Below, piece by piece: positions 1 to 64,000 of a stretch of 64,000 nucleotides of DNA. A model generated the notes under the pieces. The model was not told where the DNA came from, ran no database searches, and worked only from the letters and a program-made list of their open reading frames with translations. Origin of the DNA: Chitinophagales bacterium (GTDB taxonomy: Bacteria; Bacteroidota; Bacteroidia; Chitinophagales; Chitinophagaceae); assembly GCA_015654695.1 (NCBI GenBank), contig JAATGJ010000132.1, positions 62,001 to 126,000 on the forward strand. Direction: 5' to 3'. Position numbers and translations under genes: made by a program. Position 1 is the first letter of the stretch, and the number at the start of each line of letters is the position of its first letter.

Positions 1-1244
1 GCATCGCCCTCTCCCCTGTTAGTACCACCTAAACGGTCTTCATAGCTTAGCTGAAGATTTTCTCCAATGCGAAGAAAACTTACCGGCTTAAATGATGTAT
101 TAGCTCTCAGGGCATATCGTTTGAAATAGGTGTTGACAAAAGTACCTTTCTGATCAAAGTAATTTAGCCCCACAGAGTACAGCGCTTTGTCTGTTCCCCC
201 GGATGCAGTGATCTGTTGATTGGTAAATGCGGCAGGTCTTGTCAACTCGTCAAACCACTCTGTACCAGCGCTGGTCTTTGATATCTGGTACAGGCTTGGA
301 CTTAAAGCATATAGATCAGGATTTGCTCTTGGATCAGTAGCCGCTACTCCTCCTTTAAAGCCTGGGCTTGTAATATAAAAATCAGGAATTCTAAAAGATC
401 CATTAGCACCAAATACAGGATGGGTATAGGTAGCGCCAGTTGTTTTTTGCAGGTAATCCATGTACTGGGCGGTATTCAGCATATCCGGCATCATCTTGTC
501 TGTAACAATTTGTGTGGCCACATAACTGTCGTAGCTAAGCGATGACCTCCCCGGTTTCCCCTGCTTGGTAGTTATAATTATAACACCGTTGGACGCTCTC
601 GAACCATATATAGAAGCAGCGGATGCGTCCTTCAGCACCTGGAGTGATTCTATATCGTTCGGATTGATCTTAGAAGGATCATCAGTTGGTACACCATCTA
701 TAATGTATAACGGATTATTGTTACCGGCAGAGGCAAAGCCTCTTATCCGGACAACGGCACCTGCGCCTGGCTCGCCAGATGAACTAACAGTAACACCAGC
801 AGCTCTGCCCTGCAACTGCACAGCAAGATTGGAAGAAGGGGTGTTTTGCAGGTCTTTTGCGCTTACAACAGATACAGCGCCAATGATGTCTTTCTTACGC
901 TGAGTTGAATAACCCGTTACCACCACTTCATTCAGGTTGGTGGTTTGATTCTTCAAAACAACGTCAACTGATGTGCCGGTCACATTTACTTCTGAGACTT
1001 CATAGCCGACATAAGTAAAAATAAGAATGTTAGCATTTGGTGGCATTACGATTGAGTAAGTACCCTCGGGTGAAGTACTGGTACCCACGTTGGTACCTTT
1101 TACGGAAACCGAAGCACCGACGACTGGTTTACCATCCGGTCCGGTTACTTTTCCTTCCACCTTTTTTTGAGCAAGAGCTGGCAGCGAAGCGGCCAACAAA
1201 AGGACAAGCAGTAGCCCTTTGAACGTAGTTAGTTTGGCAAGCAT
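1..1244 (-). CDS. SusC/RagA-family TonB-linked outer membrane protein, N-terminal part
   Basis: This is the first ~414 residues of a TonB-dependent glycan- or nutrient-importing outer membrane protein; the gene runs off the left edge. The ATG at 1244 starts a signal peptide ending near LPALAQ. A carboxypeptidase-like regulatory repeat follows (KVEGKVTGPDGKPVVGASV, residues ~28-100), then the SusC hallmark NEVVVTGYSTQRKKDIIGAV and a plug domain with LQGRAAGV, PLYIIDGVP and ASIYGSRASNGVI. These motifs are diagnostic of the SusC branch. A SusD partner would be expected beyond the window. The AT-rich leader has no clear TTTG/TAnnTTTG pair. Substrate cannot be told; the neighbouring polysaccharide lyase on the same strand hints at a polysaccharide-utilisation context, which is inference. 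Confidence 0.93.
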   Translation of the reverse strand, partial: MLAKLTTFKGLLLVLLLAASLPALAQKKVEGKVTGPDGKPVVGASVSVKGTNVGTSTSPEGTYSIVMPPNANILIFTYVGYEVSEVNVTGTSVDVVLKNQTTNLNEVVVTGYSTQRKKDIIGAVSVVSAKDLQNTPSSNLAVQLQGRAAGVTVSSSGEPGAGAVVRIRGFASAGNNNPLYIIDGVPTDDPSKINPNDIESLQVLKDASAASIYGSRASNGVIIITTKQGKPGRSSLSYDSYVATQIVTDKMMPDMLNTAQYMDYLQKTTGATYTHPVFGANGSFRIPDFYITSPGFKGGVAATDPRANPDLYALSPSLYQISKTSAGTEWFDELTRPAAFTNQQITASGGTDKALYSVGLNYFDQKGTFVNTYFKRYALRANTSFKPVSFLRIGENLQLSYEDRLGGTNRGEGD

Positions 1245-1771
1245 TTTTGTTTAGGATTTTATTTTGTTAATAAAAACTTAAGCAACTTATTTAAAAAAAT
1301 TGATATTCAGATTTTTTTTGATGAAAAAATTTAAAAAAAGATAATATAGTATCAGTTTCAGAACAAGGGTAATGTATTGAGATGTGTTCGATTGTCTGTG
1401 GATAACATGTGAATGGGTAAAAATGATACAATAGCCCAACCACTATAGAAAGCAGCCTGCCTTAAACTTGAACAGGTTAAATTATTGAGGTGAAAGAGCA
1501 GGAGAAGAGCTTTTAAACTCAAAGAAGATAGCAATCAGGCAACAGGTTCTTTGACCTGTATTCTCCATTAAGCCCATATAATTTAAAAAGGGAGATCTCA
1601 TAACTTTTTTGGCTGCCTGTGATCTTGTATAGCGGAAACATTTTCTTCAATGATACTAAGCAAATGGCCCCATCCCCGTTATCGGCGGTACACAAATGTT
1701 TCGCATATTTTTAAAATAATAACGGATGCCATGCAGTTGAATGATGAGTCGCAGAGCTGTGCTGCTTATTA
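1245..1771. other. intergenic region between lyase and susC-like gene
   Basis: This 527-bp AT-rich spacer has no convincing gene. It presumably holds the susC-like promoter and leader at 1245-1400 (minus strand). A stop-free minus-strand stretch at about 1519-1705 (it ends ...LLPDCYLL) has no good upstream start and no recognised family, so it was not called. Confidence 0.5.
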
Positions 1772-3646
1772 CTACTTCTTTAAAATTTTCACATTATCAT
1801 AATATACTACCGTAGTTTCCTTTAATGTATTGCCGCTGCCCGGCCACCTGCTTTGTCCGAGTTTCCAGCCAGGTGTACCACCGCTGTCAGTAGTAACGCC
1901 GGTATATGAATAGTATAATTTATTATCTATGTAAAGCTTTATATAGCCTTTCTCATTGTTTGCCCATTTTATTTCCCAGCGCAGGTGATACCATTTATTA
2001 GCGGTTACCGGCTTTCCTGTTCCCGGCCCGTAACTGTTGATCCCATTAATGGAACGTACCACCACAAATTTTCCTCCATAATTCTGCAGAGATAATACAG
2101 CGCCACCGCCACCAGCCGGCTGCCACTGTATAGTATGTCCGCCATCTGCAAAAGTTTTCCAGTTCTCATAATACACATCATACTCATACACTCCTTCATC
2201 GGGGTCAAGACCGCTATAAGATATTTCACTCCGGGATCCGGGTGAAGCATCTGCATATTGCCTGACTTCGGAACGGAATGAACCAGGCCCGGTTTTAAAA
2301 ATGGAAGTGGACAGACTATTGTATGGTCCTTCGTTCGTGGTAATATCGCCGTCATCATCATAACCTACCGAAAGCAATAATTTATTATTGACAGCCGGTT
2401 CTGTCCCCGACTGGGTTCGTGACGATTCTTTTATTTTTATTTCAGGACAGATCGTTAGCGCAATTTTATTAATGATGGCCTTGTCAGTTTCATCCAATGG
2501 CCTCGGACCTGCTATCGCCAGCACCAGCCTTGCCGCTGTGCAGGCATCTTCCATAGTAACAGGGTCAACTACCCATGGTTGGGAAACATTACTAACGCTG
2601 TTGGGGTCTGCACCCTTATTACCACTTATATTTCCTGAAGCATAGACCTTTGACCATTTGCTTTCATGATCTTTTATAATAGCATTACCGGGTAATGCAT
2701 TGCTTTGATAAAAATTATTGCGTGCCTGCAGCGTACCCCCAAAATCGGCACTGCTGCCATAACCATAACCTCCATCGCTGTTGCCCCAGTTCCATACAAG
2801 ATTATTTGTGAAGTCGCACATCAGGTAAGAAATCTCGTGAGGGATATAATCGGTGGCATTGTGTACAAAGGGATTTCTTTCTCCCGCACCAACACCAAAA
2901 CTGCTGAACAGGTTGTGATGAACGCTGATATCTTTTGTTGGGGGAAAAGCGATAAGCATGGGCCCTGTCCATCCTTTTTTCCCGGGACCAAACAGGCTCC
3001 ATTGAACAGTAACATGATGGGCGCCCCGGCTGATATCAAGGCAGCCATCTCCGCTTCCTGCCACTGATATATGATCAAAGATCATGTTATAAGCGCCTAC
3101 TACGCTGATACCATCCTCTCCTGCATTGCGAACACGGATGTTTTTAACGATGATATCATGACAGCCCTCTTCGAATGTAAGGCAATAGCCATTGTTATTA
3201 TTGTCGAGTGTAATGCCCGGTGAAGGTGCAGCCGAACCATCAATCGTTAAATGAGAAACAGCATTGCGGCCTGAACCATCCCAGCGGAAGTTTTTGATAA
3301 TACCAGCTACATCAAAGACTATGGTACGGCTGCTTCCCATGGCATCATACAACGAACCGGGACCAGTAGCATTCAAATTAGTGACATGGACAACACGTTT
3401 GTCTTTTCCTCCTTTCGTTACAGCCCCGAAACCTTCATACTGCAGGCTCGGTGTCACCGGCAAAGATGTATCGGAAGTCATTTTCGCGACAACAGTATCA
3501 TTTTGTTCTGTTGTTGCGTTGGTTGCCGCCTCGTGGCAGGAAATTCCTGTCAGTAATATCGCAGCGATTATGATGATACTGCTTTGTGTATATCGTTTAC
3601 TCTTCATTGATGCTATAGATTTGTTCCTCTTAAAGTTCTTTGTCAA
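1772..3646 (-). CDS. two-domain secreted polysaccharide lyase (PL1-like beta-helix plus jelly-roll lyase-like domain)
   Basis: Probably an exported enzyme that cleaves uronic-acid polysaccharides by beta-elimination. The N-terminus has a hydrophobic export segment (SIIIIAAILLTGISC) with a poor lipobox, so it may be a lipoprotein. Residues ~75-400 read as a right-handed parallel beta-helix of pectate lyase PL1 type: LTIDGSAAPSPGITL, EDGISVVGAYNMIFDHISVA, DGCLDISRGAHHVTVQWS, GERNPFVHN. Residues ~420-624 resemble the heparin-lyase-I/PL20-like jelly-roll domain (SFRSEVRQY, RSEISYSG, YEYDVYYENW, WYHLRWEIKW, YYDNVKIL). Family assignment is by motif memory. A second Met at residue 14 (MKSKRYTQSS) is an equally good start. 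Next to a susC-like gene, it may belong to a glycan-utilisation locus. Confidence 0.75.
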   Translation of the reverse strand: MTKNFKRNKSIASMKSKRYTQSSIIIIAAILLTGISCHEAATNATTEQNDTVVAKMTSDTSLPVTPSLQYEGFGAVTKGGKDKRVVHVTNLNATGPGSLYDAMGSSRTIVFDVAGIIKNFRWDGSGRNAVSHLTIDGSAAPSPGITLDNNNNGYCLTFEEGCHDIIVKNIRVRNAGEDGISVVGAYNMIFDHISVAGSGDGCLDISRGAHHVTVQWSLFGPGKKGWTGPMLIAFPPTKDISVHHNLFSSFGVGAGERNPFVHNATDYIPHEISYLMCDFTNNLVWNWGNSDGGYGYGSSADFGGTLQARNNFYQSNALPGNAIIKDHESKWSKVYASGNISGNKGADPNSVSNVSQPWVVDPVTMEDACTAARLVLAIAGPRPLDETDKAIINKIALTICPEIKIKESSRTQSGTEPAVNNKLLLSVGYDDDGDITTNEGPYNSLSTSIFKTGPGSFRSEVRQYADASPGSRSEISYSGLDPDEGVYEYDVYYENWKTFADGGHTIQWQPAGGGGAVLSLQNYGGKFVVVRSINGINSYGPGTGKPVTANKWYHLRWEIKWANNEKGYIKLYIDNKLYYSYTGVTTDSGGTPGWKLGQSRWPGSGNTLKETTVVYYDNVKILKK

Positions 3647-3918
3647 AATTAATAAGAGAAGACCGGAACTATTGCAATTCTATCATCATTTCATCCACTG
3701 ATGCACGCTATCTATCCCACCTGTTTTTATTTATTATAAAAGTCCGGCAAAAGCTGATCATGCTTATTAATAAAAGAGAAACGTGTAAGTAAAGGTTATA
3801 TTCTATTTTCTGCAGATCATTCTGTCTGCAAAAAATCTTACTGTGAATCTGCCATAAGTATAAAAAAATTACTGACTGGTCTCTTTCTTATATTTACTCT
3901 GTTACAAAGAATGACTAT

Positions 3919-3951
3919 TAAAAAAACTGCGAAACTTTTTGGGTTTCGCAG
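3919..3951 (-). terminator. Rho-independent terminator of the RRM gene
   Basis: A perfect 9-bp stem (3927-3935 with 3943-3951, CTGCGAAAC/GTTTCGCAG) and a 7-nt loop are followed on the minus strand by a T run (complement of the A run 3921-3926). It lies 46 bp after the RRM gene stop. Confidence 0.85.
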
Positions 3952-3996
3952 ATCATGAGGTTATGAATAAACTCTTTTTTTAACTAAGCTGGTCTC

Positions 3997-4266
3997 TTAC
4001 CATCTTTTGTTATCGGAACGGGCCGGCTTTTCTTTAGCTACGCTAACTGACATAGCCCTGCCTTCAATTTCTTTATTGTTCAGGCCTTTCATCGCGGCCT
4101 GTGCTTCGGCTACAACATCCATTTCCACAAAACCAAAACCACGGCTTTGGCCTGATTCTCTGTCTGTGATCACTTTAGCTGAGCTAACATTACCAAATGC
4201 GGCAAACAAGGTTTTTAAGGCTTCATCGTTTGTATGAAAGCTTAAGTTTGAAACGTACATGTTCAT
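3997..4266 (-). CDS. single-RRM RNA-binding protein
   Basis: An 89-residue protein made of one RNA recognition motif. RNP2 is MYVSNL (residues 3-8) and RNP1 is RGFGFVEM (~42-49), both with the aromatic residues that stack on RNA bases. A short basic tail follows (KEKPARSDNKRW). Its length and layout match the small bacterial RRM proteins of Bacteroidota and cyanobacteria, which often act as cold- or stress-responsive RNA chaperones; that role is family knowledge, not seen here. It is monocistronic, with a strong terminator downstream. The nearest start upstream of RNP2 is MNMYVSNL; the second Met (residue 3) is also possible. Confidence 0.92.
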   Translation of the reverse strand: MNMYVSNLSFHTNDEALKTLFAAFGNVSSAKVITDRESGQSRGFGFVEMDVVAEAQAAMKGLNNKEIEGRAMSVSVAKEKPARSDNKRW

Positions 4267-4684
4267 AAATCAATAATTTAAAATAAAAAAATATAATGCT
4301 GTGACTAAAGTCAGATACAAAGAGTAAAGAAGGAGAAACAATTACTGAAGGGAAGAGTAAAAATTTGAGCGGTCTAATACTAAGTGCGGGGAGAACTAAC
4401 AATCACAATGCGAAGATAGGTCAATTAATGAGAACTCAGTTTTTAATTTATGCTGTTAGGCCCGCCCTCTCTTTGCAGGCACAGACCTCTTAGATCTTTG
4501 AAGAATACAGAACACGCAGGAAACGAATGAAAACAATATCTGCGAAACAACGATTACACTTCAGCCGACACGTCTTCTTTTCTGAAATCGCTGAAATACT
4601 TACCTTTAAAATAATCGATATCAGTTTACCTGCTGACCATGATCAACCGGCAGCCAATTTCTTTTAACCAATTTTATTTTACAT
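4267..4684. other. intergenic region between divergent RRM and KAS III-like genes
   Basis: The spacer holds both divergent promoters and 5' leaders. No motif could be assigned to either. A short minus-strand stretch near 4555-4630 reads DYFKGKYFSDFRKEDVSAEV before a stop and looks vaguely coding, but it is bounded by stops and too short to call. Confidence 0.4.
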
Positions 4685-5758
4685 ATGCATCGTTCAGTCA
4701 TCACAGGTACTGGTTCTTATATTCCTCCCGTTGTACAATCAAACAGTGATTTTGCGCAACATGTTTTTTATTCAGCCAATCAGCAGCCCCTTGCTACAGC
4801 ACCCCGGGAAATAGTAGAAAAATTTAAACAGATCACCGGCATTGAAGAACGGCGTTATACAACTGATGCCCTCAATACATCTGACATTGGGGCCATTGCT
4901 GCTCAGAAAGCCATTACGGATAGCGGGGTAAATCCTGAAGAAATAGACCAGTTGATCGTGGCTCACAACTTTGGCAATGTCATCAAGCACACTATTCAAA
5001 CGGATGCAGTACCTTCTTTAGCCAGCCTTATCAAACATCAACTGGGTATCCGTAATCCCCATTGTGTGGCTTACGATATTTTGTTTGGTTGCCCGGGATG
5101 GATACAGGGAGTCATAACGGCTGATGCTTTTTTCAAAGCAGGCATCGCCAAAAAAGCCTTGGTCATTGGTGCGGAAACATTATCAAGAGTGATTGATATG
5201 TATGATCGTGACAGCATGATCTTCAGCGATGGCGCAGGCGCTGCCGTACTTGAATATAAGGAAACACCAGAAAATGGTCAGGGCTTACTCAGCGCTTCGG
5301 TACAAACACATTCATTGGAAGAAGTGGATTACATACACATGGGCCAATCCTATTATCCCGGAAGCGATCCGCATATAAGGTATATTAAAATGAAAGGACG
5401 CAAAGTATATGAATATGCCATGACGTACGTACCCGTTGCCATGAAAGATTGCCTGGACAAAAGTGGTGTGAATATTCACCAGTTAAAGAAAGTCTTTATC
5501 CACCAGGCCAATGAAAAAATGGACCACGGTATTATTAAACGACTGTACCAGTTATACGACATAGCACAACCCCCTGAACATGTTATGCCCATGAGTATTC
5601 ACTGGCTGGGCAATAGTTCTGTAGCAACCGTCCCTACACTTTTCGATCTTGTAATAAAGGAACAGGTAACACATCACCAGCTCTCACCGGGTGATGTGGT
5701 CTTGTTTGCCTCCGTTGGCGCTGGCATGAACATCAACGCTGTTTGCTACCGGTATTAA
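4685..5758 (+). CDS. 3-oxoacyl-ACP synthase III-like thiolase-fold condensing enzyme
   Basis: A 357-residue thiolase-superfamily enzyme related to FabH (KAS III), which does decarboxylative Claisen condensation with malonyl-ACP. The catalytic triad is visible: Cys136 in DILFGCPGW, His273 in FIHQANEKM and Asn310 in HWLGNSSVATVP. The N-terminal ITGTGSYIPP and late GDVVLFASVGAGMNINAV motifs also fit. It is longer than housekeeping FabH (~320 residues), has extra segments (residues ~22-45), and stands outside any fab cluster, so it may be a specialised paralogue acting on other acyl starters or in beta-ketone formation. It is monocistronic and ends at a bidirectional terminator. Confidence 0.85.
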   Translation: MHRSVITGTGSYIPPVVQSNSDFAQHVFYSANQQPLATAPREIVEKFKQITGIEERRYTTDALNTSDIGAIAAQKAITDSGVNPEEIDQLIVAHNFGNVIKHTIQTDAVPSLASLIKHQLGIRNPHCVAYDILFGCPGWIQGVITADAFFKAGIAKKALVIGAETLSRVIDMYDRDSMIFSDGAGAAVLEYKETPENGQGLLSASVQTHSLEEVDYIHMGQSYYPGSDPHIRYIKMKGRKVYEYAMTYVPVAMKDCLDKSGVNIHQLKKVFIHQANEKMDHGIIKRLYQLYDIAQPPEHVMPMSIHWLGNSSVATVPTLFDLVIKEQVTHHQLSPGDVVLFASVGAGMNINAVCYRY

Positions 5759-5814
5759 ACTCACCTGAAAATTTCTGTTGCGAAAATAGTTTTATTGGCT
5801 CTGGATGTCTGACC

Positions 5815-5869
5815 AACTTTTTTTATGGCTATCGGTAATAGCCATAAAAAAAGTTGCCCGTAAGGCAAC
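5815..5869. terminator. bidirectional terminator between convergent genes
   Basis: An 18-bp perfect inverted repeat (5815-5832 with 5838-5855, core ATGGCTAT/ATAGCCAT) has a 5-nt loop and A/T runs on both sides, so it can stop transcription from the KAS III-like gene (+) and from the long minus-strand block. A second small hairpin (GTTGCC/GGCAAC, 5853-5869) abuts it. Confidence 0.85.
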
Positions 5870-5900
5870 TGTTAGAATTATCAAGGGAGGTTCTTATATA

Positions 5901-6554
5901 TTAAAAGCGGTAACCTGCAGAAAAACCAAAACCGGTATTTCTTTCAGTTCTTTGATCATTGGGATTACGTTGATCATCAGGGTTGATCTTAGTAAGGCCT
6001 AACTGTGTATTTAACTGAAAGGAAATTTTGTTGCTGAACTCATAACCTACCAGCATATTGGCACCCGCATCTATTGGCCTGTAATAAGCCACATCGTCCG
6101 GATCAGAAAGCGCTACAGTATTTTTAAATTTTATATCCCTGCTCCCATTTGATCCGCCTACTCCAAATGCAACATAAGGGCCAAAGCCCAGTAACATATG
6201 CCCTTTTCCAAGCAGGGGTTTGTACAAAAAATTAAACGGTAACTCTATGTAAGAAATTTTTACACTTCCGTCATTATTATCCTGGTAGTCTCCCCCTTTA
6301 GTACTAAAAAGCAACCCTGGTTGTAAATAAAAATCAGGTGCCACCGGTATCTCCACATTGACGCCGATATTGATGCCGGGTAAAATATGATTCTTTAATT
6401 TTCTATCCAGATCATCCTTACCATTAACATTCTGAAAATTGACTCCGGCCCGAACGCCAAAAGTTATACCGCCCGGATGATAGGCTTTTTTTTGTGCCTG
6501 GGAAAATAGTGTACATAAAGCTAATGCTGCTATAAAACTGATTCGTCTTTTCAT
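5901..6554 (-). CDS. PorT-family outer membrane beta-barrel protein
   Basis: A 217-residue protein with a clear signal peptide (MKRRISFIAALALCTLFSQA) and then repeated amphipathic strands ending in an aromatic residue (...GFGFSAGYRF), the C-terminal signature for barrel insertion. Motifs such as FGVRAGVNFQN, YLQPGLLFSTKGG, YIELPFNFLYKP and GFGPYVAFGVGG fit the PorT/OMP_b-brl_2 family common in Bacteroidota. Molecular role is unknown. It lies 79 bp downstream of the OmpA-like gene on the same strand with no terminator seen between them, so the two are probably co-transcribed from the motif-A promoter near 7450. It is the last gene of the minus-strand block. Confidence 0.85.
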   Translation of the reverse strand: MKRRISFIAALALCTLFSQAQKKAYHPGGITFGVRAGVNFQNVNGKDDLDRKLKNHILPGINIGVNVEIPVAPDFYLQPGLLFSTKGGDYQDNNDGSVKISYIELPFNFLYKPLLGKGHMLLGFGPYVAFGVGGSNGSRDIKFKNTVALSDPDDVAYYRPIDAGANMLVGYEFSNKISFQLNTQLGLTKINPDDQRNPNDQRTERNTGFGFSAGYRF

Positions 6555-6633
6555 TTCATTTTTTTATTAAACCAATAAATATTTTTTTATACCTGTGCTT
6601 ATTATCTTTATAAATAATAGGCTGCCTTATATA

Positions 6634-7311
6634 TTATTTGCCGTCTTTCGCAGCTTCCGCTTTCATTTTTTCATTGGCAGAAACAAGGAACTCTACGCGG
6701 CGATTTTGCGCCTGGCCTTCTTCCGTAGTATTTACATACTTGGGCGCCGTTTCACCAAATCCCTTAATGTTGAGCCGTGAGGAAGCAATACCATTTCCAG
6801 ATAAATAATCGGAAACAGCGGAAGCCCTTTGTTCAGAGAGTTTCTGGTTGTACTTGTTAGTTCCTGTATTATCTGTATGTCCCTGCACCTCGATATTGGT
6901 ATCCGGGTATTTTTGCAGGATTGCCACTAATTTAGCCAGGTTCGTCCGGGCATCTGCTGTAAGAGCAGATTGATCGAAGCCAAACAATATCTTGCTGTTA
7001 AATTCAATGATAATCCCTTCTCCTATTCTTTCTATGGTAGCATCCGGAATATCTTTTTTCATTTCTTCCGCCTGCTTATCCATCTGGCGACCAATAACTG
7101 CGCCGGTAACTCCGCCTACCGTGGCTCCAATGATAGCGCCCAATGCTGTATTGCCAGCTACTCTGCCAATAATGGCGCCTGCGGCTGCGCCTCCTGCCGT
7201 TCCTATTACCACTCCCTTTTGTGTTTTATTCCATGTTTTGCAGCTAACGGAAAAAAGGGAGGTCATTACTAAACAGGCAAATAAAATTTTTGTTGCTTTC
7301 ATAGTGTTCAT
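6634..7311 (-). CDS. OmpA-family lipoprotein with glycine-zipper segment
   Basis: A 225-residue envelope protein. It starts with a lipoprotein signal (MTSLFSVSC, probable lipid-carrying Cys). A glycine-zipper stretch follows (GTAGGAAAGAIIGR...GATVGGVTGAVIGRQMDK, ~35-80), then an OmpA/MotB peptidoglycan-binding domain (~100-215) with VQGHTDNTGTNKYNQKLSEQRA and the NRRVEF motif. It is therefore predicted to tether the outer membrane to peptidoglycan. An identical layout is common in Bacteroidota stress loci. A copy of the shared 40-bp element lies ~119 bp upstream (7429-7469). MKATKIL (residue 4) is an alternative start. Confidence 0.92.
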   Translation of the reverse strand: MNTMKATKILFACLVMTSLFSVSCKTWNKTQKGVVIGTAGGAAAGAIIGRVAGNTALGAIIGATVGGVTGAVIGRQMDKQAEEMKKDIPDATIERIGEGIIIEFNSKILFGFDQSALTADARTNLAKLVAILQKYPDTNIEVQGHTDNTGTNKYNQKLSEQRASAVSDYLSGNGIASSRLNIKGFGETAPKYVNTTEEGQAQNRRVEFLVSANEKMKAEAAKDGK

Positions 7312-7428
7312 TCAGATTAATAATACTAACACTGTATCAGGCTTTCTTTTATTAAAACTGCCTTTACAGTATAACTGGTTTTACTTGTTTTACCAGTTTG
7401 CAAAGATGGCTGTAATAAAGAAGGTAAA

Positions 7429-7469
7429 TGTTACACAACTCCCGGAATATGTTACATCATTCTCACATT
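7429..7469 (-). promoter_or_regulatory. shared regulon element, copy A (upstream of OmpA-like gene)
   Basis: Read on the minus strand: TGTGAGAA, ATGTAAC, TTCCGGGA, TGTGTAAC. The two GTAAC boxes are 21 bp apart, as in seven other copies between here and 15.02 kb. The proximal box lies ~119 bp before the OmpA-like ATG. Confidence 0.75.
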
Positions 7470-7619
7470 ACGTGATACTTCCTGTTTTGCATGGCTGCAA
7501 TAAGAAGGGATTATATTTTCAGGGTAATGGTTTACCATAAAAAATTTATTTCAGCATGTACTGTTCCCCAGGAAACAGGTTGAAGTACAGGTGACACATC
7601 CAATGAGAGTATCACCCAA

Positions 7620-8018
7620 TTAATTGATAAAGGAGTTACCATGCAGGTCAGCAATGGTTAAAAGAAATACTGATTCTTCAATGGCAATTAATGTATGTCT
7701 CAGGTCTGCATGAAAGGTTAATAAGCTCCCTTTCTTCAGCATGACGGATTGTTTCTCCGTTTGGAAATGCACTTTTCCTTCAATTAATTGCACGCTTACG
7801 AGGTTACCAGATTGGTGGAAATTAATTTCCGTCTGCCCGTGTAATGCAATCAATACAATTTTCATATAGGGACCTTCCAGGAAAGTAATTACATTCCGTT
7901 CCCCCATTTTCCAATTACCTTCCTGTTTGATCTTTTTAATGACTTCAGGCAGATCAAAGGGGAATAAAGGACCATCCGGTAACCTATGCTCATTGTGATA
8001 GTACGGCTTATTCTCCAT
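7620..8018 (-). CDS. small cupin-fold protein
   Basis: A 132-residue cytoplasmic protein with a single cupin beta-barrel: the strand pattern INFHQSGNLVSVQLIEGKVHFQTEKQSV followed by LKKGSLLTFHADLRHTLIAIEESVFLLTI. The second cupin motif keeps a His (LRHTL), but the first lacks the usual HxH, so metal binding is doubtful. Function unknown. It lies 97 bp after the kinase at 8116-8922 on the same strand and may be read through from the motif-B promoter. The 8019-8115 spacer has only a weak resemblance to the shared element, which was not called. Confidence 0.7.
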   Translation of the reverse strand: MENKPYYHNEHRLPDGPLFPFDLPEVIKKIKQEGNWKMGERNVITFLEGPYMKIVLIALHGQTEINFHQSGNLVSVQLIEGKVHFQTEKQSVMLKKGSLLTFHADLRHTLIAIEESVFLLTIADLHGNSFIN

Positions 8019-8115
8019 TGAGTGATTGATTTTTTATTAATTACTATTATTGCATACAGCAGTTCCGGCATTTATTAACACTGTTGCTGTTGCAAAATAG
8101 TGCCCGGTGTTTTTC

Positions 8116-8922
8116 TTATTGAAATTGATGTGCCAGTACCGGAACAGGTTTTTCGTAGAAATATTTTCCGGATGGCTGAATGTTATCGAAAGATAGAATG
8201 AAACGTGTTCCCCTGCCCTCTTCCGATTGCACAGCTACCCCGGCATGGCTTGACAGGAGAATATCCAATGTTGTTGACAATCCAAGACCCATTCCGCATG
8301 GCTTGTTAGTGAAATAAGGTTTAAATATATTCTTTAGATTTTCTTTACTGATGCCGATACCATTGTCTTCGATCTCTATAATGTATTTGTCCTTTACTGA
8401 TCTTGTAACCAGTTTTAATTTTCCCTTTTCCGGGCGCATGGCATCAATGGCATTTATAATAATATTTGTCAGGGCAATTTTCATTTTCTGCTTATTCACC
8501 CAAATAGTACAGTCCATGGGAGTATAATCTTTTGCAACTATAATGTTTTTAAGCATTATCCTGTCACTGGTCATGGCCAGTACTTCGTCGAGCAACTGGT
8601 GAATGGAATGTTTTTCCGATTTTATTTCAACTGCCTGATAGTAAGCCAGCAGATCAGTGACTACATCGTTTATCCGCCCGGATGCGCGCATAATAATGTC
8701 CAGGTATATTTTCTGATCATCGTCGCTGAGTGTTGATTTCAGCATTTCTACCGCCAGGTTGATATTTGACAATGGGTTGCGCACTTCATGTGCCAGGGCG
8801 GCAGCAAATTGACCTGGATGTTCCTCCACTACTTTGGGCGGGGTGAGGGACATGTACTGGTTTGCAGGCAATGGATAACTAATGGGTTTCCTGGCATTGC
8901 GGTTAATTGTGGGCTGGTTCAT
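8116..8922 (-). CDS. soluble histidine kinase without sensor domain
   Basis: A 268-residue histidine kinase: a ~35-residue N-terminal tail, then HisKA with the phosphoacceptor His45 in AAALAHEVRNPLSNI, then an ATPase domain with the N box (IIINAIDAM), G1 (DNGIGI) and G2 (GMGLGLS). No membrane segment or PAS domain, so the input must come from a partner protein or another kinase. No response regulator is adjacent. A copy of the shared element (8996-9035) lies 75 bp upstream, so the kinase is itself in the regulon and could form a feedback arm. Start chosen at MNQPTINR, the first Met after that element. Confidence 0.93.
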   Translation of the reverse strand: MNQPTINRNARKPISYPLPANQYMSLTPPKVVEEHPGQFAAALAHEVRNPLSNINLAVEMLKSTLSDDDQKIYLDIIMRASGRINDVVTDLLAYYQAVEIKSEKHSIHQLLDEVLAMTSDRIMLKNIIVAKDYTPMDCTIWVNKQKMKIALTNIIINAIDAMRPEKGKLKLVTRSVKDKYIIEIEDNGIGISKENLKNIFKPYFTNKPCGMGLGLSTTLDILLSSHAGVAVQSEEGRGTRFILSFDNIQPSGKYFYEKPVPVLAHQFQ

Positions 8923-8995
8923 TTTCTTAGGTTTTAGCTTGGTGTGTACTGAGAAAAAGATGCTCTATAAAGATGCCATCATTTGCCACAATAAT

Positions 8996-9035
8996 TGTTA
9001 TACATATCCGGGAATATGTTACATTATTCACACAT
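8996..9035 (-). promoter_or_regulatory. shared regulon element, copy B (upstream of soluble kinase)
   Basis: On the minus strand: TGTGTGAA, ATGTAAC, TTCCCGGA, TGTATAACAAT, with 21 bp between the paired boxes. It lies 75 bp before the kinase ATG at 8922 and is one of the copies closest to consensus. Confidence 0.8.
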
Positions 9036-9205
9036 TATAAGAAGGTATTTCACTTACCGGGCACAGCATGTTGACGGCTGTATAAAGAAGTACCCGGGAT
9101 ATTTATCTGGCAGGTAACTAAGGATGAGATATCCCTGCGTTTTAATTAAGCGACCCATTCATTCCCGTGTATGTAATTATTTCTTATAATAAGGCAGGCT
9201 TGCCC

Positions 9206-11029
9206 CTACGCTGCATGTAAAGCCAAAACAACTTTTAACTCAAACCCTTTTCCTGGTTTTGATGCGATAGTAACGCTGCCATGATATAGTTCCGCCCTGC
9301 TTTTGATATTGATAATGCCCACACCGTTATTTTCTTTCTGTATATCACAACCTTTTCCGTCGTCTGAAATAAGCAATATGATCTTCTCTTCGCGCTTGCT
9401 TAAATTAATGGTAGCACGGGTAGCTTTGGAGTGTTTTAAAATATTGTTCACCTGTTCCTGCACGATCCGGAAAATAGTCCTTTGCAGCTTTTCATCCAGG
9501 TCTTCGCCGGCAATACCATCCTCATGAAACTCAATTTTAATTGATTGCAGCCTGACCAGGTCATGTAATAAATTATTTATATTATCAGAAAGGCCGATAA
9601 TATGCTTGCCCGGGATCACTAAGGTTTTGGAAATATTCCTGATCTCATCTATCACATTCCCTATGAACTCGCAGGATTTCTCAAGGTACATTTCCCTGTC
9701 AGTTTCATAGGTTTTTGCCATCTGTATATACAGTTTAGCGACGGCCAGTATCTGGCCCAGGTTATCATGCAGTTCTTTTCCAAGGTCTGCCCTTTCCTTC
9801 TCCTGCGCCGTCAGCACTGCATCAGTGATCTCCCTGTGCCTTTTCAGTATGCCTTCCGCTAACTTATTTTCCAGTAAAACTTTTTCGGAGATATCTGTTT
9901 CAATAGCAAAAAACCGTTCGCAATTACCTTTTTCATCGAATAAAGGTTGCCCCTGGATATGCATCCAATACTTACGGCCTGACTTACTGTAGTTAATGAT
10001 AACGCAATCAAAAGATTTTTTGTCTTTTATTCTTTGCCTTAAATATTGAACAATAGAGGGATCCGTTTCTTTTCCCTGCAAAAAGCTACCCGGTTTTCTG
10101 CCCATCACTTCTTCCGGCTCGTATTCACTGATTTGGGTAAAGGCGCTGTTGACCCAGGTGATCTTTCCTTCCATGTCGGTAATAATAACGGCATTGACTG
10201 TTTGGCGGGCTATCAGTGATAATTTTTTTTCACTTTCCAGCAATTTAATTTCAATTAATTTCCTGGCCGTGATATCCTGGGTGGCGCCAATCATCCGGGA
10301 TATTTTTCCCTCCTCATAAATTATATGCCCGCGATCATGAACATAAGCATATTCGCCGTTAGCCCTTTTAAACCTGTATTCATCTTCCCATAAAGACACT
10401 GTTCCCTGGGCGATAATTTTATTTAATCTTGTCAATATGCGATCCTTATCATCAGTATGTATGCGACTTTCCCAAAAACTCGCAGGAATAAGTGCATTCT
10501 CTGTTGGGTAGCCAAAAATTCTTTTATGCCCCCCGTCTATCCAGAATATGTCCTTTGTCTGAAAGTTCCGTTCCCATAGACAATCATTTGTAATTTTTGT
10601 CACCGACCGGTAGAGTTCGTTTAAAGCTTTTAGCTGCTTCACCGGCTTCAACGGCTTGTTATTGCTTTTGAAAGAAACAGATAAGGTATCGCCGCCATAA
10701 TACGTAATTACGTCAAACCACGCCCCCATTTCCCCCCAATATTCTTCAAAATAAGCTGGAATGTCCTGTAGAAATGCTTTATGGTAAATTGCGGAAAACT
10801 CTAATGGGATGATTTCTGCAAAGCTTTCCCAGACATTCTTACCAACTATTTCCGTAGCCTTGACACCTAATAATTTTTCCGCCGCCCTGTTCCAGTATTT
10901 TACCGTCCATTCGCGGTTTACCGTAAAGAAGCCATTAATGATAACTTCAGTAATAGGTTTTCCCGGATAGCTAGTATTACTTTCCGTTTTCTGAACGCCT
11001 TTGAAAGATGAAAGAAGTTTAAGAGGCAT
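9206..11029 (-). CDS. multi-PAS histidine kinase of the HisKA_3 (NarX/LuxR-linked) type
   Basis: A 607-residue cytoplasmic sensor kinase. PAS domains lie at about residues 25-125 (VNREWTVKYWNRAAEKLLGV), 140-260 (a PAC segment with RMIGATQDITARK) and 265-390 (VNSAFTQISEYEPEEVMGRKPGSFLQG, a PAS/LOV-like region; LOV chemistry would need Cys in a GRNCR motif, which here reads GRKPGS, so it is not a photoreceptor). HisKA_3 has His421 in GKELHDNLGQIL; the ATPase domain ends at ~605 with SDDGKG and NGVGIINI. Kinases of this class normally pair with NarL-type regulators, but none is adjacent; the orphan at 32535-33194 is one candidate. It is 66 bp downstream of the cupin gene and probably in an operon with it. 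Confidence 0.93.
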   Translation of the reverse strand: MPLKLLSSFKGVQKTESNTSYPGKPITEVIINGFFTVNREWTVKYWNRAAEKLLGVKATEIVGKNVWESFAEIIPLEFSAIYHKAFLQDIPAYFEEYWGEMGAWFDVITYYGGDTLSVSFKSNNKPLKPVKQLKALNELYRSVTKITNDCLWERNFQTKDIFWIDGGHKRIFGYPTENALIPASFWESRIHTDDKDRILTRLNKIIAQGTVSLWEDEYRFKRANGEYAYVHDRGHIIYEEGKISRMIGATQDITARKLIEIKLLESEKKLSLIARQTVNAVIITDMEGKITWVNSAFTQISEYEPEEVMGRKPGSFLQGKETDPSIVQYLRQRIKDKKSFDCVIINYSKSGRKYWMHIQGQPLFDEKGNCERFFAIETDISEKVLLENKLAEGILKRHREITDAVLTAQEKERADLGKELHDNLGQILAVAKLYIQMAKTYETDREMYLEKSCEFIGNVIDEIRNISKTLVIPGKHIIGLSDNINNLLHDLVRLQSIKIEFHEDGIAGEDLDEKLQRTIFRIVQEQVNNILKHSKATRATINLSKREEKIILLISDDGKGCDIQKENNGVGIINIKSRAELYHGSVTIASKPGKGFELKVVLALHAA

Positions 11030-11095
11030 ATTTTCCTTGTTGAGTGATCAATAGATCAAGGGTAAGGAATAGCTTATCGTCGGTTAAGATAACAT

Positions 11096-11461
11096 TTACT
11101 CATACCCGCTTTTAATAATCGTCCGGATCATTTTAAACCGCCCGTTTGGATTGATAAAATTCGGTGAACGGGCAGGTATGATAATTCCTTCGCCCGATTG
11201 AAGCACATGGGATACTTTATCAATAACGATCTCCGCTATGCCCTCAACGATCTGGGCAAAAGTGTCAAAAGGAGAAGTCTTCTCTGTCAATCCTTCCCCG
11301 CTGTCAAAAGACATGACGCTTATATTTCCCGTTGATTTTTTGATGATCGTTTTGATCACTACGGAATTTGCCATATACTCAATGATCTCAACAATGATAT
11401 GCGCTTTTGATTTTTGCTGTTCGGCCGTGTCCGGTTTTACTTCTTTTAATTTATTGTCCAT
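11096..11461 (-). CDS. cupin-domain protein
   Basis: A 121-residue single-domain protein matching the compact cupin pattern: ISVMSFDSGEGLTEKTSPFDTFAQIVEGIAEIVIDKVSHVLQSGEGIIIPARSPNFINPNG carries the two conserved beta-hairpin motifs (residues ~48-108). The usual metal-binding His residues are mostly missing (EKTSPFD in place of HxHxxxE), so a non-enzymatic ligand-binding or sensory role is more likely; this is inference. It is the first gene after element C and lies just upstream of the multi-PAS kinase, so it may act in that signalling unit. Confidence 0.8.
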   Translation of the reverse strand: MDNKLKEVKPDTAEQQKSKAHIIVEIIEYMANSVVIKTIIKKSTGNISVMSFDSGEGLTEKTSPFDTFAQIVEGIAEIVIDKVSHVLQSGEGIIIPARSPNFINPNGRFKMIRTIIKSGYE

Positions 11462-11605
11462 GATCTGAAACTTTATTGGGTGGCTTTAGCAGCGAACGAA
11501 CAGCGATAAACATTAAAAAAGGGCCAAGGATAAAAATCCGGCCCCGTTATAATCCAATATCCTATGAAAAACTTATACAAAGGTAGGCGCCTGATTCACC
11601 CTGAT

Positions 11606-11645
11606 TGTTATATGATCCTGCTATTCTTTTACATAATTCACACAT
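11606..11645 (-). promoter_or_regulatory. shared regulon element, copy C (upstream of cupin-kinase operon)
   Basis: On the minus strand: TGTGTGAA, ATGTAA, CATATAACAAT, with the same 21-bp spacing. The central TTCCnGGA is degenerate here. It lies 146 bp before the cupin ATG at 11461. Confidence 0.65.
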
Positions 11646-11665
11646 TTTACGTGTTAAACCTTTCA

Positions 11666-12400
11666 TCAGGCTATTTCATTAATGACGGGCCTCAGTCTAT
11701 CAATATGTTTATTAGCCTGCGCCCATGCTACCATCTTTTTCGCCACTTCTTTTGATGAAGCGGGATTTTGCCCGGTGATGATATTGCCATCAACCACTGC
11801 ATAGCTGACATAGTTATCTCCTTTGCTGTACAATGCACCAACAGAACGCAGCCTTGTTTCTAATAAGAAAGGTACCAGGTTGGTCAACCCGGCAGATTCC
11901 TCTTCGCTGTTGCTAAAGGCGGTGAGTTGTTTACCTTCTACTACTAACTTTCCTTTATTATTCTGCAATGCTAACAAACCCACTACCCCGTGACATACTG
12001 CGCCTATTGGTTTGCTGACATTATTAAAAGCTTCCAGCAATTGCGTTACAATTTTGTTGCCTGCAATATCCCACATAGGGCCATGCCCGCCGGGCAGAAA
12101 TAGCATGTCAAAATCATCAGCCCTTACTTCTTCCAGCAGGACAGCGTGAGATAAAAAATTCATTGCTTCCGGGTCTTTCAGAAAACGCTTTGTACTGTTG
12201 GTGGCAACTATGATAGACTGACTTTTGGGGTCCAGCGGAACCCGGCCACCTTTGGGCGAAGCCACCGTAATACTGGCCCCTGCCTCTTTAAATACATAAT
12301 AGGGAGCGGCCATTTCTTCCAGCCATACCCCGGTCTTTCTGCCGGTATCTCCAAGTGTATCATGCGAGGTAGCTATGAATAAAACTTTTGCTGATTTCAT
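11666..12400 (-). CDS. DJ-1/PfpI family (class I glutamine amidotransferase-like) protein
   Basis: A 244-residue cytoplasmic protein with an alpha/beta DJ-1/PfpI fold. The nucleophile elbow Cys is in GAVCHGVVGLL, with LPGGHGPMWD upstream and a WLEEMAAPYYVF segment near the N-terminus typical of the Hsp31-like/type 1 GATase subgroup. Members act as glyoxalases/deglycases or stress chaperones; which applies cannot be told. Start placed at 12400 (MKSAKVLFIATS) because the fold begins there; the frame is open to 12436. It follows the lmo0937-like gene by 60 bp and is probably the last gene of the CsbD operon. Confidence 0.88.
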   Translation of the reverse strand: MKSAKVLFIATSHDTLGDTGRKTGVWLEEMAAPYYVFKEAGASITVASPKGGRVPLDPKSQSIIVATNSTKRFLKDPEAMNFLSHAVLLEEVRADDFDMLFLPGGHGPMWDIAGNKIVTQLLEAFNNVSKPIGAVCHGVVGLLALQNNKGKLVVEGKQLTAFSNSEEESAGLTNLVPFLLETRLRSVGALYSKGDNYVSYAVVDGNIITGQNPASSKEVAKKMVAWAQANKHIDRLRPVINEIA

Positions 12401-12460
12401 GATGTGCAACTTTTTATTAACAGGATAAAAATTCACTCTTGCTGAATTTCCCGGAAATTT

Positions 12461-12616
12461 CTAAAAGATCTTCTTGCCCTGGATAACCCGCAGTAATATG
12501 GCAATAAGCGCTATGACAAGCAGAACGTGAATGATGCCGCCCGCATGAAATCCAAAAAAACCAACCAGCCATCCAATGACAAGGATGACGGCAACGATAT
12601 AAAGTACATTTCCCAT
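12461..12616 (-). CDS. lmo0937-family small membrane protein
   Basis: A 51-residue protein that fits the lmo0937/DUF5670 pattern: MGNVLYIVAVILVIGWLVG, then FFGFHAGGIIHVLLVIALIAILLRVIQGKK. Two membrane helices are joined by a GFHAGGIIH hairpin containing the family's conserved Gly/His residues. Such proteins are recurrent members of general-stress regulons; the molecular role is unknown. It sits between csbD-like (54 bp upstream) and PfpI (60 bp downstream) on the same strand, so a three-gene operon from element D is likely. Confidence 0.88.
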   Translation of the reverse strand: MGNVLYIVAVILVIGWLVGFFGFHAGGIIHVLLVIALIAILLRVIQGKKIF

Positions 12617-12670
12617 AAGTTTGTTTTGTATAATCAATAAAACTGATTTGCTATTTTCCGGAACAGATGG

Positions 12671-12859
12671 CTACAGCGCACCAATAATTTTATACAGCTC
12701 GTCTTTGGTTTTACCCAGTTTGAGCTGAAGTTTTCCCAGCATTTCCTCTTTCTTGCCGGCCGCAAACAACAGATCATTATCTGTTAATAATGCGAACTTT
12801 TGTTTCAACTTTCCTTTTTGTTCATTCCAGCTATCTTTCATGTCGGTGATACTTGCCAT
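12671..12859 (-). CDS. CsbD-like general stress protein
   Basis: A 62-residue hydrophilic protein: WNEQKGKLKQKFALLTDNDL, then GKKEEMLGKLQLKLGKTKDE, the repeated WxxxKGKxKxxxxxLTDxDL / GKxxxLxGKLQ pattern of the CsbD family. CsbD is induced by general stress in many bacteria; its biochemical role is unknown. The frame is open upstream to 13006, but that part overlaps regulatory element D, so the start is taken as the ATG at 12859 (MASITDMKDS), 67 bp below the element. It is the first gene of a probable csbD - lmo0937 - PfpI operon. Confidence 0.9.
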   Translation of the reverse strand: MASITDMKDSWNEQKGKLKQKFALLTDNDLLFAAGKKEEMLGKLQLKLGKTKDELYKIIGAL

Positions 12860-12924
12860 TCTGTTTCGTTTAATTCTTACTAGAGTATTGATAGTACAAA
12901 GGTGTGATCCTTTTGACAGGTAAT

Positions 12925-12964
12925 TGTTACATAAACGAAGGTATATCTTACATCTTTCACACAT
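12925..12964 (-). promoter_or_regulatory. shared regulon element, copy D (upstream of csbD operon)
   Basis: On the minus strand: TGTGTGAA, ATGTAA, TATGTAACAATTA, with 21-bp spacing between boxes. It ends 67 bp before the CsbD start and decides that start against the longer open frame. Confidence 0.78.
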
Positions 12965-13075
12965 TATTGTTAAGGATATCCGTATGCCTGTGTTATAACG
13001 CTGCAATAATCTTATATGGTTGAATGCTCCGGTGACTGAATCATTTTTTCATCATACCTCCATCTATGCATAAAG

Positions 13076-13103
13076 AAAAACCCCTGTAGAAACAGGGGTT
13101 TTT
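13076..13103. terminator. strong hairpin terminator (orphan transcript)
   Basis: A 12-bp perfect stem (13076-13087 with 13092-13103, AAAAACCCCTGT/ACAGGGGTTTTT) with a 4-nt loop. T tracts on either strand make it potentially bidirectional. On the minus strand it ends the orphan transcript that starts below element E. Confidence 0.85.
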
Positions 13104-13170
13104 AACCAAAACTAACTGCTATGAGAAATTAAATATTCTTTTGTACTCGCTTATGTAAAGATGGCTTCTT
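13076..13170 (-). ncRNA. putative small regulatory RNA under element E
   Basis: Between regulatory element E (13183-13222) and the perfect terminator at 13076-13103 there is ~80-100 bp on the minus strand with no ATG in any frame. A transcript started by element E would therefore be a short RNA ending in a GC-rich hairpin plus U tract, as bacterial sRNAs do. The 5' end is a guess made by analogy with the other copies. No known RNA family was recognised. Confidence 0.5.
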
Positions 13171-13182
13171 ATTTTTTAAAAT

Positions 13183-13222
13183 TGTTACACAATTCCTGAA
13201 AACATTTACATCTTTCACACTT
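13183..13222 (-). promoter_or_regulatory. shared regulon element, copy E (upstream of orphan transcript)
   Basis: On the minus strand: GTGTGAA, ATGTAAAT, TTCAGGAA, TGTGTAACAAT, with 21-bp spacing. Downstream there is no gene, only a ~100-bp stretch ending in a terminator. The distal end touches the stop of the broken small ORF at 13222-13386. Confidence 0.75.
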
Positions 13223-13386
13223 TACTTTTCTTCGCCGGCTTCCGGCTCCATTGACAGTTCTTTTTGACCGGCATTGGTCAGTTCAACTTCACATGAAATG
13301 GGACATCGTCTCCCCTATCAGGCGCCGGTTTCTATGGCTGTATTCCAGCAAAGCCCTATGCTTTCATATTTTGTTTGATTTGACAT
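13222..13386 (-). pseudogene. broken small ORF (two in-frame stops)
   Basis: From the ATG at 13386 the minus strand reads MSNQTKYESIGLCWNTAIETGA, two adjacent stops (TGA TAG), then in the same frame GRRCPISCEVELTNAGQ and a short acidic tail ending in a stop at 13222. The part after the stops has protein-like composition (a CPxxC pair, acidic tail), suggesting a 54-codon gene inactivated by point changes. No family was recognised, and chance cannot be excluded at this length. Confidence 0.3.
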
Positions 13387-13424
13387 TGTTTTGTTTTTAA
13401 ATGTTTATTAGCTGGATATGTATA

Positions 13425-13808
13425 TCAGCTTGTTGAAAAATATTCCCGTACAAAAGCATACTGCTGGTTCTCCGTCATCTTATCAGTTTGCCTGATTTCA
13501 ATTTTTATTTTTGTAAACCGGTTATCCGCTTTTAAAAGATTAAGCAGCTCCGCTTTCGCACTGGTAGGCCCAAAGAGAATGACCGCTTCGTAATTCCTGA
13601 TCACCTCACCCAGCTTTCTATAGTATTCCGATTGCTGATGCTGTTCCTTATTATGCATCAGGTGCTCACTCTTTTCAAAACTCTGTTCTTTTGTCTCGTT
13701 GGTAAACTTTGATTCTATGATTTTTGTTTCAATGGGGCCGGTGGTAAATTCCATTACATGGGCATTGGAATGATCCATCCAAATACCTAAATTTTTTGTT
13801 GTGATCAT
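13425..13808 (-). CDS. conserved hypothetical protein, eRF1/host-attachment-like fold suspected
   Basis: A 127-residue cytoplasmic protein: NLGIWMDHSNAHVMEF at the N-terminus, a charged middle (FEKSEHLMHNKEQHQQSEYYRKLGEVI) and a C-terminal alpha/beta core (AVILFGPTSAKAELLNLLKAD...IKIEIRQTDKMTENQQYAFVREYF). The GPTSAKAELLN and TDKMTxNQ segments resemble bacterial proteins annotated as translational-machinery or eRF1-domain-3-like; this is a loose recollection. Start taken at MITTKNLG (13808); the frame is open to 13841. It is 190 bp downstream of the 13999-14286 gene and may share its element-F promoter, as no copy precedes it directly. Confidence 0.6.
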   Translation of the reverse strand: MITTKNLGIWMDHSNAHVMEFTTGPIETKIIESKFTNETKEQSFEKSEHLMHNKEQHQQSEYYRKLGEVIRNYEAVILFGPTSAKAELLNLLKADNRFTKIKIEIRQTDKMTENQQYAFVREYFSTS

Positions 13809-13998
13809 TGTATTTGTTGTTTTACTGTTTATTGATTTCATCCTGCAGCTAATAATAAAAGTGTAAGCCTGGCAATAATTATTTTTATCACTTGAAATGA
13901 GTGGGGATGACTATTAAGCGTTGCTAACGGCCTATGCCTGTACTTGTTTTTTACGATAGTATAATGAAGTGTGTACAGCGAACAGTATCAATGCTGTG

Positions 13999-14286
13999 CT
14001 ACCTGATAATATGAAGATTGTTTTTGTATTCAATGATAGTACGCAATACTTTAAGTTTCTCATTGATCCTGATCCTGAGGTAACTGTTAAACCTGCTTTT
14101 CCCGACTGCACTCAGCGCATTTTCATATGTGATGACAGCTTCCTCAAAATGACCGCTGTTTTCATTCCGCAGAGCTTCAAGAAACAATTCAACAGGAACG
14201 TTCCTTTTTCGGAGTATCAATGTCCTGATCATGAAAATCACCAGCGATAACACCATGATCAAAAAAAATGAGTAATAGAACGGCAT
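13999..14286 (-). CDS. small membrane-anchored protein with one TPR-like repeat
   Basis: A 95-residue protein with one N-terminal membrane helix (SFFLIMVLSLVIFMI, ~6-22), a basic stop-transfer patch (LRKRN), then a helical pair that fits a tetratricopeptide repeat (ELFLEALRNENSGHFEEAVITYENALSAV) and a further basic helix (LRIRINEKLKVLRTI). It is probably anchored in the inner membrane with the repeat in the cytoplasm as a protein-interaction module. Function unknown. Element F lies 65 bp before its ATG, so it belongs to the block's regulon. Confidence 0.75.
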   Translation of the reverse strand: MPFYYSFFLIMVLSLVIFMIRTLILRKRNVPVELFLEALRNENSGHFEEAVITYENALSAVGKSRFNSYLRIRINEKLKVLRTIIEYKNNLHIIR

Positions 14287-14349
14287 AAGCAGAATTTTTA
14301 GAGCCCTATTATAAATCTCTATGAAGGTGGTTCTTTTTGCAGGGTTTAT

Positions 14350-14389
14350 TGTTACATAACTTCAGGAAAGAGTTGCATAATTCACACAT
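14350..14389 (-). promoter_or_regulatory. shared regulon element, copy F (upstream of TPR mini-protein)
   Basis: On the minus strand: TGTGTGAA, ATGCAAC, TTCCTGAA, TATGTAACAAT, with 21-bp spacing, ending 65 bp before the ATG at 14286. Confidence 0.75.
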
Positions 14390-14457
14390 AGTGGAACCGG
14401 TATTTCCCCTGCAGGTGGTTCCGCCAAAAACAGAACAAAATAGCAGGGCCATTTAAT

Positions 14458-14676
14458 TTAAGAGAGAGGTATTTCTGTAAACGGCACGCCGCTTTTGTAT
14501 TCTCCGAGGATGATCACATCTTTATATTTGTTATACTGGCTGGCAGCATCTTCCATAGCCTGTTTGCTATCACTCCTGATTTTCATTCCTTTTTTCACTC
14601 CTTTATCGCACACTTCAATGTAAAACCCATTCTTTAATTCTATCTGCGCTACCCTTGGTCTTCCCCTGCTTTTCAT
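14458..14676 (-). CDS. small conserved hypothetical protein
   Basis: A 72-residue soluble protein: basic N-terminus (MKSRGRPRVAQIELKNGFYIEVCDKG), then KKGMKIRSDSKQAMEDAASQY and YKDVIILGEYKSGVPF. The RGRPR motif resembles AT-hook-like basic elements, but the rest looks like a small beta-rich domain rather than a DNA-binding fold. No family name can be given. Element G lies 110 bp upstream, so it is a member of the same regulon. Confidence 0.7.
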   Translation of the reverse strand: MKSRGRPRVAQIELKNGFYIEVCDKGVKKGMKIRSDSKQAMEDAASQYNKYKDVIILGEYKSGVPFTEIPLS

Positions 14677-14784
14677 TATTTATGCTATTAAGGTTTTGAA
14701 AATTACTTACCCGGCATTGAAACAGAACTGTTTTGCCTGCCCATCCCGGAATCCGGCTAAGCTATTGTATTGTTTTGGTAATAG

Positions 14785-14824
14785 TATTATAACATTCTGG
14801 AATAATGTTACATATTTCACATAT
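14785..14824 (-). promoter_or_regulatory. shared regulon element, copy G (upstream of 14458-14676)
   Basis: On the minus strand: ATGTGAAAT, ATGTAACAT, TTCCAGAATG, TTATAATA, with 21-bp spacing. Its distal end overlaps the stop of the AraC remnant at 14817-14936. Confidence 0.72.
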
Positions 14825-14936
14825 CCTTCAGCATGGTGAGCCTTTTGTCCCTAAGTTGTTTGAAATGAGAAGGTGTCAGGTCTGTCACTTTCTTAAACCG
14901 GGTGGAAAGATGAGCCGCACTGCTGTAGTACAATAA
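14817..14936 (-). pseudogene. C-terminal remnant of an AraC-family regulator
   Basis: Forty codons bounded upstream by an in-frame stop read YYSSAAHLSTRFKKVTDLTP followed by SHFKQLRDKR, the last helix-turn-helix of an AraC/XylS regulator (family pattern: Y-S-S-x-A-H-L-S-x-x-F-K-K-x-T-G-x-T-P-S-x-F). There is no start codon or N-terminal part, so this is a gene relic. The usual Gly after KKVT is Asp here. Its end overlaps element G. Confidence 0.8.
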
Positions 14937-14979
14937 TTAATTTTGGGTGTCTTTTATGCCTGCTTAGTGTTCCTTATAA

Positions 14980-15019
14980 AAGTGTGAATTATGTAATAAA
15001 TTCCCACAATTCTGTAACA
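14980..15019 (+). promoter_or_regulatory. shared regulon element, copy H (facing right)
   Basis: On the plus strand: AGTGTGAA, ATGTAATAA, TTCCCACA, TCTGTAACAG, with 21-bp spacing. It is the only copy facing right. It is followed by a ~270-bp stretch with no clear gene that ends in a terminator at 15265-15294. Confidence 0.72.
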
Positions 15020-15024
15020 GTTGC

Positions 15025-15294
15025 TTCGGTAAATAGTCAGAGCTTTATACCTGGTTATTGCAAAAATTAAAAATTGGAAAACCTATCATTATAAAAGAAC
15101 CTGACATCAAAGCAAAGTAACCTCAACGTTACCTTTAATGGAGCAAAAGTACAGGGACGGAATAGCGAAGTATCCAATGCCGTGGTTCAACCCGGGTAGA
15201 GTCTTTCAGTCAATTAAAGGATCTCGCAGATTCAATTAAACTTTAATCCTCCCTTCACTTATAGACACCCCGGTAACCATTGGGGTGTTTTTTT
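15025..15294 (+). ncRNA. putative orphan transcript (sRNA or mini-ORF) under element H
   Basis: Element H faces right into ~270 bp that ends in a terminator hairpin with eight T residues. The only notable frame is 15138-15239, 33 residues (MEQKYRDGIAKYPMPWFNPG... to RRFN), with no recognised family or clear ribosome site. A small hairpin (GTAAC/GTTAC, near 15117-15132) lies just before it. The RNA could be non-coding, a dual-function RNA, or the mRNA of this mini-protein. The 5' end is estimated. Confidence 0.45.
15265..15294 (+). terminator. Rho-independent terminator of the element-H transcript
   Basis: Stem ACACCCC (15265-15271) with GGGGTGT (15282-15288), followed by a continuous T run on the plus strand. 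It also separates this transcript from the convergent caspase gene. Confidence 0.8.
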
Positions 15295-15445
15295 AGGCAC
15301 CCTGCAAAATCTTTATGCAGGATACCGCAGATAATTCATTCTTATTCCTCTGGCCAAATATGTCCCCGGAATATTGCTTTGCAGATTCACCTGTAAAAAT
15401 ATTCACGTTGAAAACGTCATTGAGTATTACCGGGGATATAAAAAT

Positions 15446-16783
15446 CTATTCCATTTTAAAAGCAGGATTTTGTACACAAACTTTGCGGCTGTTATCTTCC
15501 TGCTTACACCATGTATGTTTGGCTTTATTAATAGTTTGCGCTTGTGCTGTAGTCAATAAACTGTTCCAGGAAACATTGAAAAAGAACGGGCCTATAGATT
15601 TTTCCAGTGACTCACGAAGATTAAAAGTAAAAATGCCACCGGTAGTATTGCCTGCAGACAGCTCGCCCTTGGATGCGGCGGTCATCAATACGGAAAGCGG
15701 TTTTTCATTCATAAAAAGAGCCCTGCAGTTTTCCATGCTCCAGCCAATAGATGAATTGCGGGTAGTAGCGCCATCGCTGCTCACCAGGCTCGTTTGTGTT
15801 GGATCAGCATTGCAGCAATCGCTGAAAACCAGGTTAAGCCTGGCGCCTTTCGCTTTTATTCTTTTATAAATATCTTCTATATTAAGTGTATAGGCGCCGC
15901 CATAGTTTTGAAAGGTCTTATCCCTGAGATCGAGGAAGGGAAATCTCTGGCTGCTCTTTACATCATTGAATCCATGGCCTGAGTAATAAAAAACAACGAT
16001 ATCACCCGGAGCGGGCTTTATCGCATTGATGGCATTGTCCACATTTACTTTACTAAACTCCTTTCCAAATATTACCGTAGGTACAAATTGAATTTCGAGA
16101 AATTCCGCCAGTTGGCTGAAAGTTTTATACGTAACATCCTTATCCACGACACAAGTAGTACCGATAGATATATCCTCCGTATTGGCGACTACTAATAAAA
16201 ACAGCCGGGTGTTTTTTTGCTGCGGTGTCAGGCTTCTTACCGTTGTTTCAAAAAGGTTTATATAAAATTCATCCTTTGGTGTAAAATACTGCGATACCAG
16301 TTCCTTTGTAAGATCCTCCTGGTTCAGCAGTTTCATTTTTGTAATCTCTCCCTGCACATCCTCATTATTATCCCCCTCCGATACAACAGCCCATGGTTCA
16401 TAAAAACCGGTTTCTTTGTTTTTCTCAAACCAGAAAACATCAGGATCGTATTCCACATCAGCGCCCCCAATGATCACCTGCGGGTCAATTCCTTCAAAGA
16501 TCAATATACTGCTGTCGGTCTTCTTGCTATCGTTTTCATCCTCATCCCCCATATAATGCTCCTGCATCAGCATATTTACCACAATAGGAGTCTGGGTTTT
16601 TTCATCAGGAAACCTTACCCTGATAAAACCCGTACCATCGTCGTTTCTTACCAGGAAGGCGTTGTAATGCTCCCGTACATTATTTACGTCAAAATAATAA
16701 TCAAACTCATATATGGATGGCTGCGCATAAGAGAGGCCGCTGATAAGAACAAACAGGGCCAGTAGCAGATATCTTGATATCAT
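15446..16783 (-). CDS. exported caspase-like (peptidase C14) protein
   Basis: A 445-residue protein with a signal peptide (MISRYLLLALFVLISGLSYA) and a C-terminal caspase/metacaspase domain (~195-420). The catalytic dyad is visible: His270 in VVFYYSGHGFND and Cys324 in LVFSDCCNA, matching the family's H-G and D-x-C motifs; ANTEDISIGTTCVVD supplies the first strand. The N-terminal ~190 residues show no known domain. Metacaspases cut after Arg/Lys. Export suggests a periplasmic or surface role rather than classic cytoplasmic cell death, which is unusual. It has its own transcription unit and converges on the element-H transcript. Confidence 0.88.
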   Translation of the reverse strand: MISRYLLLALFVLISGLSYAQPSIYEFDYYFDVNNVREHYNAFLVRNDDGTGFIRVRFPDEKTQTPIVVNMLMQEHYMGDEDENDSKKTDSSILIFEGIDPQVIIGGADVEYDPDVFWFEKNKETGFYEPWAVVSEGDNNEDVQGEITKMKLLNQEDLTKELVSQYFTPKDEFYINLFETTVRSLTPQQKNTRLFLLVVANTEDISIGTTCVVDKDVTYKTFSQLAEFLEIQFVPTVIFGKEFSKVNVDNAINAIKPAPGDIVVFYYSGHGFNDVKSSQRFPFLDLRDKTFQNYGGAYTLNIEDIYKRIKAKGARLNLVFSDCCNADPTQTSLVSSDGATTRNSSIGWSMENCRALFMNEKPLSVLMTAASKGELSAGNTTGGIFTFNLRESLEKSIGPFFFNVSWNSLLTTAQAQTINKAKHTWCKQEDNSRKVCVQNPAFKME

Positions 16784-16962
16784 GACACACGGTTTTTTTT
16801 ATTGAAAACGGATGTTTAAATCTACTGATCTATTATCAAACTGCAAAAACTACCTGCGGGTTATGAAGACAGGGATCAACTATATTTATTATAGAAAAAA
16901 ATGTAAACCGCTCATTAATTCATAAATTAGAACCGCAATACATTATCGAATAAACACAATTA

Positions 16963-18396
16963 ATGACCCGCAAATTTTCCAGCGATATACATTTCGTAAA
17001 GAGGTATTTTTTTATATTCTCTTTTTCTTTTTTCACCTCAGGCATTTTTGCTCAAAAATCAAAAGCTGATAGCCTTGAGAGGTTGCTTACTGTAGAAAAA
17101 ACAGACAGTAACAGGGTAAAGCTATTGTGGCAACTGGCGGGATTTGTAAATATTTACAATCCGGATACAGCTTTAATCTTATCACAACAGGCGCTGTATT
17201 TGTCAAAAGAGATCAACTATATTGAAGGGCAATCAAAATCACTCGGCGCATTAGCCAATGCAATTCTTAAAATCGGCAACTATCCCCGTGCACTGGAATT
17301 GTACTTTCAAAAACTGAAGCTGGAAGAAAAAAGGGACAAACCAAGGAACCTAAGCAGTGTCTTAATCAATATTGGTGTAGTGCATGTGCTGCAGGAAGAA
17401 TACAGGAAAGCGCTGGAATATTATTCCAAAGCGGATTCAGTTATCCGGAAGTATAATGTAGAAGATCTGAAATATTTTATTGCGCTGAACCTGGGCGATG
17501 CCTACAACCGCCTTAATATTTCAGACTCTGCTTACCTGTATTTCAGCCAATCACTTGAACTGGCCAAAAGCCTTGACGATGTGGACCTGACCGGAACTTC
17601 CATGACAGGACTTGGGCACACCTATCTTAAACTGGGAAATTACCCGCAATCGTTGATAAATTATCAAACCGCTATTACCCACCTGCGGGAAGCGAATGAC
17701 GATGAAATACTTTGCGAAGCAACATTGGGTATTGCCAACTTATACCAGCATTTGAACAATAATGATTCCGCTGCCTGGTATGCCACCTTATCGCTTTCCA
17801 TAGCAAAAAAAGGAAGCTTCCTTTCTCATCAACTGGAAGCAGCACAATTTCTGACCAATCACTATAAAGTAAATAAGAATATTGACAGCGCCTTTGCGTA
17901 TGTAAACCATGTACAGGAATTAAATGATTCATTAAACAGTAAAAGCAGTATACGAGAATCGCAGATACTTTCGAGTAATGAACAACTGAGGCAACTGGAA
18001 ATAGCAGAGAATAAAAGAATTGCGGCAAAAGAACGTATTCAGCAACTGCAGTTGCTTTTTATCGGGATATTCATTCCGGGTTTTTTCCTCTTTACTCTTT
18101 TATTGAGCCGTATTAAAATTCATATACGGATCATAAAAATACTGGGCATACTTTCTCTGCTTATCCTTTTTGAATACCTGACACTGCTGCTTCACCCCAC
18201 TGTCGCAGCATTAACGCATCATACCCCCGTTTATGAAATACTGATCTTTGTAGCTATTGCTGCATTGCTGATACCAGCTCATCACCGCATTGAACATTGG
18301 CTGATAGAAAAACTGATCCGCCACAGGGCAAAAAACCCGGATGGACAATTCAGCATCAAAACGGTCAGGATAAAAATGAAAAAACCACCCGGCTAA
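16963..18396 (+). CDS. TPR-repeat membrane protein lacking a kinase domain
   Basis: A 477-residue protein with a signal/anchor segment (FIFSFSFFTSGIFAQ), then about six TPR repeats (residues ~60-320; e.g. GNYPRALELYFQKLKLEE, EEYRKALEYYSKADSV, GNYPQSLINYQTAITHL), a short coiled coil, and three to four membrane helices (~357-450), ending in a basic tail (KTVRIKMKKPPG). Bacteroidota have many sensor kinases with exactly this periplasmic TPR plus membrane layout; here the kinase part is absent and the protein stops after the membrane region. It may be a receptor passing its signal to a partner. Monocistronic; function unknown. Confidence 0.8.
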   Translation: MTRKFSSDIHFVKRYFFIFSFSFFTSGIFAQKSKADSLERLLTVEKTDSNRVKLLWQLAGFVNIYNPDTALILSQQALYLSKEINYIEGQSKSLGALANAILKIGNYPRALELYFQKLKLEEKRDKPRNLSSVLINIGVVHVLQEEYRKALEYYSKADSVIRKYNVEDLKYFIALNLGDAYNRLNISDSAYLYFSQSLELAKSLDDVDLTGTSMTGLGHTYLKLGNYPQSLINYQTAITHLREANDDEILCEATLGIANLYQHLNNNDSAAWYATLSLSIAKKGSFLSHQLEAAQFLTNHYKVNKNIDSAFAYVNHVQELNDSLNSKSSIRESQILSSNEQLRQLEIAENKRIAAKERIQQLQLLFIGIFIPGFFLFTLLLSRIKIHIRIIKILGILSLLILFEYLTLLLHPTVAALTHHTPVYEILIFVAIAALLIPAHHRIEHWLIEKLIRHRAKNPDGQFSIKTVRIKMKKPPG

Positions 18397-18464
18397 ATTT
18401 CTTCCTTATACTAACGGGAAGAATAAAAAGCCGGAGACTATATACAAAGAATTATTACACTTTA

Positions 18465-18635
18465 TTAGTTTGTAGTTTTTACCGGGGGACGTGTAGTAGC
18501 CGTATCCATTTTTGTTGTATCGGGCAAAGTCTCTTTTTTCTCATTACCGCTATTACTGCAGCCTACGACTATAAATGATACAATCATTACGCTTACAATA
18601 AACAGAAGGGCAAGTTTTGGTTTTTTGCTGGTCAT
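18465..18635 (-). CDS. small predicted lipoprotein
   Basis: A 56-residue protein: basic start (MTSKKPKLA), hydrophobic core (LLFIVSVMIVSFIVVGC) and a lipobox-like VVGC, then a short polar Ser/Thr/Lys/Pro tail. It has the layout of the tiny lipoproteins common in Chitinophagaceae; no function is known. It converges with the TPR gene (69 bp between the two stop codons). Confidence 0.7.
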   Translation of the reverse strand: MTSKKPKLALLFIVSVMIVSFIVVGCSNSGNEKKETLPDTTKMDTATTRPPVKTTN

Positions 18636-18776
18636 ATTAAAAGTTTTAGGCTATAAGAGTACGATAAGTAGCCATAAATTCCAAAAAATTCCTGCAATGC
18701 AAATGCCCCGGCAAACAACAGCAATGCACAATATGTCTTCTGTAAAAGCCGCAAGAGTTAAAAATTTCTCATTCGC

Positions 18777-20207
18777 TTATTTCAGCAGATCCAGCAACTT
18801 ATACATTTTATTCACCACCGCCGATGAAGGGCCATTATAGTTATTTACCAAAAAAGAAAAAATATACTCATTGCCATCTTTCGCTTTATGATAACCGCAG
18901 TATCCTTTTACATCGCTGATAGTGCCGCTTTTTATTTTCATGCCATTGTATTCCGGCAGGGCATCATAGAAATAGGGAAACCAGTTTTTGGTTTTGGCGT
19001 ATTTCAATATCTCTACCTGCACATGGGTAGTAACACGGTTGAGTGGGGATAGACCTGAGCCATCTTTTATATTCAGTTCATCTTCATCAATACCTTTTTG
19101 TTTCCAGAAATCTTTTACAATAGCAACACCACTATCCGTGCTGCCAAAACCTTTCTTTTCATAAGCAAATGTTTTTATCAATGCTTCGCCGTAGAGGTTG
19201 ATGCTTTTTTTGAGGAACCAATAGATGATGGAGTCGAGGGAGGGGGAATAGTGGGCGAAAAAAACATTAGTCTTTTTAATAGCCCGATCCTGCTCACTAA
19301 TTGCGAAATTTCCAAAATCTGGAATAGATTCAAGAATATAGCTTACCCCCGGGTTTTTGATTGATAAATATTTTGCGAAAGAATAAACCAATTGTCTTTG
19401 CGGATCAGGTATTGCCCCGGATATTTTAAAACTCTTCTCTTCAATTGGTATCGTTCCTCTAATATAACCTTGCCTTGAATTCAGGGGTAAATATACAAAT
19501 GCGTTATCACCTGTATTTTTTTCTGCTGATTTAACTTCTGAGACAAATTCTGTTTGCCACAATTCAGGTGTAATATTTTTTATATTAACAGGCTCTTTTA
19601 GTTTGTTTCCAGATTCAAGTTTAATATCGAATTGATTTTCTCTCCAATTAATCCCCCTAGCTCCTGCGCCGTAATAATTTCCAATATCCTGCCATATCCA
19701 TCCATCTGGTATATATTGTGTTTCCCATTCAGATGCATGTGCTTCTATCTTGCCGCTGATTTTTTTTATACCTTTTCTTATTATAGCATCTGTGAAATCA
19801 TTAAAAATTTTTTCTTCTTTAGTTGTATTATACCTCCAGCTTCCGAATGTCGGATCCCCATTACTAAAGATGTATAAATCCCCATTTAAACCATACTTGT
19901 CAATTTCTCCATCATACCCCAACTCTGTTTTATACCTATAATCCTTCCCCAGCAACTCAAAAGCCGTAGCCGCCGTAATGATCTTCTGTGTAGAAGCCGG
20001 AGCCAATCCCAACTGCGAATTTTTATCAAAAACCACTTTACCTGTTTTAGCATCTATTACATACAAAGAGCTGATGGCATGTTTTAATTGCGGATCAGTT
20101 TCAAACTGCTGCCAGGCTTTTTGCAGTTTTTGAGTAACAGTCTGTGCAAAAGAACCGGTAACCAGTAACAGGTAACCGGTAACAAGGATTAATTTCTTCA
20201 TCAGCAA
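18777..20207 (-). CDS. dacB: D-alanyl-D-alanine carboxypeptidase/endopeptidase (PBP4, family S13)
   Basis: A 476-residue periplasmic penicillin-binding protein that trims peptidoglycan peptides and cross-links. The nucleophile motif SxxK is Ser72-Lys75 in LGLAPASTQKIITA; DGSGLSPLNRVT and the KSGT box (MKIKSGTISDVKGYCG) complete the S13 active site. Length is as expected for PBP4. The signal peptide reads LILVTGYLLLVTGSFA and is coded by a near-perfect tandem repeat of GTTAC(C/T)GG units (20155-20195), probably a repeat expansion fixed in frame. Start could be either MLMKK or MKK. Confidence 0.92.
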   Translation of the reverse strand: MLMKKLILVTGYLLLVTGSFAQTVTQKLQKAWQQFETDPQLKHAISSLYVIDAKTGKVVFDKNSQLGLAPASTQKIITAATAFELLGKDYRYKTELGYDGEIDKYGLNGDLYIFSNGDPTFGSWRYNTTKEEKIFNDFTDAIIRKGIKKISGKIEAHASEWETQYIPDGWIWQDIGNYYGAGARGINWRENQFDIKLESGNKLKEPVNIKNITPELWQTEFVSEVKSAEKNTGDNAFVYLPLNSRQGYIRGTIPIEEKSFKISGAIPDPQRQLVYSFAKYLSIKNPGVSYILESIPDFGNFAISEQDRAIKKTNVFFAHYSPSLDSIIYWFLKKSINLYGEALIKTFAYEKKGFGSTDSGVAIVKDFWKQKGIDEDELNIKDGSGLSPLNRVTTHVQVEILKYAKTKNWFPYFYDALPEYNGMKIKSGTISDVKGYCGYHKAKDGNEYIFSFLVNNYNGPSSAVVNKMYKLLDLLK

Positions 20208-20249
20208 AATATTTTATACCAGCTAAAACGGAAAAAGTAAATTTACAGT

Positions 20250-20843
20250 ATGGAAAATGAAGTTAAAGAACCGGCGCCGAAGTATAACTATGTTTCTCCT
20301 AAAGAATACTTAGAAATGGAAAGGGCTTCGGTGGAAAAACATGAATACTATAAAGGAGAAGTGTTTGCTATGTCCGGAGCATCATGGGAGCATAATGTAA
20401 TTGTAAAAAATGTTAACACCTTAATTCTTCCCTTTTTAAAAGGAAAGCCTTGTGATATGTTTGGTAGTGACTTGCGTATTCATATACCTGAAAACACCTT
20501 ATATACCTATCCGGATCTTTCTATTATTTGTGGCAACCCCGAAACAACCGACGATGAAAAAGATACCGCAATAAAACCATCTGTATTAATTGAAGTGCTA
20601 GCTAAATCAACCAAGGATTATGACAGGGGAACGAAGTTCTATCTCTACAGAAGCATAATGACACTAAATGAATATATTACAATAGACTCTCTTTCTGTTA
20701 GTGTTGAAATTTATACCCGCAAACAAGATAATAGCTGGAACCTGACAGAGTTTAAACAACTATCAGACAGCTTTTACATTTCATCTATTGGCTTTACTCT
20801 TTTCCTGAAAGATATTTACGAAGATGTCAGTTTTGACGAATAG
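20250..20843 (+). CDS. Uma2-family (DUF820) putative restriction-fold endonuclease
   Basis: A 197-residue cytoplasmic protein of the Uma2/DUF820 family: VSPKEYLEMERAS, YYKGEVFAMSGASWEHNVI, FGSDLRIHI, then the PD-(D/E)xK core YPDLSIIC...PSVLIEVLAKSTKDYDRGTKFYLYR. The Asp of YPD and the Glu of IEVL are the expected metal ligands, with Lys in AKST. These nucleases are frequent and multi-copy in Bacteroidota and cyanobacteria, with unknown substrates. It sits 27 bp before cinA, so the two may be co-transcribed. Confidence 0.88.
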   Translation: MENEVKEPAPKYNYVSPKEYLEMERASVEKHEYYKGEVFAMSGASWEHNVIVKNVNTLILPFLKGKPCDMFGSDLRIHIPENTLYTYPDLSIICGNPETTDDEKDTAIKPSVLIEVLAKSTKDYDRGTKFYLYRSIMTLNEYITIDSLSVSVEIYTRKQDNSWNLTEFKQLSDSFYISSIGFTLFLKDIYEDVSFDE

Positions 20844-20870
20844 CTGATATTTGCGTCCAAAATCATTTAC

Positions 20871-22607
20871 TTGAAAAAAATTAACGCATCCATTATCACT
20901 ATAGGAGATGAGTTACTCATTGGCCAGACCATTGATACCAACAGCGCCTTCATCGCACAGGAACTGAATAAAATAGGCGTATGGGTAAAAAGAAGAGTAG
21001 CTGTAGGCGATCTGTGGGATGATATCTGGCAGGCGCTGGACGAAGAAGGCAAAAATTCAGACATCATTATTATGACCGGGGGCCTCGGTCCTACAGCGGA
21101 TGATATTACAAAACCATTACTGTGTAAATATTTTGGTGGTAAGCTGGTGGTAAACCAGAATGTATTAGATCATGTCAAATATTTATTTGAACAGGTGTAT
21201 CGCCGTCCCGGTCCTATGCTGGAAAGAAATTTGAAACAAGCCGAAGTGCCGGATACATGTACGGTTTTGCACAATGCAAGAGGGACGGCTCCGGGGATGT
21301 GGTTTGAAAAAGCCCCCCTAAATTCCCCACGAGAGGGGACTTTAGAACCCGACAATTTGGATAGCCCTTATAATTACCGAATGGCTGACCCTGCTATTTA
21401 TGGATTACTTAAAAAATTTGTTGAAGAACATAGAAGTAACCCAACAGAAGCCGAAAAAGTTATGTGGGAAATATTAAGAGGAAGAAAACTTGCGGGCTAC
21501 AAATTAAGGAGACAGCATATCATTGGTTCTTATATTGCTGATTTTGTTTGTATACCAGAAAGATTGATTATCGAAGTAGACGGATTAATTCACCAGGTTC
21601 CTGAAAATAAAAAAAATGATGATGAAAGAACTAAAGATTTAAATAATCTTGGCTTTGAAGTTATTCGATTTACAAATGAACAAGTTCTCAATGACAGAGA
21701 TAATACATTAAACAAAATACTTGCTTGCCTCAAAAAGAAAAATTCATTGTTGTCAGACTCCAAAGTCCCCCGTCGTGGGGAATTTAGGGGGGTTGTTTTT
21801 ATTTCTTTACCGGGTGTTCCGCATGAGATGAAAGGATTAATGATGGATGAAGTAATTCCCAGGTTGCTGAAAGAATTTACTATGCCGGTCATTCTCCATC
21901 GTACTGCTTTTACTGCTGGCCAGGGAGAATCTATGATCGCTGAACATATCAAAGATTTTGAAACAGCGCTGCCCCCGCATATCAAACTGGCATACCTGCC
22001 CGGATATGGTATGGTGAAACTGAGACTGACAGCAACAGGTGATAACAAAGAACAAGTAGAAAAGGAATTAACCGACCAGTTTGAACAACTGAAAGTATTG
22101 GTACAACATTTCCTGGTAACGGATACTGATGAAGGTTTGGAAGTAGTAGTGGGTCAGCTATTGAAATCAAAAGGCAAAACAATGGCTACGGCCGAAAGTT
22201 GTACCGGTGGCTATATTGCTCATCTCATTACTTCTGTTGCCGGATCATCTGCCTATTATAAAGGCAGTGTGGTTAGTTATGCGAATGGAGTAAAAGAAGA
22301 TATCCTCGGCGTACAGCATGAAACATTAAAATCAATGGGTGCTGTCAGTGAAGAAACGGTGAAGCAAATGGTGAAAGGCGCTATAGATAGATTAAAAGTG
22401 GATTATGCCATTGCCACTTCCGGCATCATGGGGCCAGATGGCGGTTCAGCTGAAAAACCGGTTGGCACCGTCTGGATAGCGGCGGGTAACAAAGACAATA
22501 TCACCGCCAAACAATTCAATTTTCGTTTTGACCGGGAACGAAATATCAGGCAGACTGCACAGACAGCACTGGATTATTTAAGAAAATTCATTTTGGCTAA
22601 TGACTGA
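20871..22607 (+). CDS. cinA: CinA-like protein (MoaB-like domain plus nicotinamide-nucleotide amidase) with in-frame DUF559 insert
   Basis: The N-terminal molybdopterin-binding-like domain starts at KINASIITIGDELLIGQTIDTNS and has MTGGLGPTADDITKP; the C-terminal amidase has ATAESCTGGYIAHLIT, ATSGIMGPDGGS and KPVGTVWIA. The whole is 578 residues against ~415 for the family. The extra ~161 residues (about 148-308) are an in-frame insert between MWFEK and VFISLPGVPHEMKGL and contain a DUF559 nuclease domain (see mobile element 21311-21794). Removing the insert restores a normal CinA. The annotated start is a TTG; the ORF begins MKKINAS. CinA handles damaged NAD/ADP-ribose metabolites; whether this copy still works is unknown. 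Confidence 0.92.
   Translation: MKKINASIITIGDELLIGQTIDTNSAFIAQELNKIGVWVKRRVAVGDLWDDIWQALDEEGKNSDIIIMTGGLGPTADDITKPLLCKYFGGKLVVNQNVLDHVKYLFEQVYRRPGPMLERNLKQAEVPDTCTVLHNARGTAPGMWFEKAPLNSPREGTLEPDNLDSPYNYRMADPAIYGLLKKFVEEHRSNPTEAEKVMWEILRGRKLAGYKLRRQHIIGSYIADFVCIPERLIIEVDGLIHQVPENKKNDDERTKDLNNLGFEVIRFTNEQVLNDRDNTLNKILACLKKKNSLLSDSKVPRRGEFRGVVFISLPGVPHEMKGLMMDEVIPRLLKEFTMPVILHRTAFTAGQGESMIAEHIKDFETALPPHIKLAYLPGYGMVKLRLTATGDNKEQVEKELTDQFEQLKVLVQHFLVTDTDEGLEVVVGQLLKSKGKTMATAESCTGGYIAHLITSVAGSSAYYKGSVVSYANGVKEDILGVQHETLKSMGAVSEETVKQMVKGAIDRLKVDYAIATSGIMGPDGGSAEKPVGTVWIAAGNKDNITAKQFNFRFDRERNIRQTAQTALDYLRKFILAND
21311..21794 (+). mobile_element. ~484-bp inverted-repeat element carrying a DUF559 endonuclease, in frame within cinA
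   Basis: Both ends carry a near-perfect ~34-bp inverted repeat (left 21311-21344, right 21760-21794; shared core CCCCCTAAATTCCCCACGA). Between them lies an ORF starting at 21381 (MADPAIYGLLKKFVEEHRSN) with the DUF559/Vsr-like signature: SNPTEAEKVMWEILRGRK, YKLRRQHIIGSYIADFVC, LIIEVDGLIHQ, FEVIRFTNEQVL. The repeats themselves are translated in frame (EKAPLNSPREGTL and SKVPRRGEFRGVV). The insert is a whole number of codons, so the host ORF survives. No intein splice motifs are present. Similar DUF559-plus-repeat units elsewhere in Bacteroidota are recalled but not checked. Confidence 0.85.
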
Positions 22608-22698
22608 TCGGAGGATTATGGTCAAATCACTACCTTTGAACCCTAACGAGACCAGGCCTGCTATCCTGCGCTTACTTGTAAGCTGAATAGAGTTACTA

Positions 22699-22744
22699 CA
22701 GTACAAAAGTGCGACGCAAGAAAAGCTGATAGCAGTACAAAAGT
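22699..22744. repeat. pair of 12-bp direct repeats in an intergenic element
   Basis: CAGTACAAAAGT occurs at 22699-22710 and 22733-22744, with GCGACGCAAG and AGCTGATAG between. This resembles dispersed intergenic repeats of Chitinophagaceae as I recall them. It lies in the 22608-22805 spacer upstream of the E2 gene, where CCCGA/TCGGG near 22772-22788 forms a small hairpin. Confidence 0.4.
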
Positions 22745-22805
22745 TGGTAACAAAATATTAAATCTGCTCCCGAAAGCTTGTCGGGACTTAAACCTGAAAT
22801 TGAAC

Positions 22806-24164
22806 ATGGCAATAGTTGATTTAGTAATGCCAAAGCTGGGCGAAAGTATCATGGAAGCGACCATTCTGAAATGGCATAAGCAACCCGGTGATGCCGTAAA
22901 GATGGATGAAACCATTCTTGACATCGCTACAGATAAAGTGGACAGCGAAGTGCCCAGTACTGCGGAAGGAACTATCCAGGAAATTCTTTTTAATGTAAAT
23001 GATGTAGTACCGATTGGTAAAGTGATCGCCAGGATAAAAACCGGCGCTCCTGAAGCTGTTTCACACAACCCTGTAGTATCAACTCCGGTAAAAGAAACGG
23101 CAGTAGCCCAGCCAGTGGAAAAAGCCATTGTGGTAGAAACCGTCCGGCAACCTTCATTCAATGATCAGCATGTAAGCTCTAATGGTAATGGCTCATCCAA
23201 TCGTTTCTATTCCCCGCTTGTATTGAATATTGCAGCCAGCGAAGGTGTCAGCATGTCTGAACTGGAACATATGGCAGGCTCAGGAAATGAAGGACGTGTG
23301 ACTAAGAAAGATATTTTACAGTATGTGAGTGAGAAAAAGTCGGGAGCCAGGAGCCGGGAGCCAGGAGTTAGTTCACAATCGGATGTAATGGTGGTGCCTA
23401 TGAATAGAGTGGAAACAGCAACGGGCCACCAACAACCATCAACAACTTATTCAGGGAACGTTGAGATAATAGAAATGGACCGCATGCGCAAGCTGATCGC
23501 AGACCACATGGTGCGCAGCAAACATACCAGCCCGCATGTAACGAGTTTTACGGAAGCTGACGTGACCAACCTCGTGATGTGGAGAGAGAAAGTGAAAAAG
23601 GATTTTGAAAAAAGAGAAGGAACGAAGATTACTTTCACCCCCTTGTTTATTGAAGCGATCGTACGTTGCATAAAAAAATTCCCTTTGGTGAATAGCTCTG
23701 TGGATGGCGATAAGATCATTGTGAAAAAGGATATTAATATCGGGATGGCTACTGCTTTACAAAATGGAAATCTTATTGTACCAGTTATAAAAAACGCTGA
23801 CCAGCTTAACCTGATTGGTTTGACCAAACAAGTTAATAGCCTGGCTGACAGTGCGAGAAACGGAAGATTGAAAGCGGATGATACCCAGGGCGGAACATTT
23901 ACCATGACGAACGTGGGCACCTTCGGCAGTTTGATGGGCACACCTATTATTAATCAGCCGCAGGTAGCCATATTAGCGGTTGGCGCTATTAAAAAACGCC
24001 CTGTTGTTATAGAAACTCCTCATGGTGACAGCATTGCTATCCGTCACATGATGTACCTGTCGCTCAGTTATGACCACAGGATTGTTGACGGAAGTCTTGG
24101 CGCTACTTTCCTGACGGCGATAGCAAATGAACTGGAAAACTTCAGTGGGGAGAGGGAGTTTTAG
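22806..24164 (+). CDS. 2-oxo acid dehydrogenase E2 (lipoamide acyltransferase)
   Basis: A ~452-residue dihydrolipoyl acyltransferase of a pyruvate, 2-oxoglutarate or branched-chain dehydrogenase complex. The lipoyl domain has the lipoylated Lys in IATDKVDSEVPS (~residue 44); a peripheral-subunit-binding domain follows (YSPLVLNIAASEGVSMSELE, GNEGRVTKKDIL), then the catalytic core ending SYDHRIVDGSLG with His and Asp of the HxxxD motif. The linker holds a short tandem repeat (GGGAGCCAGGAGCC units, 23340-23370). No E1 or E3 gene is adjacent. Substrate class cannot be fixed by eye; DKVDSEVPS and MxKLGESI lean to the branched-chain/2-oxoglutarate side. The frame also allows MNM at 22800. Confidence 0.92.
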   Translation: MAIVDLVMPKLGESIMEATILKWHKQPGDAVKMDETILDIATDKVDSEVPSTAEGTIQEILFNVNDVVPIGKVIARIKTGAPEAVSHNPVVSTPVKETAVAQPVEKAIVVETVRQPSFNDQHVSSNGNGSSNRFYSPLVLNIAASEGVSMSELEHMAGSGNEGRVTKKDILQYVSEKKSGARSREPGVSSQSDVMVVPMNRVETATGHQQPSTTYSGNVEIIEMDRMRKLIADHMVRSKHTSPHVTSFTEADVTNLVMWREKVKKDFEKREGTKITFTPLFIEAIVRCIKKFPLVNSSVDGDKIIVKKDINIGMATALQNGNLIVPVIKNADQLNLIGLTKQVNSLADSARNGRLKADDTQGGTFTMTNVGTFGSLMGTPIINQPQVAILAVGAIKKRPVVIETPHGDSIAIRHMMYLSLSYDHRIVDGSLGATFLTAIANELENFSGEREF

Positions 24165-24173
24165 ACAGCGTAA

Positions 24174-24231
24174 CCTTAAGATACCTTAGAGTAACCCTTA
24201 TTGAATTGTATAGGGCAGGCTGATCTTAAGG
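24174..24231. repeat. nested inverted repeat between convergent genes, possible terminator
   Basis: CCTTAAGAT (24174-24182) pairs with ATCTTAAGG (24223-24231), with a weaker inner pair (ACCCTTA / TATAGGG). It overlaps the stop of the phosphatase gene. There is no T run, so factor-independent termination is uncertain. Confidence 0.35.
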
Positions 24232-24723
24232 CTTGCCATACTTCTTTTCCAGGAAAACCATTTTCTTTCCTTTCTTTTTTACAACAAATAAATTATCATA
24301 TTCTGTTTCCGGAAGGTCTCCTGCTATTTTTGTTTCACCGCATAATTTATTGACAATATCATCTACCGTATTGGAATGACCAACTATCAGTGTATTCTTC
24401 TTTTTTGATTTTAATAAGCTGATAAATGCAGAGTCAGGCCGTGGATTGTAAGTTTCTGTTGGCAGGTTAAAATAATTGGCTGTTGGCTGCGCTGTGGATT
24501 TTGTCCTGATAGTATTGGTAGAAAAAATATACGCGATCTTTTCATCCTTTAGTATATCTTTTAATGCTTCCGCTCTTTCTTTGCCTTTATCCGTCAAAGG
24601 GACATCACTGCTCATATTGGCTTCAGCCGTCGCTTTTTCAGCGTGACGGACGATATAATAAGAATGGCCGCATGAACAGAAAGCAAGCGAAATGATACAT
24701 CCAACAATTACTATCCTGTTCAT
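24226..24723 (-). CDS. histidine phosphatase (SixA/phosphoglycerate mutase-like), predicted lipoprotein
   Basis: A 165-residue protein with a lipoprotein-type signal (IVIVGCIISLAFCSCG) and a histidine-phosphatase fold. The phospho-acceptor motif is YYIVRHAEK (RHG-type, with Ala for Gly); a second catalytic His is in TLIVGHSNTVDDIV. SDVPLTDKGKERAEALKDIL and YIFSTNTIRTKSTAQPTANY complete the SixA-like pattern. Export suggests a periplasmic phosphatase of unknown substrate. Start set at MNRIVIVG (24723); the frame is open nine codons further. Confidence 0.86.
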   Translation of the reverse strand: MNRIVIVGCIISLAFCSCGHSYYIVRHAEKATAEANMSSDVPLTDKGKERAEALKDILKDEKIAYIFSTNTIRTKSTAQPTANYFNLPTETYNPRPDSAFISLLKSKKKNTLIVGHSNTVDDIVNKLCGETKIAGDLPETEYDNLFVVKKKGKKMVFLEKKYGKP

Positions 24724-24840
24724 ACTAACGATTTTAATGGCTAAAATCACGAAAATTTCTTTAAATAAACATTATCCTGTAAACTTTCTTTCTTTTCCTG
24801 CGTCTTTTTTGTAAATTGAATCTACTAAAGCCGTCATAAT

Positions 24841-25560
24841 ATGAAACAATTATCCGAGACCTGGTTCGCCGAAGGTTATATTGATTTCGAACTGAAGAAA
24901 TATACCCTGCTTGCCTACCTTCAGGAGATCAACAAACATTTTAATGAGAACAGGCTCTATCCCCAGTTGGCGGATGTAGTTTTTCATTATAACAATCTTG
25001 TGGCCTTCCGGGAAAACAAAAAGTTCCTGCAGGAACATTTCCCCAAAAAACTTACAGGCATGCAGATGCAAAAGCTGCAATTGTTATACGAACAAATAGT
25101 AGATGACAATGAAATGATGCGGGAACTGGAAGAGATCATTAACTACTCCGCTATCACCATTAAAAAAACATTACAGACTGGCGTGGATATTTATGAATTC
25201 GTGGAAAATAAGATCAGCATTACTCCGATCGGCCTTATTCCGCTGGATATAAAAGAAGGTTATTTCTTTTTAAGCAGCGGCAATACAAAAAGCACCAGGG
25301 TCTATCATTACAGGCTTTCGATATTTGAAAAACACGATGAAAAATACCGCAGTATCAAAACCGCTTATATTGACATGTGGCAGCGTGGTATTGCCATCAC
25401 TTACGAACATATAAAATCAGATCTTATCCGCTATCACAAAGGCCTGCCTAACCCGGCTGTGTATTCCATTGAGGCCGATCTGAGTTTCCCGGTAGATGAG
25501 ACGTTGTTACCGGTAGCAAAGAGGAGCCTGGTAAAGTATATTAGCGCTCAGGCAGCGTAA
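24841..25560 (+). CDS. conserved hypothetical protein of Bacteroidota
   Basis: A 239-residue soluble protein with no signal peptide or membrane helix. The N-terminal half is helical (FAEGYIDFELKKYTLLAYLQEIN, EMMRELEEIINYSAITIKK), and the C-terminal half is beta-rich (PIGLIPLDIKEGYFFLSSG, VYHYRLSIFEKHDEKYRSIKTAYIDMW). I recall similar uncharacterised single-copy proteins across Bacteroidota but know no function. It starts 117 bp from the divergent phosphatase gene and converges with the S9 peptidase at a large inverted repeat. Confidence 0.75.
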   Translation: MKQLSETWFAEGYIDFELKKYTLLAYLQEINKHFNENRLYPQLADVVFHYNNLVAFRENKKFLQEHFPKKLTGMQMQKLQLLYEQIVDDNEMMRELEEIINYSAITIKKTLQTGVDIYEFVENKISITPIGLIPLDIKEGYFFLSSGNTKSTRVYHYRLSIFEKHDEKYRSIKTAYIDMWQRGIAITYEHIKSDLIRYHKGLPNPAVYSIEADLSFPVDETLLPVAKRSLVKYISAQAA

Positions 25561-25566
25561 AAAGGA

Positions 25567-25650
25567 AATTATGAATTATGAGTTTAGAATTATAAATTTC
25601 ACTGCATTTCCATTTAATCCAATTTATAACTCATAATTCTGCATTCATAA
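25567..25650. repeat. imperfect AT-rich inverted repeat between convergent genes
   Basis: Arms of about 32 bp (25567-25598 and 25619-25650) built from AATTATGAATTATGAGTT and ATAAATT modules face each other between the convergent ORFs. It is probably a REP-like palindrome that may also act as a transcription end. Confidence 0.6.
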
Positions 25651-28600
25651 TTACTCGACTATCTCCAACCCCCAGTCCTTTCCTTTCTTAATAGCAGGCA
25701 CTCCTTCTGTGATCCATTTAGGAGGCTTCTCTCCCTTCAATAACCAGTCGAAATATTGCTGCTCCCGTATTTGAATGTCTTTCTTATTTTTTCTTTCCAC
25801 CAGGTTATGCGCTTCTCCATTATAACTGAGCATCCAGATTTTTTTACCTAACCTGCGCATGGCAGTAAAAAATTCAATACCCTGGTACCAGGGTACAGCG
25901 CCATCCGCATCGTTGGTCATGATCACTAATGGCGTTTTTACTTTGGGTAAATGAAACAGCGGGGAATTTTCGATATACAATTCAGGTTTCTCCCACAACG
26001 TTGCACCGATACGGCTTTGCGCTTTCTCGTATTGAAACTGGCGGTTAACCCCGCTCTCCCACCGGATACCGCCATAAGCGCTGGTCATGTTAGCTACCGG
26101 CGCACCGGCCCATGCGGCTTTGAACATATCTGTCATGGTAATCAACTGCGCTACCTGTATGCCTCCCCAGCTCTGACCCTGTACGCCCATATTTTTTGCA
26201 TCTATCCATTTATATTTTGTCAATGCCTGCGCACCGCTTACTACATAATCATAAGCGCTTTTAGCAGGATGGCCGGTAGTATATCGTATATCCGGTGCAA
26301 ATACGATATAGCCGCGGCTCACAAAAAAAGAAATGTTGATACGACTGCCGGTTGGCGCGGGTGGAATGTAGTTGTTCAATCCGTCGGATAAGGTTTCATA
26401 GAAATAAATAAGTACAGGGTATTTTTTATTGGGGTCAAAATCTTCGGGCTTGTATAAAATACCTTCTGATTGTTTTCCCTTAAATGTTTTCCATTTGAAT
26501 AACTCGGCGGTGCCCCAGTTATAGTATTCTTGCTGGGGGCTAATGGAGGAAAGCTTATGCTCAATTGGGTTTTCATCATCCTGGTGACCAAGATGCGTTC
26601 TTCGAAATCCAAAATTCAAATATAAATCGGGGGGAACCTGGAAATTTTCTTTTGTATACAAAAATTCATCTTCATTCTTTGCTTTTATTGGGTTTGAAAC
26701 AGAATATTTTTCATCCCAAAGAACGGTGTAGTTGATATCACCTCTGGTAATATCATTATTGGGTGGTTGAGCAAGCATATAGAAACCTACCATTTTGGTT
26801 TGCTCATCGAACCTTTTTACAAGCAACATTTGACCATTTGTAATATATCTTTCATCCGGGTTAACCCGAATATACCTGAATTGACCTTTAGTTTTCCTGC
26901 CATCAACAAATGTTTTAGGCATAAGAGAAGATAAAAAATCAATCCTCCATATACCATACCTGTCATATACATATACCGCTGAATCCCCCTCATGCCATCC
27001 CATTACTCCATACGGCGGCGGGTCAGAAGGTGAATCATGTTCTTCATTCCATAGCGGTACTTTGATGGTTGAAGTAATATTTCTTATTTTATTTCCATCC
27101 CATACAAAATAATTCTTTGCCTTACTTTCATACCACATAATGTATTTACCGGTTGGAGAAATATAAGAAGGCGCAATAACGCCTAGCATATCTTTTTTCA
27201 CCAGCTTCTTTGTACCGTCGTCCACATTAATGGCATAAATATCTTTTTGGGTGTTACCTGCCCATTGACTTTCTATTCTTTTTCCAAAATCTGTTACTCC
27301 CGCAAATTGTTCGCCATCGCCTTCATCGGTTTGATAGATGGTGGGGATCTCTTTTGATCCTAATTGATGAACAATATTGCTATCAAAAAGATATACTGCC
27401 AGGAAATTTTCCTGCAGGTCGCGCTGCAACCTGAATAGTTGTACCGTTTGCAAATAATCCTCATTGTAATGCCATATATCCAATTTTGCCAGGTCAATAT
27501 CTACCAGCGATGTGTCTTTAGGAGGTTGTATAGGCGCTGTCCCAAAGAACAGGCGTTTCCCGCTTTTACTGAAACTGAGATTGCCGTATTCACTAATGGT
27601 CATACCGATTGTCATCCCTATAGCGTTCTTGTCAACCAGTAATGTGGCACTGTCCATACCCTCTTTAAAATACCAGAGTTTGTAAAACTTCTGCAATTCC
27701 TTTGGCTTTGCTTCCCTTTCGGCCAGGTAGGCTACCTGCGAACCATCATCCGTTAATGCAAAATTTTTAAACTCATTTCCTCCCCGGCTTAATGTATCGG
27801 CAAATCCTTTACGCAGATCATGCAGCAGGACAAGTGGTTTGCTTAATGAATCTTTGGGATTGCGGGAAACTTCGATCAGTAACTTTTGTCCATTTTTACT
27901 GAAATAATATTCCAGTACATTAGTAAATATTTTCTGTTCACCGGTTTCCAATTTACGAAGTACAAGGTTGGTCCCGGCCTCTGCTGGTGTAGCAGGTGTT
28001 TCATCGCCATCAGCATCGGTATAGCCAGGAGTTGTTAGGTCAGAGTCAGGAGTCTCATCATCACGATTCTTTTTTTTCTTTTTAGACTGGGGCATTGTTT
28101 CGATCACGGTTTGTAATGAATCAATGATCCTGCTCAGGCTATCCGTTATTTTTTTAGAATCAGGTTGTGACAGTTTGGTCTTCGCAGCCGTAGCCTCAAT
28201 AATTTTTTCCTGGTGGTAGGCTACCCATCCAAAACTTTTTTCCGGGGTTTTATACCCTTTTACCCGCTGCAGTTTCCAGATATTATCATTCCCTAATTTG
28301 ATTATTGCCAGCGAATCTTTGGGAGAATCATCGGGTTTTTTCTTTTTTATCCTTGCTTCTTTCAGGTCTTTGAAAAAAGGCCTGATCCTGAAGATCACAA
28401 AACGGCTGTCTTCTGTGATAAGTGCATTATACCCTCTTTCAATACTCTTCTTGTATTTCGAATCCGAAGACTGTATCACCAGTTGATTATCGCCTTCCTG
28501 CACGTTGATGGTATAAACCACCCATTTACCATCATTGCTGATCATCTTTTCACCAATGCTTTGCCAGCTATCATATACGGAATGGTCTAATGGTTTTTTT

Positions 28601-28656
28601 TGTGCAAATAATAGTTGCGTAATGAACAGGGTAAAAAAAAGGATACTTATGCGCAT
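25651..28656 (-). CDS. S9-family (prolyl oligopeptidase-type) peptidase, exported
   Basis: A 1001-residue protein with a signal peptide (MRISILFFTLFITQLLFA), a long beta-propeller-like N-terminal part and a C-terminal alpha/beta-hydrolase domain. The catalytic triad is readable: Ser829 in GVQGQSWGGIQ, Asp918 in NDADGAVPW, His950 in GEAHNLVE. A charged, low-complexity linker (KKKKKNRDDETPDSDL, ~195-215) includes a repeat-like GGAGTC tract (28025-28060). S9 enzymes cut short peptides after Pro or Ala. It is larger than typical DPP4-like members (~700-750 residues) because of the extended propeller region. Monocistronic, 48 bp downstream of the methyltransferase relic. Confidence 0.9.
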   Translation of the reverse strand: MRISILFFTLFITQLLFAQKKPLDHSVYDSWQSIGEKMISNDGKWVVYTINVQEGDNQLVIQSSDSKYKKSIERGYNALITEDSRFVIFRIRPFFKDLKEARIKKKKPDDSPKDSLAIIKLGNDNIWKLQRVKGYKTPEKSFGWVAYHQEKIIEATAAKTKLSQPDSKKITDSLSRIIDSLQTVIETMPQSKKKKKNRDDETPDSDLTTPGYTDADGDETPATPAEAGTNLVLRKLETGEQKIFTNVLEYYFSKNGQKLLIEVSRNPKDSLSKPLVLLHDLRKGFADTLSRGGNEFKNFALTDDGSQVAYLAEREAKPKELQKFYKLWYFKEGMDSATLLVDKNAIGMTIGMTISEYGNLSFSKSGKRLFFGTAPIQPPKDTSLVDIDLAKLDIWHYNEDYLQTVQLFRLQRDLQENFLAVYLFDSNIVHQLGSKEIPTIYQTDEGDGEQFAGVTDFGKRIESQWAGNTQKDIYAINVDDGTKKLVKKDMLGVIAPSYISPTGKYIMWYESKAKNYFVWDGNKIRNITSTIKVPLWNEEHDSPSDPPPYGVMGWHEGDSAVYVYDRYGIWRIDFLSSLMPKTFVDGRKTKGQFRYIRVNPDERYITNGQMLLVKRFDEQTKMVGFYMLAQPPNNDITRGDINYTVLWDEKYSVSNPIKAKNEDEFLYTKENFQVPPDLYLNFGFRRTHLGHQDDENPIEHKLSSISPQQEYYNWGTAELFKWKTFKGKQSEGILYKPEDFDPNKKYPVLIYFYETLSDGLNNYIPPAPTGSRINISFFVSRGYIVFAPDIRYTTGHPAKSAYDYVVSGAQALTKYKWIDAKNMGVQGQSWGGIQVAQLITMTDMFKAAWAGAPVANMTSAYGGIRWESGVNRQFQYEKAQSRIGATLWEKPELYIENSPLFHLPKVKTPLVIMTNDADGAVPWYQGIEFFTAMRRLGKKIWMLSYNGEAHNLVERKNKKDIQIREQQYFDWLLKGEKPPKWITEGVPAIKKGKDWGLEIVE

Positions 28657-28703
28657 CGCGGTAATTTATTTCTTTAAAGATAGTTGATGAATACTAAATA
28701 AAA

Positions 28704-29558
28704 TCATTGCTTTATGCCCGTTATCAGCCCATATTGCCACAGGCCTTTGTTCATACCGTGATACTGGTATTTACAGGCTTTTATATTTGCTTTCTGCATG
28801 GCGGTAGCCCGGTTGGAAAAGCTGAACTTCCTCCACCAGAGATATAAAGAAGCCAGGAAATAGAAACGATACAGGCGGCGGGATGAATGAGATGCTTGTT
28901 TTGAAATATCACGGTAAATAATATTAGTAAATCCCGCCTGCTCCATAAACTTACTGAACCGGCCCGGAGACTCAAGATAATTTACCTGCCAGCCATCCAG
29001 CCATTGCCGGATAATGGGGTTATCATTATTCTCAAACTTCGCAACAAACCCATCCGCAATTACTAATCTTCCTCCCGGTTTTAATAACCGGTAAGCCTCT
29101 TTGATAAATCTTTCTTTATCCCCTGCATAGCAGATACTTTCACAACCCCATACTGCATCAAAGCTTGCATCAGGAAAAGAAGTATTGCAATAATCCATTA
29201 CTTTAAAATCAGCAAGTGCGTCCGTGCCTTTTCGTTTTGCGTTGGCAGTGGCCTGCTGCACCTGCCTTTCACTTAACGTTATGCCGGTTACTTTGCAACC
29301 GATATTTGACGCCATAAAAATACTGCTGCCTCCTACGCCGCAACCGGCATCCAGTACTTTGTCTTTTGCAGTAATGCCCGCTGCTTCTATCATCACTTCA
29401 TTCATCCGCGACAATGATTGAGGAAATGACTTCACTTTATTATCCCAATAGCCATAATGTATAGCGAGACTGTTGGTAAGATCCCATTAATCTTTATAGG
29501 CGTGTTCGGTGGAGTTATAATACTCCACTATTTTTTTATGATAATCAGTTTCCTGCAT
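28704..29558 (-). pseudogene. SAM-dependent methyltransferase gene interrupted by a nonsense codon
   Basis: From ATG 29558 the frame reads MQETDYHKKIVEYYNSTEHA, YKD, stop (TAA at 29487-29489), then continues in the same frame WDLTNSLAIHYGYWDNKVKS and on through a complete class I methyltransferase: VLDAGCGVGGSSIFMA (SAM site), FPDASFDAVWGCESICYAG, LLKPGGRLVIADGF. The tocopherol/sarcosine-methyltransferase-like family normally has a sense codon in KDxWDL, so one substitution seems to have made codon 24 a stop. The rest could still be made from a GTG at 29435 (V-K-S-F-P-Q), losing ~41 residues. It overlaps the EamA gene end by 14 bp. Confidence 0.85.
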
Positions 29559-30438
29559 AGCCGGTATTTCTTTTCTGCTCCTTTAGAAGAATGATAATAT
29601 GAATGAGTAAAGCGGCTGCAATAATAGCAAAGCCAGCGTAAAACCATTTGCTCAGGAACTCATTTTCTTTAAATACAATAAATGCCAGTATGATCCCATA
29701 TACCGGTTCAAGATTGAAGTTAAGATTAACGGTAAAGGCAGATAATTTTTTCAATGCTGCCGCCGAAAGCTGAAATGCCCATACTGAGCAGAACCATGAT
29801 AGCACAAGCAGCCAGGCAAGGTTCTCCCACCCGGGTAAAAAATTGGCCGCCGGAAAATAGTGCAGGTAAAAAGGCATACATGCAGAAAGGGTGATAAAAC
29901 CTCCCGTGAGCTGGTAAGTAAGGATAGTCTGTGTATTGATACGCTGAACGAACTGGCGCAGAATGATCATAACGATTGCCAGCAGGAAAGCAGAGATGAC
30001 TCCTAAAATAATCCCTGTTTTGTACCGGGTATCAAAATGAAAAATAATATAGATGCCGCCTATAACCAGCAACCCCAGAAAAACTTCTATCCATTTAACA
30101 GGTACCCGCACAATCGCAGGCTCGAGTAATGCTGTAAAAAATCCAATAGATGAAAAACAAACCAGCGCCACTGATGCGTTAGCGTATTTAATAGAACCAT
30201 AAAAAGTAACCCAGTGCAGGGCAGCAATAAAACCAATACCCGCCAGTTTCAGCATATCTATCCTGGCAATGCGCTGCAGTTTTTTTTGAATGGAGAAAAG
30301 TATCCACATTGTCAATGAAGTGATCAGCAGGCGGTACCAGACAAGCATACCTTCGTTTAAGGATATTAATCTTCCCAGTATCCCTGTAAAACCAGCAAGA
30401 AAAACGGCGATATGAAGCTGAATAAAAGCTTTCTTCAT
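29545..30438 (-). CDS. EamA-family (DMT superfamily) permease
   Basis: A 297-residue inner membrane protein with ten predicted helices in two five-helix halves, as in EamA transporters. Features include the N-terminal HIAVFLAGFTGILGRLISL, LHWVTFYGSIKYANASVALVCFSS in the first repeat, and FWFC-like LSWFCSVWAFQLSAAALKKLSAFTVNLNFNLEPVYGIILAF in the second, where the ExxY/F motif is expected. Substrate (metabolite or amino acid efflux) is unknown. Its 3' end overlaps the start of the methyltransferase ORF, implying one transcript. Confidence 0.9.
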   Translation of the reverse strand: MKKAFIQLHIAVFLAGFTGILGRLISLNEGMLVWYRLLITSLTMWILFSIQKKLQRIARIDMLKLAGIGFIAALHWVTFYGSIKYANASVALVCFSSIGFFTALLEPAIVRVPVKWIEVFLGLLVIGGIYIIFHFDTRYKTGIILGVISAFLLAIVMIILRQFVQRINTQTILTYQLTGGFITLSACMPFYLHYFPAANFLPGWENLAWLLVLSWFCSVWAFQLSAAALKKLSAFTVNLNFNLEPVYGIILAFIVFKENEFLSKWFYAGFAIIAAALLIHIIILLKEQKRNTGYAGN

Positions 30439-30492
30439 TAGTAGCGCAAACTACCGAAAAAGCAACATTGAAGAGATAAGAAAAAGAATAGA

Positions 30493-31299
30493 TTATTTGC
30501 TTTCAACCAATACATTATTCTGCTGGATAGACTCAGCAACTTTAGAAGCCTGGATATAGGTATTTTTTACTCTTTTCCTGTAATTGGTAAACCAGCTATG
30601 CCAGCGAAGTATGAGTACACCAAGGATGCCTTCTTTTACAATGCCTTTATTCATTTTAGAAATACCATAAGCCCTGTCCTGGAAAATAATGGGCACTTCT
30701 TTAATTTTGAATCCCAGTTTCCATGCGGCGAATTTCATTTCAATCTGGAATGCGTAGCCGCTAAAGTGTATCTCTTCAAGATTGATCGTCTCCAGCACTT
30801 CCTTTCTGTAACACATGAACCCTGCAGTAGGATCTTTTACAGGCATCCAGGTGATCATCCTTGTATAGACAGAAGCGCCTTTGGATAAAGCGATACGGTT
30901 ACGGGGCCAGTTGACCACACCACCACCGTGTACATAACGGGAGCCAATAGCGAGGTCGGCGCCTCCGTTTTTGCAGGCCCTGTATAAACGGGAAAGATCA
31001 TTGGGGTTGTGTGAAAAATCAGCATCCATCTCAAAGATGAAATAATAATCATTAGCCATCGCCCATTTGAATCCATGAATATAAGCAGTGCCTAATCCCA
31101 GTTTATCTTTTCTTTCTTCAATGAATAGTTGCCCGGGGAATTTTGCCTGGAGTTCTTTCACAATAGCGGCAGTACCATCAGGAGATCCATCATCAATTAC
31201 GAGTACATGAAAATTTTCACCAAGATTAAATATGGCGTGGAGAATGTTACTGATATTCTCCCTTTCGTTATAGGTTGGTATGACGACTAACTTTTCCAT
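30493..31299 (-). CDS. polyprenol-phosphate mannosyltransferase-like glycosyltransferase (GT2)
   Basis: A 268-residue GT2 enzyme resembling dolichyl/polyprenol-phosphate mannose synthases: VVIPTYNERENISNIL, LVIDDGSPDGTAAIVKEL, the metal-binding FEMDADFSHNPND, GADLAIGSRYVHGGGVVNWPRNR, DPTAGFMCYRK and EVPIIFQDRAYGISKMN. There is no membrane helix at the C-terminus, as in soluble DPM1-type enzymes. It would transfer mannose from GDP-mannose to a lipid carrier for later use by membrane glycosyltransferases. It lies 54 bp upstream of the EamA gene on the same strand. Confidence 0.93.
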   Translation of the reverse strand: MEKLVVIPTYNERENISNILHAIFNLGENFHVLVIDDGSPDGTAAIVKELQAKFPGQLFIEERKDKLGLGTAYIHGFKWAMANDYYFIFEMDADFSHNPNDLSRLYRACKNGGADLAIGSRYVHGGGVVNWPRNRIALSKGASVYTRMITWMPVKDPTAGFMCYRKEVLETINLEEIHFSGYAFQIEMKFAAWKLGFKIKEVPIIFQDRAYGISKMNKGIVKEGILGVLILRWHSWFTNYRKRVKNTYIQASKVAESIQQNNVLVESK

Positions 31300-31385
31300 G
31301 TAGAATGTGAAGGCAAGTAACGAATTTACGATAATCAGCAGAAGTTACCTTGTTAAAATTGTTCACAGTAAATTAAGGCCGGGGA

Positions 31386-32153
31386 TCAGACTTTTTTCAA
31401 CATGGTCCGGGTATATATTTCCGTTAATTTTTGCTTGGTATGCTGGGGGAAATCGCCTTTCATCATCCAGTCATAATATTGAGGCTCAGCTTTTAAGACC
31501 TCGGATACCGGCCGGCCTTTGAATTTACCAAAATTGAAAACTTCAACTCCATTTTCCATTACAAACCGGCGGGCAAAGTCCACGATCACTTCTTCCCCAA
31601 TAGTCTTTAATACGGAATCAATGGTATTGCCGAGTATGGGATAGTGCTCCAATTGAGCCACCAGTATTTCATACGTAGCAGATGCATCAGCCTCAGCGCT
31701 ATGAGCAGACTCAAGGGTTTTACTGCAATAAAATTTATACGCGGCGCTAAGAGTACGTTGTTCCATCTGGTGAAATATCTTCTGAACATCCAGCAATTTC
31801 CGGCCTTTAATATCAAAATCAACACCTGCACGGAGAAATTCTTCTACCAGCAATGGAATATCAAACCGGTTTGAATTATATCCTGCAATATCACAGCCAT
31901 CAAGCATTTGCTTTAATTCATGGGCAACCTGTTTAAATGCAGGCGCATCTTTTACCATTTCATCCGTGAATCCATGTATGTCAGTTGATGCCTGGGGGAT
32001 CGGCATGCCGGGGTTAATGATCTTTCTTTTAATACTTTTTGCTCCGTCTGGCAAAATTTTAACGATGGCAATCTCAATAACACGGTCTGTGCCCAGATTG
32101 GTACCGGTAGTTTCAAGGTCAATAAAGGCCAGTGGCTTTTTCAGTTGCAACAT
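31386..32153 (-). CDS. DEDDh 3'-5' exonuclease with C-terminal DUF3820-like extension
   Basis: A 255-residue nuclease of the DnaQ/RNase T superfamily: ExoI LAFIDLETTGT (Asp, Glu), ExoII in GYNSNRFDIPLLV, and ExoIII AHSAEADASATYEIL with the His/Asp pair of the DEDDh type. After ~180 residues comes VFNFGKFKGRPVSEVLKAEPQYYDWMMKG, a small DUF3820-type module often found on bacterial exonucleases. It probably degrades 3' ends of DNA or RNA; which is not known. Start at MLQLKKPLAF. Confidence 0.9.
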   Translation of the reverse strand: MLQLKKPLAFIDLETTGTNLGTDRVIEIAIVKILPDGAKSIKRKIINPGMPIPQASTDIHGFTDEMVKDAPAFKQVAHELKQMLDGCDIAGYNSNRFDIPLLVEEFLRAGVDFDIKGRKLLDVQKIFHQMEQRTLSAAYKFYCSKTLESAHSAEADASATYEILVAQLEHYPILGNTIDSVLKTIGEEVIVDFARRFVMENGVEVFNFGKFKGRPVSEVLKAEPQYYDWMMKGDFPQHTKQKLTEIYTRTMLKKV

Positions 32154-32373
32154 TAGATTAGCTTTTTGTCTTAATAATCAGGGCGGTAAAGGTAACTAGT
32201 TTGAATTTTTCAAAAAAGGAAAGTTTTGAGTTGAAAATGAATCGTGACCAGATTTTTAGCAAGCCCGGGTATGCCCTTATTTTCGCTTTTTCCATTATAA
32301 AAGCTGGCTTCTGTGATATATATTTACATAATAATTGAACAAGAACACCGTTTACCAACAAATAACCCTAAAA

Positions 32374-32499
32374 ATGAAAAGCAAATTTTTCTCCCTGATC
32401 GTTATTATCATTGTGGCTCTGACCATAACATCCTGTTACTCATCACGTAAAAACGGATGCCCCATGAATATGCAGGGCAATTCTAAATTTCGGGGCTAA
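32374..32499 (+). CDS. tiny predicted lipoprotein
   Basis: A 41-residue protein: MKSKFFSLIVIIIVALTITSC, with a lipobox-like TITSC, then the short polar CYSSRKNGCPMNMQGNSKFRG. It matches a recurring Bacteroidota family of very short lipoproteins with a C-x(7)-C-P motif. Function unknown. It is convergent with the NarL-type regulator. Confidence 0.65.
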   Translation: MKSKFFSLIVIIIVALTITSCYSSRKNGCPMNMQGNSKFRG

Positions 32500-32534
32500 C
32501 CAGGTCGGTATTTTACCTGTAGTATATTTTCGAT

Positions 32535-33194
32535 CTAAAGACCGTTTGAGTTAATGAAATTTACAAGCGCCGCTGTATTCTTTAATTTCAATTTTTTAAG
32601 AATATTATAGCGGTGAACCTCTACTGTTTTGAGGGAAATATCAAGTTGCAAAGCGATCTCTTTTGAAGAAAGTCCCTGTTTAATATGCTGGATGATGTCT
32701 ATTTCCCTTCTTGACAGGTTATTCATATCTCCCGGTGTGGCCTCTTCCTCCAGCTCTTTTTGAGCCAGAATATTTTTCACCTCTTCACAAATATACTTGC
32801 GTCCGCTATTCACTTCAATGATAGCTTTAATCATCTCATCTTTTGATGAGTTCTTGGTTACATAGCCCATGGCTCCTACCTGCATCATTCGTTTGGCATA
32901 AGCCGGCATAGTATGCATAGAAACGGCAATAACTTTTGACCCGGGAGAATACTTGTGAATTAGTTTCGTAGCATCAAAACCATTTACAGGCGACATGTTT
33001 ACATCCATTAAAACTATATCAGGCTGTAATTTTTTTACGATTACCACCGCTTCATCGCCATCGCTTGTTTCGCCAATTACGGTGAACCGGGGGTCACTGT
33101 TGAGTATAAATGACCAGGAATCTCTGATCAGTTTGTGATCATCCACTAATATGATAGAGATTTGTTTCAATATGGTATGCTGAAGAGATTTCAA
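32535..33194 (-). CDS. NarL/FixJ-family response regulator (orphan)
   Basis: A 219-residue regulator: receiver with phospho-Asp in DIVLMDVNMSPVNGFDA and signalling Lys in YVTKNSSKDEM, then a LuxR-type HTH (LSRREIDIIQHIKQGLSSKEIALQLDISLKTVEVHRYNILKKL). No kinase gene is adjacent. HisKA_3 kinases, the usual partners, are at 9206-11029 and 46199-47635. Its receiver is closely similar to the two NarL-type regulators at 47.6-48.9 kb, so a shared pool of partners is plausible. It was considered as a candidate binder of the 40-bp element; there is no direct evidence. Confidence 0.94.
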   Translation of the reverse strand: MKSLQHTILKQISIILVDDHKLIRDSWSFILNSDPRFTVIGETSDGDEAVVIVKKLQPDIVLMDVNMSPVNGFDATKLIHKYSPGSKVIAVSMHTMPAYAKRMMQVGAMGYVTKNSSKDEMIKAIIEVNSGRKYICEEVKNILAQKELEEEATPGDMNNLSRREIDIIQHIKQGLSSKEIALQLDISLKTVEVHRYNILKKLKLKNTAALVNFINSNGL

Positions 33195-33954
33195 GAGAAA
33201 TAAGGTTTATAAGTGCATAAGTTAAGAAAAAAGGGATTGTCAAAAAAAAATTATTACACGGTAAGGGTATTTGCTTATTTCCTAATCTCCTCTTTATTGA
33301 CGCTACCGGCAATTATTACCCCCAAATAAAGTGAAGATGGCAGCAATTTATGAATTACATTAGGAAATTTAAGACAAATTGCGGATTAAATCTCCCTTAT
33401 TCAAATACTTTTTGAGAAGTTTGGTTTACAAACAATAAATGATTAACCCTTAACCATTTCTCCCGCAAATGCTGGTGGGGCAACTTTAACCGGCTTTTTA
33501 GCTGGTTAAATTGTCTTGCGATATAATAGCTGTTACATACCAGTAATTCGAACCGAATTAAACTGAAGGCTGCAATATGTCATCCCCTGAAACTTCAGGA
33601 TGATCTGGATAGTAGCTGTTAATTATCCCGTGCCGGAAGATTAGCAAAAATACATGACTCAATAAATTGTTTATAAGTACTTACTTTATAAACGCTTTTT
33701 CTTCGGGATATAGATAATTTTTGTAGCTTTTCATTATATAGCCAATTGACCAAAATTTTTTGAAAGCAGGATCATAAAAACATATTGTGAAAAAATTACC
33801 TGGTCTGCCATGTGAACAAGGCGGGTAGGGTAAGTAATGGTATCGTTGGTGACAAAATGAAAAGTTGCTATTTATTCCGGCTAAACCCTGATGACGGCTT
33901 AACAGATTTTTAATTACATGCTTCGTTCTTAAACTTTATACATAAAACTCTACA
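33195..33954. other. 760-bp intergenic region between divergent signalling genes
   Basis: AT-rich spacer between the NarL-type regulator (minus) and the hybrid kinase (plus). No ORF of note and no copy of the shared 40-bp element were found. It contains a GGCTTTTTAGC-type hairpin near 33488-33506 and a short CCTGAAACTTCAGG palindrome near 33586-33600. A long untranslated leader or a divergent control region seems likely. Confidence 0.5.
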
Positions 33955-36900
33955 ATGAAAATGTCATTAAGCCGCAAGATCCTTACAGGGTTTATCACCT
34001 GCACGATAATACTGGTGGCTGTTGCTTTTTTCTCATTCCGCAACAGTGAAAAATTTATTGATACCAACCAGTGGGTGGACCATACCCACGAGGTGATAAA
34101 TGAATTCAACCTGCTACTGGCCGCCACCGTTGACGCTGAAACGGGTGTAAGAGGTTATGTCGTCACTGGCAACGAAATTTTCCTGGAGCCTTATAATAAC
34201 TCTGCACAGGTCATCAGGGGCCATATCAGCAAAGTTAAAAATCTAACTGCAGACAATCCTGCACAACAGCAAAACATTGAAGCTATACAAAGAGAGGCAG
34301 ACCTGCACTTAAAATATTTCATGAACCTTATAGATGTCCGTAAAAATGATTTTGAAAAAGCAAAAGCAATTGTAGACACGGGGGAAGGAAAGCGCATACA
34401 GGATGAGATCAGGAGGATAGTGGCCAATTCCAAAGAAATTGAAACAAGCCTGCTGGCGCAGCGAAAAAAGTCCAGCGAAGAAGACGCCCGCAATTTTAAC
34501 CTCATCTTCATAATGCTGATGGTGATCATTGCTATAGTACTGGTCGTGGTATATTTTTTAATCAGTTCCAATCTTCGCGCCCTTAAAAAAGCGGAACAGG
34601 AAAGCGCCGGTAAGAACTGGCTTTTATCGGGCAGCTTTGAACTGAATGAAAAAACGAGAGGTGAAAGAGAAGCCGCAGAACTGGCCCAGGCCGTCATTGA
34701 CCAGCTATGCACTTATATAAAGGCGCAGATAGGTGTGATCTATCTTTTTGAAAACGGGCAGCTACACCTTGCCGGCAGCTATGCATTTCATTATAGAAAA
34801 CAAAATGCAACCGTTATCAAACCCGGTGAAGGACTGGTGGGGCAGGCGGCATTGGAAAAAAAGACGATCGTATTTACAGAAGTGCCGGATGATTACATAA
34901 AAGTAAATTCAGGCCTTGGTAATATAAGCCCGAAGAATATCATCATGCTTCCTTTATTGCAGGACGATGCATTAAAGGGAGTGGTGGAAATAGGCACCAT
35001 TCGTGAACTTTCCGCGCTGGATATGCAGTTTTTAAATATGGTTGCTGAAAACCTGGCTATTGTATTCAGCGCCGCGCAATCCCGTACCAAGCTGAAAGAA
35101 CTGCTGGAGGAAACACAACGCCAGGCAGAAGAACTGGAAGCGCAACAGGAAGAATTAAAACAATCGAACGAAGAGTTGCAGGAAAAAACAGAGCTGCTGG
35201 AAAAATCAGAAGCTGAGCTTAAAGCGCAGCAAGAAGAATTACAACAAAGCAACGAAGAGCTGGAAGAGAAAGCGAACCTGCTGGAAGAACAAAAAGAAAA
35301 ACTGGAAAATGCAAAAATGGATATTGAAAATAAAGCAAGGGAACTGGAGGTTACCGGTAAATACAAATCTGAATTCCTTGCCAACATGTCGCATGAACTT
35401 CGTACCCCGCTCAACAGCATTCTTATTCTTTCCCAATTGCTTTCTGAAAATAAAACCAAATCACTGGGCGATAAAGAAGTGGAGTTTTCAAAAAACATAT
35501 ACAACTCCGGCGTTGACCTGCTTGACCTGATCAATGAAATTCTTGACCTTTCAAAAGTGGAATCAGGAAGAATGGAACTGGATATTGCTGAATTCCAGGT
35601 AACAGAGATCAATGCCGAGATCACTTCCATGTTTTCCGAGGTTGCAAAAAACAAATCCATTGATTTTACGATCCGCAGTAATGAGAAAGAACTAAAAACA
35701 CTTACTACGGATAAACAACGGCTGGAACAGGTGCTCAGGAACCTTTTATCCAATGCATTCAAGTTTACAGCAAAAGGCGGTCGCGTAACCCTTGACATTC
35801 ATAAAGCGGTTACGGAAACTTCCTTTAAAAATAGTAAGCTGAATAGTGTTCCGGATGTCGTTGCTTTTGCAGTAACGGATACAGGGATCGGTATCCCTGA
35901 AGATAAACTGGGTATCGTTTTTGAAGCATTCCAGCAGGCGGATGGTTCTACAAAAAGAAAATACGGGGGTACGGGGCTGGGCCTTTCTATCAGCCGTGAA
36001 CTGGCCAATGCGCTCGGTGGGGAAATTCATGTTGAAAGCAAGGAAGGTACGGGCAGCACATTTACTCTATATCTTCCCGTGAAGTTTGATGTATCTGTTA
36101 TGACAGTACTTGATCGTAAAGTAGAAGTAAAAGAAAAGCCTGGTGAAGTCTCAGCAAAACAGAACAAAATTGAAAAATTTCCTGTCGTGGAGGGAGAAGT
36201 AAATGATGACCGTTATAATATTCACGAAAATGATAAGATAGTCCTTATCATGGAAGACGATACAGAATTTTCTCAAATACTGCTTGACTTCGTAAGGGAA
36301 AGAAATTACAAAGGTATAGTAGCAGCGCAGGGAAATACCGGGTTGAGCTATGCACGGCATTATAAACCTGATGCAATTTTACTGGATATGAAATTACCGG
36401 TAATGGACGGGGCCGAAGTGCTGAAGCATTTAAAGAACGATCCTGATCTCCGCCATGTTCCGGTACAGGTTATTTCAGGATATGACAGGAAAAAAGAAGG
36501 GATGGAACTGGGTGCGTTTGACTTTATCCTTAAACCGGTTGTAAAAGATCAGTTACAAAACGCATTCGATAAAATTGAAGATTTTGTCAGCAAAAAACTG
36601 AAAAAGCTGCTGATAGTTGAAGACAATGAACAGCAAAACAAAGCTATTCGTGAACTGATCGGGAACGGGGATGTGAAATCTTTTTCCGCTTATTCAGGTA
36701 ACCAGGCTTATGAAATGATGGGAAAGGAACATTTTGACTGTGTCATCGTTGATCTTGGATTGCCCGATATGTCAGGCTTTGATCTGCTGGAAAAGATAAA
36801 GGCGGATGAACAGTTGAATAAAATTCCTATTATCGTTTATACGGGGAAAGATCTGTCGAAAGATGAAAACAACCGGTTGATGAAATTCGCCAATACCGTT

Positions 36901-37404
36901 GTGCTTAAAACGGCTGATTCGCAGGAGCGCCTGCTGGATGAAACCATACTTTTCCTGCACAGGGTAGAGGCCCGGCTGCCAAAAGAAAAACAAAATATTA
37001 TCCGCAAATTGCACAAAACCGATGAGGTGCTGAAGAATAAAAAAGTACTGGTAGTGGATGATGATATCCGGAACATATATTCACTTACCAATGTATTAGA
37101 AGAAGAAGGAATGATTTGCCTGACGGCAGGAGACGGAAAAGCCGCGATAAAAATCCTGAAAGAAAATCCTGCCATTGAAATTGTACTAATGGATATAATG
37201 ATGCCCGAAATGGATGGCTATGAAGCGACAAAAGAAATCAGGGCTATCAGCAAATTCAATAAATTGCCCATCATAGCGTTGACGGCAAAAGCTATGAAAG
37301 GCGACAGGGAAAAAAGCCTGGATGCAGGCATGTCCGATTATATCGCAAAGCCGGTAAATGTTGAACAGCTTTTATCGCTTATGAGGGTCTGGCTGTACCG
37401 CTAA
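33955..37404 (+). CDS. hybrid histidine kinase: CHASE3-GAF-HisKA-HATPase with three receivers
   Basis: A 1149-residue membrane kinase. Two helices (~10-30 and ~185-207) flank a CHASE3-type periplasmic domain (TVDAETGVRGYVVTG). A GAF domain follows (~235-375), then a long glutamate-rich coiled coil (~380-465), HisKA with His480 (FLANMSHELRTPLNS), HATPase (DTGIGIP, GTGLGLSIS), and three receivers with phospho-Asp at ~811 (LLDMKLPVMDG), ~933 (IVDLGLPDMSG) and ~1080 (LMDIMMPEMDG). It heads an operon with a single receiver, CheR, CheB and a second kinase (4-14-bp gaps or overlaps). In Bacteroidota this set senses membrane/osmotic or cell-surface state; exact stimulus unknown. Confidence 0.95.
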   Translation: MKMSLSRKILTGFITCTIILVAVAFFSFRNSEKFIDTNQWVDHTHEVINEFNLLLAATVDAETGVRGYVVTGNEIFLEPYNNSAQVIRGHISKVKNLTADNPAQQQNIEAIQREADLHLKYFMNLIDVRKNDFEKAKAIVDTGEGKRIQDEIRRIVANSKEIETSLLAQRKKSSEEDARNFNLIFIMLMVIIAIVLVVVYFLISSNLRALKKAEQESAGKNWLLSGSFELNEKTRGEREAAELAQAVIDQLCTYIKAQIGVIYLFENGQLHLAGSYAFHYRKQNATVIKPGEGLVGQAALEKKTIVFTEVPDDYIKVNSGLGNISPKNIIMLPLLQDDALKGVVEIGTIRELSALDMQFLNMVAENLAIVFSAAQSRTKLKELLEETQRQAEELEAQQEELKQSNEELQEKTELLEKSEAELKAQQEELQQSNEELEEKANLLEEQKEKLENAKMDIENKARELEVTGKYKSEFLANMSHELRTPLNSILILSQLLSENKTKSLGDKEVEFSKNIYNSGVDLLDLINEILDLSKVESGRMELDIAEFQVTEINAEITSMFSEVAKNKSIDFTIRSNEKELKTLTTDKQRLEQVLRNLLSNAFKFTAKGGRVTLDIHKAVTETSFKNSKLNSVPDVVAFAVTDTGIGIPEDKLGIVFEAFQQADGSTKRKYGGTGLGLSISRELANALGGEIHVESKEGTGSTFTLYLPVKFDVSVMTVLDRKVEVKEKPGEVSAKQNKIEKFPVVEGEVNDDRYNIHENDKIVLIMEDDTEFSQILLDFVRERNYKGIVAAQGNTGLSYARHYKPDAILLDMKLPVMDGAEVLKHLKNDPDLRHVPVQVISGYDRKKEGMELGAFDFILKPVVKDQLQNAFDKIEDFVSKKLKKLLIVEDNEQQNKAIRELIGNGDVKSFSAYSGNQAYEMMGKEHFDCVIVDLGLPDMSGFDLLEKIKADEQLNKIPIIVYTGKDLSKDENNRLMKFANTVVLKTADSQERLLDETILFLHRVEARLPKEKQNIIRKLHKTDEVLKNKKVLVVDDDIRNIYSLTNVLEEEGMICLTAGDGKAAIKILKENPAIEIVLMDIMMPEMDGYEATKEIRAISKFNKLPIIALTAKAMKGDREKSLDAGMSDYIAKPVNVEQLLSLMRVWLYR

Positions 37405-37414
37405 AGCAATGATA

Positions 37415-37810
37415 ATGGAAAAACTTAAAAATAAAATCGCCCTGGTGGTGGATGATGATACCAGGAACATCTTTGCTCTCAGGAGTTATCTTGAATTGCT
37501 GGGGATGAAGATCCTCATAGCCGAAAACGGCAAAGAAGCTCTTTCCCTGTTGCAGAATGGCACAATACCTGACGTTATTCTTCTGGACATGATGATGCCG
37601 GTAATGGATGGCTATGAACTGCTGGCTATTTTAAAGCAGGATACATCTTTACAGCAAATTCCTGTAATTGCGGTAACGGCAAGGGCCATGAAAGACGACA
37701 GGGAAAAATGTATGGAGGCAGGGGCCTGGGATTATATTTCAAAGCCCATTGACATGAGCAATCTTCTGGATAAAATAACTAAATGGACCCAAAATAATGA
37801 ACTTCGATAA
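37415..37810 (+). CDS. stand-alone response regulator receiver
   Basis: A 131-residue single receiver: acidic pocket VVDDDTRN, phospho-Asp in VILLDMMMPVMDGYE, Thr in VTARAMKD and Lys in WDYISKPIDM. It has no output domain, so it probably relays phosphate between the hybrid kinase and other partners, as in phosphorelay shuttles. It sits ten bases after the kinase and overlaps the CheR start by 14 bp. The start is taken at MEKLKNKI; MIM six bases earlier is also open. Confidence 0.93.
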   Translation: MEKLKNKIALVVDDDTRNIFALRSYLELLGMKILIAENGKEALSLLQNGTIPDVILLDMMMPVMDGYELLAILKQDTSLQQIPVIAVTARAMKDDREKCMEAGAWDYISKPIDMSNLLDKITKWTQNNELR

Positions 37811-38609
37811 TAAGGAATTGAAAGACCTGCTCGAATCCGTTCGTTTTGTTTACGGGTACGATTTTACAGACTATGCGGAAGCCTCTGTTAAACGCAGAAT
37901 TGATCATTTCATGAATACAAGGAAAATCACCGCATTGGAAAAATTGGGGAAAATGATCCTGCACGATGAAAAATTGTTTGAAGAATTCATCCAGGAGGTT
38001 TCCGTAACCGTTACGGAAATGTTCCGGGACCCGGTTTTTTACAAAAGTATCCGGGAAAATGTTTTGAAACGGCTGGCTACTTATCCTTTCATCAAGATCT
38101 GGATCGCCGGGTGCGCTACAGGGGAAGAAATATATTCCATCGCCATTCTTCTGCAGGAAGAAGGGCTTTTAAACCGCTCGGTTATTTATGCAACCGATAT
38201 TAATCAAAAATCATTGCAGATCGCAAAAGACGGTGTTTACCCTGTGGAAAATATGAAAGCTTATACAGCTAATTACCAGAAGGCTCACGGTAAAAAATCG
38301 TTTTCAGAATATTACAAGGCAAAATATAACTCGGTCATGTTCGATAAATCATTAAAACAGAATATCGTTTTTGCGGCGCACAACCTGGCGGTGGATAAAT
38401 CATTTAATGAATTTCAATTGATCATCTGCCGGAATGTTCTTATCTATTTCAACCAGAAACTTCAAAATAAGGTCATCAATCTTTTTTACGAGAGTTTATG
38501 CCCTTTCGGGTTCCTGGGACTTGGAAATAAAGAATCTCTTCTTTTCACAGACAGGAAAAAGTACTTTGAAGAAATTGACCGGAAAGAAAAAATATTTATG
38601 AAAAAATAA
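37797..38609 (+). CDS. cheR: CheR-type protein-glutamate methyltransferase
   Basis: A 270-residue SAM-dependent enzyme that methylates glutamates on chemoreceptor-like proteins. The N-terminal helical domain is followed by IWIAGCATGEEIYSIAILL (SAM-binding), YATDINQKSLQIAKDGVYP and FQLIICRNVLIYFN. Length and order match CheR. There is no chemoreceptor gene here; the likely target is the coiled-coil/cytoplasmic segment of the adjacent kinases. It overlaps the receiver gene by 14 bp, implying coupled translation. Confidence 0.93.
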   Translation: MNFDNKELKDLLESVRFVYGYDFTDYAEASVKRRIDHFMNTRKITALEKLGKMILHDEKLFEEFIQEVSVTVTEMFRDPVFYKSIRENVLKRLATYPFIKIWIAGCATGEEIYSIAILLQEEGLLNRSVIYATDINQKSLQIAKDGVYPVENMKAYTANYQKAHGKKSFSEYYKAKYNSVMFDKSLKQNIVFAAHNLAVDKSFNEFQLIICRNVLIYFNQKLQNKVINLFYESLCPFGFLGLGNKESLLFTDRKKYFEEIDRKEKIFMKK

Positions 38610-38613
38610 ACTG

Positions 38614-39195
38614 ATGCAGGGTATAACCCAAAAATATAATGCTATTGCAATTGGGACGTCTGCAGGTGGTTTGTTTGCGCTTTCCGGAATCCTGGATGAA
38701 CTTCCTGCGGGTTATCCTATCCCGATAATGGTGGTGCAGCATCGTTCAAAAGACCAGAAAGATTTGCTGGAAGAAGTATTACAGAATAAATGTAAGATCA
38801 GGATAAAGCAGGCGGATGAAAAGGAAACCATTAAGGGCGGCTTTGTATATGTAGCCCCGCCGGACTATCATTTGCTGGTGGAAGCTGACAAAACTTTTTC
38901 ATTATCCTCTGATGAAGCTGTTCGTTTCAGCCGGCCATCCATTGATGTATTGTTTGAAACAGCGGCCATCGTATATAAAGATACCCTCGCCGGGATCATC
39001 CTTACAGGAGCAAGCAGCGATGGCGCAGCAGGAATAACTGTAATTAAAGAATATGGAGGACTCACCATTGCACAAGACCCTGCCGAAGCACAGTTCCCTT
39101 TTATGCCTGAATCTTCTATACAAACAAAAGCCGTTCAGCATATCTGGACATTATCAGAAATAAAAAAATTCTTATCGGAAATCAGTAATATATAA
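38614..39195 (+). CDS. cheB: CheB-type methylesterase without receiver
   Basis: A 193-residue methylesterase domain, lacking the N-terminal receiver of standard CheB. The catalytic triad is Ser16 (IGTSAGGLFALSG), His43 (MVVQHRSKDQK) and Asp136 (GASSDGAAG). With CheR it forms a methylation/demethylation pair encoded inside a kinase operon rather than with chemotaxis genes, suggesting adaptive tuning of the sensor kinase. Control by phosphorylation would have to come from the separate receiver. Five-base gap to cheR. Confidence 0.93.
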   Translation: MQGITQKYNAIAIGTSAGGLFALSGILDELPAGYPIPIMVVQHRSKDQKDLLEEVLQNKCKIRIKQADEKETIKGGFVYVAPPDYHLLVEADKTFSLSSDEAVRFSRPSIDVLFETAAIVYKDTLAGIILTGASSDGAAGITVIKEYGGLTIAQDPAEAQFPFMPESSIQTKAVQHIWTLSEIKKFLSEISNI

Positions 39196-39196
39196 A

Positions 39197-41050
39197 ATGA
39201 AAAAAAGCGATAAAGCCGCCATTTTAATTGTAGATGACAAGCCAGCCAATATTCTCGCCCTTGAAAGTTTACTGGCAGGTAAAGACAGGATATTGCTGAA
39301 TGCTACCAACGGAAAAGACGCTTTGAAGATCACATTGAACAAAGATGTTGACCTGATCATCCTTGATGTACAAATGCCGGGGATGGATGGGTTTGAGGTG
39401 GCGCAAATTTTAAAATCAAACAAGCGGACAAAGAACATCCCTATCATTTTTGCGACAGCCGAAAGTAAAGAAAGGAAACTGATGATGAAAGGATATGATG
39501 AAGGCGCTATAGATTATCTTTTCAAGCCGCTCGACCCGGAAATTGTAAAAGCAAAAGTGACTGTTTTATTGAAAATACAGTTGCAGCAGAAAGAACTGGT
39601 TGAAAAAAATCTATCCCTGCAAAAAAGCGCCTTGCTTATCAATAATTCCGCCGATATAATCGGGATCATTGATGCGGTATCATTCAGAATAGAAGAAATT
39701 AATAACGCCTTCACCAATATCGTGGGGTATTCGCCGGAAGAAACCAAAGGAACAGCGTTATCTTTTTTTCTGGGCACTGAAGACAGGATTTTTCTGAAAA
39801 GCCTGAGCGGACAGGCAAAAGAACAGTTATCATTTGAGACCCGTATTTATTGTAAAAACAGGAGTGTAAAATGGCTGCAGTGGAAGGTGGTCGTGAAAGA
39901 TGGAAAATGGTTTGTCAATGCAAGGGATAATACAGAAGTTAAACAGGTGGAAAAGATAAGGAATTATCTTGCTACTGTTGTCAAACAATCAAACGACGCC
40001 ATTTACATTCATGATCACGAAGGAAAAATAATTTCATGGAACGAAGGAGCGGAAAAAATTTATGGTTATTCGGAAAAGGAAGCGCTGAAGATGAAGATCT
40101 GGAATATTATTCCTGAATATATGGAGAATGAAATGGGAAACATCGTGGATAATATTCTGAAAGGGGAAAAAATCCAGGCGTTGGAAACCAGGCGTATCAC
40201 CAAACATGGAAAGTTAATAGATGTTTTATTTTCTGCCTCTGTCATAATGGATTATGACAACGACAGCAAATCCATTGCGATCACCGAAAAGGATATTACA
40301 GAACAGAAATTGGCCGATGAGCAAATCAGGCAATTAAATGCGGATTTGCAAACTAATCTTCTGCAACTGGAAGCTACCAACAAGGAGCTGGAATCATTCT
40401 CTTATTCCGTTTCGCATGATTTGAGGGCACCTTTGAGGGCCATGAGCGGCTACTCAAAAATATTAGAAGACAAGTATATGCCTGACCAGGGTGATGAAGC
40501 TAAAAGATTGCTTGACAATATCCGGGGCAATGCACAGAAAATGGGAGTGCTTATTGATGACCTGCTGGCATTTTCCAGGCTGGGAAGAAAAGACGTGCAG
40601 AAGTCTGATATAGATATGCAAAGGATGGTGGAAACCGTTGTAATGGAGATAAACAAATCAACTGAACATCATACAACTATAAAAATTAATCCGCTGCCTC
40701 ATGCGGATGCAGATTATACGCTGATTCACCAGGTTTGGGTCAACCTTATTTCAAATGCAATAAAATATTCAGGAAAAAAGGAAAAACCGGAAATAGAAAT
40801 CGGAATAATTAAACCGGGAGGCCAGGCTACTACTTATTTTGTTAAAGATAACGGCGCAGGCTTTGATATGAAGTATGCAGATAAGTTATTCGGCGTTTTT
40901 CAGCGGCTTCACAATCCCAAAGAATTTGAAGGTACCGGCGTCGGCCTTGCTATCGTACACCGCATTATTACCAAACATAGCGGAACCATCCGGGCTGAAG
41001 CAAAACTAAATGAAGGAGCAACATTTTATTTTACGCTGCCAGAAGTTTGA
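39197..41050 (+). CDS. receiver-PAS-PAS histidine kinase
   Basis: A 617-residue cytoplasmic kinase. The receiver (~8-120) has phospho-Asp in LIILDVQMPGMDG; two PAS domains lie at ~145-255 (INNSADIIGIIDAV, RDNTEVKQVEK) and ~260-375 (VKQSNDAIYIHDHEGKIISWNEG), then HisKA with His407 ([16 protein letters not shown]) and HATPase (DNGAGFD, GTGVGLAIV). The receiver at the N-terminus makes it a likely intermediate in a relay from the hybrid kinase upstream. It is the last gene of the CHASE3 operon, two bases after cheB. Confidence 0.95.
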   Translation: MKKSDKAAILIVDDKPANILALESLLAGKDRILLNATNGKDALKITLNKDVDLIILDVQMPGMDGFEVAQILKSNKRTKNIPIIFATAESKERKLMMKGYDEGAIDYLFKPLDPEIVKAKVTVLLKIQLQQKELVEKNLSLQKSALLINNSADIIGIIDAVSFRIEEINNAFTNIVGYSPEETKGTALSFFLGTEDRIFLKSLSGQAKEQLSFETRIYCKNRSVKWLQWKVVVKDGKWFVNARDNTEVKQVEKIRNYLATVVKQSNDAIYIHDHEGKIISWNEGAEKIYGYSEKEALKMKIWNIIPEYMENEMGNIVDNILKGEKIQALETRRITKHGKLIDVLFSASVIMDYDNDSKSIAITEKDITEQKLADEQIRQLNADLQTNLLQLEATNKELESFSYSVSHDLRAPLRAMSGYSKILEDKYMPDQGDEAKRLLDNIRGNAQKMGVLIDDLLAFSRLGRKDVQKSDIDMQRMVETVVMEINKSTEHHTTIKINPLPHADADYTLIHQVWVNLISNAIKYSGKKEKPEIEIGIIKPGGQATTYFVKDNGAGFDMKYADKLFGVFQRLHNPKEFEGTGVGLAIVHRIITKHSGTIRAEAKLNEGATFYFTLPEV

Positions 41051-41371
41051 GAATTTTTAAAAAACTGTTTTCAGATGTTGGATTGTACCGTTAGTGATTA
41101 ATCAACCGCTGAATAAGTGTGATCAACCTTTTCACTGCAACTAATAAAGATAAATTTTCGGGTAATAGTAAACACTTAGAATGATTCTGTTATAAAAACA
41201 ACTGTTGCAAATTCATTATTATTTACGAACTTTATTTATCATAATAGCGGGTTGGTAGTTGTGCTACTATGTATAATGCTCCCTATGCTAAACCGTTTGT
41301 TTTATTACGTTGCTGAGGAAAGCAATACGTAGCCTGATCATGGTTAACCAATAAGAATCTAATATTTTATT
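41051..41371. other. intergenic region before the TonB receptor
   Basis: A 321-bp AT-rich spacer with no ORF, terminator or shared element that could be recognised. It presumably holds the promoter of the TonB receptor - YfiR - kinase operon. Confidence 0.5.
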
Positions 41372-43414
41372 ATGAACAACTCTGTAACCGGTAAACGAGT
41401 TCATAATCCTGTACCCGCTTCCGCGATCTTCTTCTTCCTTTTTAGCCTGTTATTAATAACTTACCCGGGCCAGGCCCAGGATACCTTGCTGTCATTCCGT
41501 ACATTAAAAAAATTAAGCCTGGAAGAATTGATGAGCATTGAAGTGATCTCTGTCTCAAAACGTATGGAAAAGCTGATAACGGCTCCTTCCGCCATCCAGG
41601 TAATTACCGGCGAGGATATCAGGCGTTCCGGTGCTACCAGTATTGCTGAAGCGTTGCGCTTAGCAGATAATATACAAATAGGACAGAAGAATGCACACGA
41701 CTGGGCTATTACTGCACGCGGGTTCAATACTGACCTGGCTAATAAGCTTCTTGTATTGATTGATGGAAGAACAGTTTATATACCGCTTTTCTCCGGCGTA
41801 TTCTGGGACAGGCAGGATTATTTACTGGAAGACATTGACCGTATTGAAGTGATCAGCGGTCCCGGCGGCACCCTTTGGGGTTCTAATGCGGTGAATGGCG
41901 TGATCAATATCATCACCAAAAGTTCCAAAGATACGCAAGGGCTTTATCTGGAGACAGGCGGGGGCACCGAATTACGCCACTTCACAGGATTGCGTTATGG
42001 AGGTATGCTTTCATCCAAAATTTCTTACCGGGTCTATGGAAAGTATTTTGATCGGGACAATTCAGTTTTCCCGGATGGAAATGATGCTCCGGACTCCTGG
42101 CAAATGGGACAAACGGGGTTCCGCATGGAAGCCAACCTGTCTTCCAAAAATGCTTTTACTTTTCAGGGTGACTATTATAATGGTGAATTAGGCCTCTCTA
42201 CAGGAGGCAAAACCAAAGTAACCGGTGGCAACATTTTGTGCCGCTGGACGCATACTTTTTCTGATAATTCCTATACAAGTCTCCAGATGTATTATGACCG
42301 GACTTACCTGGCTCAACCCGTGCCTGAAAGCAGGTCTGGCGACAATACCTTTGTACTTGCCCCTGCCGGCATGCTCAAGGATGGACTCAATACTTATGAT
42401 TTTGATTTTCAGCATCATTTTCGTTTGGGTAAACTCCATCGCATTGTCTGGGGTCTTGGTTATCGCAATACACATGATAAGGTTCAGAGTGCCCCCGCCT
42501 TAGCTTTTTCCCCTTCGGTTCTGAGCCGGAACTTATTCAGCGGTTTTGTACAGGATGAGATCATGTTGATGAAAAATTTTTCTTTCATTTTAGGATCAAA
42601 GGTTGAACATAATGATTACACCGGGTTTGAATTTGAACCTAACGCAAGGATACAGGTAAATATTAGTAATAAACAAACGTTGTGGGGCGCCGTCTCACGG
42701 GCTGTCAGGATACCATCTCGTGTGGACAGGGATATACGGCTTCCTACCCCGGCATTTTCACCGATAATAGATAATATCCTGATTGGCGGGGCTAATTTCA
42801 AATCCGAAACGCTTATTGCTTATGAACTGGGATACCGTGCTCAATTGGGTTCAAAAGTATCTGGTTCAATTGCTGCATTTTATAATCATTATAACCATGT
42901 GCGGAGTACAAGTCTCAGCCCACCACCTGCTACTTTAGGCTTCCCGCTTTTCTATGAAAACAACCTCAAAGGTGAAACTTATGGATTCGAGTTAAGCATC
43001 ACCTGCCAGGTAGTTGATTGGTGGCGATTGCGCAGCGGCTATAACCTTCTCAGGGAAGACATCCGGGTAAAAACCGGTAAAACAGACTTTAACAACGCGC
43101 TCAATGAAACGGCCGACCCCCCGCACAGGTTTTCATTGAGGTCATCCATGGGTTTACCGCAAAATATTGAGCTGGAAGTTGGATTACGCTGGGTAGATGT
43201 TTTCCATTACAACAATAGTGGCGTTCAGGCCACGGTTTCCAATTATGTGGAGGCCGGAATCCGCCTGGCCTGGCAACCTACGAAAAGAGTAGAGATATCG
43301 GTTGTTGGTCAAAATCTTTTGAATAATCGTCATACCGAATACGTCATTTCTAAACCTAATCCGCCTACAGAAATTGAACGCAGTATTTACGGAAAAATTA
43401 TATGCCGGCTTTGA
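41372..43414 (+). CDS. TonB-dependent outer membrane receptor
   Basis: A 680-residue outer membrane transporter or receptor: signal peptide (IFFFLFSLLLITYPGQA), plug domain (LEELMSIEVISVSKRMEKL, IEALRLADNIQIG-like SIAEALRLADN, DIDRIEVISGPGGTLWGSNAVNGVINIIT), then a 22-strand barrel ending YGKIICRL. The VFWDRQDYLLEDIDRIEV pattern is like siderophore/colicin-type receptors without the SusC extension. Its place directly before YfiR and a sensor kinase suggests a sensory rather than purely uptake role. It overlaps the YfiR gene by 13 bp. Confidence 0.9.
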   Translation: MNNSVTGKRVHNPVPASAIFFFLFSLLLITYPGQAQDTLLSFRTLKKLSLEELMSIEVISVSKRMEKLITAPSAIQVITGEDIRRSGATSIAEALRLADNIQIGQKNAHDWAITARGFNTDLANKLLVLIDGRTVYIPLFSGVFWDRQDYLLEDIDRIEVISGPGGTLWGSNAVNGVINIITKSSKDTQGLYLETGGGTELRHFTGLRYGGMLSSKISYRVYGKYFDRDNSVFPDGNDAPDSWQMGQTGFRMEANLSSKNAFTFQGDYYNGELGLSTGGKTKVTGGNILCRWTHTFSDNSYTSLQMYYDRTYLAQPVPESRSGDNTFVLAPAGMLKDGLNTYDFDFQHHFRLGKLHRIVWGLGYRNTHDKVQSAPALAFSPSVLSRNLFSGFVQDEIMLMKNFSFILGSKVEHNDYTGFEFEPNARIQVNISNKQTLWGAVSRAVRIPSRVDRDIRLPTPAFSPIIDNILIGGANFKSETLIAYELGYRAQLGSKVSGSIAAFYNHYNHVRSTSLSPPPATLGFPLFYENNLKGETYGFELSITCQVVDWWRLRSGYNLLREDIRVKTGKTDFNNALNETADPPHRFSLRSSMGLPQNIELEVGLRWVDVFHYNNSGVQATVSNYVEAGIRLAWQPTKRVEISVVGQNLLNNRHTEYVISKPNPPTEIERSIYGKIICRL

Positions 43415-43965
43415 GAATTGTATTACATAAAACCCTGAACACCCTGTTGTTCACCCTGGTTACAGCCCTTTTGCTTGCACAAGCTCTTCCTGTCCGTGAG
43501 TACCAGCTAAAAGCAGTTTTTCTTTTCAATTTCACCCAGTTTGTTGACTGGCCGGCCAGCTCATTTGCTACAGAACAGTCACCCCTGGTCATTGGTATTT
43601 TAGGAGAAAACCCTTTTGGTTCTTACCTGGAAGAAACTGTATCGGATGAAAAAGTAAAAGGACATTCTGTGGTCGTTCATTATTTTAAAAATACAGAAGA
43701 GATCAAAATATGCCATATCCTGTTCATTAATCTCGCCGAAACAAAAAAACGGGAGCAGGCTGCCGAAACTTTGAAAGGGCGAAACGTTCTTACGGTAAGC
43801 GATGCAATTGATTTTTTAAAACAGGGAGGTATGATCAGGTTCTTTACCCGGGATAACAAAATAAAACTTCAGATCAACCCTGAAGCTTCCAAAGCAGCCA
43901 ACCTGGTCCTTAGCTCCAAGTTGCTGAGGCTGGCGGATATTTTTGATCCATCAAAAAATAATTAA
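43402..43965 (+). CDS. YfiR-family (DUF4154) periplasmic regulator
   Basis: A 187-residue periplasmic protein: signal peptide (LNTLLFTLVTALLLAQA), then the DUF4154 pattern EYQLKAVFLFNFTQFVDWPA, PLVIGILGENPFG, CHILFINLAETKKREQA, VLTVSDAIDFLKQGGMIRFF, KIKLQINPEASKAANLVLSSKLLRLADI. In Pseudomonas YfiR represses the diguanylate cyclase YfiN; here the downstream partner is a histidine kinase instead. It overlaps the receptor gene by 13 bp and stops three bases before the kinase start, so the three are tightly coupled. Confidence 0.9.
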   Translation: MPALRIVLHKTLNTLLFTLVTALLLAQALPVREYQLKAVFLFNFTQFVDWPASSFATEQSPLVIGILGENPFGSYLEETVSDEKVKGHSVVVHYFKNTEEIKICHILFINLAETKKREQAAETLKGRNVLTVSDAIDFLKQGGMIRFFTRDNKIKLQINPEASKAANLVLSSKLLRLADIFDPSKNN

Positions 43966-43968
43966 CAG

Positions 43969-45405
43969 GTGCTGCTAAAAGATATGCCCATACGAAGAAA
44001 GCTTATGAGAGTCATTATTCTTATAAGCGGGGCCGTGCTGCTTGTGACATGCGTATCGTTCTTTGCCTATGAGTTTTATATATTCCGGAAGACGACAACA
44101 GAGAAACTTTTCACCATTGGAAAAATTATTTCCGCCAATAGCACCGCTGCACTTGCTTTTGATAACCCTGAAGATGCGAAAGAAATCCTGGCTGCATTGA
44201 AAGCTGAGCCGCATATTACGGCCGCCGCTCTTTATAATAAAGACGGCAAACTTTTTTCTACCTATTCTACCCATCCTGATACTAATTCCATCCCCCCGAA
44301 GCCCCGGCAGGACGGCTATCGTTTTATACGTTCACACCTGGATGGTTTTGAACCCGTAGTTCAGGATAAAAAGCGACTGGGTACATTATACCTGAAATCT
44401 GACCTGGGTGGTATGTATGAACGGTTCAGAATATTTGGTATCGTTGCCGCTTTAGTGATAACACTGTCTTTTATATTGGCATACCTGCTTTCTAAGATTC
44501 TCCAAAAAAGCATTTCAAAACCTATCATTGGCCTGGCCGATACCGCCAAAATAATATCGGATCAAAAAGATTATTCCGTTCGTGCCGTTAAGACAGGCAA
44601 AGATGAACTGGGCTCCCTTACCGACGCTTTTAACCAGATGCTGGGCCAGATCGAAGAACAAAATCTGAGCCTGAATGAGTTTAACCAAAACCTTGAACAA
44701 AAAGTGAAGGAACGTACTGCACAGTTGGAATCAGTGAACAAAGAACTGGAAGCTTTCTCATATTCCATCTCTCATGACCTGCGGGCGCCGTTGCGTGCTA
44801 TCATTGGCTTTACAGCTATCCTGGAAGAACGTTACAGTGACAAACTGGATACTGAGGCAAGGCGGGTTACATCTGTTATAAAAAACAATACCATAAAGAT
44901 GGGACATCTTATTGATGACCTTCTTGGTTTTTCACGCATGGGGCGGCAGGATATTATAAAGAGCCATGTAGATAGTGACGCAGTCGTGAAAGAAGTAATC
45001 ACTAACCTGGGTACACAATATGATACTTCAAAAGTTAAGTGGGCCATTCAGCCTTTACCGCCCGTCAAAGCGGACATCAATACTATCCGGCAAGTGTGGG
45101 TAAATTTTATTTCAAATGCCATCAAATATTCACAAAAGAAGGAGACGCAGCGTATTGAAATAGGTTCTTTCCCGGAAGAAGGGCATATTGTATTTGTTGT
45201 AAAAGATAACGGCGTGGGATTTGATGAAAAATACAGGGATAAATTATTTAAAGTATTTCAACGGCTGCACAAGGCCAGGGATTTTGAAGGCACCGGTGTT
45301 GGCCTGGCGCTGGCGGAAAAGATCATTTCAAAACATGGGGGTAAAGTGTGGGCTGAAGGAAAGGTAGATCACGGAGCATCCTTCTATTTCAGTTTACCGG
45401 CATAA
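43969..45405 (+). CDS. CHASE8-like/HAMP histidine kinase coupled to YfiR
   Basis: A 478-residue membrane kinase. Two helices (~15-40 and ~150-175) flank a ~110-residue periplasmic domain ([42 protein letters not shown]), the CHASE8-type sensor found in YfiN-like proteins. HAMP follows ([16 protein letters not shown]), then HisKA with His269 ([16 protein letters not shown]) and HATPase ([16 protein letters not shown]). The sensor family plus YfiR upstream suggests a YfiR-style switch driving a kinase. Start is GTG at 43969, three bases after yfiR; ATG at 43984 (MPIRRK) is the alternative. Confidence 0.93.
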
Positions 45406-45448
45406 AAGCAAAGAATTAAACATACTAACCAAAATAAAAATCAATTAT

Positions 45449-45898
45449 ATGATGAACCAAAATTCTGTAGATCTTTTATTGGTGGAAGATAATGCTGCCG
45501 ATGCAGAACTTACGATCCATGAGCTGAGAAAAAACAATATGGCCAATAATCTTTTTCATGCAGAAGATGGTGAGGAAGCTCTGGACTTCATTTTTGCTAC
45601 GGGAAAATTTGCCGGTCAGAGAGATGTACTGGTCCGGCCAAGACTAATTCTGCTGGATATACAAATGCCCAAAGTAAATGGCATTGAAGTATTGCAGAAA
45701 ATAAAAGAAGACCCCAGGACTCAGGCCATCCCTGTTGTGATACTCACTTCGTCGAAGGAAGATCCTGATATTCAAAAATGCTATGCCCTGGGCGCCAATA
45801 GCTATATCGTCAAACCAGTAAATTTTGAGACCTTTGCTCATTCAATTAAAAACCTTGGTTTCTACTGGTTGTTATTAAATCAGCCCCCAGTCGGCTGA
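45449..45898 (+). CDS. Rcp1-like single-domain response regulator
   Basis: A 149-residue receiver of the Rcp1/phytochrome-partner type: [15 protein letters not shown], phospho-Asp in [16 protein letters not shown], Thr in [13 protein letters not shown], Lys in [12 protein letters not shown], with an extended C-terminal tail ([11 protein letters not shown]). No output domain. It directly follows the YfiR-linked kinase by 43 bp and is its most likely substrate. A degenerate copy of its C-terminus lies downstream at 46071-46178. Confidence 0.93.
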
Positions 45899-46070
45899 GT
45901 CCCCGTGGAAATACGATTACCGGAAGGCAATATGAACATCATTGCGGTGATCCAAAAACAAGCGGGCTGGAAGGATTGAAAAAAATAAGGTATGATTAAT
46001 GAACAAAAATGAGCCCGGTTGTATTGCCGGTTTTTTAAAAAAAGATAATGACATCATGATTGATTACTAA

Positions 46071-46178
46071 CCCGGAGTTAATAGTTATATTGTTAAACCC
46101 GTAGAATTTAAGAATTTTGAAAAAGCTGTTGTAGATATGGGGTTATATTGGTTATTGATTAACCAGCCTCCAAAGTAG
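46071..46178 (+). pseudogene. C-terminal remnant of a second Rcp1-like regulator
   Basis: In-frame codons after a stop read [20 protein letters not shown], then [14 protein letters not shown] and a stop. This parallels the end of the regulator upstream ([15 protein letters not shown]...[11 protein letters not shown]), with conserved spacing. The rest of the receiver is gone, so it is a relic of a duplicated or neighbouring gene. The remaining gap 45899-46070 holds no clear gene. Confidence 0.85.
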
Positions 46179-46198
46179 ACTCAAACTTTTTTACTTAT

Positions 46199-47635
46199 AT
46201 GGAAGAGCTTAAAATATTATTTTTAGAAGACTCCGCCCAGGATGCGGAACTGGCTGGGTATATATTAAAAAACGCCGGTATTGATTTTACATTCAACCTC
46301 GTAGATACACAGGAACAATACCAGGACGCCCTTGCAACCTACCAGCCAGACATTGTTCTTGCGGACCATTCACTTTATCATTTCAATTCAGTTGAAGCTT
46401 TAAGAATATTCAAGGCTACAGGCCTTAAAGTGCCTTTTATCCTGGTAACAGGAACAGTATCTGAAGAATTTGCGGTGGACATTCTCAGGCATGGCGCCGA
46501 TGATTATTTACTAAAAGATAACCTCGTAAGATTGCCCAACGCAATTCTTAGCAGCCTTGAAAAATACCGCCTCGACAAAGAAAGGCAGGAATACCTGGAT
46601 AATATCATAAACAATGAAGCGCTGATGAAAGAAGCTCAGCGATTAGCTCAATTTGGAAGCTGGGAAGCCGACATAATTACCGGGGAAGTAAAATGGTCAG
46701 ACGAAATATTCCGCATCTTTAGTTATGAACCCGGGGAAATCAAACCAGGCCATGATATAATCTTACATCATATTCATCCTGAGGACAGGGCAATATACCA
46801 GCAGGCTATATATTCCCGCCTGGGCAAACTTGATATTTTGGGTTCCGAGATCAGGATCGTTGATAAGGAAGGCCATAACAAATTTGTTTACTTTAAGATA
46901 GTGGTCAAACGTGATACCTCGGGACAGCTCACGCGCCTTTTGGGTTTTATGCAGGATATAACAGAAAAACGAACCCTGGAGAAAGAACTTGCTGACCAGG
47001 CGCTGCGCCAGCAAAAATTGATCACCGAAATTACTATACAGGCCCAGGAAAAAGAACGTAATGAACTGGGCAAAGAACTCCATGATAATATCAACCAGAT
47101 ATTGGCTACTATTAAAATGTTTCTTGGAATCTCCCTGGCTAACCCTGGCAAAAGAGAAGAGCTGATTAACCGCAGTGTCAAGAATGTTAATTATGCTATT
47201 GAAGAAATCAGGAAATTATCAAAGTCCCTGGTAGCTCCGTCCCTGGGTGATCTGGGTTTAATACCTGCGTTGCAGGATCTTGTTGAAGAAATAAATGTCA
47301 GCGATAAATTGAAGGTGCAGTTGATTGCTGAAATCAGTGATGAAAAGAAACCAGATATGAATATGGAACTTATGTTGTACAGGATTGCACAGGAACAGTT
47401 GAATAATATCCGCAAATATGCAAACGCCGGCAAAGCCGTCATTACCATTAAAACAGCAGAGAATAATCTCCTTTTTTCCATCACTGACGATGGAGTTGGA
47501 TTTGACGCCACTCAAAAGGCACAGGGTATCGGGCTCAGAAACATTCGCAGCAGGGTAGATTTTTATTCAGGCACGATGGATATTATTTCAGCTCCCGGTC
47601 AGGGTTGCACACTTAACATTACCATTCCTTTTTAA
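46199..47635 (+). CDS. receiver-PAS-HisKA_3 histidine kinase
   Basis: A 478-residue cytoplasmic kinase. The N-terminal receiver-like domain (LEDSAQDAELAGYILKN, VLADHSLYHFNSVEAL, with Asp of ADH at the phospho position) is followed by PAS (FGSWEADIITGEVKWSDEIF, MQDITEKRTLEKEL), HisKA_3 with His295 (GKELHDNINQILATIK) and a compact ATPase domain (ITDDGVGFD, GIGLRNIRS). This class pairs with NarL-type regulators, and such a gene follows ten bases downstream, forming a likely pair. Confidence 0.93.
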   Translation: MEELKILFLEDSAQDAELAGYILKNAGIDFTFNLVDTQEQYQDALATYQPDIVLADHSLYHFNSVEALRIFKATGLKVPFILVTGTVSEEFAVDILRHGADDYLLKDNLVRLPNAILSSLEKYRLDKERQEYLDNIINNEALMKEAQRLAQFGSWEADIITGEVKWSDEIFRIFSYEPGEIKPGHDIILHHIHPEDRAIYQQAIYSRLGKLDILGSEIRIVDKEGHNKFVYFKIVVKRDTSGQLTRLLGFMQDITEKRTLEKELADQALRQQKLITEITIQAQEKERNELGKELHDNINQILATIKMFLGISLANPGKREELINRSVKNVNYAIEEIRKLSKSLVAPSLGDLGLIPALQDLVEEINVSDKLKVQLIAEISDEKKPDMNMELMLYRIAQEQLNNIRKYANAGKAVITIKTAENNLLFSITDDGVGFDATQKAQGIGLRNIRSRVDFYSGTMDIISAPGQGCTLNITIPF

Positions 47636-47644
47636 AAAACAGGT

Positions 47645-48286
47645 ATGAAAAGAATTTCTGTTATAATAGTAGAAGACCACCAATTGGTAAGAGAAATGTG
47701 GGCCAGCCTGCTGGAAGAAAAGGCCGAAATAGTTGTAGTGGGAGAATGCGCCGGGTTTGATGAAGCCATTGAAACGATCAAAACAAAAAAACCTGACATC
47801 GTATTACTTGATATTAATTTGCCCGGCGCCTCTGGTCTCGATGCAGTACCCCTTATCCGGAAATTTTCGCCGGGCTCAAGGATCATTGCTGTTTCTATGC
47901 ACAACCAACCGGCTTTTGCCAAAAAAATGTTGCAATTAGGCGCCAGGGGGTATGTTACAAAAAATTCATCCCCGCAGGAAATGCTTGCGGCAATTGATGA
48001 AGTAATGATGGGTAAAACGTATATATGCCTGGAAATAAAAAATCATTTATCAGATCAAATGCTGGATGAATCACCCAGGCCTGATATCAAAGATCTTTCC
48101 CTGAGAGAGATTGGGATAATCAAATTGATTAAAGAGGGGCTTGCATCAAAAGAAATTGCCGCATCTCTTCAAATTTCCGTCCGTACGGTGGAAGTTCACC
48201 GGCACAATATCCTGAAAAAACTGGGCTTTAAAAACACGGCCTCTCTCCTTAATTTTATCAATACGACAGACCTGTCTTTCGGCTGA
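47645..48286 (+). CDS. NarL/FixJ-family response regulator
   Basis: A 213-residue regulator: receiver with VEDHQLVREMW, phospho-Asp in IVLLDINLPGASGLDAV, Lys in YVTKNSSPQEML; LuxR-type HTH at ~145-205 (LSLREIGIIKLIKEGLASKEIAASLQISVRTVEVHRHNILKKLGF). It begins nine bases after the HisKA_3 kinase stop and is its probable partner. It is a close paralogue of the orphan regulator at 32535-33194. Confidence 0.94.
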   Translation: MKRISVIIVEDHQLVREMWASLLEEKAEIVVVGECAGFDEAIETIKTKKPDIVLLDINLPGASGLDAVPLIRKFSPGSRIIAVSMHNQPAFAKKMLQLGARGYVTKNSSPQEMLAAIDEVMMGKTYICLEIKNHLSDQMLDESPRPDIKDLSLREIGIIKLIKEGLASKEIAASLQISVRTVEVHRHNILKKLGFKNTASLLNFINTTDLSFG

Positions 48287-48465
48287 TAGTATTTTACTTA
48301 CCTGAGGGCTAGTAATTAATACTTACTGTGTAAAAGTTTACTTGCTGATACTTCTGTGAATCACAGAGACATGCTAATTTTATACCCTTATCCTTTTTTT
48401 AATATTTAACCTTATTTTTATTAAGTCTCCTGGCAGTGGCGGTAAATTGCGAAACCCATTTATAT

Positions 48466-48876
48466 ATGGAAAGGCAAATCACCGTTGTGATAGCAGATGA
48501 TAATAATTTTTTCCGGGAAAGTTTACGGATACTTCTGTCCGGCCTGGATGCAGTCACCATTGTAGGAGAAGCACAAAACGGCGAAGAGGCGATCGCCCTG
48601 GCGACAAAACTCTTACCCGGCGTCATCCTTATGGATATTAATATGTCCCCTATTAACGGGTTTGAGGCGACCCGCAAAATACTTAAACACAACCCTGCCA
48701 TCAGGATCATCGGGCTATCCATGCACACAGAACCCTCCTATTGCAAAAATCTCTTACGGTTAGGCGCAAGAGGTTATATCACCAAAAGTGCCCCGCATAA
48801 TGAAATTATAGACGCTATCATGGAAGTAGCGGCCGGAGGAAAATACATTGATAAGAACTTAACAGGCCTGCTGTAA
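48466..48876 (+). CDS. NarL-type receiver lacking the DNA-binding domain
   Basis: A 136-residue receiver (VVIADDNNFFRESLRILL, phospho-Asp in VILMDINMSPINGFEA, Lys in YITKSAPHNEII) that ends at GGKYIDKNLTGLL, just where the NarL family would continue into the LuxR HTH. No HTH sequence was found downstream. Either the gene is truncated or it is a phosphate-sink/competitor of its full-length paralogues. Start taken at MERQITVVIADD (48466); the frame is open 10 codons further. Confidence 0.88.
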   Translation: MERQITVVIADDNNFFRESLRILLSGLDAVTIVGEAQNGEEAIALATKLLPGVILMDINMSPINGFEATRKILKHNPAIRIIGLSMHTEPSYCKNLLRLGARGYITKSAPHNEIIDAIMEVAAGGKYIDKNLTGLL

Positions 48877-48956
48877 TCTACATGCTACAAAATGCGAAAG
48901 TGTTTGTGTCTTTGTAATAAAAGAAGTTAACAAGCCTGCTGCGGGTATTATGAAAT

Positions 48957-48988
48957 GAAAAAAGGCAGCCAGAAAATTTTGGCCGCCC
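48957..48988 (-). terminator. terminator of the tmRNA gene
   Basis: On the minus strand GGCGGCCA and TGGCTGCC form an 8-bp stem (one G-U pair) around an A/T-rich loop, followed by a T run (complement of the A run at 48957-48963). It lies just after the tmRNA 3' end. Confidence 0.8.
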
Positions 48989-49003
48989 CTCATTTATATC
49001 ATG

Positions 49004-49374
49004 TGGAGCTGGCGGGAATCGAACCCGCGTCCAAACATATTCCCCAAAAGCTTTCTACATGCTTATTTCCTTATTGCTTGTCGGCGATATACAGGAAAAG
49101 AACAAACCAATACATCACTTAGCTGGATGTTCTTGAGCAACCGTCACAGCCTTCGGTTACAGCATCCTGTTTTGTTGTTGAGTAGGCGGCGGGGCTTGGT
49201 AACAGAACAACCGGCCCGGCGGCCCTAATGACTAACTAATCACTGATTAGGCAGCCATGGCATACTGAGTATTGCCATTTATAGTTTGAGTATTCAAGAT
49301 TAAAGTGCTGATTACACAATGCACTGCATGCTTACACTTTCAAAGACCTATGCTGTCAAAACCAGGACAGCCCC
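49004..49374 (-). ncRNA. ssrA: transfer-messenger RNA
   Basis: The tmRNA (trans-translation, ribosome rescue) is read on the minus strand. The 5' end GGGGCTGTCCTGGTTTTGACAG pairs through GGGGCTG with CAGCTCC at the 3' end; the T arm reads GGGTTCGATTCCCGCC. The tag frame at 49247-49276 codes GNTQYAMAA with a Gly (GGC) resume codon, the pattern seen in Bacteroidota tags. The genomic sequence after the discriminator A is CAT, so the CCA tail is not fully encoded and must be added by the CCA enzyme. Pseudoknot-rich sequence lies between the tag and the 3' half (e.g. GGGCCGCCGGGCCGG). With SmpB it rescues stalled ribosomes. Confidence 0.96.
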
Positions 49375-49388
49375 ATATTTTCAATCGG

Positions 49389-49419
49389 CAAATGTTTATT
49401 GCTTATTGCAAATTGCAAA
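49389..49419 (-). promoter_or_regulatory. tmRNA promoter (Bacteroidota-type)
   Basis: On the minus strand TTTG (49416-49419) and AACATTTG (49389-49396) lie 19 bp apart, matching the -33 TTTG / -7 TAnnTTTG layout apart from AA for TA. The -7 box ends ~14 bp before the mature 5' end at 49374. Confidence 0.55.
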
Positions 49420-49423
49420 TTTA

Positions 49424-50806
49424 CTATTTTCCCCACCCAAACCAGTCATTACCATTTGCATACAGCATGAGCCCCAGCAATAATATCATGCCGGCCATCT
49501 GTGCATACTCCATGAACTTTTCATTTGGTTTTCTGCGGGTGATCATTTCATATAATGTAAACATTACGTGTCCGCCATCCAAAGCCGGTATCGGCAAGAG
49601 ATTCATGAAGGCAAGTATGATAGAAAGGAACGCAGTGATATTCCAAAATGATTCCCAATCCCACACAGGATTAAAGATCGATCCGATCGCTTTAAATCCA
49701 CCGACACCCTTGTAGCCGCCCGTTTTAGGATTAACGATTTTTTTAAACTGCTCATAATATTCTGAGAGCGTGGTTCCCGTTTTTCTTATACCTGCAGGGA
49801 ATGCAGCTAAAAATCCGTACTTCTTCACGTTCCATTTCAGCCAGCCCAAACTATCCATCTGCTCGTAATTTGGTCCAACGCCGTATTGATAAAATCCAAG
49901 CCTCCCTTCCCCATCCACCTGCGCTTTAAATTGTACTTCCTGTTTGTCCCGCAAAACCGTTAGCAACACTTCTGCATTTTTTTTCTCCGATAAATTATTT
50001 TTTAATTCATCGAAAAACTGAAACCGTACAGAATCTACACCTATTATCTGATCGTTTTTCCGCAGGCCTGCTTTGTAGATTTTGGAGGTGTCTGGTATGA
50101 CAAATGCTATGGCAGGCACTCTCGGTTCTATAAGAGTGATTCTGCCCCTTTTTTTGTTTTCGATCAGTTGACCCAGCAAATCTTCAGGGATCTTGATATC
50201 AAGGATCTGACCGTTCCTGTCAATAGTTATCTTTTCATCAGATACGATCATTTTCTTTAATGTCTTTTCAAAATCATCAACAGGCACACCATCCACGGCA
50301 ATAATCTTATCCCCGCTTCTCAGGCCGATCTTATGTAATGTGCTGTCGGTTACCTGGATGCCATATTTTAAAGATTTTGCGGGGATCTTCTTTTCTCCCC
50401 AGATCATTAATACAAAAGCGTAGATAACAAAAGCCACCAATACGTTCATGATAACACCACCAAGCATCACAATAAGGCGCTGCCAGGCCGGCTTACTCCT
50501 GAACTCCCATTCCTTTGGCGGCAGTTTCATCGCTTCTTTATCCATACTCTCATCTATCATACCGGATATCTTTACATACCCGCCCAGTGGCAACCAACCG
50601 ATACCATATACTGTATCTCCCACTTTCTTTTTCACCAATGCAAACCAGGGATCAAAGAACAGGAAGAATTTTTCTACCCGGCAGCCGAACCAGCGTGCAG
50701 TAATGTAATGTCCGAATTCATGCAATATGACCAGGATAGATAAAGCAAGTAATAATTGTCCAACCTGTACTCCTACTGATGCCCAGTTAATAGCTAATAA
50801 TACCAT
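49424..50806 (-). CDS. rseP: RseP site-2 zinc metalloprotease
   Basis: A 460-residue inner membrane protease that cuts transmembrane anti-sigma factors and signal-peptide remnants. The zinc motif HExxH is His29-Glu30/His33 (LVILHEFGHYITARWFG), and the C-terminal LDG is at Asp410 (LLPIPALDGGHVMFTLYEM). PDZ domains lie at ~125-200 and ~220-300 (KIGLRSGDKIIAVDGVPV, GLRKNDQIIGVDSVRF). Helices at ~15-35, ~110-130, ~385-410 and ~430-455. It is located with dxr and gh3 on the minus strand, as in many bacteria. Confidence 0.95.
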   Translation of the reverse strand: MVLLAINWASVGVQVGQLLLALSILVILHEFGHYITARWFGCRVEKFFLFFDPWFALVKKKVGDTVYGIGWLPLGGYVKISGMIDESMDKEAMKLPPKEWEFRSKPAWQRLIVMLGGVIMNVLVAFVIYAFVLMIWGEKKIPAKSLKYGIQVTDSTLHKIGLRSGDKIIAVDGVPVDDFEKTLKKMIVSDEKITIDRNGQILDIKIPEDLLGQLIENKKRGRITLIEPRVPAIAFVIPDTSKIYKAGLRKNDQIIGVDSVRFQFFDELKNNLSEKKNAEVLLTVLRDKQEVQFKAQVDGEGRLGFYQYGVGPNYEQMDSLGWLKWNVKKYGFLAAFPAGIRKTGTTLSEYYEQFKKIVNPKTGGYKGVGGFKAIGSIFNPVWDWESFWNITAFLSIILAFMNLLPIPALDGGHVMFTLYEMITRRKPNEKFMEYAQMAGMILLLGLMLYANGNDWFGWGK

Positions 50807-50939
50807 ATATAAACTGCTAAAAGTCTTTAATTAAAAATAATCTGCAAATATCCGGGAAATATGAGACTTAAATAAGCCAGTCATAAATTATTTGAAATTC
50901 TTAGGGAATTGCTTTTTTGCCAAATCAGCAAGCTATTGA

Positions 50940-52151
50940 TCAAAGCCGGATAAGATCGGCGGCAAAGTTGCGGGCCTCACCATCACTGTCAAAATATTCT
51001 TCCAGCGTTGGCTTTTCGATAAAAGGTATTTTCTGCATCGTTTTTTCCACTACATCCGTCATATCCAGGAAATTGATCCTGTTGCGCAGGAAAGCATATA
51101 CAGCTATTTCATTGGCCGCATTCATTACAGCAGGAAGATTACCCCCCTTATACAGCGCCTCGGTTGCCAGCGCCAGGTTCCTGAATGTTCTTATATCGGG
51201 TTCTTCAAACGTGAGTGTACTTACCTTTTTAAAATCATATCTTGGAAACCCGTTAGGTATTCTTTTAGGAAACGCCAGCGCATATTGAATAGGCAATTTC
51301 ATATCCGGCAATCCCATCTGTGCTTTAATGCTTCCATCCTCAAACTGCACCATACTGTGAATGATACTTTGGGGATGTACCACCACCTGTATCTGTTCAG
51401 GCTTCAGGTTGAATAACCATTTTGCTTCTATCATCTCCAGCCCTTTATTCATCAGTGTAGCTGAATCAATAGTGATCTTGGCGCCCATGCTCCAGTTAGG
51501 ATGCTGCAATGCATGTTCCCTTTTTACATTCACCAGGTAATTGGGTTTGCGGCCAAGAAAAGGGCCGCCGGATGCGGTTAATACTATCTTCTCGATCTTA
51601 TTTCTTGTTTCTCCCACAAGGCATTGAAAAATGGCTGAATGTTCGGAATCAACAGGAATAACCGGTACCCGGTTTTCTACCGCCCTGCGCATCACAATAT
51701 CACCCGCTACCACTAATGTTTCTTTATTAGCCAGGGCAATAGGTTTTCCAATCCCAATAGCTTTTAAAGTAGGCCTTAGTCCTGCGTAACCAACAATACC
51801 AGCCAGCATCAGGTCATAACAATCAATAGCAGCTACTTCTTCTAATGCTTTTTCACCTGCAAAAACTTTTATCTCAGTTGAAGAAAGTTCGCTCTTTACT
51901 TTTTCGTATTTTCTTTCATCAGCAATAACAACCATATTAGGGTTGAATTTCAATGCCTGTTCTATCAGCAGTTCTTCATTGCTGTGTGCCGTTAATATTT
52001 CCGCAGAAAATTTGTCAGGGTTACCGGCGATCACTTCCAGCGCCTGTGTGCCGATGGAGCCGGTGGAACCAAAAATAGCGATGCGCCGGATACCTCCATC
52101 GCCTAAAAAAGATTTGGCTGTTGCAGCTTTTGTATATTGTTGCTCACTCAT
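50940..52151 (-). CDS. dxr: 1-deoxy-D-xylulose 5-phosphate reductoisomerase
   Basis: A 403-residue enzyme for the second step of the MEP isoprenoid pathway (DXP to MEP with NADPH). The NADPH site is IAIFGSTGSIGTQALEV, with NKETLVVAGDIV, PVDSEHSAIFQCL, GPFLGRK, HPNWSMGAKITIDSATLMNKGLEMIEAKWLF and MGLPDMKLPIQYAL; these hold the metal- and substrate-binding residues. Start chosen at MSEQQYTKAA (52151), which gives the family's usual length; ten further codons are open upstream. Confidence 0.95.
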   Translation of the reverse strand: MSEQQYTKAATAKSFLGDGGIRRIAIFGSTGSIGTQALEVIAGNPDKFSAEILTAHSNEELLIEQALKFNPNMVVIADERKYEKVKSELSSTEIKVFAGEKALEEVAAIDCYDLMLAGIVGYAGLRPTLKAIGIGKPIALANKETLVVAGDIVMRRAVENRVPVIPVDSEHSAIFQCLVGETRNKIEKIVLTASGGPFLGRKPNYLVNVKREHALQHPNWSMGAKITIDSATLMNKGLEMIEAKWLFNLKPEQIQVVVHPQSIIHSMVQFEDGSIKAQMGLPDMKLPIQYALAFPKRIPNGFPRYDFKKVSTLTFEEPDIRTFRNLALATEALYKGGNLPAVMNAANEIAVYAFLRNRINFLDMTDVVEKTMQKIPFIEKPTLEEYFDSDGEARNFAADLIRL

Positions 52152-52211
52152 TTTTTTCAATCTTACATGAAACGAATACACTTCATATTTCTTAACTACA
52201 GACTTCTTCCT

Positions 52212-53708
52212 TTACTTATCCGCCCATTTTAGCAGGTCATCCGCTATTTTTCTATCATTACTCAGCCTGGGAACTTTATTTTGCCCCCCCAATTTACCAA
52301 CAGATTTCATGTAATCAATAAATCCGTTTTTACGTACCGCCCTTATTTTCAATGGAGTTAGAATATTCCCGTTGATCAGGTCGCCATAATACACATTTTT
52401 GTTTTGCAATGTTTCGTCCAGTTTCCTGGCAAACTCCTGCATATTGGATGGTGTATTTTCAAATTCAATGAACCATTCATGGTATGATTTACCTTCTCCT
52501 TTACTTACAAAAGGAGCTACCGTAAATTCAGTGATATGAACATTCTCTTCCTTTGCCGCTTTTAACAGGCTATACTCTACTTCCTCTCCTATCACATGTT
52601 CCCCAAAAGCCGAAATAAAATGTTTTGTCCTGCCAGTGACTAGAATGCGATAGGGATCTGTAGAAAGAAATTTTACTGTATCACCAAGATTATATCCCCA
52701 CAGGCCTGCATTGCTGTTAATGATCAATGCATAGTTCTCACCCACTTTTACATCACGCAGTGACAGCCGTGGCGGGTTATTATTAAAAATCTCTCCTGCC
52801 GGCACAAATTCAAAGAATATCCCGCTGTTGGTGTTCAGCAATAGCCCTTCAGCATTTTGTGAATCCTGGAAAGCAAAGAAGCCTTCACTTGCCGGGAACA
52901 ATTCAATCGTATCAATTTTTTTCCCGATACTCTCAAACAACTTTGCCTTATAGGGTTCAAAATTTACTCCTCCCTGCACCATCAAATTGAAATTGGGAAA
53001 TATGTCTGCTATTTTCTTTTCTTTTCTTTTTATCAATTCATCAAAATACATCTGCATCCACGGCGGTATTCCACTGATAAGCGTCATATTCTTATCCATC
53101 GTTTCATCTACTATCTTGTTCAGCTTTGTTTCCCAGTCTTCAATACAATTGGTTTCATAAGAAGGAAGTTGGTTCGTGCGCAGGTAACTGGGTATATGAT
53201 GATTCACTATACCACTTAACCTCCCGGTGGGTATATCGCCTATTCTTTCCAGTTCAGGTGACCCGGAAAGAAAGATCATCCGGCCATCGGCAAATTTGGA
53301 ATTGCCCGTCTCAGCCATATAGCAAAGCAGCGCATTACGGGCCGTATTGATATGATTGGGGATGGAATCTTTAGTGATCGGGATATACTTAGTACCGCTG
53401 GTAGTACCGGAGGTCTTGGCGAAATAGATAGGCCGGCCTTTCCAAAGTACATTATGCTTACCTTCTTTAATCTGGTTGATGAAGGGCTTCATTTCCTCGT
53501 AATCCCTGATTTGAATAGCTTGCCTGAATTCTTCATAGGTATTCACCTGGCTCAAACCCGCCTCTTTACCAAATTCAGTGGTACGGCCTGTTTTGATAAG
53601 TGTTTTGAGGATAGTTTCCTGGTCGGCAACGGCTGTAGCCATCCCTTTACGGATACCTTTATATATATATGAAGCGAATGGCTTGGCTAGAAATGACTTG
53701 ATTTTCAT
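52212..53708 (-). CDS. GH3-family acyl-adenylating enzyme
   Basis: A 498-residue protein of the GH3 superfamily, adenylate-forming enzymes related to plant auxin-conjugating GH3 proteins. Signature segments: FAKTSGTTSGTKYIPITKDSI (ATP-binding P-loop type), MVQGGVNFEPY, ELFPASEGFFAFQDS and KFISAFGEHVIGEEVEYSL. Bacterial members probably join an acyl group to an amine or amino acid; the real substrate is unknown. It lies 60 bp upstream of dxr on the same strand, perhaps co-transcribed. Confidence 0.9.
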   Translation of the reverse strand: MKIKSFLAKPFASYIYKGIRKGMATAVADQETILKTLIKTGRTTEFGKEAGLSQVNTYEEFRQAIQIRDYEEMKPFINQIKEGKHNVLWKGRPIYFAKTSGTTSGTKYIPITKDSIPNHINTARNALLCYMAETGNSKFADGRMIFLSGSPELERIGDIPTGRLSGIVNHHIPSYLRTNQLPSYETNCIEDWETKLNKIVDETMDKNMTLISGIPPWMQMYFDELIKRKEKKIADIFPNFNLMVQGGVNFEPYKAKLFESIGKKIDTIELFPASEGFFAFQDSQNAEGLLLNTNSGIFFEFVPAGEIFNNNPPRLSLRDVKVGENYALIINSNAGLWGYNLGDTVKFLSTDPYRILVTGRTKHFISAFGEHVIGEEVEYSLLKAAKEENVHITEFTVAPFVSKGEGKSYHEWFIEFENTPSNMQEFARKLDETLQNKNVYYGDLINGNILTPLKIRAVRKNGFIDYMKSVGKLGGQNKVPRLSNDRKIADDLLKWADK

Positions 53709-53858
53709 GATTTCAGCTATAAAAAGGCCAAAAGACCCGTCCGAATGGCGGCAGAATAAGTTAATTCATAACAGGTTTCAGCCGGGGCGGGCCTGCAAAT
53801 ATAAAGGAAAGGGCAGGCAAACTACCCCATGAAACTGTTATAAAACTTTGATTTTCCG

Positions 53859-53889
53859 TTTGCCGGTTAGAAACTTTCCCTTACTTTTG
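53859..53889 (+). promoter_or_regulatory. rplU-rpmA promoter (Bacteroidota consensus)
   Basis: TTTG at 53859-53862 and TACTTTTG at 53882-53889, with exactly 19 bp between, match the -33 TTTG and -7 TAnnTTTG boxes of the primary sigma factor of Bacteroidota. The start codon of rplU is at 53908, so the 5' leader would be about 10-15 nt. Confidence 0.8.
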
Positions 53890-53907
53890 CATCCCTAATT
53901 TCAGATT

Positions 53908-54207
53908 ATGATAGCAGTAATAAAAATCGCCGGACAGCAGTTTAAAGTAGAAAAAGACCAGACCTTATACGTCCCTCACCTGGCAGGTAATGCCGGTGAC
54001 CAGGTTGACCTGGAAGTATTGCTGACCGCTGCCGATGGAAAGTTATCTCTTGGCTCTTCAGTAAAAGGAACAGTAAGCGCCGAGATACTGGACCATGTAA
54101 AAGGTGATACGGTGATAGCCTATAAACAAAAAAGAAGAAAAGGTTTTCACAAAAAGAAAGGTCATCGCACTGCTTATACAAAAATCAAAGTAACGGGTAT
54201 TGCTTAA
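53908..54207 (+). CDS. rplU: 50S ribosomal protein L21
   Basis: A 99-residue ribosomal protein: MIAVIKIAGQQFKVEKDQTLYVPHL, then VEVLLT-like VDLEVLLTAADGKLSLG and the basic C-terminal tail KQKRRKGFHKKKGHRTAYTKIKVTGI that binds 23S rRNA. Standard length. It is first in the rplU-rpmA pair, with its own consensus promoter. Confidence 0.97.
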   Translation: MIAVIKIAGQQFKVEKDQTLYVPHLAGNAGDQVDLEVLLTAADGKLSLGSSVKGTVSAEILDHVKGDTVIAYKQKRRKGFHKKKGHRTAYTKIKVTGIA

Positions 54208-54282
54208 ATAACAAATCATAAATCCCAAATCCCAAAGTTGACAGATTGGAATTTGGAATTTTAATTTTAAAAATTTCATTTT

Positions 54283-54543
54283 ATGGCACACAAGAAAGGT
54301 GAAGGCAGCGTAAAGAATGGTCGTGATTCACAAAGCAAACGACTTGGTGTAAAGATCTTCGGTGGTCAGGCTGTTATTTCCGGTAACATTATCATTCGTC
54401 AGCGTGGTACTGTTTATCATCCCGGTAAGAATGTTGGTGTTGGAAAAGACTTTACTTTATTCGCATTAAGTAATGGTGTTGTTGAATTCCGTAAAGGAAA
54501 AAAAGACAGAACTTTTGTTTCTGTTACTCCCATTGAAGCATAA
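54283..54543 (+). CDS. rpmA: 50S ribosomal protein L27
   Basis: An 86-residue protein: [48 protein letters not shown], then [27 protein letters not shown]. The N-terminus starts directly at MAHKKGEGS, without the cleaved extension known in Firmicutes. Standard length; it lies 75 bp after rplU, and the spacer holds an AT-rich palindrome. Confidence 0.97.
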
Positions 54544-54651
54544 GCTTTTTTTACATTAGTTGTTATTTTGGGGAAAAAACTTGGGTAATATGAAATAATT
54601 ATTACTTTTACACCCGTTAACCCATTTGCTAAACATTAAATTCTAAACAAA

Positions 54652-54753
54652 ATGGCAACTAAGAAAAAAGTAGCGAAGAAAAAAGTAGCTACAAAAAAGA
54701 AAGCAGCTCCAAAGAAAAAAGCTGTTAAGAAAAAAGCTGCAAAAAAGAAATAA
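54652..54753 (+). CDS. Lys/Ala-rich mini-histone-like peptide
   Basis: A 33-residue protein composed almost only of Lys, Ala, Val, Thr and Pro (MATKKKVAKKKVATKKKAAP and more of the same), like the C-terminal tails of histone H1 and Hc1-type proteins. It should bind DNA or RNA non-specifically. Codons repeat (AAG/AAA-GTA/GCT), so it also forms a minisatellite-like tract. Small proteins of this kind follow rpmA in other Bacteroidota, as I recall. A strong terminator follows 24 bp after the stop. Confidence 0.75.
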   Translation: MATKKKVAKKKVATKKKAAPKKKAVKKKAAKKK

Positions 54754-54777
54754 GTCGAAAATTTCTAAGCTTATAGG

Positions 54778-54808
54778 AAAGTCCCGCATGATGCGGGACT
54801 TTTTTTTA
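54778..54808 (+). terminator. terminator after the rplU-rpmA-mini-histone cluster
   Basis: GTCCCGC pairs with GCGGGAC (arms extended by AAA/TTT), loop ATGAT, followed by a run of eight T residues. Confidence 0.85.
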
Positions 54809-54819
54809 TGCCGTCCACC

Positions 54820-54853
54820 TCACCCCTAACCCCTCTCCGGAGGAGAGGGGAAA
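54820..54853. repeat. GC-rich palindromic repeat
   Basis: A CACCCCTAACCCCTCTCC arm runs into GGAGGAGAGGGG, giving a CCCCTCTCC/GGAGAGGGG palindrome just before the PolX-like gene. Its style (C-rich/G-rich arms, CCCCTAA motif) resembles the ends of the DUF559 element in cinA, but the sequence differs. Confidence 0.5.
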
Positions 54854-54869
54854 GTATTAAATTGCATCT

Positions 54870-56558
54870 ATGAATAATAGCGCCATCGCTGATAACTTTT
54901 CACTGCTCGCCAAACTGATGGACATCCATGGCGAAAACCCGTTTAAGACGAAAACCTACTCCATAGCGGCTTTCAACATAGATAAGCTGCCCGTGCAATT
55001 GAATGAAACACCAAGGGATAAATTATTTTCTATAAAAGGAATTGGGGAAAGTGTAGGGAAAAAAGTAGTTGAAATGCTGGACACCGGCAAGCTGGAAGTA
55101 TTGAATGAGATCATTAATAAAACACCGGCCGGTGTAATAGAGATGCTGAATATAAAAGGCATCGGTCCGAAAAAAATACATATGATCTGGAAAGAAATGG
55201 AGATTGAATCCATTGGTGAGCTCTTGTATGCATGTAATGAAAACAGGTTAACACACTTCAAAGGTTTTGGAGAAAAGACACAAATCAACGTACAGGATGC
55301 CATTGAATTTTATTTGCAGAACCAGGGGCATTTCCTGTTTGCGCAGATAAATGAGGTGGTTTTCTCTCAAATTGACGCCTATCTTAAAAAAATATTTTCG
55401 GAGAATAAGGTAAGGGTAACCGGCAAATACAGGAGACAGGAATTAACGATTGAAGAATTGGAATTTATAGTCTTAGAAACCATCGAAGTTATAAAACCAA
55501 AATTTCAAACTGCACAACCACCTGAATTATTAGAAGAAACTGAAACCAGTATTTTATATAAACTAAAAAACGGTTTGAAACTCCGGCTTTACTTTGGTGG
55601 AACAAACAGGGCGCAGCAATTATTCAATACAACCGGCAGCGTTGAGTTTTTGGAAGCATTTCAAAAAACATACCGGGATTTAAACTATAAAGGCGATGAA
55701 ACGGATGATGATGCAATTATTTTTCAGAAAGCAAAGATCCAATACATCCCGCCCTATCTTAGAGAATCGGCAGGCATTATTGAAAAAGCAAAAAATAATA
55801 CATTACCTGAAGTGATACAACCCGGCGATGTAAAGTCAGTCATACATAGTCACAGTAACTGGAGCGATGGCGCCACTACGATTGAAGAAATGGCGAATGA
55901 ATGTATCAAAAGAGGTTTTGAATACCTTGTTATCTCAGACCATTCCAAAGCCGCGGCCTATGCCAACGGGCTGACGGAAGAACGGATAAAGGAACAGCAC
56001 AGGTATGTGGACGGTCTTAACAGCAAACTAATGCCGTTTAAGATATTTAAGAGCATAGAATGTGATATCCTGAATGATGGCACTATGGATTACAGCAATA
56101 ACATCCTGTCCACTTTCGATCTGATCATTGCTTCAGTACACAGCAACCTGAAAATGAATGAAGAAAAAGCCATGGCCCGCCTGGTAAAAGCCATTGAAAA
56201 TCCCTACACTACTATTCTGGGTCACATGACAGGCCGCTTATTACTCAGCCGCAACGGTTACCCGCTTGATCATAAGAAGATTATTGACGCCTGCGCCACC
56301 AACCATGTAGTGATAGAACTGAATGCGCACCCCCGCCGCCTTGATATTGACTGGAAATGGATTGACTACGCAATGCAAAAAGATGTTTTACTTTCTATTG
56401 ACCCGGATGCACATGCTTTGGATGGATATAATGATATAAAATACGGAGTAATGGCAGCGCAAAAAGGCGGGCTGACTAAAGAAAAGAATCTGAGTAGTTT
56501 TCCATTGAAGGAGTTTGAAGAGTTTTTGGAGAAGAGGAGAAAGTTGAAGGGGATATAA
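54870..56558 (+). CDS. PolX-like protein: HhH plus degenerate polymerase-X fold plus PHP domain
   Basis: A 562-residue protein with the bacterial PolX order. HhH repeats (~40-125: LFSIKGIGESVGKKVVEML, MLNIKGIGPKKIHMIW, LTHFKGFGEKTQINVQ) are followed by a polymerase-X-like region (~145-315) and a PHP phosphoesterase (~325-555: IHSHSNWSDG, VISDHSKAAAYANGLTE, IECDILNDGTMDY, ASVHSNLKM, ILGHMTGRLLL, IELNAHPRRLDID, SIDPDAHALDG). The nucleotidyltransferase motif GSxRR...DxD appears as GKYRRQELTIEELEFIVLE, without the metal-binding Asp pair, so polymerase activity is unlikely; the PHP exonuclease looks intact. Confidence 0.9.
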   Translation: MNNSAIADNFSLLAKLMDIHGENPFKTKTYSIAAFNIDKLPVQLNETPRDKLFSIKGIGESVGKKVVEMLDTGKLEVLNEIINKTPAGVIEMLNIKGIGPKKIHMIWKEMEIESIGELLYACNENRLTHFKGFGEKTQINVQDAIEFYLQNQGHFLFAQINEVVFSQIDAYLKKIFSENKVRVTGKYRRQELTIEELEFIVLETIEVIKPKFQTAQPPELLEETETSILYKLKNGLKLRLYFGGTNRAQQLFNTTGSVEFLEAFQKTYRDLNYKGDETDDDAIIFQKAKIQYIPPYLRESAGIIEKAKNNTLPEVIQPGDVKSVIHSHSNWSDGATTIEEMANECIKRGFEYLVISDHSKAAAYANGLTEERIKEQHRYVDGLNSKLMPFKIFKSIECDILNDGTMDYSNNILSTFDLIIASVHSNLKMNEEKAMARLVKAIENPYTTILGHMTGRLLLSRNGYPLDHKKIIDACATNHVVIELNAHPRRLDIDWKWIDYAMQKDVLLSIDPDAHALDGYNDIKYGVMAAQKGGLTKEKNLSSFPLKEFEEFLEKRRKLKGI

Positions 56559-56707
56559 TGATAGCTGGATTTTCAAATTTCGGTAATTCAAAAAACAAAC
56601 AGGTAGTTGCTGTAATATAAAAGTTGAAAAATTGTAATTTGGGATAACCCATACTTCCTACTTTTGTCAACTACCGAATAAGAAACAAACAATTAAACAA
56701 AGATAAA

Positions 56708-57187
56708 ATGACCTGGGATAATTTTTTCATAGTTCAGGCCGGAGCCGCCGGAGTGCTTACCGGTTTAATTTTTGTAGCAGTATCCATCAACCTGGCCGGT
56801 ATCCTTGCCGCTCCTTATTTACCCAATCGTGCCCTGCAGTCTCTGACACTGCTGCTGAACATCTTAATAATATCTTCATTGATGCTGGTGCCGAAGCAAT
56901 CTTTGACCCTGATCGGCATTGAAGTGCTTGCAGTGGCCATCGTTCTATGGGTCATCACTTTCAAATTTGCCTTTTCTATGCTGCGTAACACCCCTGCCGA
57001 GCATAAAAAACATTCACGCATTAATCTTCTCTTTACTCAAATCTCTGTTTTACCTTTTCTTATTGCTGGGATTAGCATTTTCTGTTGTGGTGAAGGGGGA
57101 TTTTATTGGTTTGTTCCGGGAATGCTCTTTTCTTTTTCAAAGGCAATCGCAGACGCCTGGGTTTTACTGGTGGAAATTCACAGATAG
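56708..57187 (+). CDS. four-helix membrane protein of unknown function
   Basis: A 159-residue integral membrane protein with four predicted helices (~8-32, ~44-62, ~68-88, ~108-130, last one merging with 135-150). The first helix has VQAGAAGVLTGLIFVAVSINL, a pattern seen in a family of bacterial membrane proteins of unknown function. A -7-like box TACTTTTG lies at 56659-56666, with a TTTG 17 bp upstream, a weak promoter match. No partner gene adjacent. Confidence 0.7.
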   Translation: MTWDNFFIVQAGAAGVLTGLIFVAVSINLAGILAAPYLPNRALQSLTLLLNILIISSLMLVPKQSLTLIGIEVLAVAIVLWVITFKFAFSMLRNTPAEHKKHSRINLLFTQISVLPFLIAGISIFCCGEGGFYWFVPGMLFSFSKAIADAWVLLVEIHR

Positions 57188-57372
57188 CTATTAAGTAACC
57201 CAGTTATATTCACATAGACGCAAGCAGCTATAGTAATTCAAAAAATACTTAGTGAATATCTTTTCCGGCTGAATAATATGGAACAACAGAATAAACAATG
57301 AGCTTTTATTTATACATTTAATCCCGGTTGCTCGCGGGCCTTTTCTGCTAAACCAAACCAGGACAATTAAAT

Positions 57373-58089
57373 ATGAAAACAGCCATTATTCAATCCATCC
57401 TTCACTTTGCTGTGCTATCTGTATTTTTTCTTTTGGCCTGCAGGCAAACAAAACGAATGCCTGTAAAGGAAATGGCTTTGTTCATCCTTGTAGTTGTACT
57501 GGACAATATCATTTTAATGAAGGCCCCTCAACCCGCTTTTATGGATGGCTTATCCCAACCATGGATCGCTAAAGCGCTTGAAGCCATCCTGGCCATCGCA
57601 TTTATTTTTATTTACAGGAAAATATCTTTTAAAGAATATGGCTTCACCTCAACCATGGAAAAGGGTTCTTTAAAACCCATTATCATTGTTCTTATTGCAG
57701 TTACGGTTTTGGTAAACGGGGTGCAATACCTGTCTAAAGGATTTGCAGGTTCCGATACCGAAACGCTGCTATACCAGGCTACCATGCCGGGAATAGCACA
57801 GGAATTAATTTTCAGGGGCGTACTCCTTGGATTATTAAATAAAGCGTTCGGAAAAACCTGGAAAGTATTTGGGGCTAATATAGGCTGGGGCGTTATTATT
57901 ACTTCTGTTCTGTATGGGTTAATACATGGACTGTTTGCTGATACCAGTTTTGATATCCAGGTTGCTCTTACAAAAATAATAGTAACAGGGCTTATAGGTT
58001 TTGTACTGGCGTGGGTAAAAGAAAGAAGCGGCAGCCTGGTCCCGGCAATTTTAGGACATAACCTGCTCAATTTTATAGGTTCTTTATAA
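57373..58089 (+). CDS. CPBP-family intramembrane protease, first Glu replaced
   Basis: A 238-residue membrane protein with seven to eight helices and the CPBP/Rce1-like C-terminal half: IAQELIFRGVLLGLL (motif 1), VLYGLIHGLFA (motif 2), LVPAILGHNLLNFIGSL (motif 3). In active enzymes motif 1 is EExxxR; here it is Gln143-Glu144-x3-Arg148, so the first Glu is missing. Either activity is changed or the remaining Glu is sufficient. Members process prenylated or secreted peptides, or act in bacteriocin immunity; the target here is unknown. Confidence 0.82.
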   Translation: MKTAIIQSILHFAVLSVFFLLACRQTKRMPVKEMALFILVVVLDNIILMKAPQPAFMDGLSQPWIAKALEAILAIAFIFIYRKISFKEYGFTSTMEKGSLKPIIIVLIAVTVLVNGVQYLSKGFAGSDTETLLYQATMPGIAQELIFRGVLLGLLNKAFGKTWKVFGANIGWGVIITSVLYGLIHGLFADTSFDIQVALTKIIVTGLIGFVLAWVKERSGSLVPAILGHNLLNFIGSL

Positions 58090-58236
58090 ACAAATAAGGT
58101 TCTTACATTGTGGGAGGGATTTTATTGTTATCAGCAACACGAGCAGAATTCATGTCAGGATATTCAGCAAATTGCAGTGATACACGACAGAACAACCATC
58201 AACATTGCGGGATTTTATTATTAGATTTGTTACAGA

Positions 58237-58539
58237 ATGACTGTACTTGATACACATATAAAAGACATCCGCCAGCTTTGTTCAAACCACAAGGTCAAAG
58301 AACTCTATGCGTTCGGGTCAGTGCTTTCTGACCAGTTTAATCAAAATAGCGATATTGACCTGCTCGTAAATTTTGAACCGATTGATGTTTCCCAATATGC
58401 TGACAATTACTTCGATTTCAAATTTTCTTTGCAAAAGATACTGAACCGGCCTATTGACCTGCTGGAAGAAAAAGCTATTAAAAACCCTTATTTCAGGCAA
58501 TCCATAAATCAGCAAAGGCAACTTATTTATGGACATTGA
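58237..58539 (+). CDS. MntA-type minimal nucleotidyltransferase (antitoxin)
   Basis: A 100-residue nucleotidyltransferase: LYAFGSVLSDQFNQNSDIDLLVNFEPID, with the GS (27-28) and catalytic D39-x-D41 motif. In the HepT/MntA toxin-antitoxin system MntA adds AMP units to HepT and neutralises it. It overlaps the next gene by 11 bp, as is usual for this pair. Confidence 0.92.
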   Translation: MTVLDTHIKDIRQLCSNHKVKELYAFGSVLSDQFNQNSDIDLLVNFEPIDVSQYADNYFDFKFSLQKILNRPIDLLEEKAIKNPYFRQSINQQRQLIYGH

Positions 58540-58867
58540 AATCAAAACCTGGCTGTACGACATCCTGAATGCTATCACTGAAATTGATAGCTTCTTTAGT
58601 GACAGGCCAAAAGAATTTGCAGCTTATCAAAATGATTTACGAACAAGAAGGGCCGTGGAAAGAAACATTGAAATCATTGGCGAGGCCATGAACCGTATTT
58701 TGCAAAGAAATGATACTATTGAACTGGCCAATTCAAGAAAAATAGTGGATACAAGAAACAGGATCATTCACGGCTACGATACCGTTTCTGATGACATTAT
58801 CTGGGGAATTGTAATAAACCACTTACCCGGACTAAAATCAGAAATAGAAAAATTGCTTAATGAGTAA
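58529..58867 (+). CDS. HepT-like ribonuclease (DUF86 toxin)
   Basis: A 112-residue HEPN-domain protein with RERNxEIIGEA-like RRAVERNIEIIGEAMNRI and the catalytic R-x4-H-x-Y motif as Arg76...His81-Gly-Tyr83 in RNRIIHGYD. HepT cleaves tRNA ends or other RNA and is inactivated by MntA. With the upstream MntA it forms a complete toxin-antitoxin pair in an otherwise housekeeping region. Confidence 0.92.
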   Translation: MDIEIKTWLYDILNAITEIDSFFSDRPKEFAAYQNDLRTRRAVERNIEIIGEAMNRILQRNDTIELANSRKIVDTRNRIIHGYDTVSDDIIWGIVINHLPGLKSEIEKLLNE

Positions 58868-58873
58868 GAGCCT

Positions 58874-61800
58874 TCATTCCACCAGCGGCAACTCCACATG
58901 AAACGTAGAACCATTTCCCTGCTCTGTTTCAAACCATATCTTTCCCTTTGTCTGCTCTATGATGCCTTTTACCATAGCAAGCCCCAAACCGGTGCCGGAT
59001 GATTTGGTAGTAAAATTGGGAGTGAAGATGCGGGATTGCATATCGGGGGGGATACCTTCTCCATTATCCTTTATGCTTATCCTGATTGATCCATTGAATA
59101 GTTCTTCTCTTACTTCTAAGCGGCAATTTTTCGCGCAGGCTTCAATAGCGTTGGTGAAAAGATTGGTGAAGAGCCGGTTCATCTGTGTTTTATCAGCTTC
59201 TATCCACACCTGCTGGTGTATAGGATACCAGGCGAATTCAACCTGCTCATTCATCTGGAACAACTCTTTCAATTGCCGGAGAACATCATGCAGATCAAAT
59301 TTTTCTACATTGGTGATACCGATATTGGCAAACTGTGAAAAGTCAGCCGCTATCTTAGCAAGGTGATCAATCTGCTCCACCAGCGTAGTAGCTACGCTGC
59401 TGGAAAGTTCTTTTACATTAGGCTGGTTGCTGTTAATGGATTTTTGCAGGTACTGGATACTTAGCTTCATCGGTGTCAGCGGGTTCTTGATCTCATGCGC
59501 TACTTGCCTTGCCATTTCCCGCCACGCCCCTTCTCTTTCTGTTTTGGCCAATGCAGCCGCACTCTGTTCCAGTTTATTCACCATCTTATTATATTCCTTA
59601 ACCAGTTCCCCAATCTCATCATTCCGGTTCCATACTATCTCCTCATTGATCTTCGCCAGGTTCACTTCTTTCATTTTATCGCTGATCAGGGAGAATGACC
59701 GGGTGATACGGTTAGTAATAAACAAAGCGATAAGACCGGCAATTAAAAATATAAAAGCATTCAGGTTGATAATGGTAACTATGAAATTGGATATCTCCTG
59801 GTTCAGCTCCTGTTCCGAAGTAAAATAAGGGATACTGAGATAAGCATAAATATTTCCTGTTTCATTATCCATCACCGGCGCATATACGCTGAGGTAAGCA
59901 AAATCAGCAATGTATTCCTCCTGCACCCACTCCACCTGGTTCAGCCTGTTCAAATGATAAAAAGCGGTAGGATCAATTTTTTTACTCAATACACCTTTTT
60001 CATACACATTAGGCTCGGAGGAAACCTGCAGGTCGCCCCTGAGGTCATATACATTCACGTCCACCCCGTGAATATCGGATACTTCATCCGCCAGTTGCTG
60101 CAGGCTGAAATTAGACACCGAATCATACAAGGTTAGCACATCATCAAATGTCTTATGATCGCCGATCTTCTTTTCCATTTCTTTCACCATGATCTTCATG
60201 GTGCGGCTCAGCTTATCACTGTTGGTCCTGTTGTACCGGCTTATAAAAAAAGAAATAGTCGCGACACCGATGATAGTAAAAGAGAATATGCTGATGAAGA
60301 TGATGGTACTGTGCACCTGGGTACGGATATTCAGTTGCAGCAGCTTGCGGAAACCTCTCCAGTTATACCCTGTTCTTAAAATAAAGGATATTAACTGCAC
60401 CAGTGTGATAAGAAAAAGGAAAGAGCAGAATAAGTAAGAGAAAAGTGTAATGGACTCGATAATAGTATCCCGCTTGCGCACCATGATCACCACTTTTTCA
60501 TTACTGGCCCTGTACCACATTTCATCAAAACCCCCTGTTAACACCCTTTTAAATTCATCTCTTGGTATTTGTTTATCCGTAAGCCGGGTAGGAAAAGAAT
60601 ATTTATCAGAACGGGAGACCAGCTTTTTTTTACTATAGATAGCATACGAATAGATAGGTGAGTTTTCCGGGTCATTCTTTTTGTATTGTTTGAACAATAC
60701 AGGAAAGAGCGCATCACTGCTGTAATTTTTGGGGTTGGAAATAATAAAAAAAGAGCCAAGCTTATTACCGGATGTGTCACGCATGATCCGCTCTGTGATA
60801 TACGTGAACTTTTCAAAGGAAGTTTCATAATAGAACAGGTCGGGTGTCCCGGTAGCTTTTGCCTGCACATTGACGATATTATTCAATGTTTCATACGTAG
60901 TAACGTCTTCATTGAATATGGGTTTGCCGGTTGAATCATAAATATACAGGCGGGTATCATATTTATTCAGATAGCCCTTGTAGTTGCCCGTGATGATGCT
61001 ATCTCTTAAAAGTTTGCCACCAGCACTGTCCGTAAAGCGGTAAAAGTTATCGGACAGGAAATCATTATCCAGGTACTGAATGGCAATGCTCATCAGTCTT
61101 TCGCTGGAAGGATCCATTTGTACCGCCAGCTTCTCCGCAAAAAATTGCCGCTTCTTCCACTCCGCTTTTTTATTTTCAGCCAGCATGATCATGGAAATAG
61201 ATACGGAGAACACAAATATCCAGAAGAGGATACCTGCAATATTGATCCGGATATTGTAAATGATCAATCCACGCCGGTTGACTAACCACGTATAAAGCAG
61301 CAGCCATGCCAGTACCGGTATGTAAAAAAGTACAGTAGGATCTCCTGAACGAACAGTCAGGTAAACAAGACCAGCGAAGCCTATTGCAAAATAGATCGGC
61401 CAGGTATTTTCTTTGAACAGCGGGAAAATGATACGAAAGAGTATCTGGGTAAAATAATAATAGGCTAAAGAGAGGCAGGCCAGCACGATAAAACCCACGA
61501 CCGAGTAACTGTTAAGACTGAAGAAATCCGTTACGTCAAATGATATTTTTGAATCGGCTACAATACTGCGGATGACGGATGAAAGAATAAAAGTGGAATA
61601 GATAAGCAAACACAGTGAAATGATACCCGTCACCCACCTGAGCCATAAAGGCATTCGGCTGCCTATGATCTCCGCACGCTGCACTTTGCCCCATGCAAAT
61701 AATACGAACCAGCAAAATAAAAGCGAGTTGAAGAGAAGATCACCCAATGAACGTTGTATAATATTAGCGCCATAAATACTCGGATCAAATAACTCAAACT

Positions 61801-62620
61801 GGCGAAGATTCAATAATGACGGGAACCAGTAAGTAACCACCCGGATAACGAGCAGGGACAAACCCAGGAAAGCTATCCCCTGCCAGATCTTCCTTCTTCT
61901 TGTTAATGATTCTGCAAATGAATGAATAAGCAGCAGTAAAAAAATAATACCCCCGAGCCTCAGCCATAAGGTGAGCCTGCTGTTATAAGGTACTGCGCCG
62001 GAGGCCTTTTTATCAAGGTAAAAAATTGTCTTTCCCGATAAAGTAACGGGAAATGAGGTTTCAACTTTACTGATCACTACCCGCTGATCAGCCGTATTGC
62101 TAAAAAAGAAATGTTTGGGGAGATAGTCTGTATTGAGAAAGAAATCGGATTGTACCGGGATCAGGGCATAAGCCACTACAGTATGTTCACTATATTGAAT
62201 TGACCGCTTGATCACAAAATAATGCCCGTTCAAAAGATCCATAAAGCTTTCAAAATCGCCATCGGCATAGGTTTCCGGTGGGGGCAGTATCAGCTGGCTG
62301 CTCCAAAAGTTCATGGACAGTATCCCATCATTACTGACAGTATATAAAAAAATACCATAGCGCCTCGCTATGACAGACTCAAATTCTTTTCCAGATTCCG
62401 CATTCCTGATAAGTTTGAGTACAAGGGAACTATCGCTGAGAAATTCATGGAAGTTTTGCTGTTTATCCTCGAGGTATTCTTCAGCATATTTTTTTTCAGT
62501 TACGATGGAAGTCCTGTCAGTATATATTTTATTGAAAACATAAGAAAGGGTGAAAAGTACAATCGCCGCTATCAGCAAACCAAGTTTCCAGAAAAAGTTA
62601 TTTCGTAAGAGGGGCTTCAC
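58874..62620 (-). CDS. large NtrY-like membrane histidine kinase
   Basis: A 1248-residue sensor kinase. One N-terminal helix and a periplasmic domain (~35-205) are followed by a cluster of about ten helices (~210-480), another periplasmic region, two more helices with a second sensor region, HAMP (~950-1005, ITRSFSLISDKMKEV), HisKA with His1042 (MARQVAHEIKNPLTPMKLSIQYL) and HATPase (DNGEGIP, GTGLGLAMV). The AHEIKNPLTP motif is typical of the NtrY subgroup. The very long sensor region suggests membrane- or lipid-related sensing. It abuts mazG (no spacing between the stop of mazG and its start) and may be co-transcribed with it. Confidence 0.93.
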   Translation of the reverse strand: MKPLLRNNFFWKLGLLIAAIVLFTLSYVFNKIYTDRTSIVTEKKYAEEYLEDKQQNFHEFLSDSSLVLKLIRNAESGKEFESVIARRYGIFLYTVSNDGILSMNFWSSQLILPPPETYADGDFESFMDLLNGHYFVIKRSIQYSEHTVVAYALIPVQSDFFLNTDYLPKHFFFSNTADQRVVISKVETSFPVTLSGKTIFYLDKKASGAVPYNSRLTLWLRLGGIIFLLLLIHSFAESLTRRRKIWQGIAFLGLSLLVIRVVTYWFPSLLNLRQFELFDPSIYGANIIQRSLGDLLFNSLLFCWFVLFAWGKVQRAEIIGSRMPLWLRWVTGIISLCLLIYSTFILSSVIRSIVADSKISFDVTDFFSLNSYSVVGFIVLACLSLAYYYFTQILFRIIFPLFKENTWPIYFAIGFAGLVYLTVRSGDPTVLFYIPVLAWLLLYTWLVNRRGLIIYNIRINIAGILFWIFVFSVSISMIMLAENKKAEWKKRQFFAEKLAVQMDPSSERLMSIAIQYLDNDFLSDNFYRFTDSAGGKLLRDSIITGNYKGYLNKYDTRLYIYDSTGKPIFNEDVTTYETLNNIVNVQAKATGTPDLFYYETSFEKFTYITERIMRDTSGNKLGSFFIISNPKNYSSDALFPVLFKQYKKNDPENSPIYSYAIYSKKKLVSRSDKYSFPTRLTDKQIPRDEFKRVLTGGFDEMWYRASNEKVVIMVRKRDTIIESITLFSYLFCSFLFLITLVQLISFILRTGYNWRGFRKLLQLNIRTQVHSTIIFISIFSFTIIGVATISFFISRYNRTNSDKLSRTMKIMVKEMEKKIGDHKTFDDVLTLYDSVSNFSLQQLADEVSDIHGVDVNVYDLRGDLQVSSEPNVYEKGVLSKKIDPTAFYHLNRLNQVEWVQEEYIADFAYLSVYAPVMDNETGNIYAYLSIPYFTSEQELNQEISNFIVTIINLNAFIFLIAGLIALFITNRITRSFSLISDKMKEVNLAKINEEIVWNRNDEIGELVKEYNKMVNKLEQSAAALAKTEREGAWREMARQVAHEIKNPLTPMKLSIQYLQKSINSNQPNVKELSSSVATTLVEQIDHLAKIAADFSQFANIGITNVEKFDLHDVLRQLKELFQMNEQVEFAWYPIHQQVWIEADKTQMNRLFTNLFTNAIEACAKNCRLEVREELFNGSIRISIKDNGEGIPPDMQSRIFTPNFTTKSSGTGLGLAMVKGIIEQTKGKIWFETEQGNGSTFHVELPLVE

Positions 62621-63397
62621 TTATTGGCCTTGTTGTTTAATGCTGTTCCAGATGGCATCCATTTCTTCGAGTGTCATAGTATTAAGTTCTTTTCCGCTGA
62701 CCAATGCATGTTGTTCCATCTGTGTAAAACGGTGGATGAATTTCTTGTTGGTTCGTTCCAGCGCATTTTCGGCATCAAGCTGCAAAAACCGTGCATAATT
62801 AATAAGGGAAAACACCAGGTCGCCAAACTCCTCCTCTATTTTATCCTGCTGCCCGGTGCCTATCACTTCTTTTAACTCACCCATTTCTTCTTCTACTTTT
62901 TCCCATACCTGCTCCCGGTTATCCCATTCAAAGCCCACTTGCTTAGCTTTTTCCTGTAGCCGCATGGCTTTTACTGTAGCTGGCAGCGATTGCGGCACAC
63001 CCCCTAATACTGACTTTTTCCCATCCTTTAGTTTAAGCTTTTCCCAGTTTCTTTTAACATCCTCTTCATTATTTACTTTTACGTCTCCGTAAATATGGGG
63101 ATGGCGGTAAATTAACTTTTCCGAGATACCCTGTATTACTTCTTCCAGGGTAAACTGGTTTTGTTCGCTTCCGATCTTTGCATAAAAGAGGATATGCAAT
63201 AAAAGATCACCCAATTCTTCTTTTATCCCTTTCCAGTCTTTTTCTGTTATGGCATCAGCCAGTTCGTAGGTTTCTTCAATGGTTAGTTGCCGCAGCGATT
63301 GAACGGTTTGTTTTTTATCCCAGGGACATTTCTCTCTCAACTCATCCATGATACCCACTAATCGCAAAAAGGCTTCTGGTAAATTTTGTTGTTGCAT
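62621..63397 (-). CDS. mazG: MazG nucleoside triphosphate pyrophosphohydrolase
   Basis: A 258-residue enzyme that hydrolyses (d)NTPs to NMP and pyrophosphate for nucleotide-pool cleaning. Two tandem MazG domains are visible: the first with CPWDKKQTVQSLRQLTIEETYELADAI...KEELGDLLLHILFYAKIG (Glu residues of ExxE12-28ExxD), the second with QVWEKVEEEMGELKEVI...EEFGDLVFSLINYARFL. Length is standard. It lies ten bases below the DUF3667-like gene and touches the NtrY-like kinase. Confidence 0.95.
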   Translation of the reverse strand: MQQQNLPEAFLRLVGIMDELREKCPWDKKQTVQSLRQLTIEETYELADAITEKDWKGIKEELGDLLLHILFYAKIGSEQNQFTLEEVIQGISEKLIYRHPHIYGDVKVNNEEDVKRNWEKLKLKDGKKSVLGGVPQSLPATVKAMRLQEKAKQVGFEWDNREQVWEKVEEEMGELKEVIGTGQQDKIEEEFGDLVFSLINYARFLQLDAENALERTNKKFIHRFTQMEQHALVSGKELNTMTLEEMDAIWNSIKQQGQ

Positions 63398-63406
63398 ACT
63401 GCTGGA

Positions 63407-64000
63407 TTAAATCCTGTAAAGTGTAAAAATTAAGAACACGGCAAAGAGAAGGCTAAGGAAAATAAGGCAAAGGAAATTAAAGAGAATGAATTTAACCATC
63501 GTTTTGAAAGTGCCCTGCCCATAAAAATTCTTCATAGACCTGTATGCGTAGTAAATGCCCATGATCACCAGTATGGCTTGCACAAAATTCCAGATACCCA
63601 GGTGCGCAAGGCTATCCAGCTTATCAACCAGGAAAAACAGCAGCATCAGCAAAAAAGTAAAAATATAGAGGTGGATCAGGAAGATGCCGTGATCAGCAAA
63701 ATAAAATTTCTTCCGGCGGAAATAAAGGAACTTTAGCAATAAGGCATAGAGCGGAAGAGAAACAAACAGCATATAGGGCAAACTATGGATGAATTTCTCA
63801 AAAAGATCTTTCCATAGCTGTTGCCTGTTATGCCCATACTTCTGCTTCAGGCCGATACTTTTCCTGTTCAATTGCGTTTTCAGCCAATTGTCCCTTTCGG
63901 ATGATGGCAATAGTTGCTGGGCCGAATCATAAGCGGCAACAGATGTATATTTATCAGCAGCCTCGCCAAACGAGATACTGGTTCCTTTCTGCTTTTCAAC
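63407..64000 (-). CDS. C-terminal part of a DUF3667-like membrane protein
   Basis: The gene runs off the right edge; 197 residues are visible in an open frame. The fragment has a charged stretch (QLNRKSIGLKQKYGHNRQQLWKDLF) and then four to five membrane helices: YMLFVSLPLYALLLKFLYFRRKKFYFADHGIFLIHLYIFTFLLMLLFF, FVQAILVIMGIYYAYRSMKNFYGQG, TMVKFILFNFLCLIFLSLLFAVFLIF. The LLLKFLYFRRKKFY-x-DH pattern recalls the C-terminal part of DUF3667 proteins; this is by memory. Function unknown. It precedes mazG by 9 bp, so the three genes probably share a transcript. Confidence 0.65.
   Translation of the reverse strand, partial: VEKQKGTSISFGEAADKYTSVAAYDSAQQLLPSSERDNWLKTQLNRKSIGLKQKYGHNRQQLWKDLFEKFIHSLPYMLFVSLPLYALLLKFLYFRRKKFYFADHGIFLIHLYIFTFLLMLLFFLVDKLDSLAHLGIWNFVQAILVIMGIYYAYRSMKNFYGQGTFKTMVKFILFNFLCLIFLSLLFAVFLIFTLYRI

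Follow-up and report, generated by a model that had tools for sequence, protein, structure and literature searches.

The element that recurs within the window (the whole 64,000-nucleotide stretch of DNA analysed here) very probably serves to bind a regulator, apparently not described before, that activates a common group of stress-protection genes across many environmental Bacteroidota. We put at roughly 80% the probability that it is the operator of a pair of AraC-type molecules at a SigA class II promoter, with a small AraC protein carrying a copper-chaperone-like (HMA-like) N-terminal domain as the regulator. By computation, the element is a repeat at a fixed spacing from a -7 box, lies at regulator genes and co-occurs with the regulator.

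A first-pass annotation had reported eight copies in the window, and all eight (A–H) were recovered in a gapless alignment of 47 columns, seven on the minus strand and one on the plus strand. These sites and the two regulator genes discussed below are as follows.

7424–7470, minus strand: site A, before an OmpA/glycine-zipper gene (6634–7311); -7 box 7408–7401, predicted start 7396
8991–9037, minus strand: site B, before a histidine kinase gene (8116–8922); -7 box 8975–8968, predicted start 8963
11601–11647, minus strand: site C, before a cupin-like gene (11096–11461) and a PAS kinase gene (9206–11029); -7 box TACCTTTG at 11585–11578, minus strand, predicted start 11573
12920–12966, minus strand: site D, before a CsbD gene (12671–12859) and, farther off, a DJ-1/PfpI gene (11666–12436); -7 box 12904–12897, minus strand, predicted start 12892
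13178–13224, minus strand: site E, before a gene-free stretch of ~75 nt ending in a terminator-like hairpin (13103–13080); -7 box 13163–13156, minus strand, predicted start 13151
14345–14391, minus strand: site F, before a gene for 95 amino acids (13999–14286); -7 box 14329–14322, predicted start 14317
14780–14826, minus strand: site G, at the 3' end of the AraC remnant and before a gene for 72 amino acids (14458–14676); poor -7 box 14764–14757
14820–14933, minus strand: what is left of an AraC-type regulator gene (38 C-terminal residues, 71% identity with an intact copy from the same genus)
14978–15024, plus strand: site H, downstream gene not clear; poor -7 box 15040–15047, predicted start 15052
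7298–7873 of contig C56 of this assembly (G000): intact regulator gene, which shares its operon with genes for a hybrid PAS histidine kinase and a receiver-only response regulator

Distances to the start codon, previously given as 65–146 bp, came to 59–140 bp from the element edge when recomputed (A–D, F and G). The alternative placement, before a non-coding stretch with a terminator-like end, is seen at E; no clear gene follows E or H. The AraC remnant sits between sites G and H, and the position of G at its 3' end matches the arrangement in intact relatives. The HMA-like AraC regulator was absent from the first-pass annotation, although this remnant falls within the same stretch.

The two GTAAC boxes described earlier kept their 21-bp register in all eight copies, whereas an exact first GTAAC was present only in A, B and G, the other five reading GTAAA, GTAAG, GTAAT or GCAAC. 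We rejected the proposed central TTCCnGGA palindrome: it is clear only in A and B, and columns 27–30 carry at most 0.27 bits each in 54 further sites. The element is instead a direct repeat with a 21-bp period (GAATTATGTAAC / nAATTGTGTAAC), and its matrix matches itself only when displaced by 21 columns (10.0 bits over 12 columns; runner-up 0.9). The best inverted self-match reached 5.1 bits against these 10.0, which disfavours a NarL/LuxR-type inverted repeat, and an inverted-repeat operator was rejected accordingly. Binding by an orphan NarL-type regulator had also been suggested; the sole NarL-type ORF that a motif scan found in the window (32538–33206) lies 17.5 kb off and shows no link.

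Scanning the whole assembly with a pattern allowing up to three mismatches gave 14 matches, compared with one for the reversed pattern; eight fell in the window, four on contig C56, one on C89 and one, weak, on C88. With a model built from the eight copies, another six strong ones were located in the assembly, along with hundreds across other Bacteroidota. The later matrix (R2) was built from 104 of 194 candidate sites, hand-trimmed from 151 listed. When the window was compared with a contig of the same genus (L070), similarity was higher in the element than in the 60 bp upstream of it in six of the seven comparisons (the exception being G); since it was not clearly higher than in the 80 bp downstream, we gave this footprint no weight.

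The best candidate for the regulator is the small AraC protein. The gene on C56 has its own copy of the element, a 33-bit site, not used in training, 46 bp upstream. At regulator genes the element often takes one of two placements, either ~50 bp before the start, in AraC-kinase-receiver operons, or across the stop codon. The receiver in the operon lacks a DNA-binding domain, making the HMA-like AraC its only DNA-binding protein. The C-terminal ~100 amino acids of the candidate hold two helix-turn-helix motifs, with Pfam HTH_18 (6.5e-17) and HTH_AraC both above cut-off; the predicted structure of an orthologue (L106) matches AraC-type DNA-binding domains at a target TM of about 0.7–0.8. The orthologue's predicted N-terminal domain has the beta-alpha-beta-beta-alpha-beta order of an HMA fold (Foldseek, weak E of 0.08–0.2; TM normalised to target 0.63–0.71), and residues 2–71 give weak profile matches to CopZ and metal ATPases (E 0.006–0.9). 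The Pfam HMA cut-off was not reached among eight family members scanned (best 17.9 bits vs 24.8), and the C56 protein gave no match. MVCxRC, with the CxxC motif, occurs in 28 of 125 family members. Because the first cysteine is a serine in 96 of the 125, including the intact copy here, which has SxxC, classical metal binding is doubtful.

In loci picked only for the regulator protein, a site of at least 10 bits was present in 77 of 80, with 170 matches compared with one in reversed DNA; they are the 80 top-ranking among at least 585 loci and may include species of the matrix-training genomes. Of 104 regulator genes with 60% or more identity to the C56 protein, 77 have a site next to them, versus 5 of 21 less similar ones; an adjacent site was absent at 24 of 85 close regulator genes within the 80 loci. 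Among genomes, the element was present in 42 of 48 with a close regulator versus 25 of 150 others (the cut of 1e-75 was picked post hoc, and the association also holds at 1e-30 and 1e-60); three of the 48 show no element at E ≤ 0.01. A sample of the phylum contained both in 20 genomes, the regulator only in 17, the element only in 4 and neither in 117, so that 17 of 37 regulator carriers lack the element at E ≤ 1e-4. This position and co-occurrence make the HMA-like AraC most likely the protein to which the operator belongs.

It is unlikely, by comparison, that the same promoter layout serves another main binder, whether AraC-type or a response regulator, with the HMA-like AraC gene as merely a frequent target. 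These loci frequently contain kinases and receivers, and there are strong sites without a detected HMA-like AraC (G130, G141, G161, G173, G193 and G052; G302 and G307 at E ≤ 1e-60). The regulator was absent at E ≤ 1e-30 in 6 of 53 genomes of the order that have strong sites, and a laxer search of those six returned no HMA-type copy; in four of them it reached only the AraC helix-turn-helix portions of other proteins. Eight strong sites occur in each of G302 and G307, and near them only one generic AraC-like ORF was recognised. The exceptional genomes are, however, drafts, 87–98% complete, and some genes are therefore missing from them. Moreover, the element tracks one AraC subfamily both in loci chosen for it and across genomes, and that protein is alone in its operon in having a DNA-binding domain.

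That the element does not match the -33/-7 promoter, as the first-pass annotation had stated, holds for the element itself; it does not hold for what follows, since a -7 box comes after it at fixed spacing, with 7/7 points, in six of the eight copies, the boxes at G and H being poorer. Allowing a looser box, we found a SigA-type -7 box 14–15 nt past the element in 153 of 170 independent sites from the 80 further loci (shuffles: mean 4.4, maximum 11). The strict box stood at this offset in 44 of 70 untrained sites (shuffles: mean 1.3, maximum 6) and was absent from the other 26. This spacing puts the repeat at roughly -74 to -28. Two direct copies separated by about two helix turns thus adjoin the -35/-33 region, as in AraC-type operators, and the predicted geometry of element and promoter is the layout of AraC-type class II promoters.

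The same spacing led us to set aside the earlier suggestion that an alternative sigma factor uses the element as its core promoter, which we now regard as very improbable. The element does occupy a constant position ahead of genes, and the -7 boxes fall short of consensus strength, mostly with CA for TA; the SigA-type box nevertheless lies outside it in those 153 sites, and its conserved part spans ~40 bp as a direct repeat. In the accessible part of a study of Flavobacterium psychrophilum, none of the six sigma motifs resembles the element (PMC9723704). The idea that the copies belong to a dispersed or mobile repeat that has no part in regulation, suggested by eight copies inside 8 kb, has negligible probability, since near-identical copies with common flanks would be expected and the alignments show the reverse, with centre and flanks differing while both boxes and the -7 spacing are retained, and since the same placements at regulator genes are seen in many families across the phylum.

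Returning to the AraC-pair operator, we propose that the element forms the operator half of an activated promoter. A 21-bp direct repeat fits an AraC pair, and two such molecules would sit side by side on it, two helix turns apart on one face of the DNA. The promoter-proximal half would cover about -38 to -31, and the protein bound there would therefore replace the missing -33 contact, helping SigA RNA polymerase to work from a weak -7 box by class II activation. The tandem-binding regulator envisaged earlier is in keeping with these results; from the sequences we infer physical binding, activation rather than repression, an inducing signal and input from the kinase and receiver.

The reading of the sites as one regulon with a stress-like gene set was also borne out. 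Genes served include those for CsbD, OmpA/glycine-zipper, ice-binding and BON proteins, and stress-protection genes were found both by Pfam among downstream ORFs and in islands in G204 and G199. Downstream ORFs were chosen by a simple length rule at 239 of 245 sites, and the Pfam census took in 132 of 205 non-AraC downstream ORFs, hand-chosen, leaving out near-duplicates in the same cluster, very short ORFs and one lying off the contig. The element lay directly upstream of 8 of 15 CsbD genes from close-regulator genomes versus 0 of 15 from genomes without, one of the eight being site D, a training site. G096 (2.5e-74) and G105 (8.3e-72) fall just past the cut; counted as carriers, they change these figures to 8/17 vs 0/13. 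Among ice-binding genes sought by family, eight distinct ones exceeded 100 bits, of which five had a site of at least 20 bits, a sixth had one of 8.8 bits and the remaining two lacked a site; no site was found at any of 11 weaker matches. Overall, the putative regulon resembles a set for envelope, cold, desiccation and oxidative stress.

Site E and a further site, L, share CATARCAGTTAGYTTTGGT ahead of a terminator-like hairpin. With up to two mismatches, 67 of 117 genomes from the family contain CATARCAGTTAGYTTTGGT, and several of the occurrences inspected are ends or starts of other genes; we therefore consider it not specific to the regulon and rejected a regulon-specific small RNA after E and L. 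Between 7000 and 15600, Rfam gave nothing at gathering score, and two weak matches (E 0.08 and 0.29) were taken as chance.

We know of no stress-response master switch in Bacteroidota, and in a search of titles and abstract openings, covering few subscription journals and no preprints, we recognised no paper on the regulator or element. If our reading is true, a stress response of Bacteroidota acquires a regulator, an operator and a list of targets, ice-binding proteins share one operator with CsbD and envelope proteins, and a copper-chaperone-like domain, mostly with one cysteine lost, is joined to AraC-type control. The operator, -7 spacing and regulator are defined precisely enough for testing in a single laboratory strain, offering the phylum a testable stress switch. 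Tentatively, at somewhat short of even odds, these parts could make up a patchy, widespread general-stress system of environmental Bacteroidota that needs no alternative sigma factor, in which an AraC activator with a copper-chaperone fold, derived from a metal sensor through the loss of one metal-binding cysteine and connected to a hybrid histidine kinase and a receiver-only protein, would control an ice-binding, envelope and oxidative regulon through 21-bp tandem sites at SigA promoters.

AraC/XylS-type activators work at class II promoters, as do E. coli AraC at araBAD and Pseudomonas XylS. The candidate shares with them an AraC DNA-binding domain, with a fold like that of MarA, SoxS and AraC, and a direct repeat of 21-bp period that overlaps the -35/-33 region. 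It differs in that its N-terminal domain is copper-chaperone-like rather than sugar-binding, its operon includes a hybrid kinase and a receiver-only protein, its putative regulon covers many promoters, and in one form the operator lies over the regulator gene's own stop codon. The predicted HMA-type fold and weak profile matches liken the N-terminal domain to Atx1, CopZ and the metal-binding domains of copper ATPases, from which the serine in place of the first cysteine (96/125) and the sub-threshold Pfam HMA score set it apart. SigB, RpoS and PhyR-EcfG govern general stress regulons with overlapping gene types (CsbD, DUF892, ferritin, Usp and BON); here, in contrast, a putative transcription factor would act on SigA-type -7 promoters, with no alternative sigma factor implied.

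All eight copies of the repeated element, A–H, were present in the window (G000:C133:62001-126000 of a 5.42 Mb assembly in 187 contigs) and aligned without gaps across 47 columns. Six of the eight promoters head ORFs:

Site A, 7429, minus strand: OmpA/glycine-zipper gene
Site B, 8996, minus strand: histidine kinase gene
Site C, 11606, minus strand: cupin-like gene, then PAS kinase gene
Site D, 12925, minus strand: CsbD gene, then DJ-1/PfpI gene
Site E, 13183, minus strand: terminator-like hairpin after ~75 nt
Site F, 14350, minus strand: small protein, no Pfam match
Site G, 14785, minus strand: small protein, no Pfam match
Site H, 14980, plus strand: no clear gene downstream

A same-genus contig (L070) has a similar gene order, sites at the matching genes and an intact AraC gene. 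Adjoining site H is a 445-aa ORF (window 15446-16783, minus strand) that, on inspection by eye, resembles a secreted peptidase of the caspase type. Searching the whole assembly with the element pattern at up to three mismatches gave 14 matches, compared with one for the reversed pattern; those beyond A–H lay on contigs C56 (L001; four), C89 (L002; one) and C88 (one, weak). A sequence-only model (R1), built on 13 sites with the C88 match left out, returned 26 matches at E ≤ 1, and an untrained match at C56:7921-7965 scored 33.3 bits. A weaker site (19 bits; G000:C56:13323-13364, plus strand) lies between the strong C56 sites K and L. Directly before the terminator-like hairpins downstream of sites E and L stands CATARCAGTTAGYTTTGGT (window 13105-13123, minus strand; L001 13561-13579, plus strand). 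With up to two mismatches this sequence occurs in 67 of 117 genomes of the family, and near copies (L225, L234 and others) lie at the ends of other genes or, read in reverse, at gene starts in the family.

Across 54 untrained sites of at least 20 bits, the strong columns of the element were ATGTGTGAATnATGTAA and TGTAACA, with a weak centre. Because the matrix matched itself only at a shift of 21 columns (10.0 bits over 12 columns, against 0.9 for the next-best shift), the element, judged from its sequence, is a direct repeat, GAATTATGTAAC / nAATTGTGTAAC. The best inverted self-match reached 5.1 bits, which argues against sites for the NarL-type regulator that the first-pass annotation named as a candidate for testing. 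A Bacteroidota −7 type box, often CACCTTTR or CATCTTTR, follows column 47 by 14 or 15 nt, outside the 47-column matrix with which the sites were picked. A strict form of this box was found at 44 of 70 untrained sites from the same genome and its relatives (shuffles: mean 1.3, maximum 6), and a looser form at 153 of 170 sites from 80 further loci (shuffles: mean 4.4, maximum 11). In PMC9723704 the −7 box is placed at −12 to −5; on that scale the first GTAAC would cover roughly −59 to −55 and the second roughly −38 to −34. The box at this fixed spacing points to SigA promoters with an AraC-type operator rather than the alternative-sigma promoter also suggested earlier. Two boxes at positions such as those of the GTAACs are arranged as in class II promoters of the AraC type, and the most likely mechanism is that SigA promoters carry a tandem operator for an AraC-type protein.

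Between sites G and H the window holds the last 38 residues of an AraC-type protein (14820-14933, minus strand), 71% identical to the intact copy in a same-genus genome. An intact relative on C56 (191 aa; Pfam HTH_18, 6.5e-17) has an untrained site 46 bp upstream of its start and is followed by a hybrid PAS histidine kinase and a receiver-only response regulator. In an orthologue 81% identical to the C56 protein (L106), the N-terminal domain was predicted as beta-alpha-beta-beta-alpha-beta (mean pLDDT 89) and resembled Atx1 and CopZ, both copper chaperones (target TM 0.63-0.71, E 0.08-0.2); profile matches to copper chaperone-type families were weak. The first place of the MV[S/C]xRC motif is serine in 96 of 125 family members and cysteine in 28. 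A second paralogue in the assembly (G000:C173:24611-25144; L064 6612-7175), 48% identical and with CxxC, has a 26-bit site across its stop codon, then a receiver-domain gene.

The candidate regulator and the element co-occurred across genomes. In the order, 48 of 198 genomes carried a close regulator (E ≤ 1e-75), and the element at E ≤ 1e-4 was found in 42 of these 48 versus 25 of the 150 others (Fisher 4e-19); at E ≤ 0.01 the counts were 45/48 and 51/150. In a phylum sample of 158 genomes, the regulator (E ≤ 1e-60) occurred in 37 and the element (E ≤ 1e-4) in 24, with an overlap of 20 genomes (Fisher 9e-12). The p-values for order and phylum overstate independence, since the genomes are related. 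The element stood just upstream of CsbD at 8 of 15 genes in close-regulator genomes, site D among them, versus 0 of 15 in genomes without. The system is wide but patchy. At the cut-offs used, the element was not found in 3 of the 48 order genomes and 17 of the 37 phylum genomes with the regulator. Conversely, strong sites occurred in 53 order genomes, in 6 of which no regulator was detected at E ≤ 1e-30; nor was one detected at E ≤ 1e-60 in 4 of the 24 element-bearing phylum genomes, two of which (G302 and G307) have eight strong sites each. A laxer search of the six order genomes found no HMA-type copy and, in four, only helix-turn-helix segments belonging to other AraC proteins; in the stretches examined around sites of genomes without a detected regulator, only one generic AraC-like ORF was recognised. 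As the six are drafts (87-98% complete), some of their genes will be missing, but the element may have a second binder.

We also examined regulator loci selected by protein-alignment search of named genomes (the best 80 of at least 585), from Flavobacterium, Chryseobacterium, Aquimarina, Algoriphagus, Echinicola, Sunxiuqinia, Dyadobacter, Mucilaginibacter and many MAGs. A site of at least 10 bits was present in 77 of these best 80, with 170 matches compared to one in reversed DNA. Sites recurred in two places, mostly 39-70 bp upstream of the regulator start or spanning its stop codon, where the motif doubles as the gene end (Glu-Asn-Val-stop in GAAAATGTGTGA). Among regulator genes sharing 60% identity or more with the C56 protein, 77 of 104 had a site next to them, versus 5 of 21 among the less similar ones. 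The tree of 125 proteins divided, with weak support, into a 41-row group (29 with an upstream site, 12 with none) and an 84-row group (52 downstream, 31 none, 1 upstream). The kinase came next in 27 of the 30 regulator genes, out of 126, that have an upstream site versus 14 of the other 96. Given this association and the downstream-site group, the gene, as read from these loci, has two forms: in one it heads a signalling operon that is putatively autoregulated, and in the other it is an orphan with its end overlapping the predicted promoter that follows. The window remnant looks like the orphan form. Two loci came from bins labelled as other phyla, L129 (Melioribacteraceae MAG, Ignavibacteriota) and L180 (Limnohabitans MAG, Pseudomonadota); the tree places L180 inside Flavobacterium, and this contig may be misplaced.

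An ORF of at least 40 aa lay within 450 nt of 239 of 245 sites. The largest clusters were the regulator (34), ice-binding/Ig-like proteins (24), the cupin-like family of site C (22) and CsbD (14). From the 205 ORFs other than the regulator we hand-chose 132 for a Pfam census, in sets of 62 (Ice_binding 15, Big_5 7, CsbD 6, OmpA 5, histidine kinases 3) and 70 (outer-membrane barrels 4, BON 3, DUF1003 3, YceI 2, Band_7 2, HMA 2, and one each of MlaE, Usp and metal-transport domains). Site-bearing islands in two genomes (G204 and G199) also hold DUF892, ferritin, Usp and BrkB genes. By gene family the genes served are a stress-like set, and we infer that they are induced by stress. The proposal that the copies define one regulon is upheld. 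Activation by AraC-type regulators is textbook knowledge, but for the architecture of this regulator, its operon and its regulon no description was found in the literature searched.
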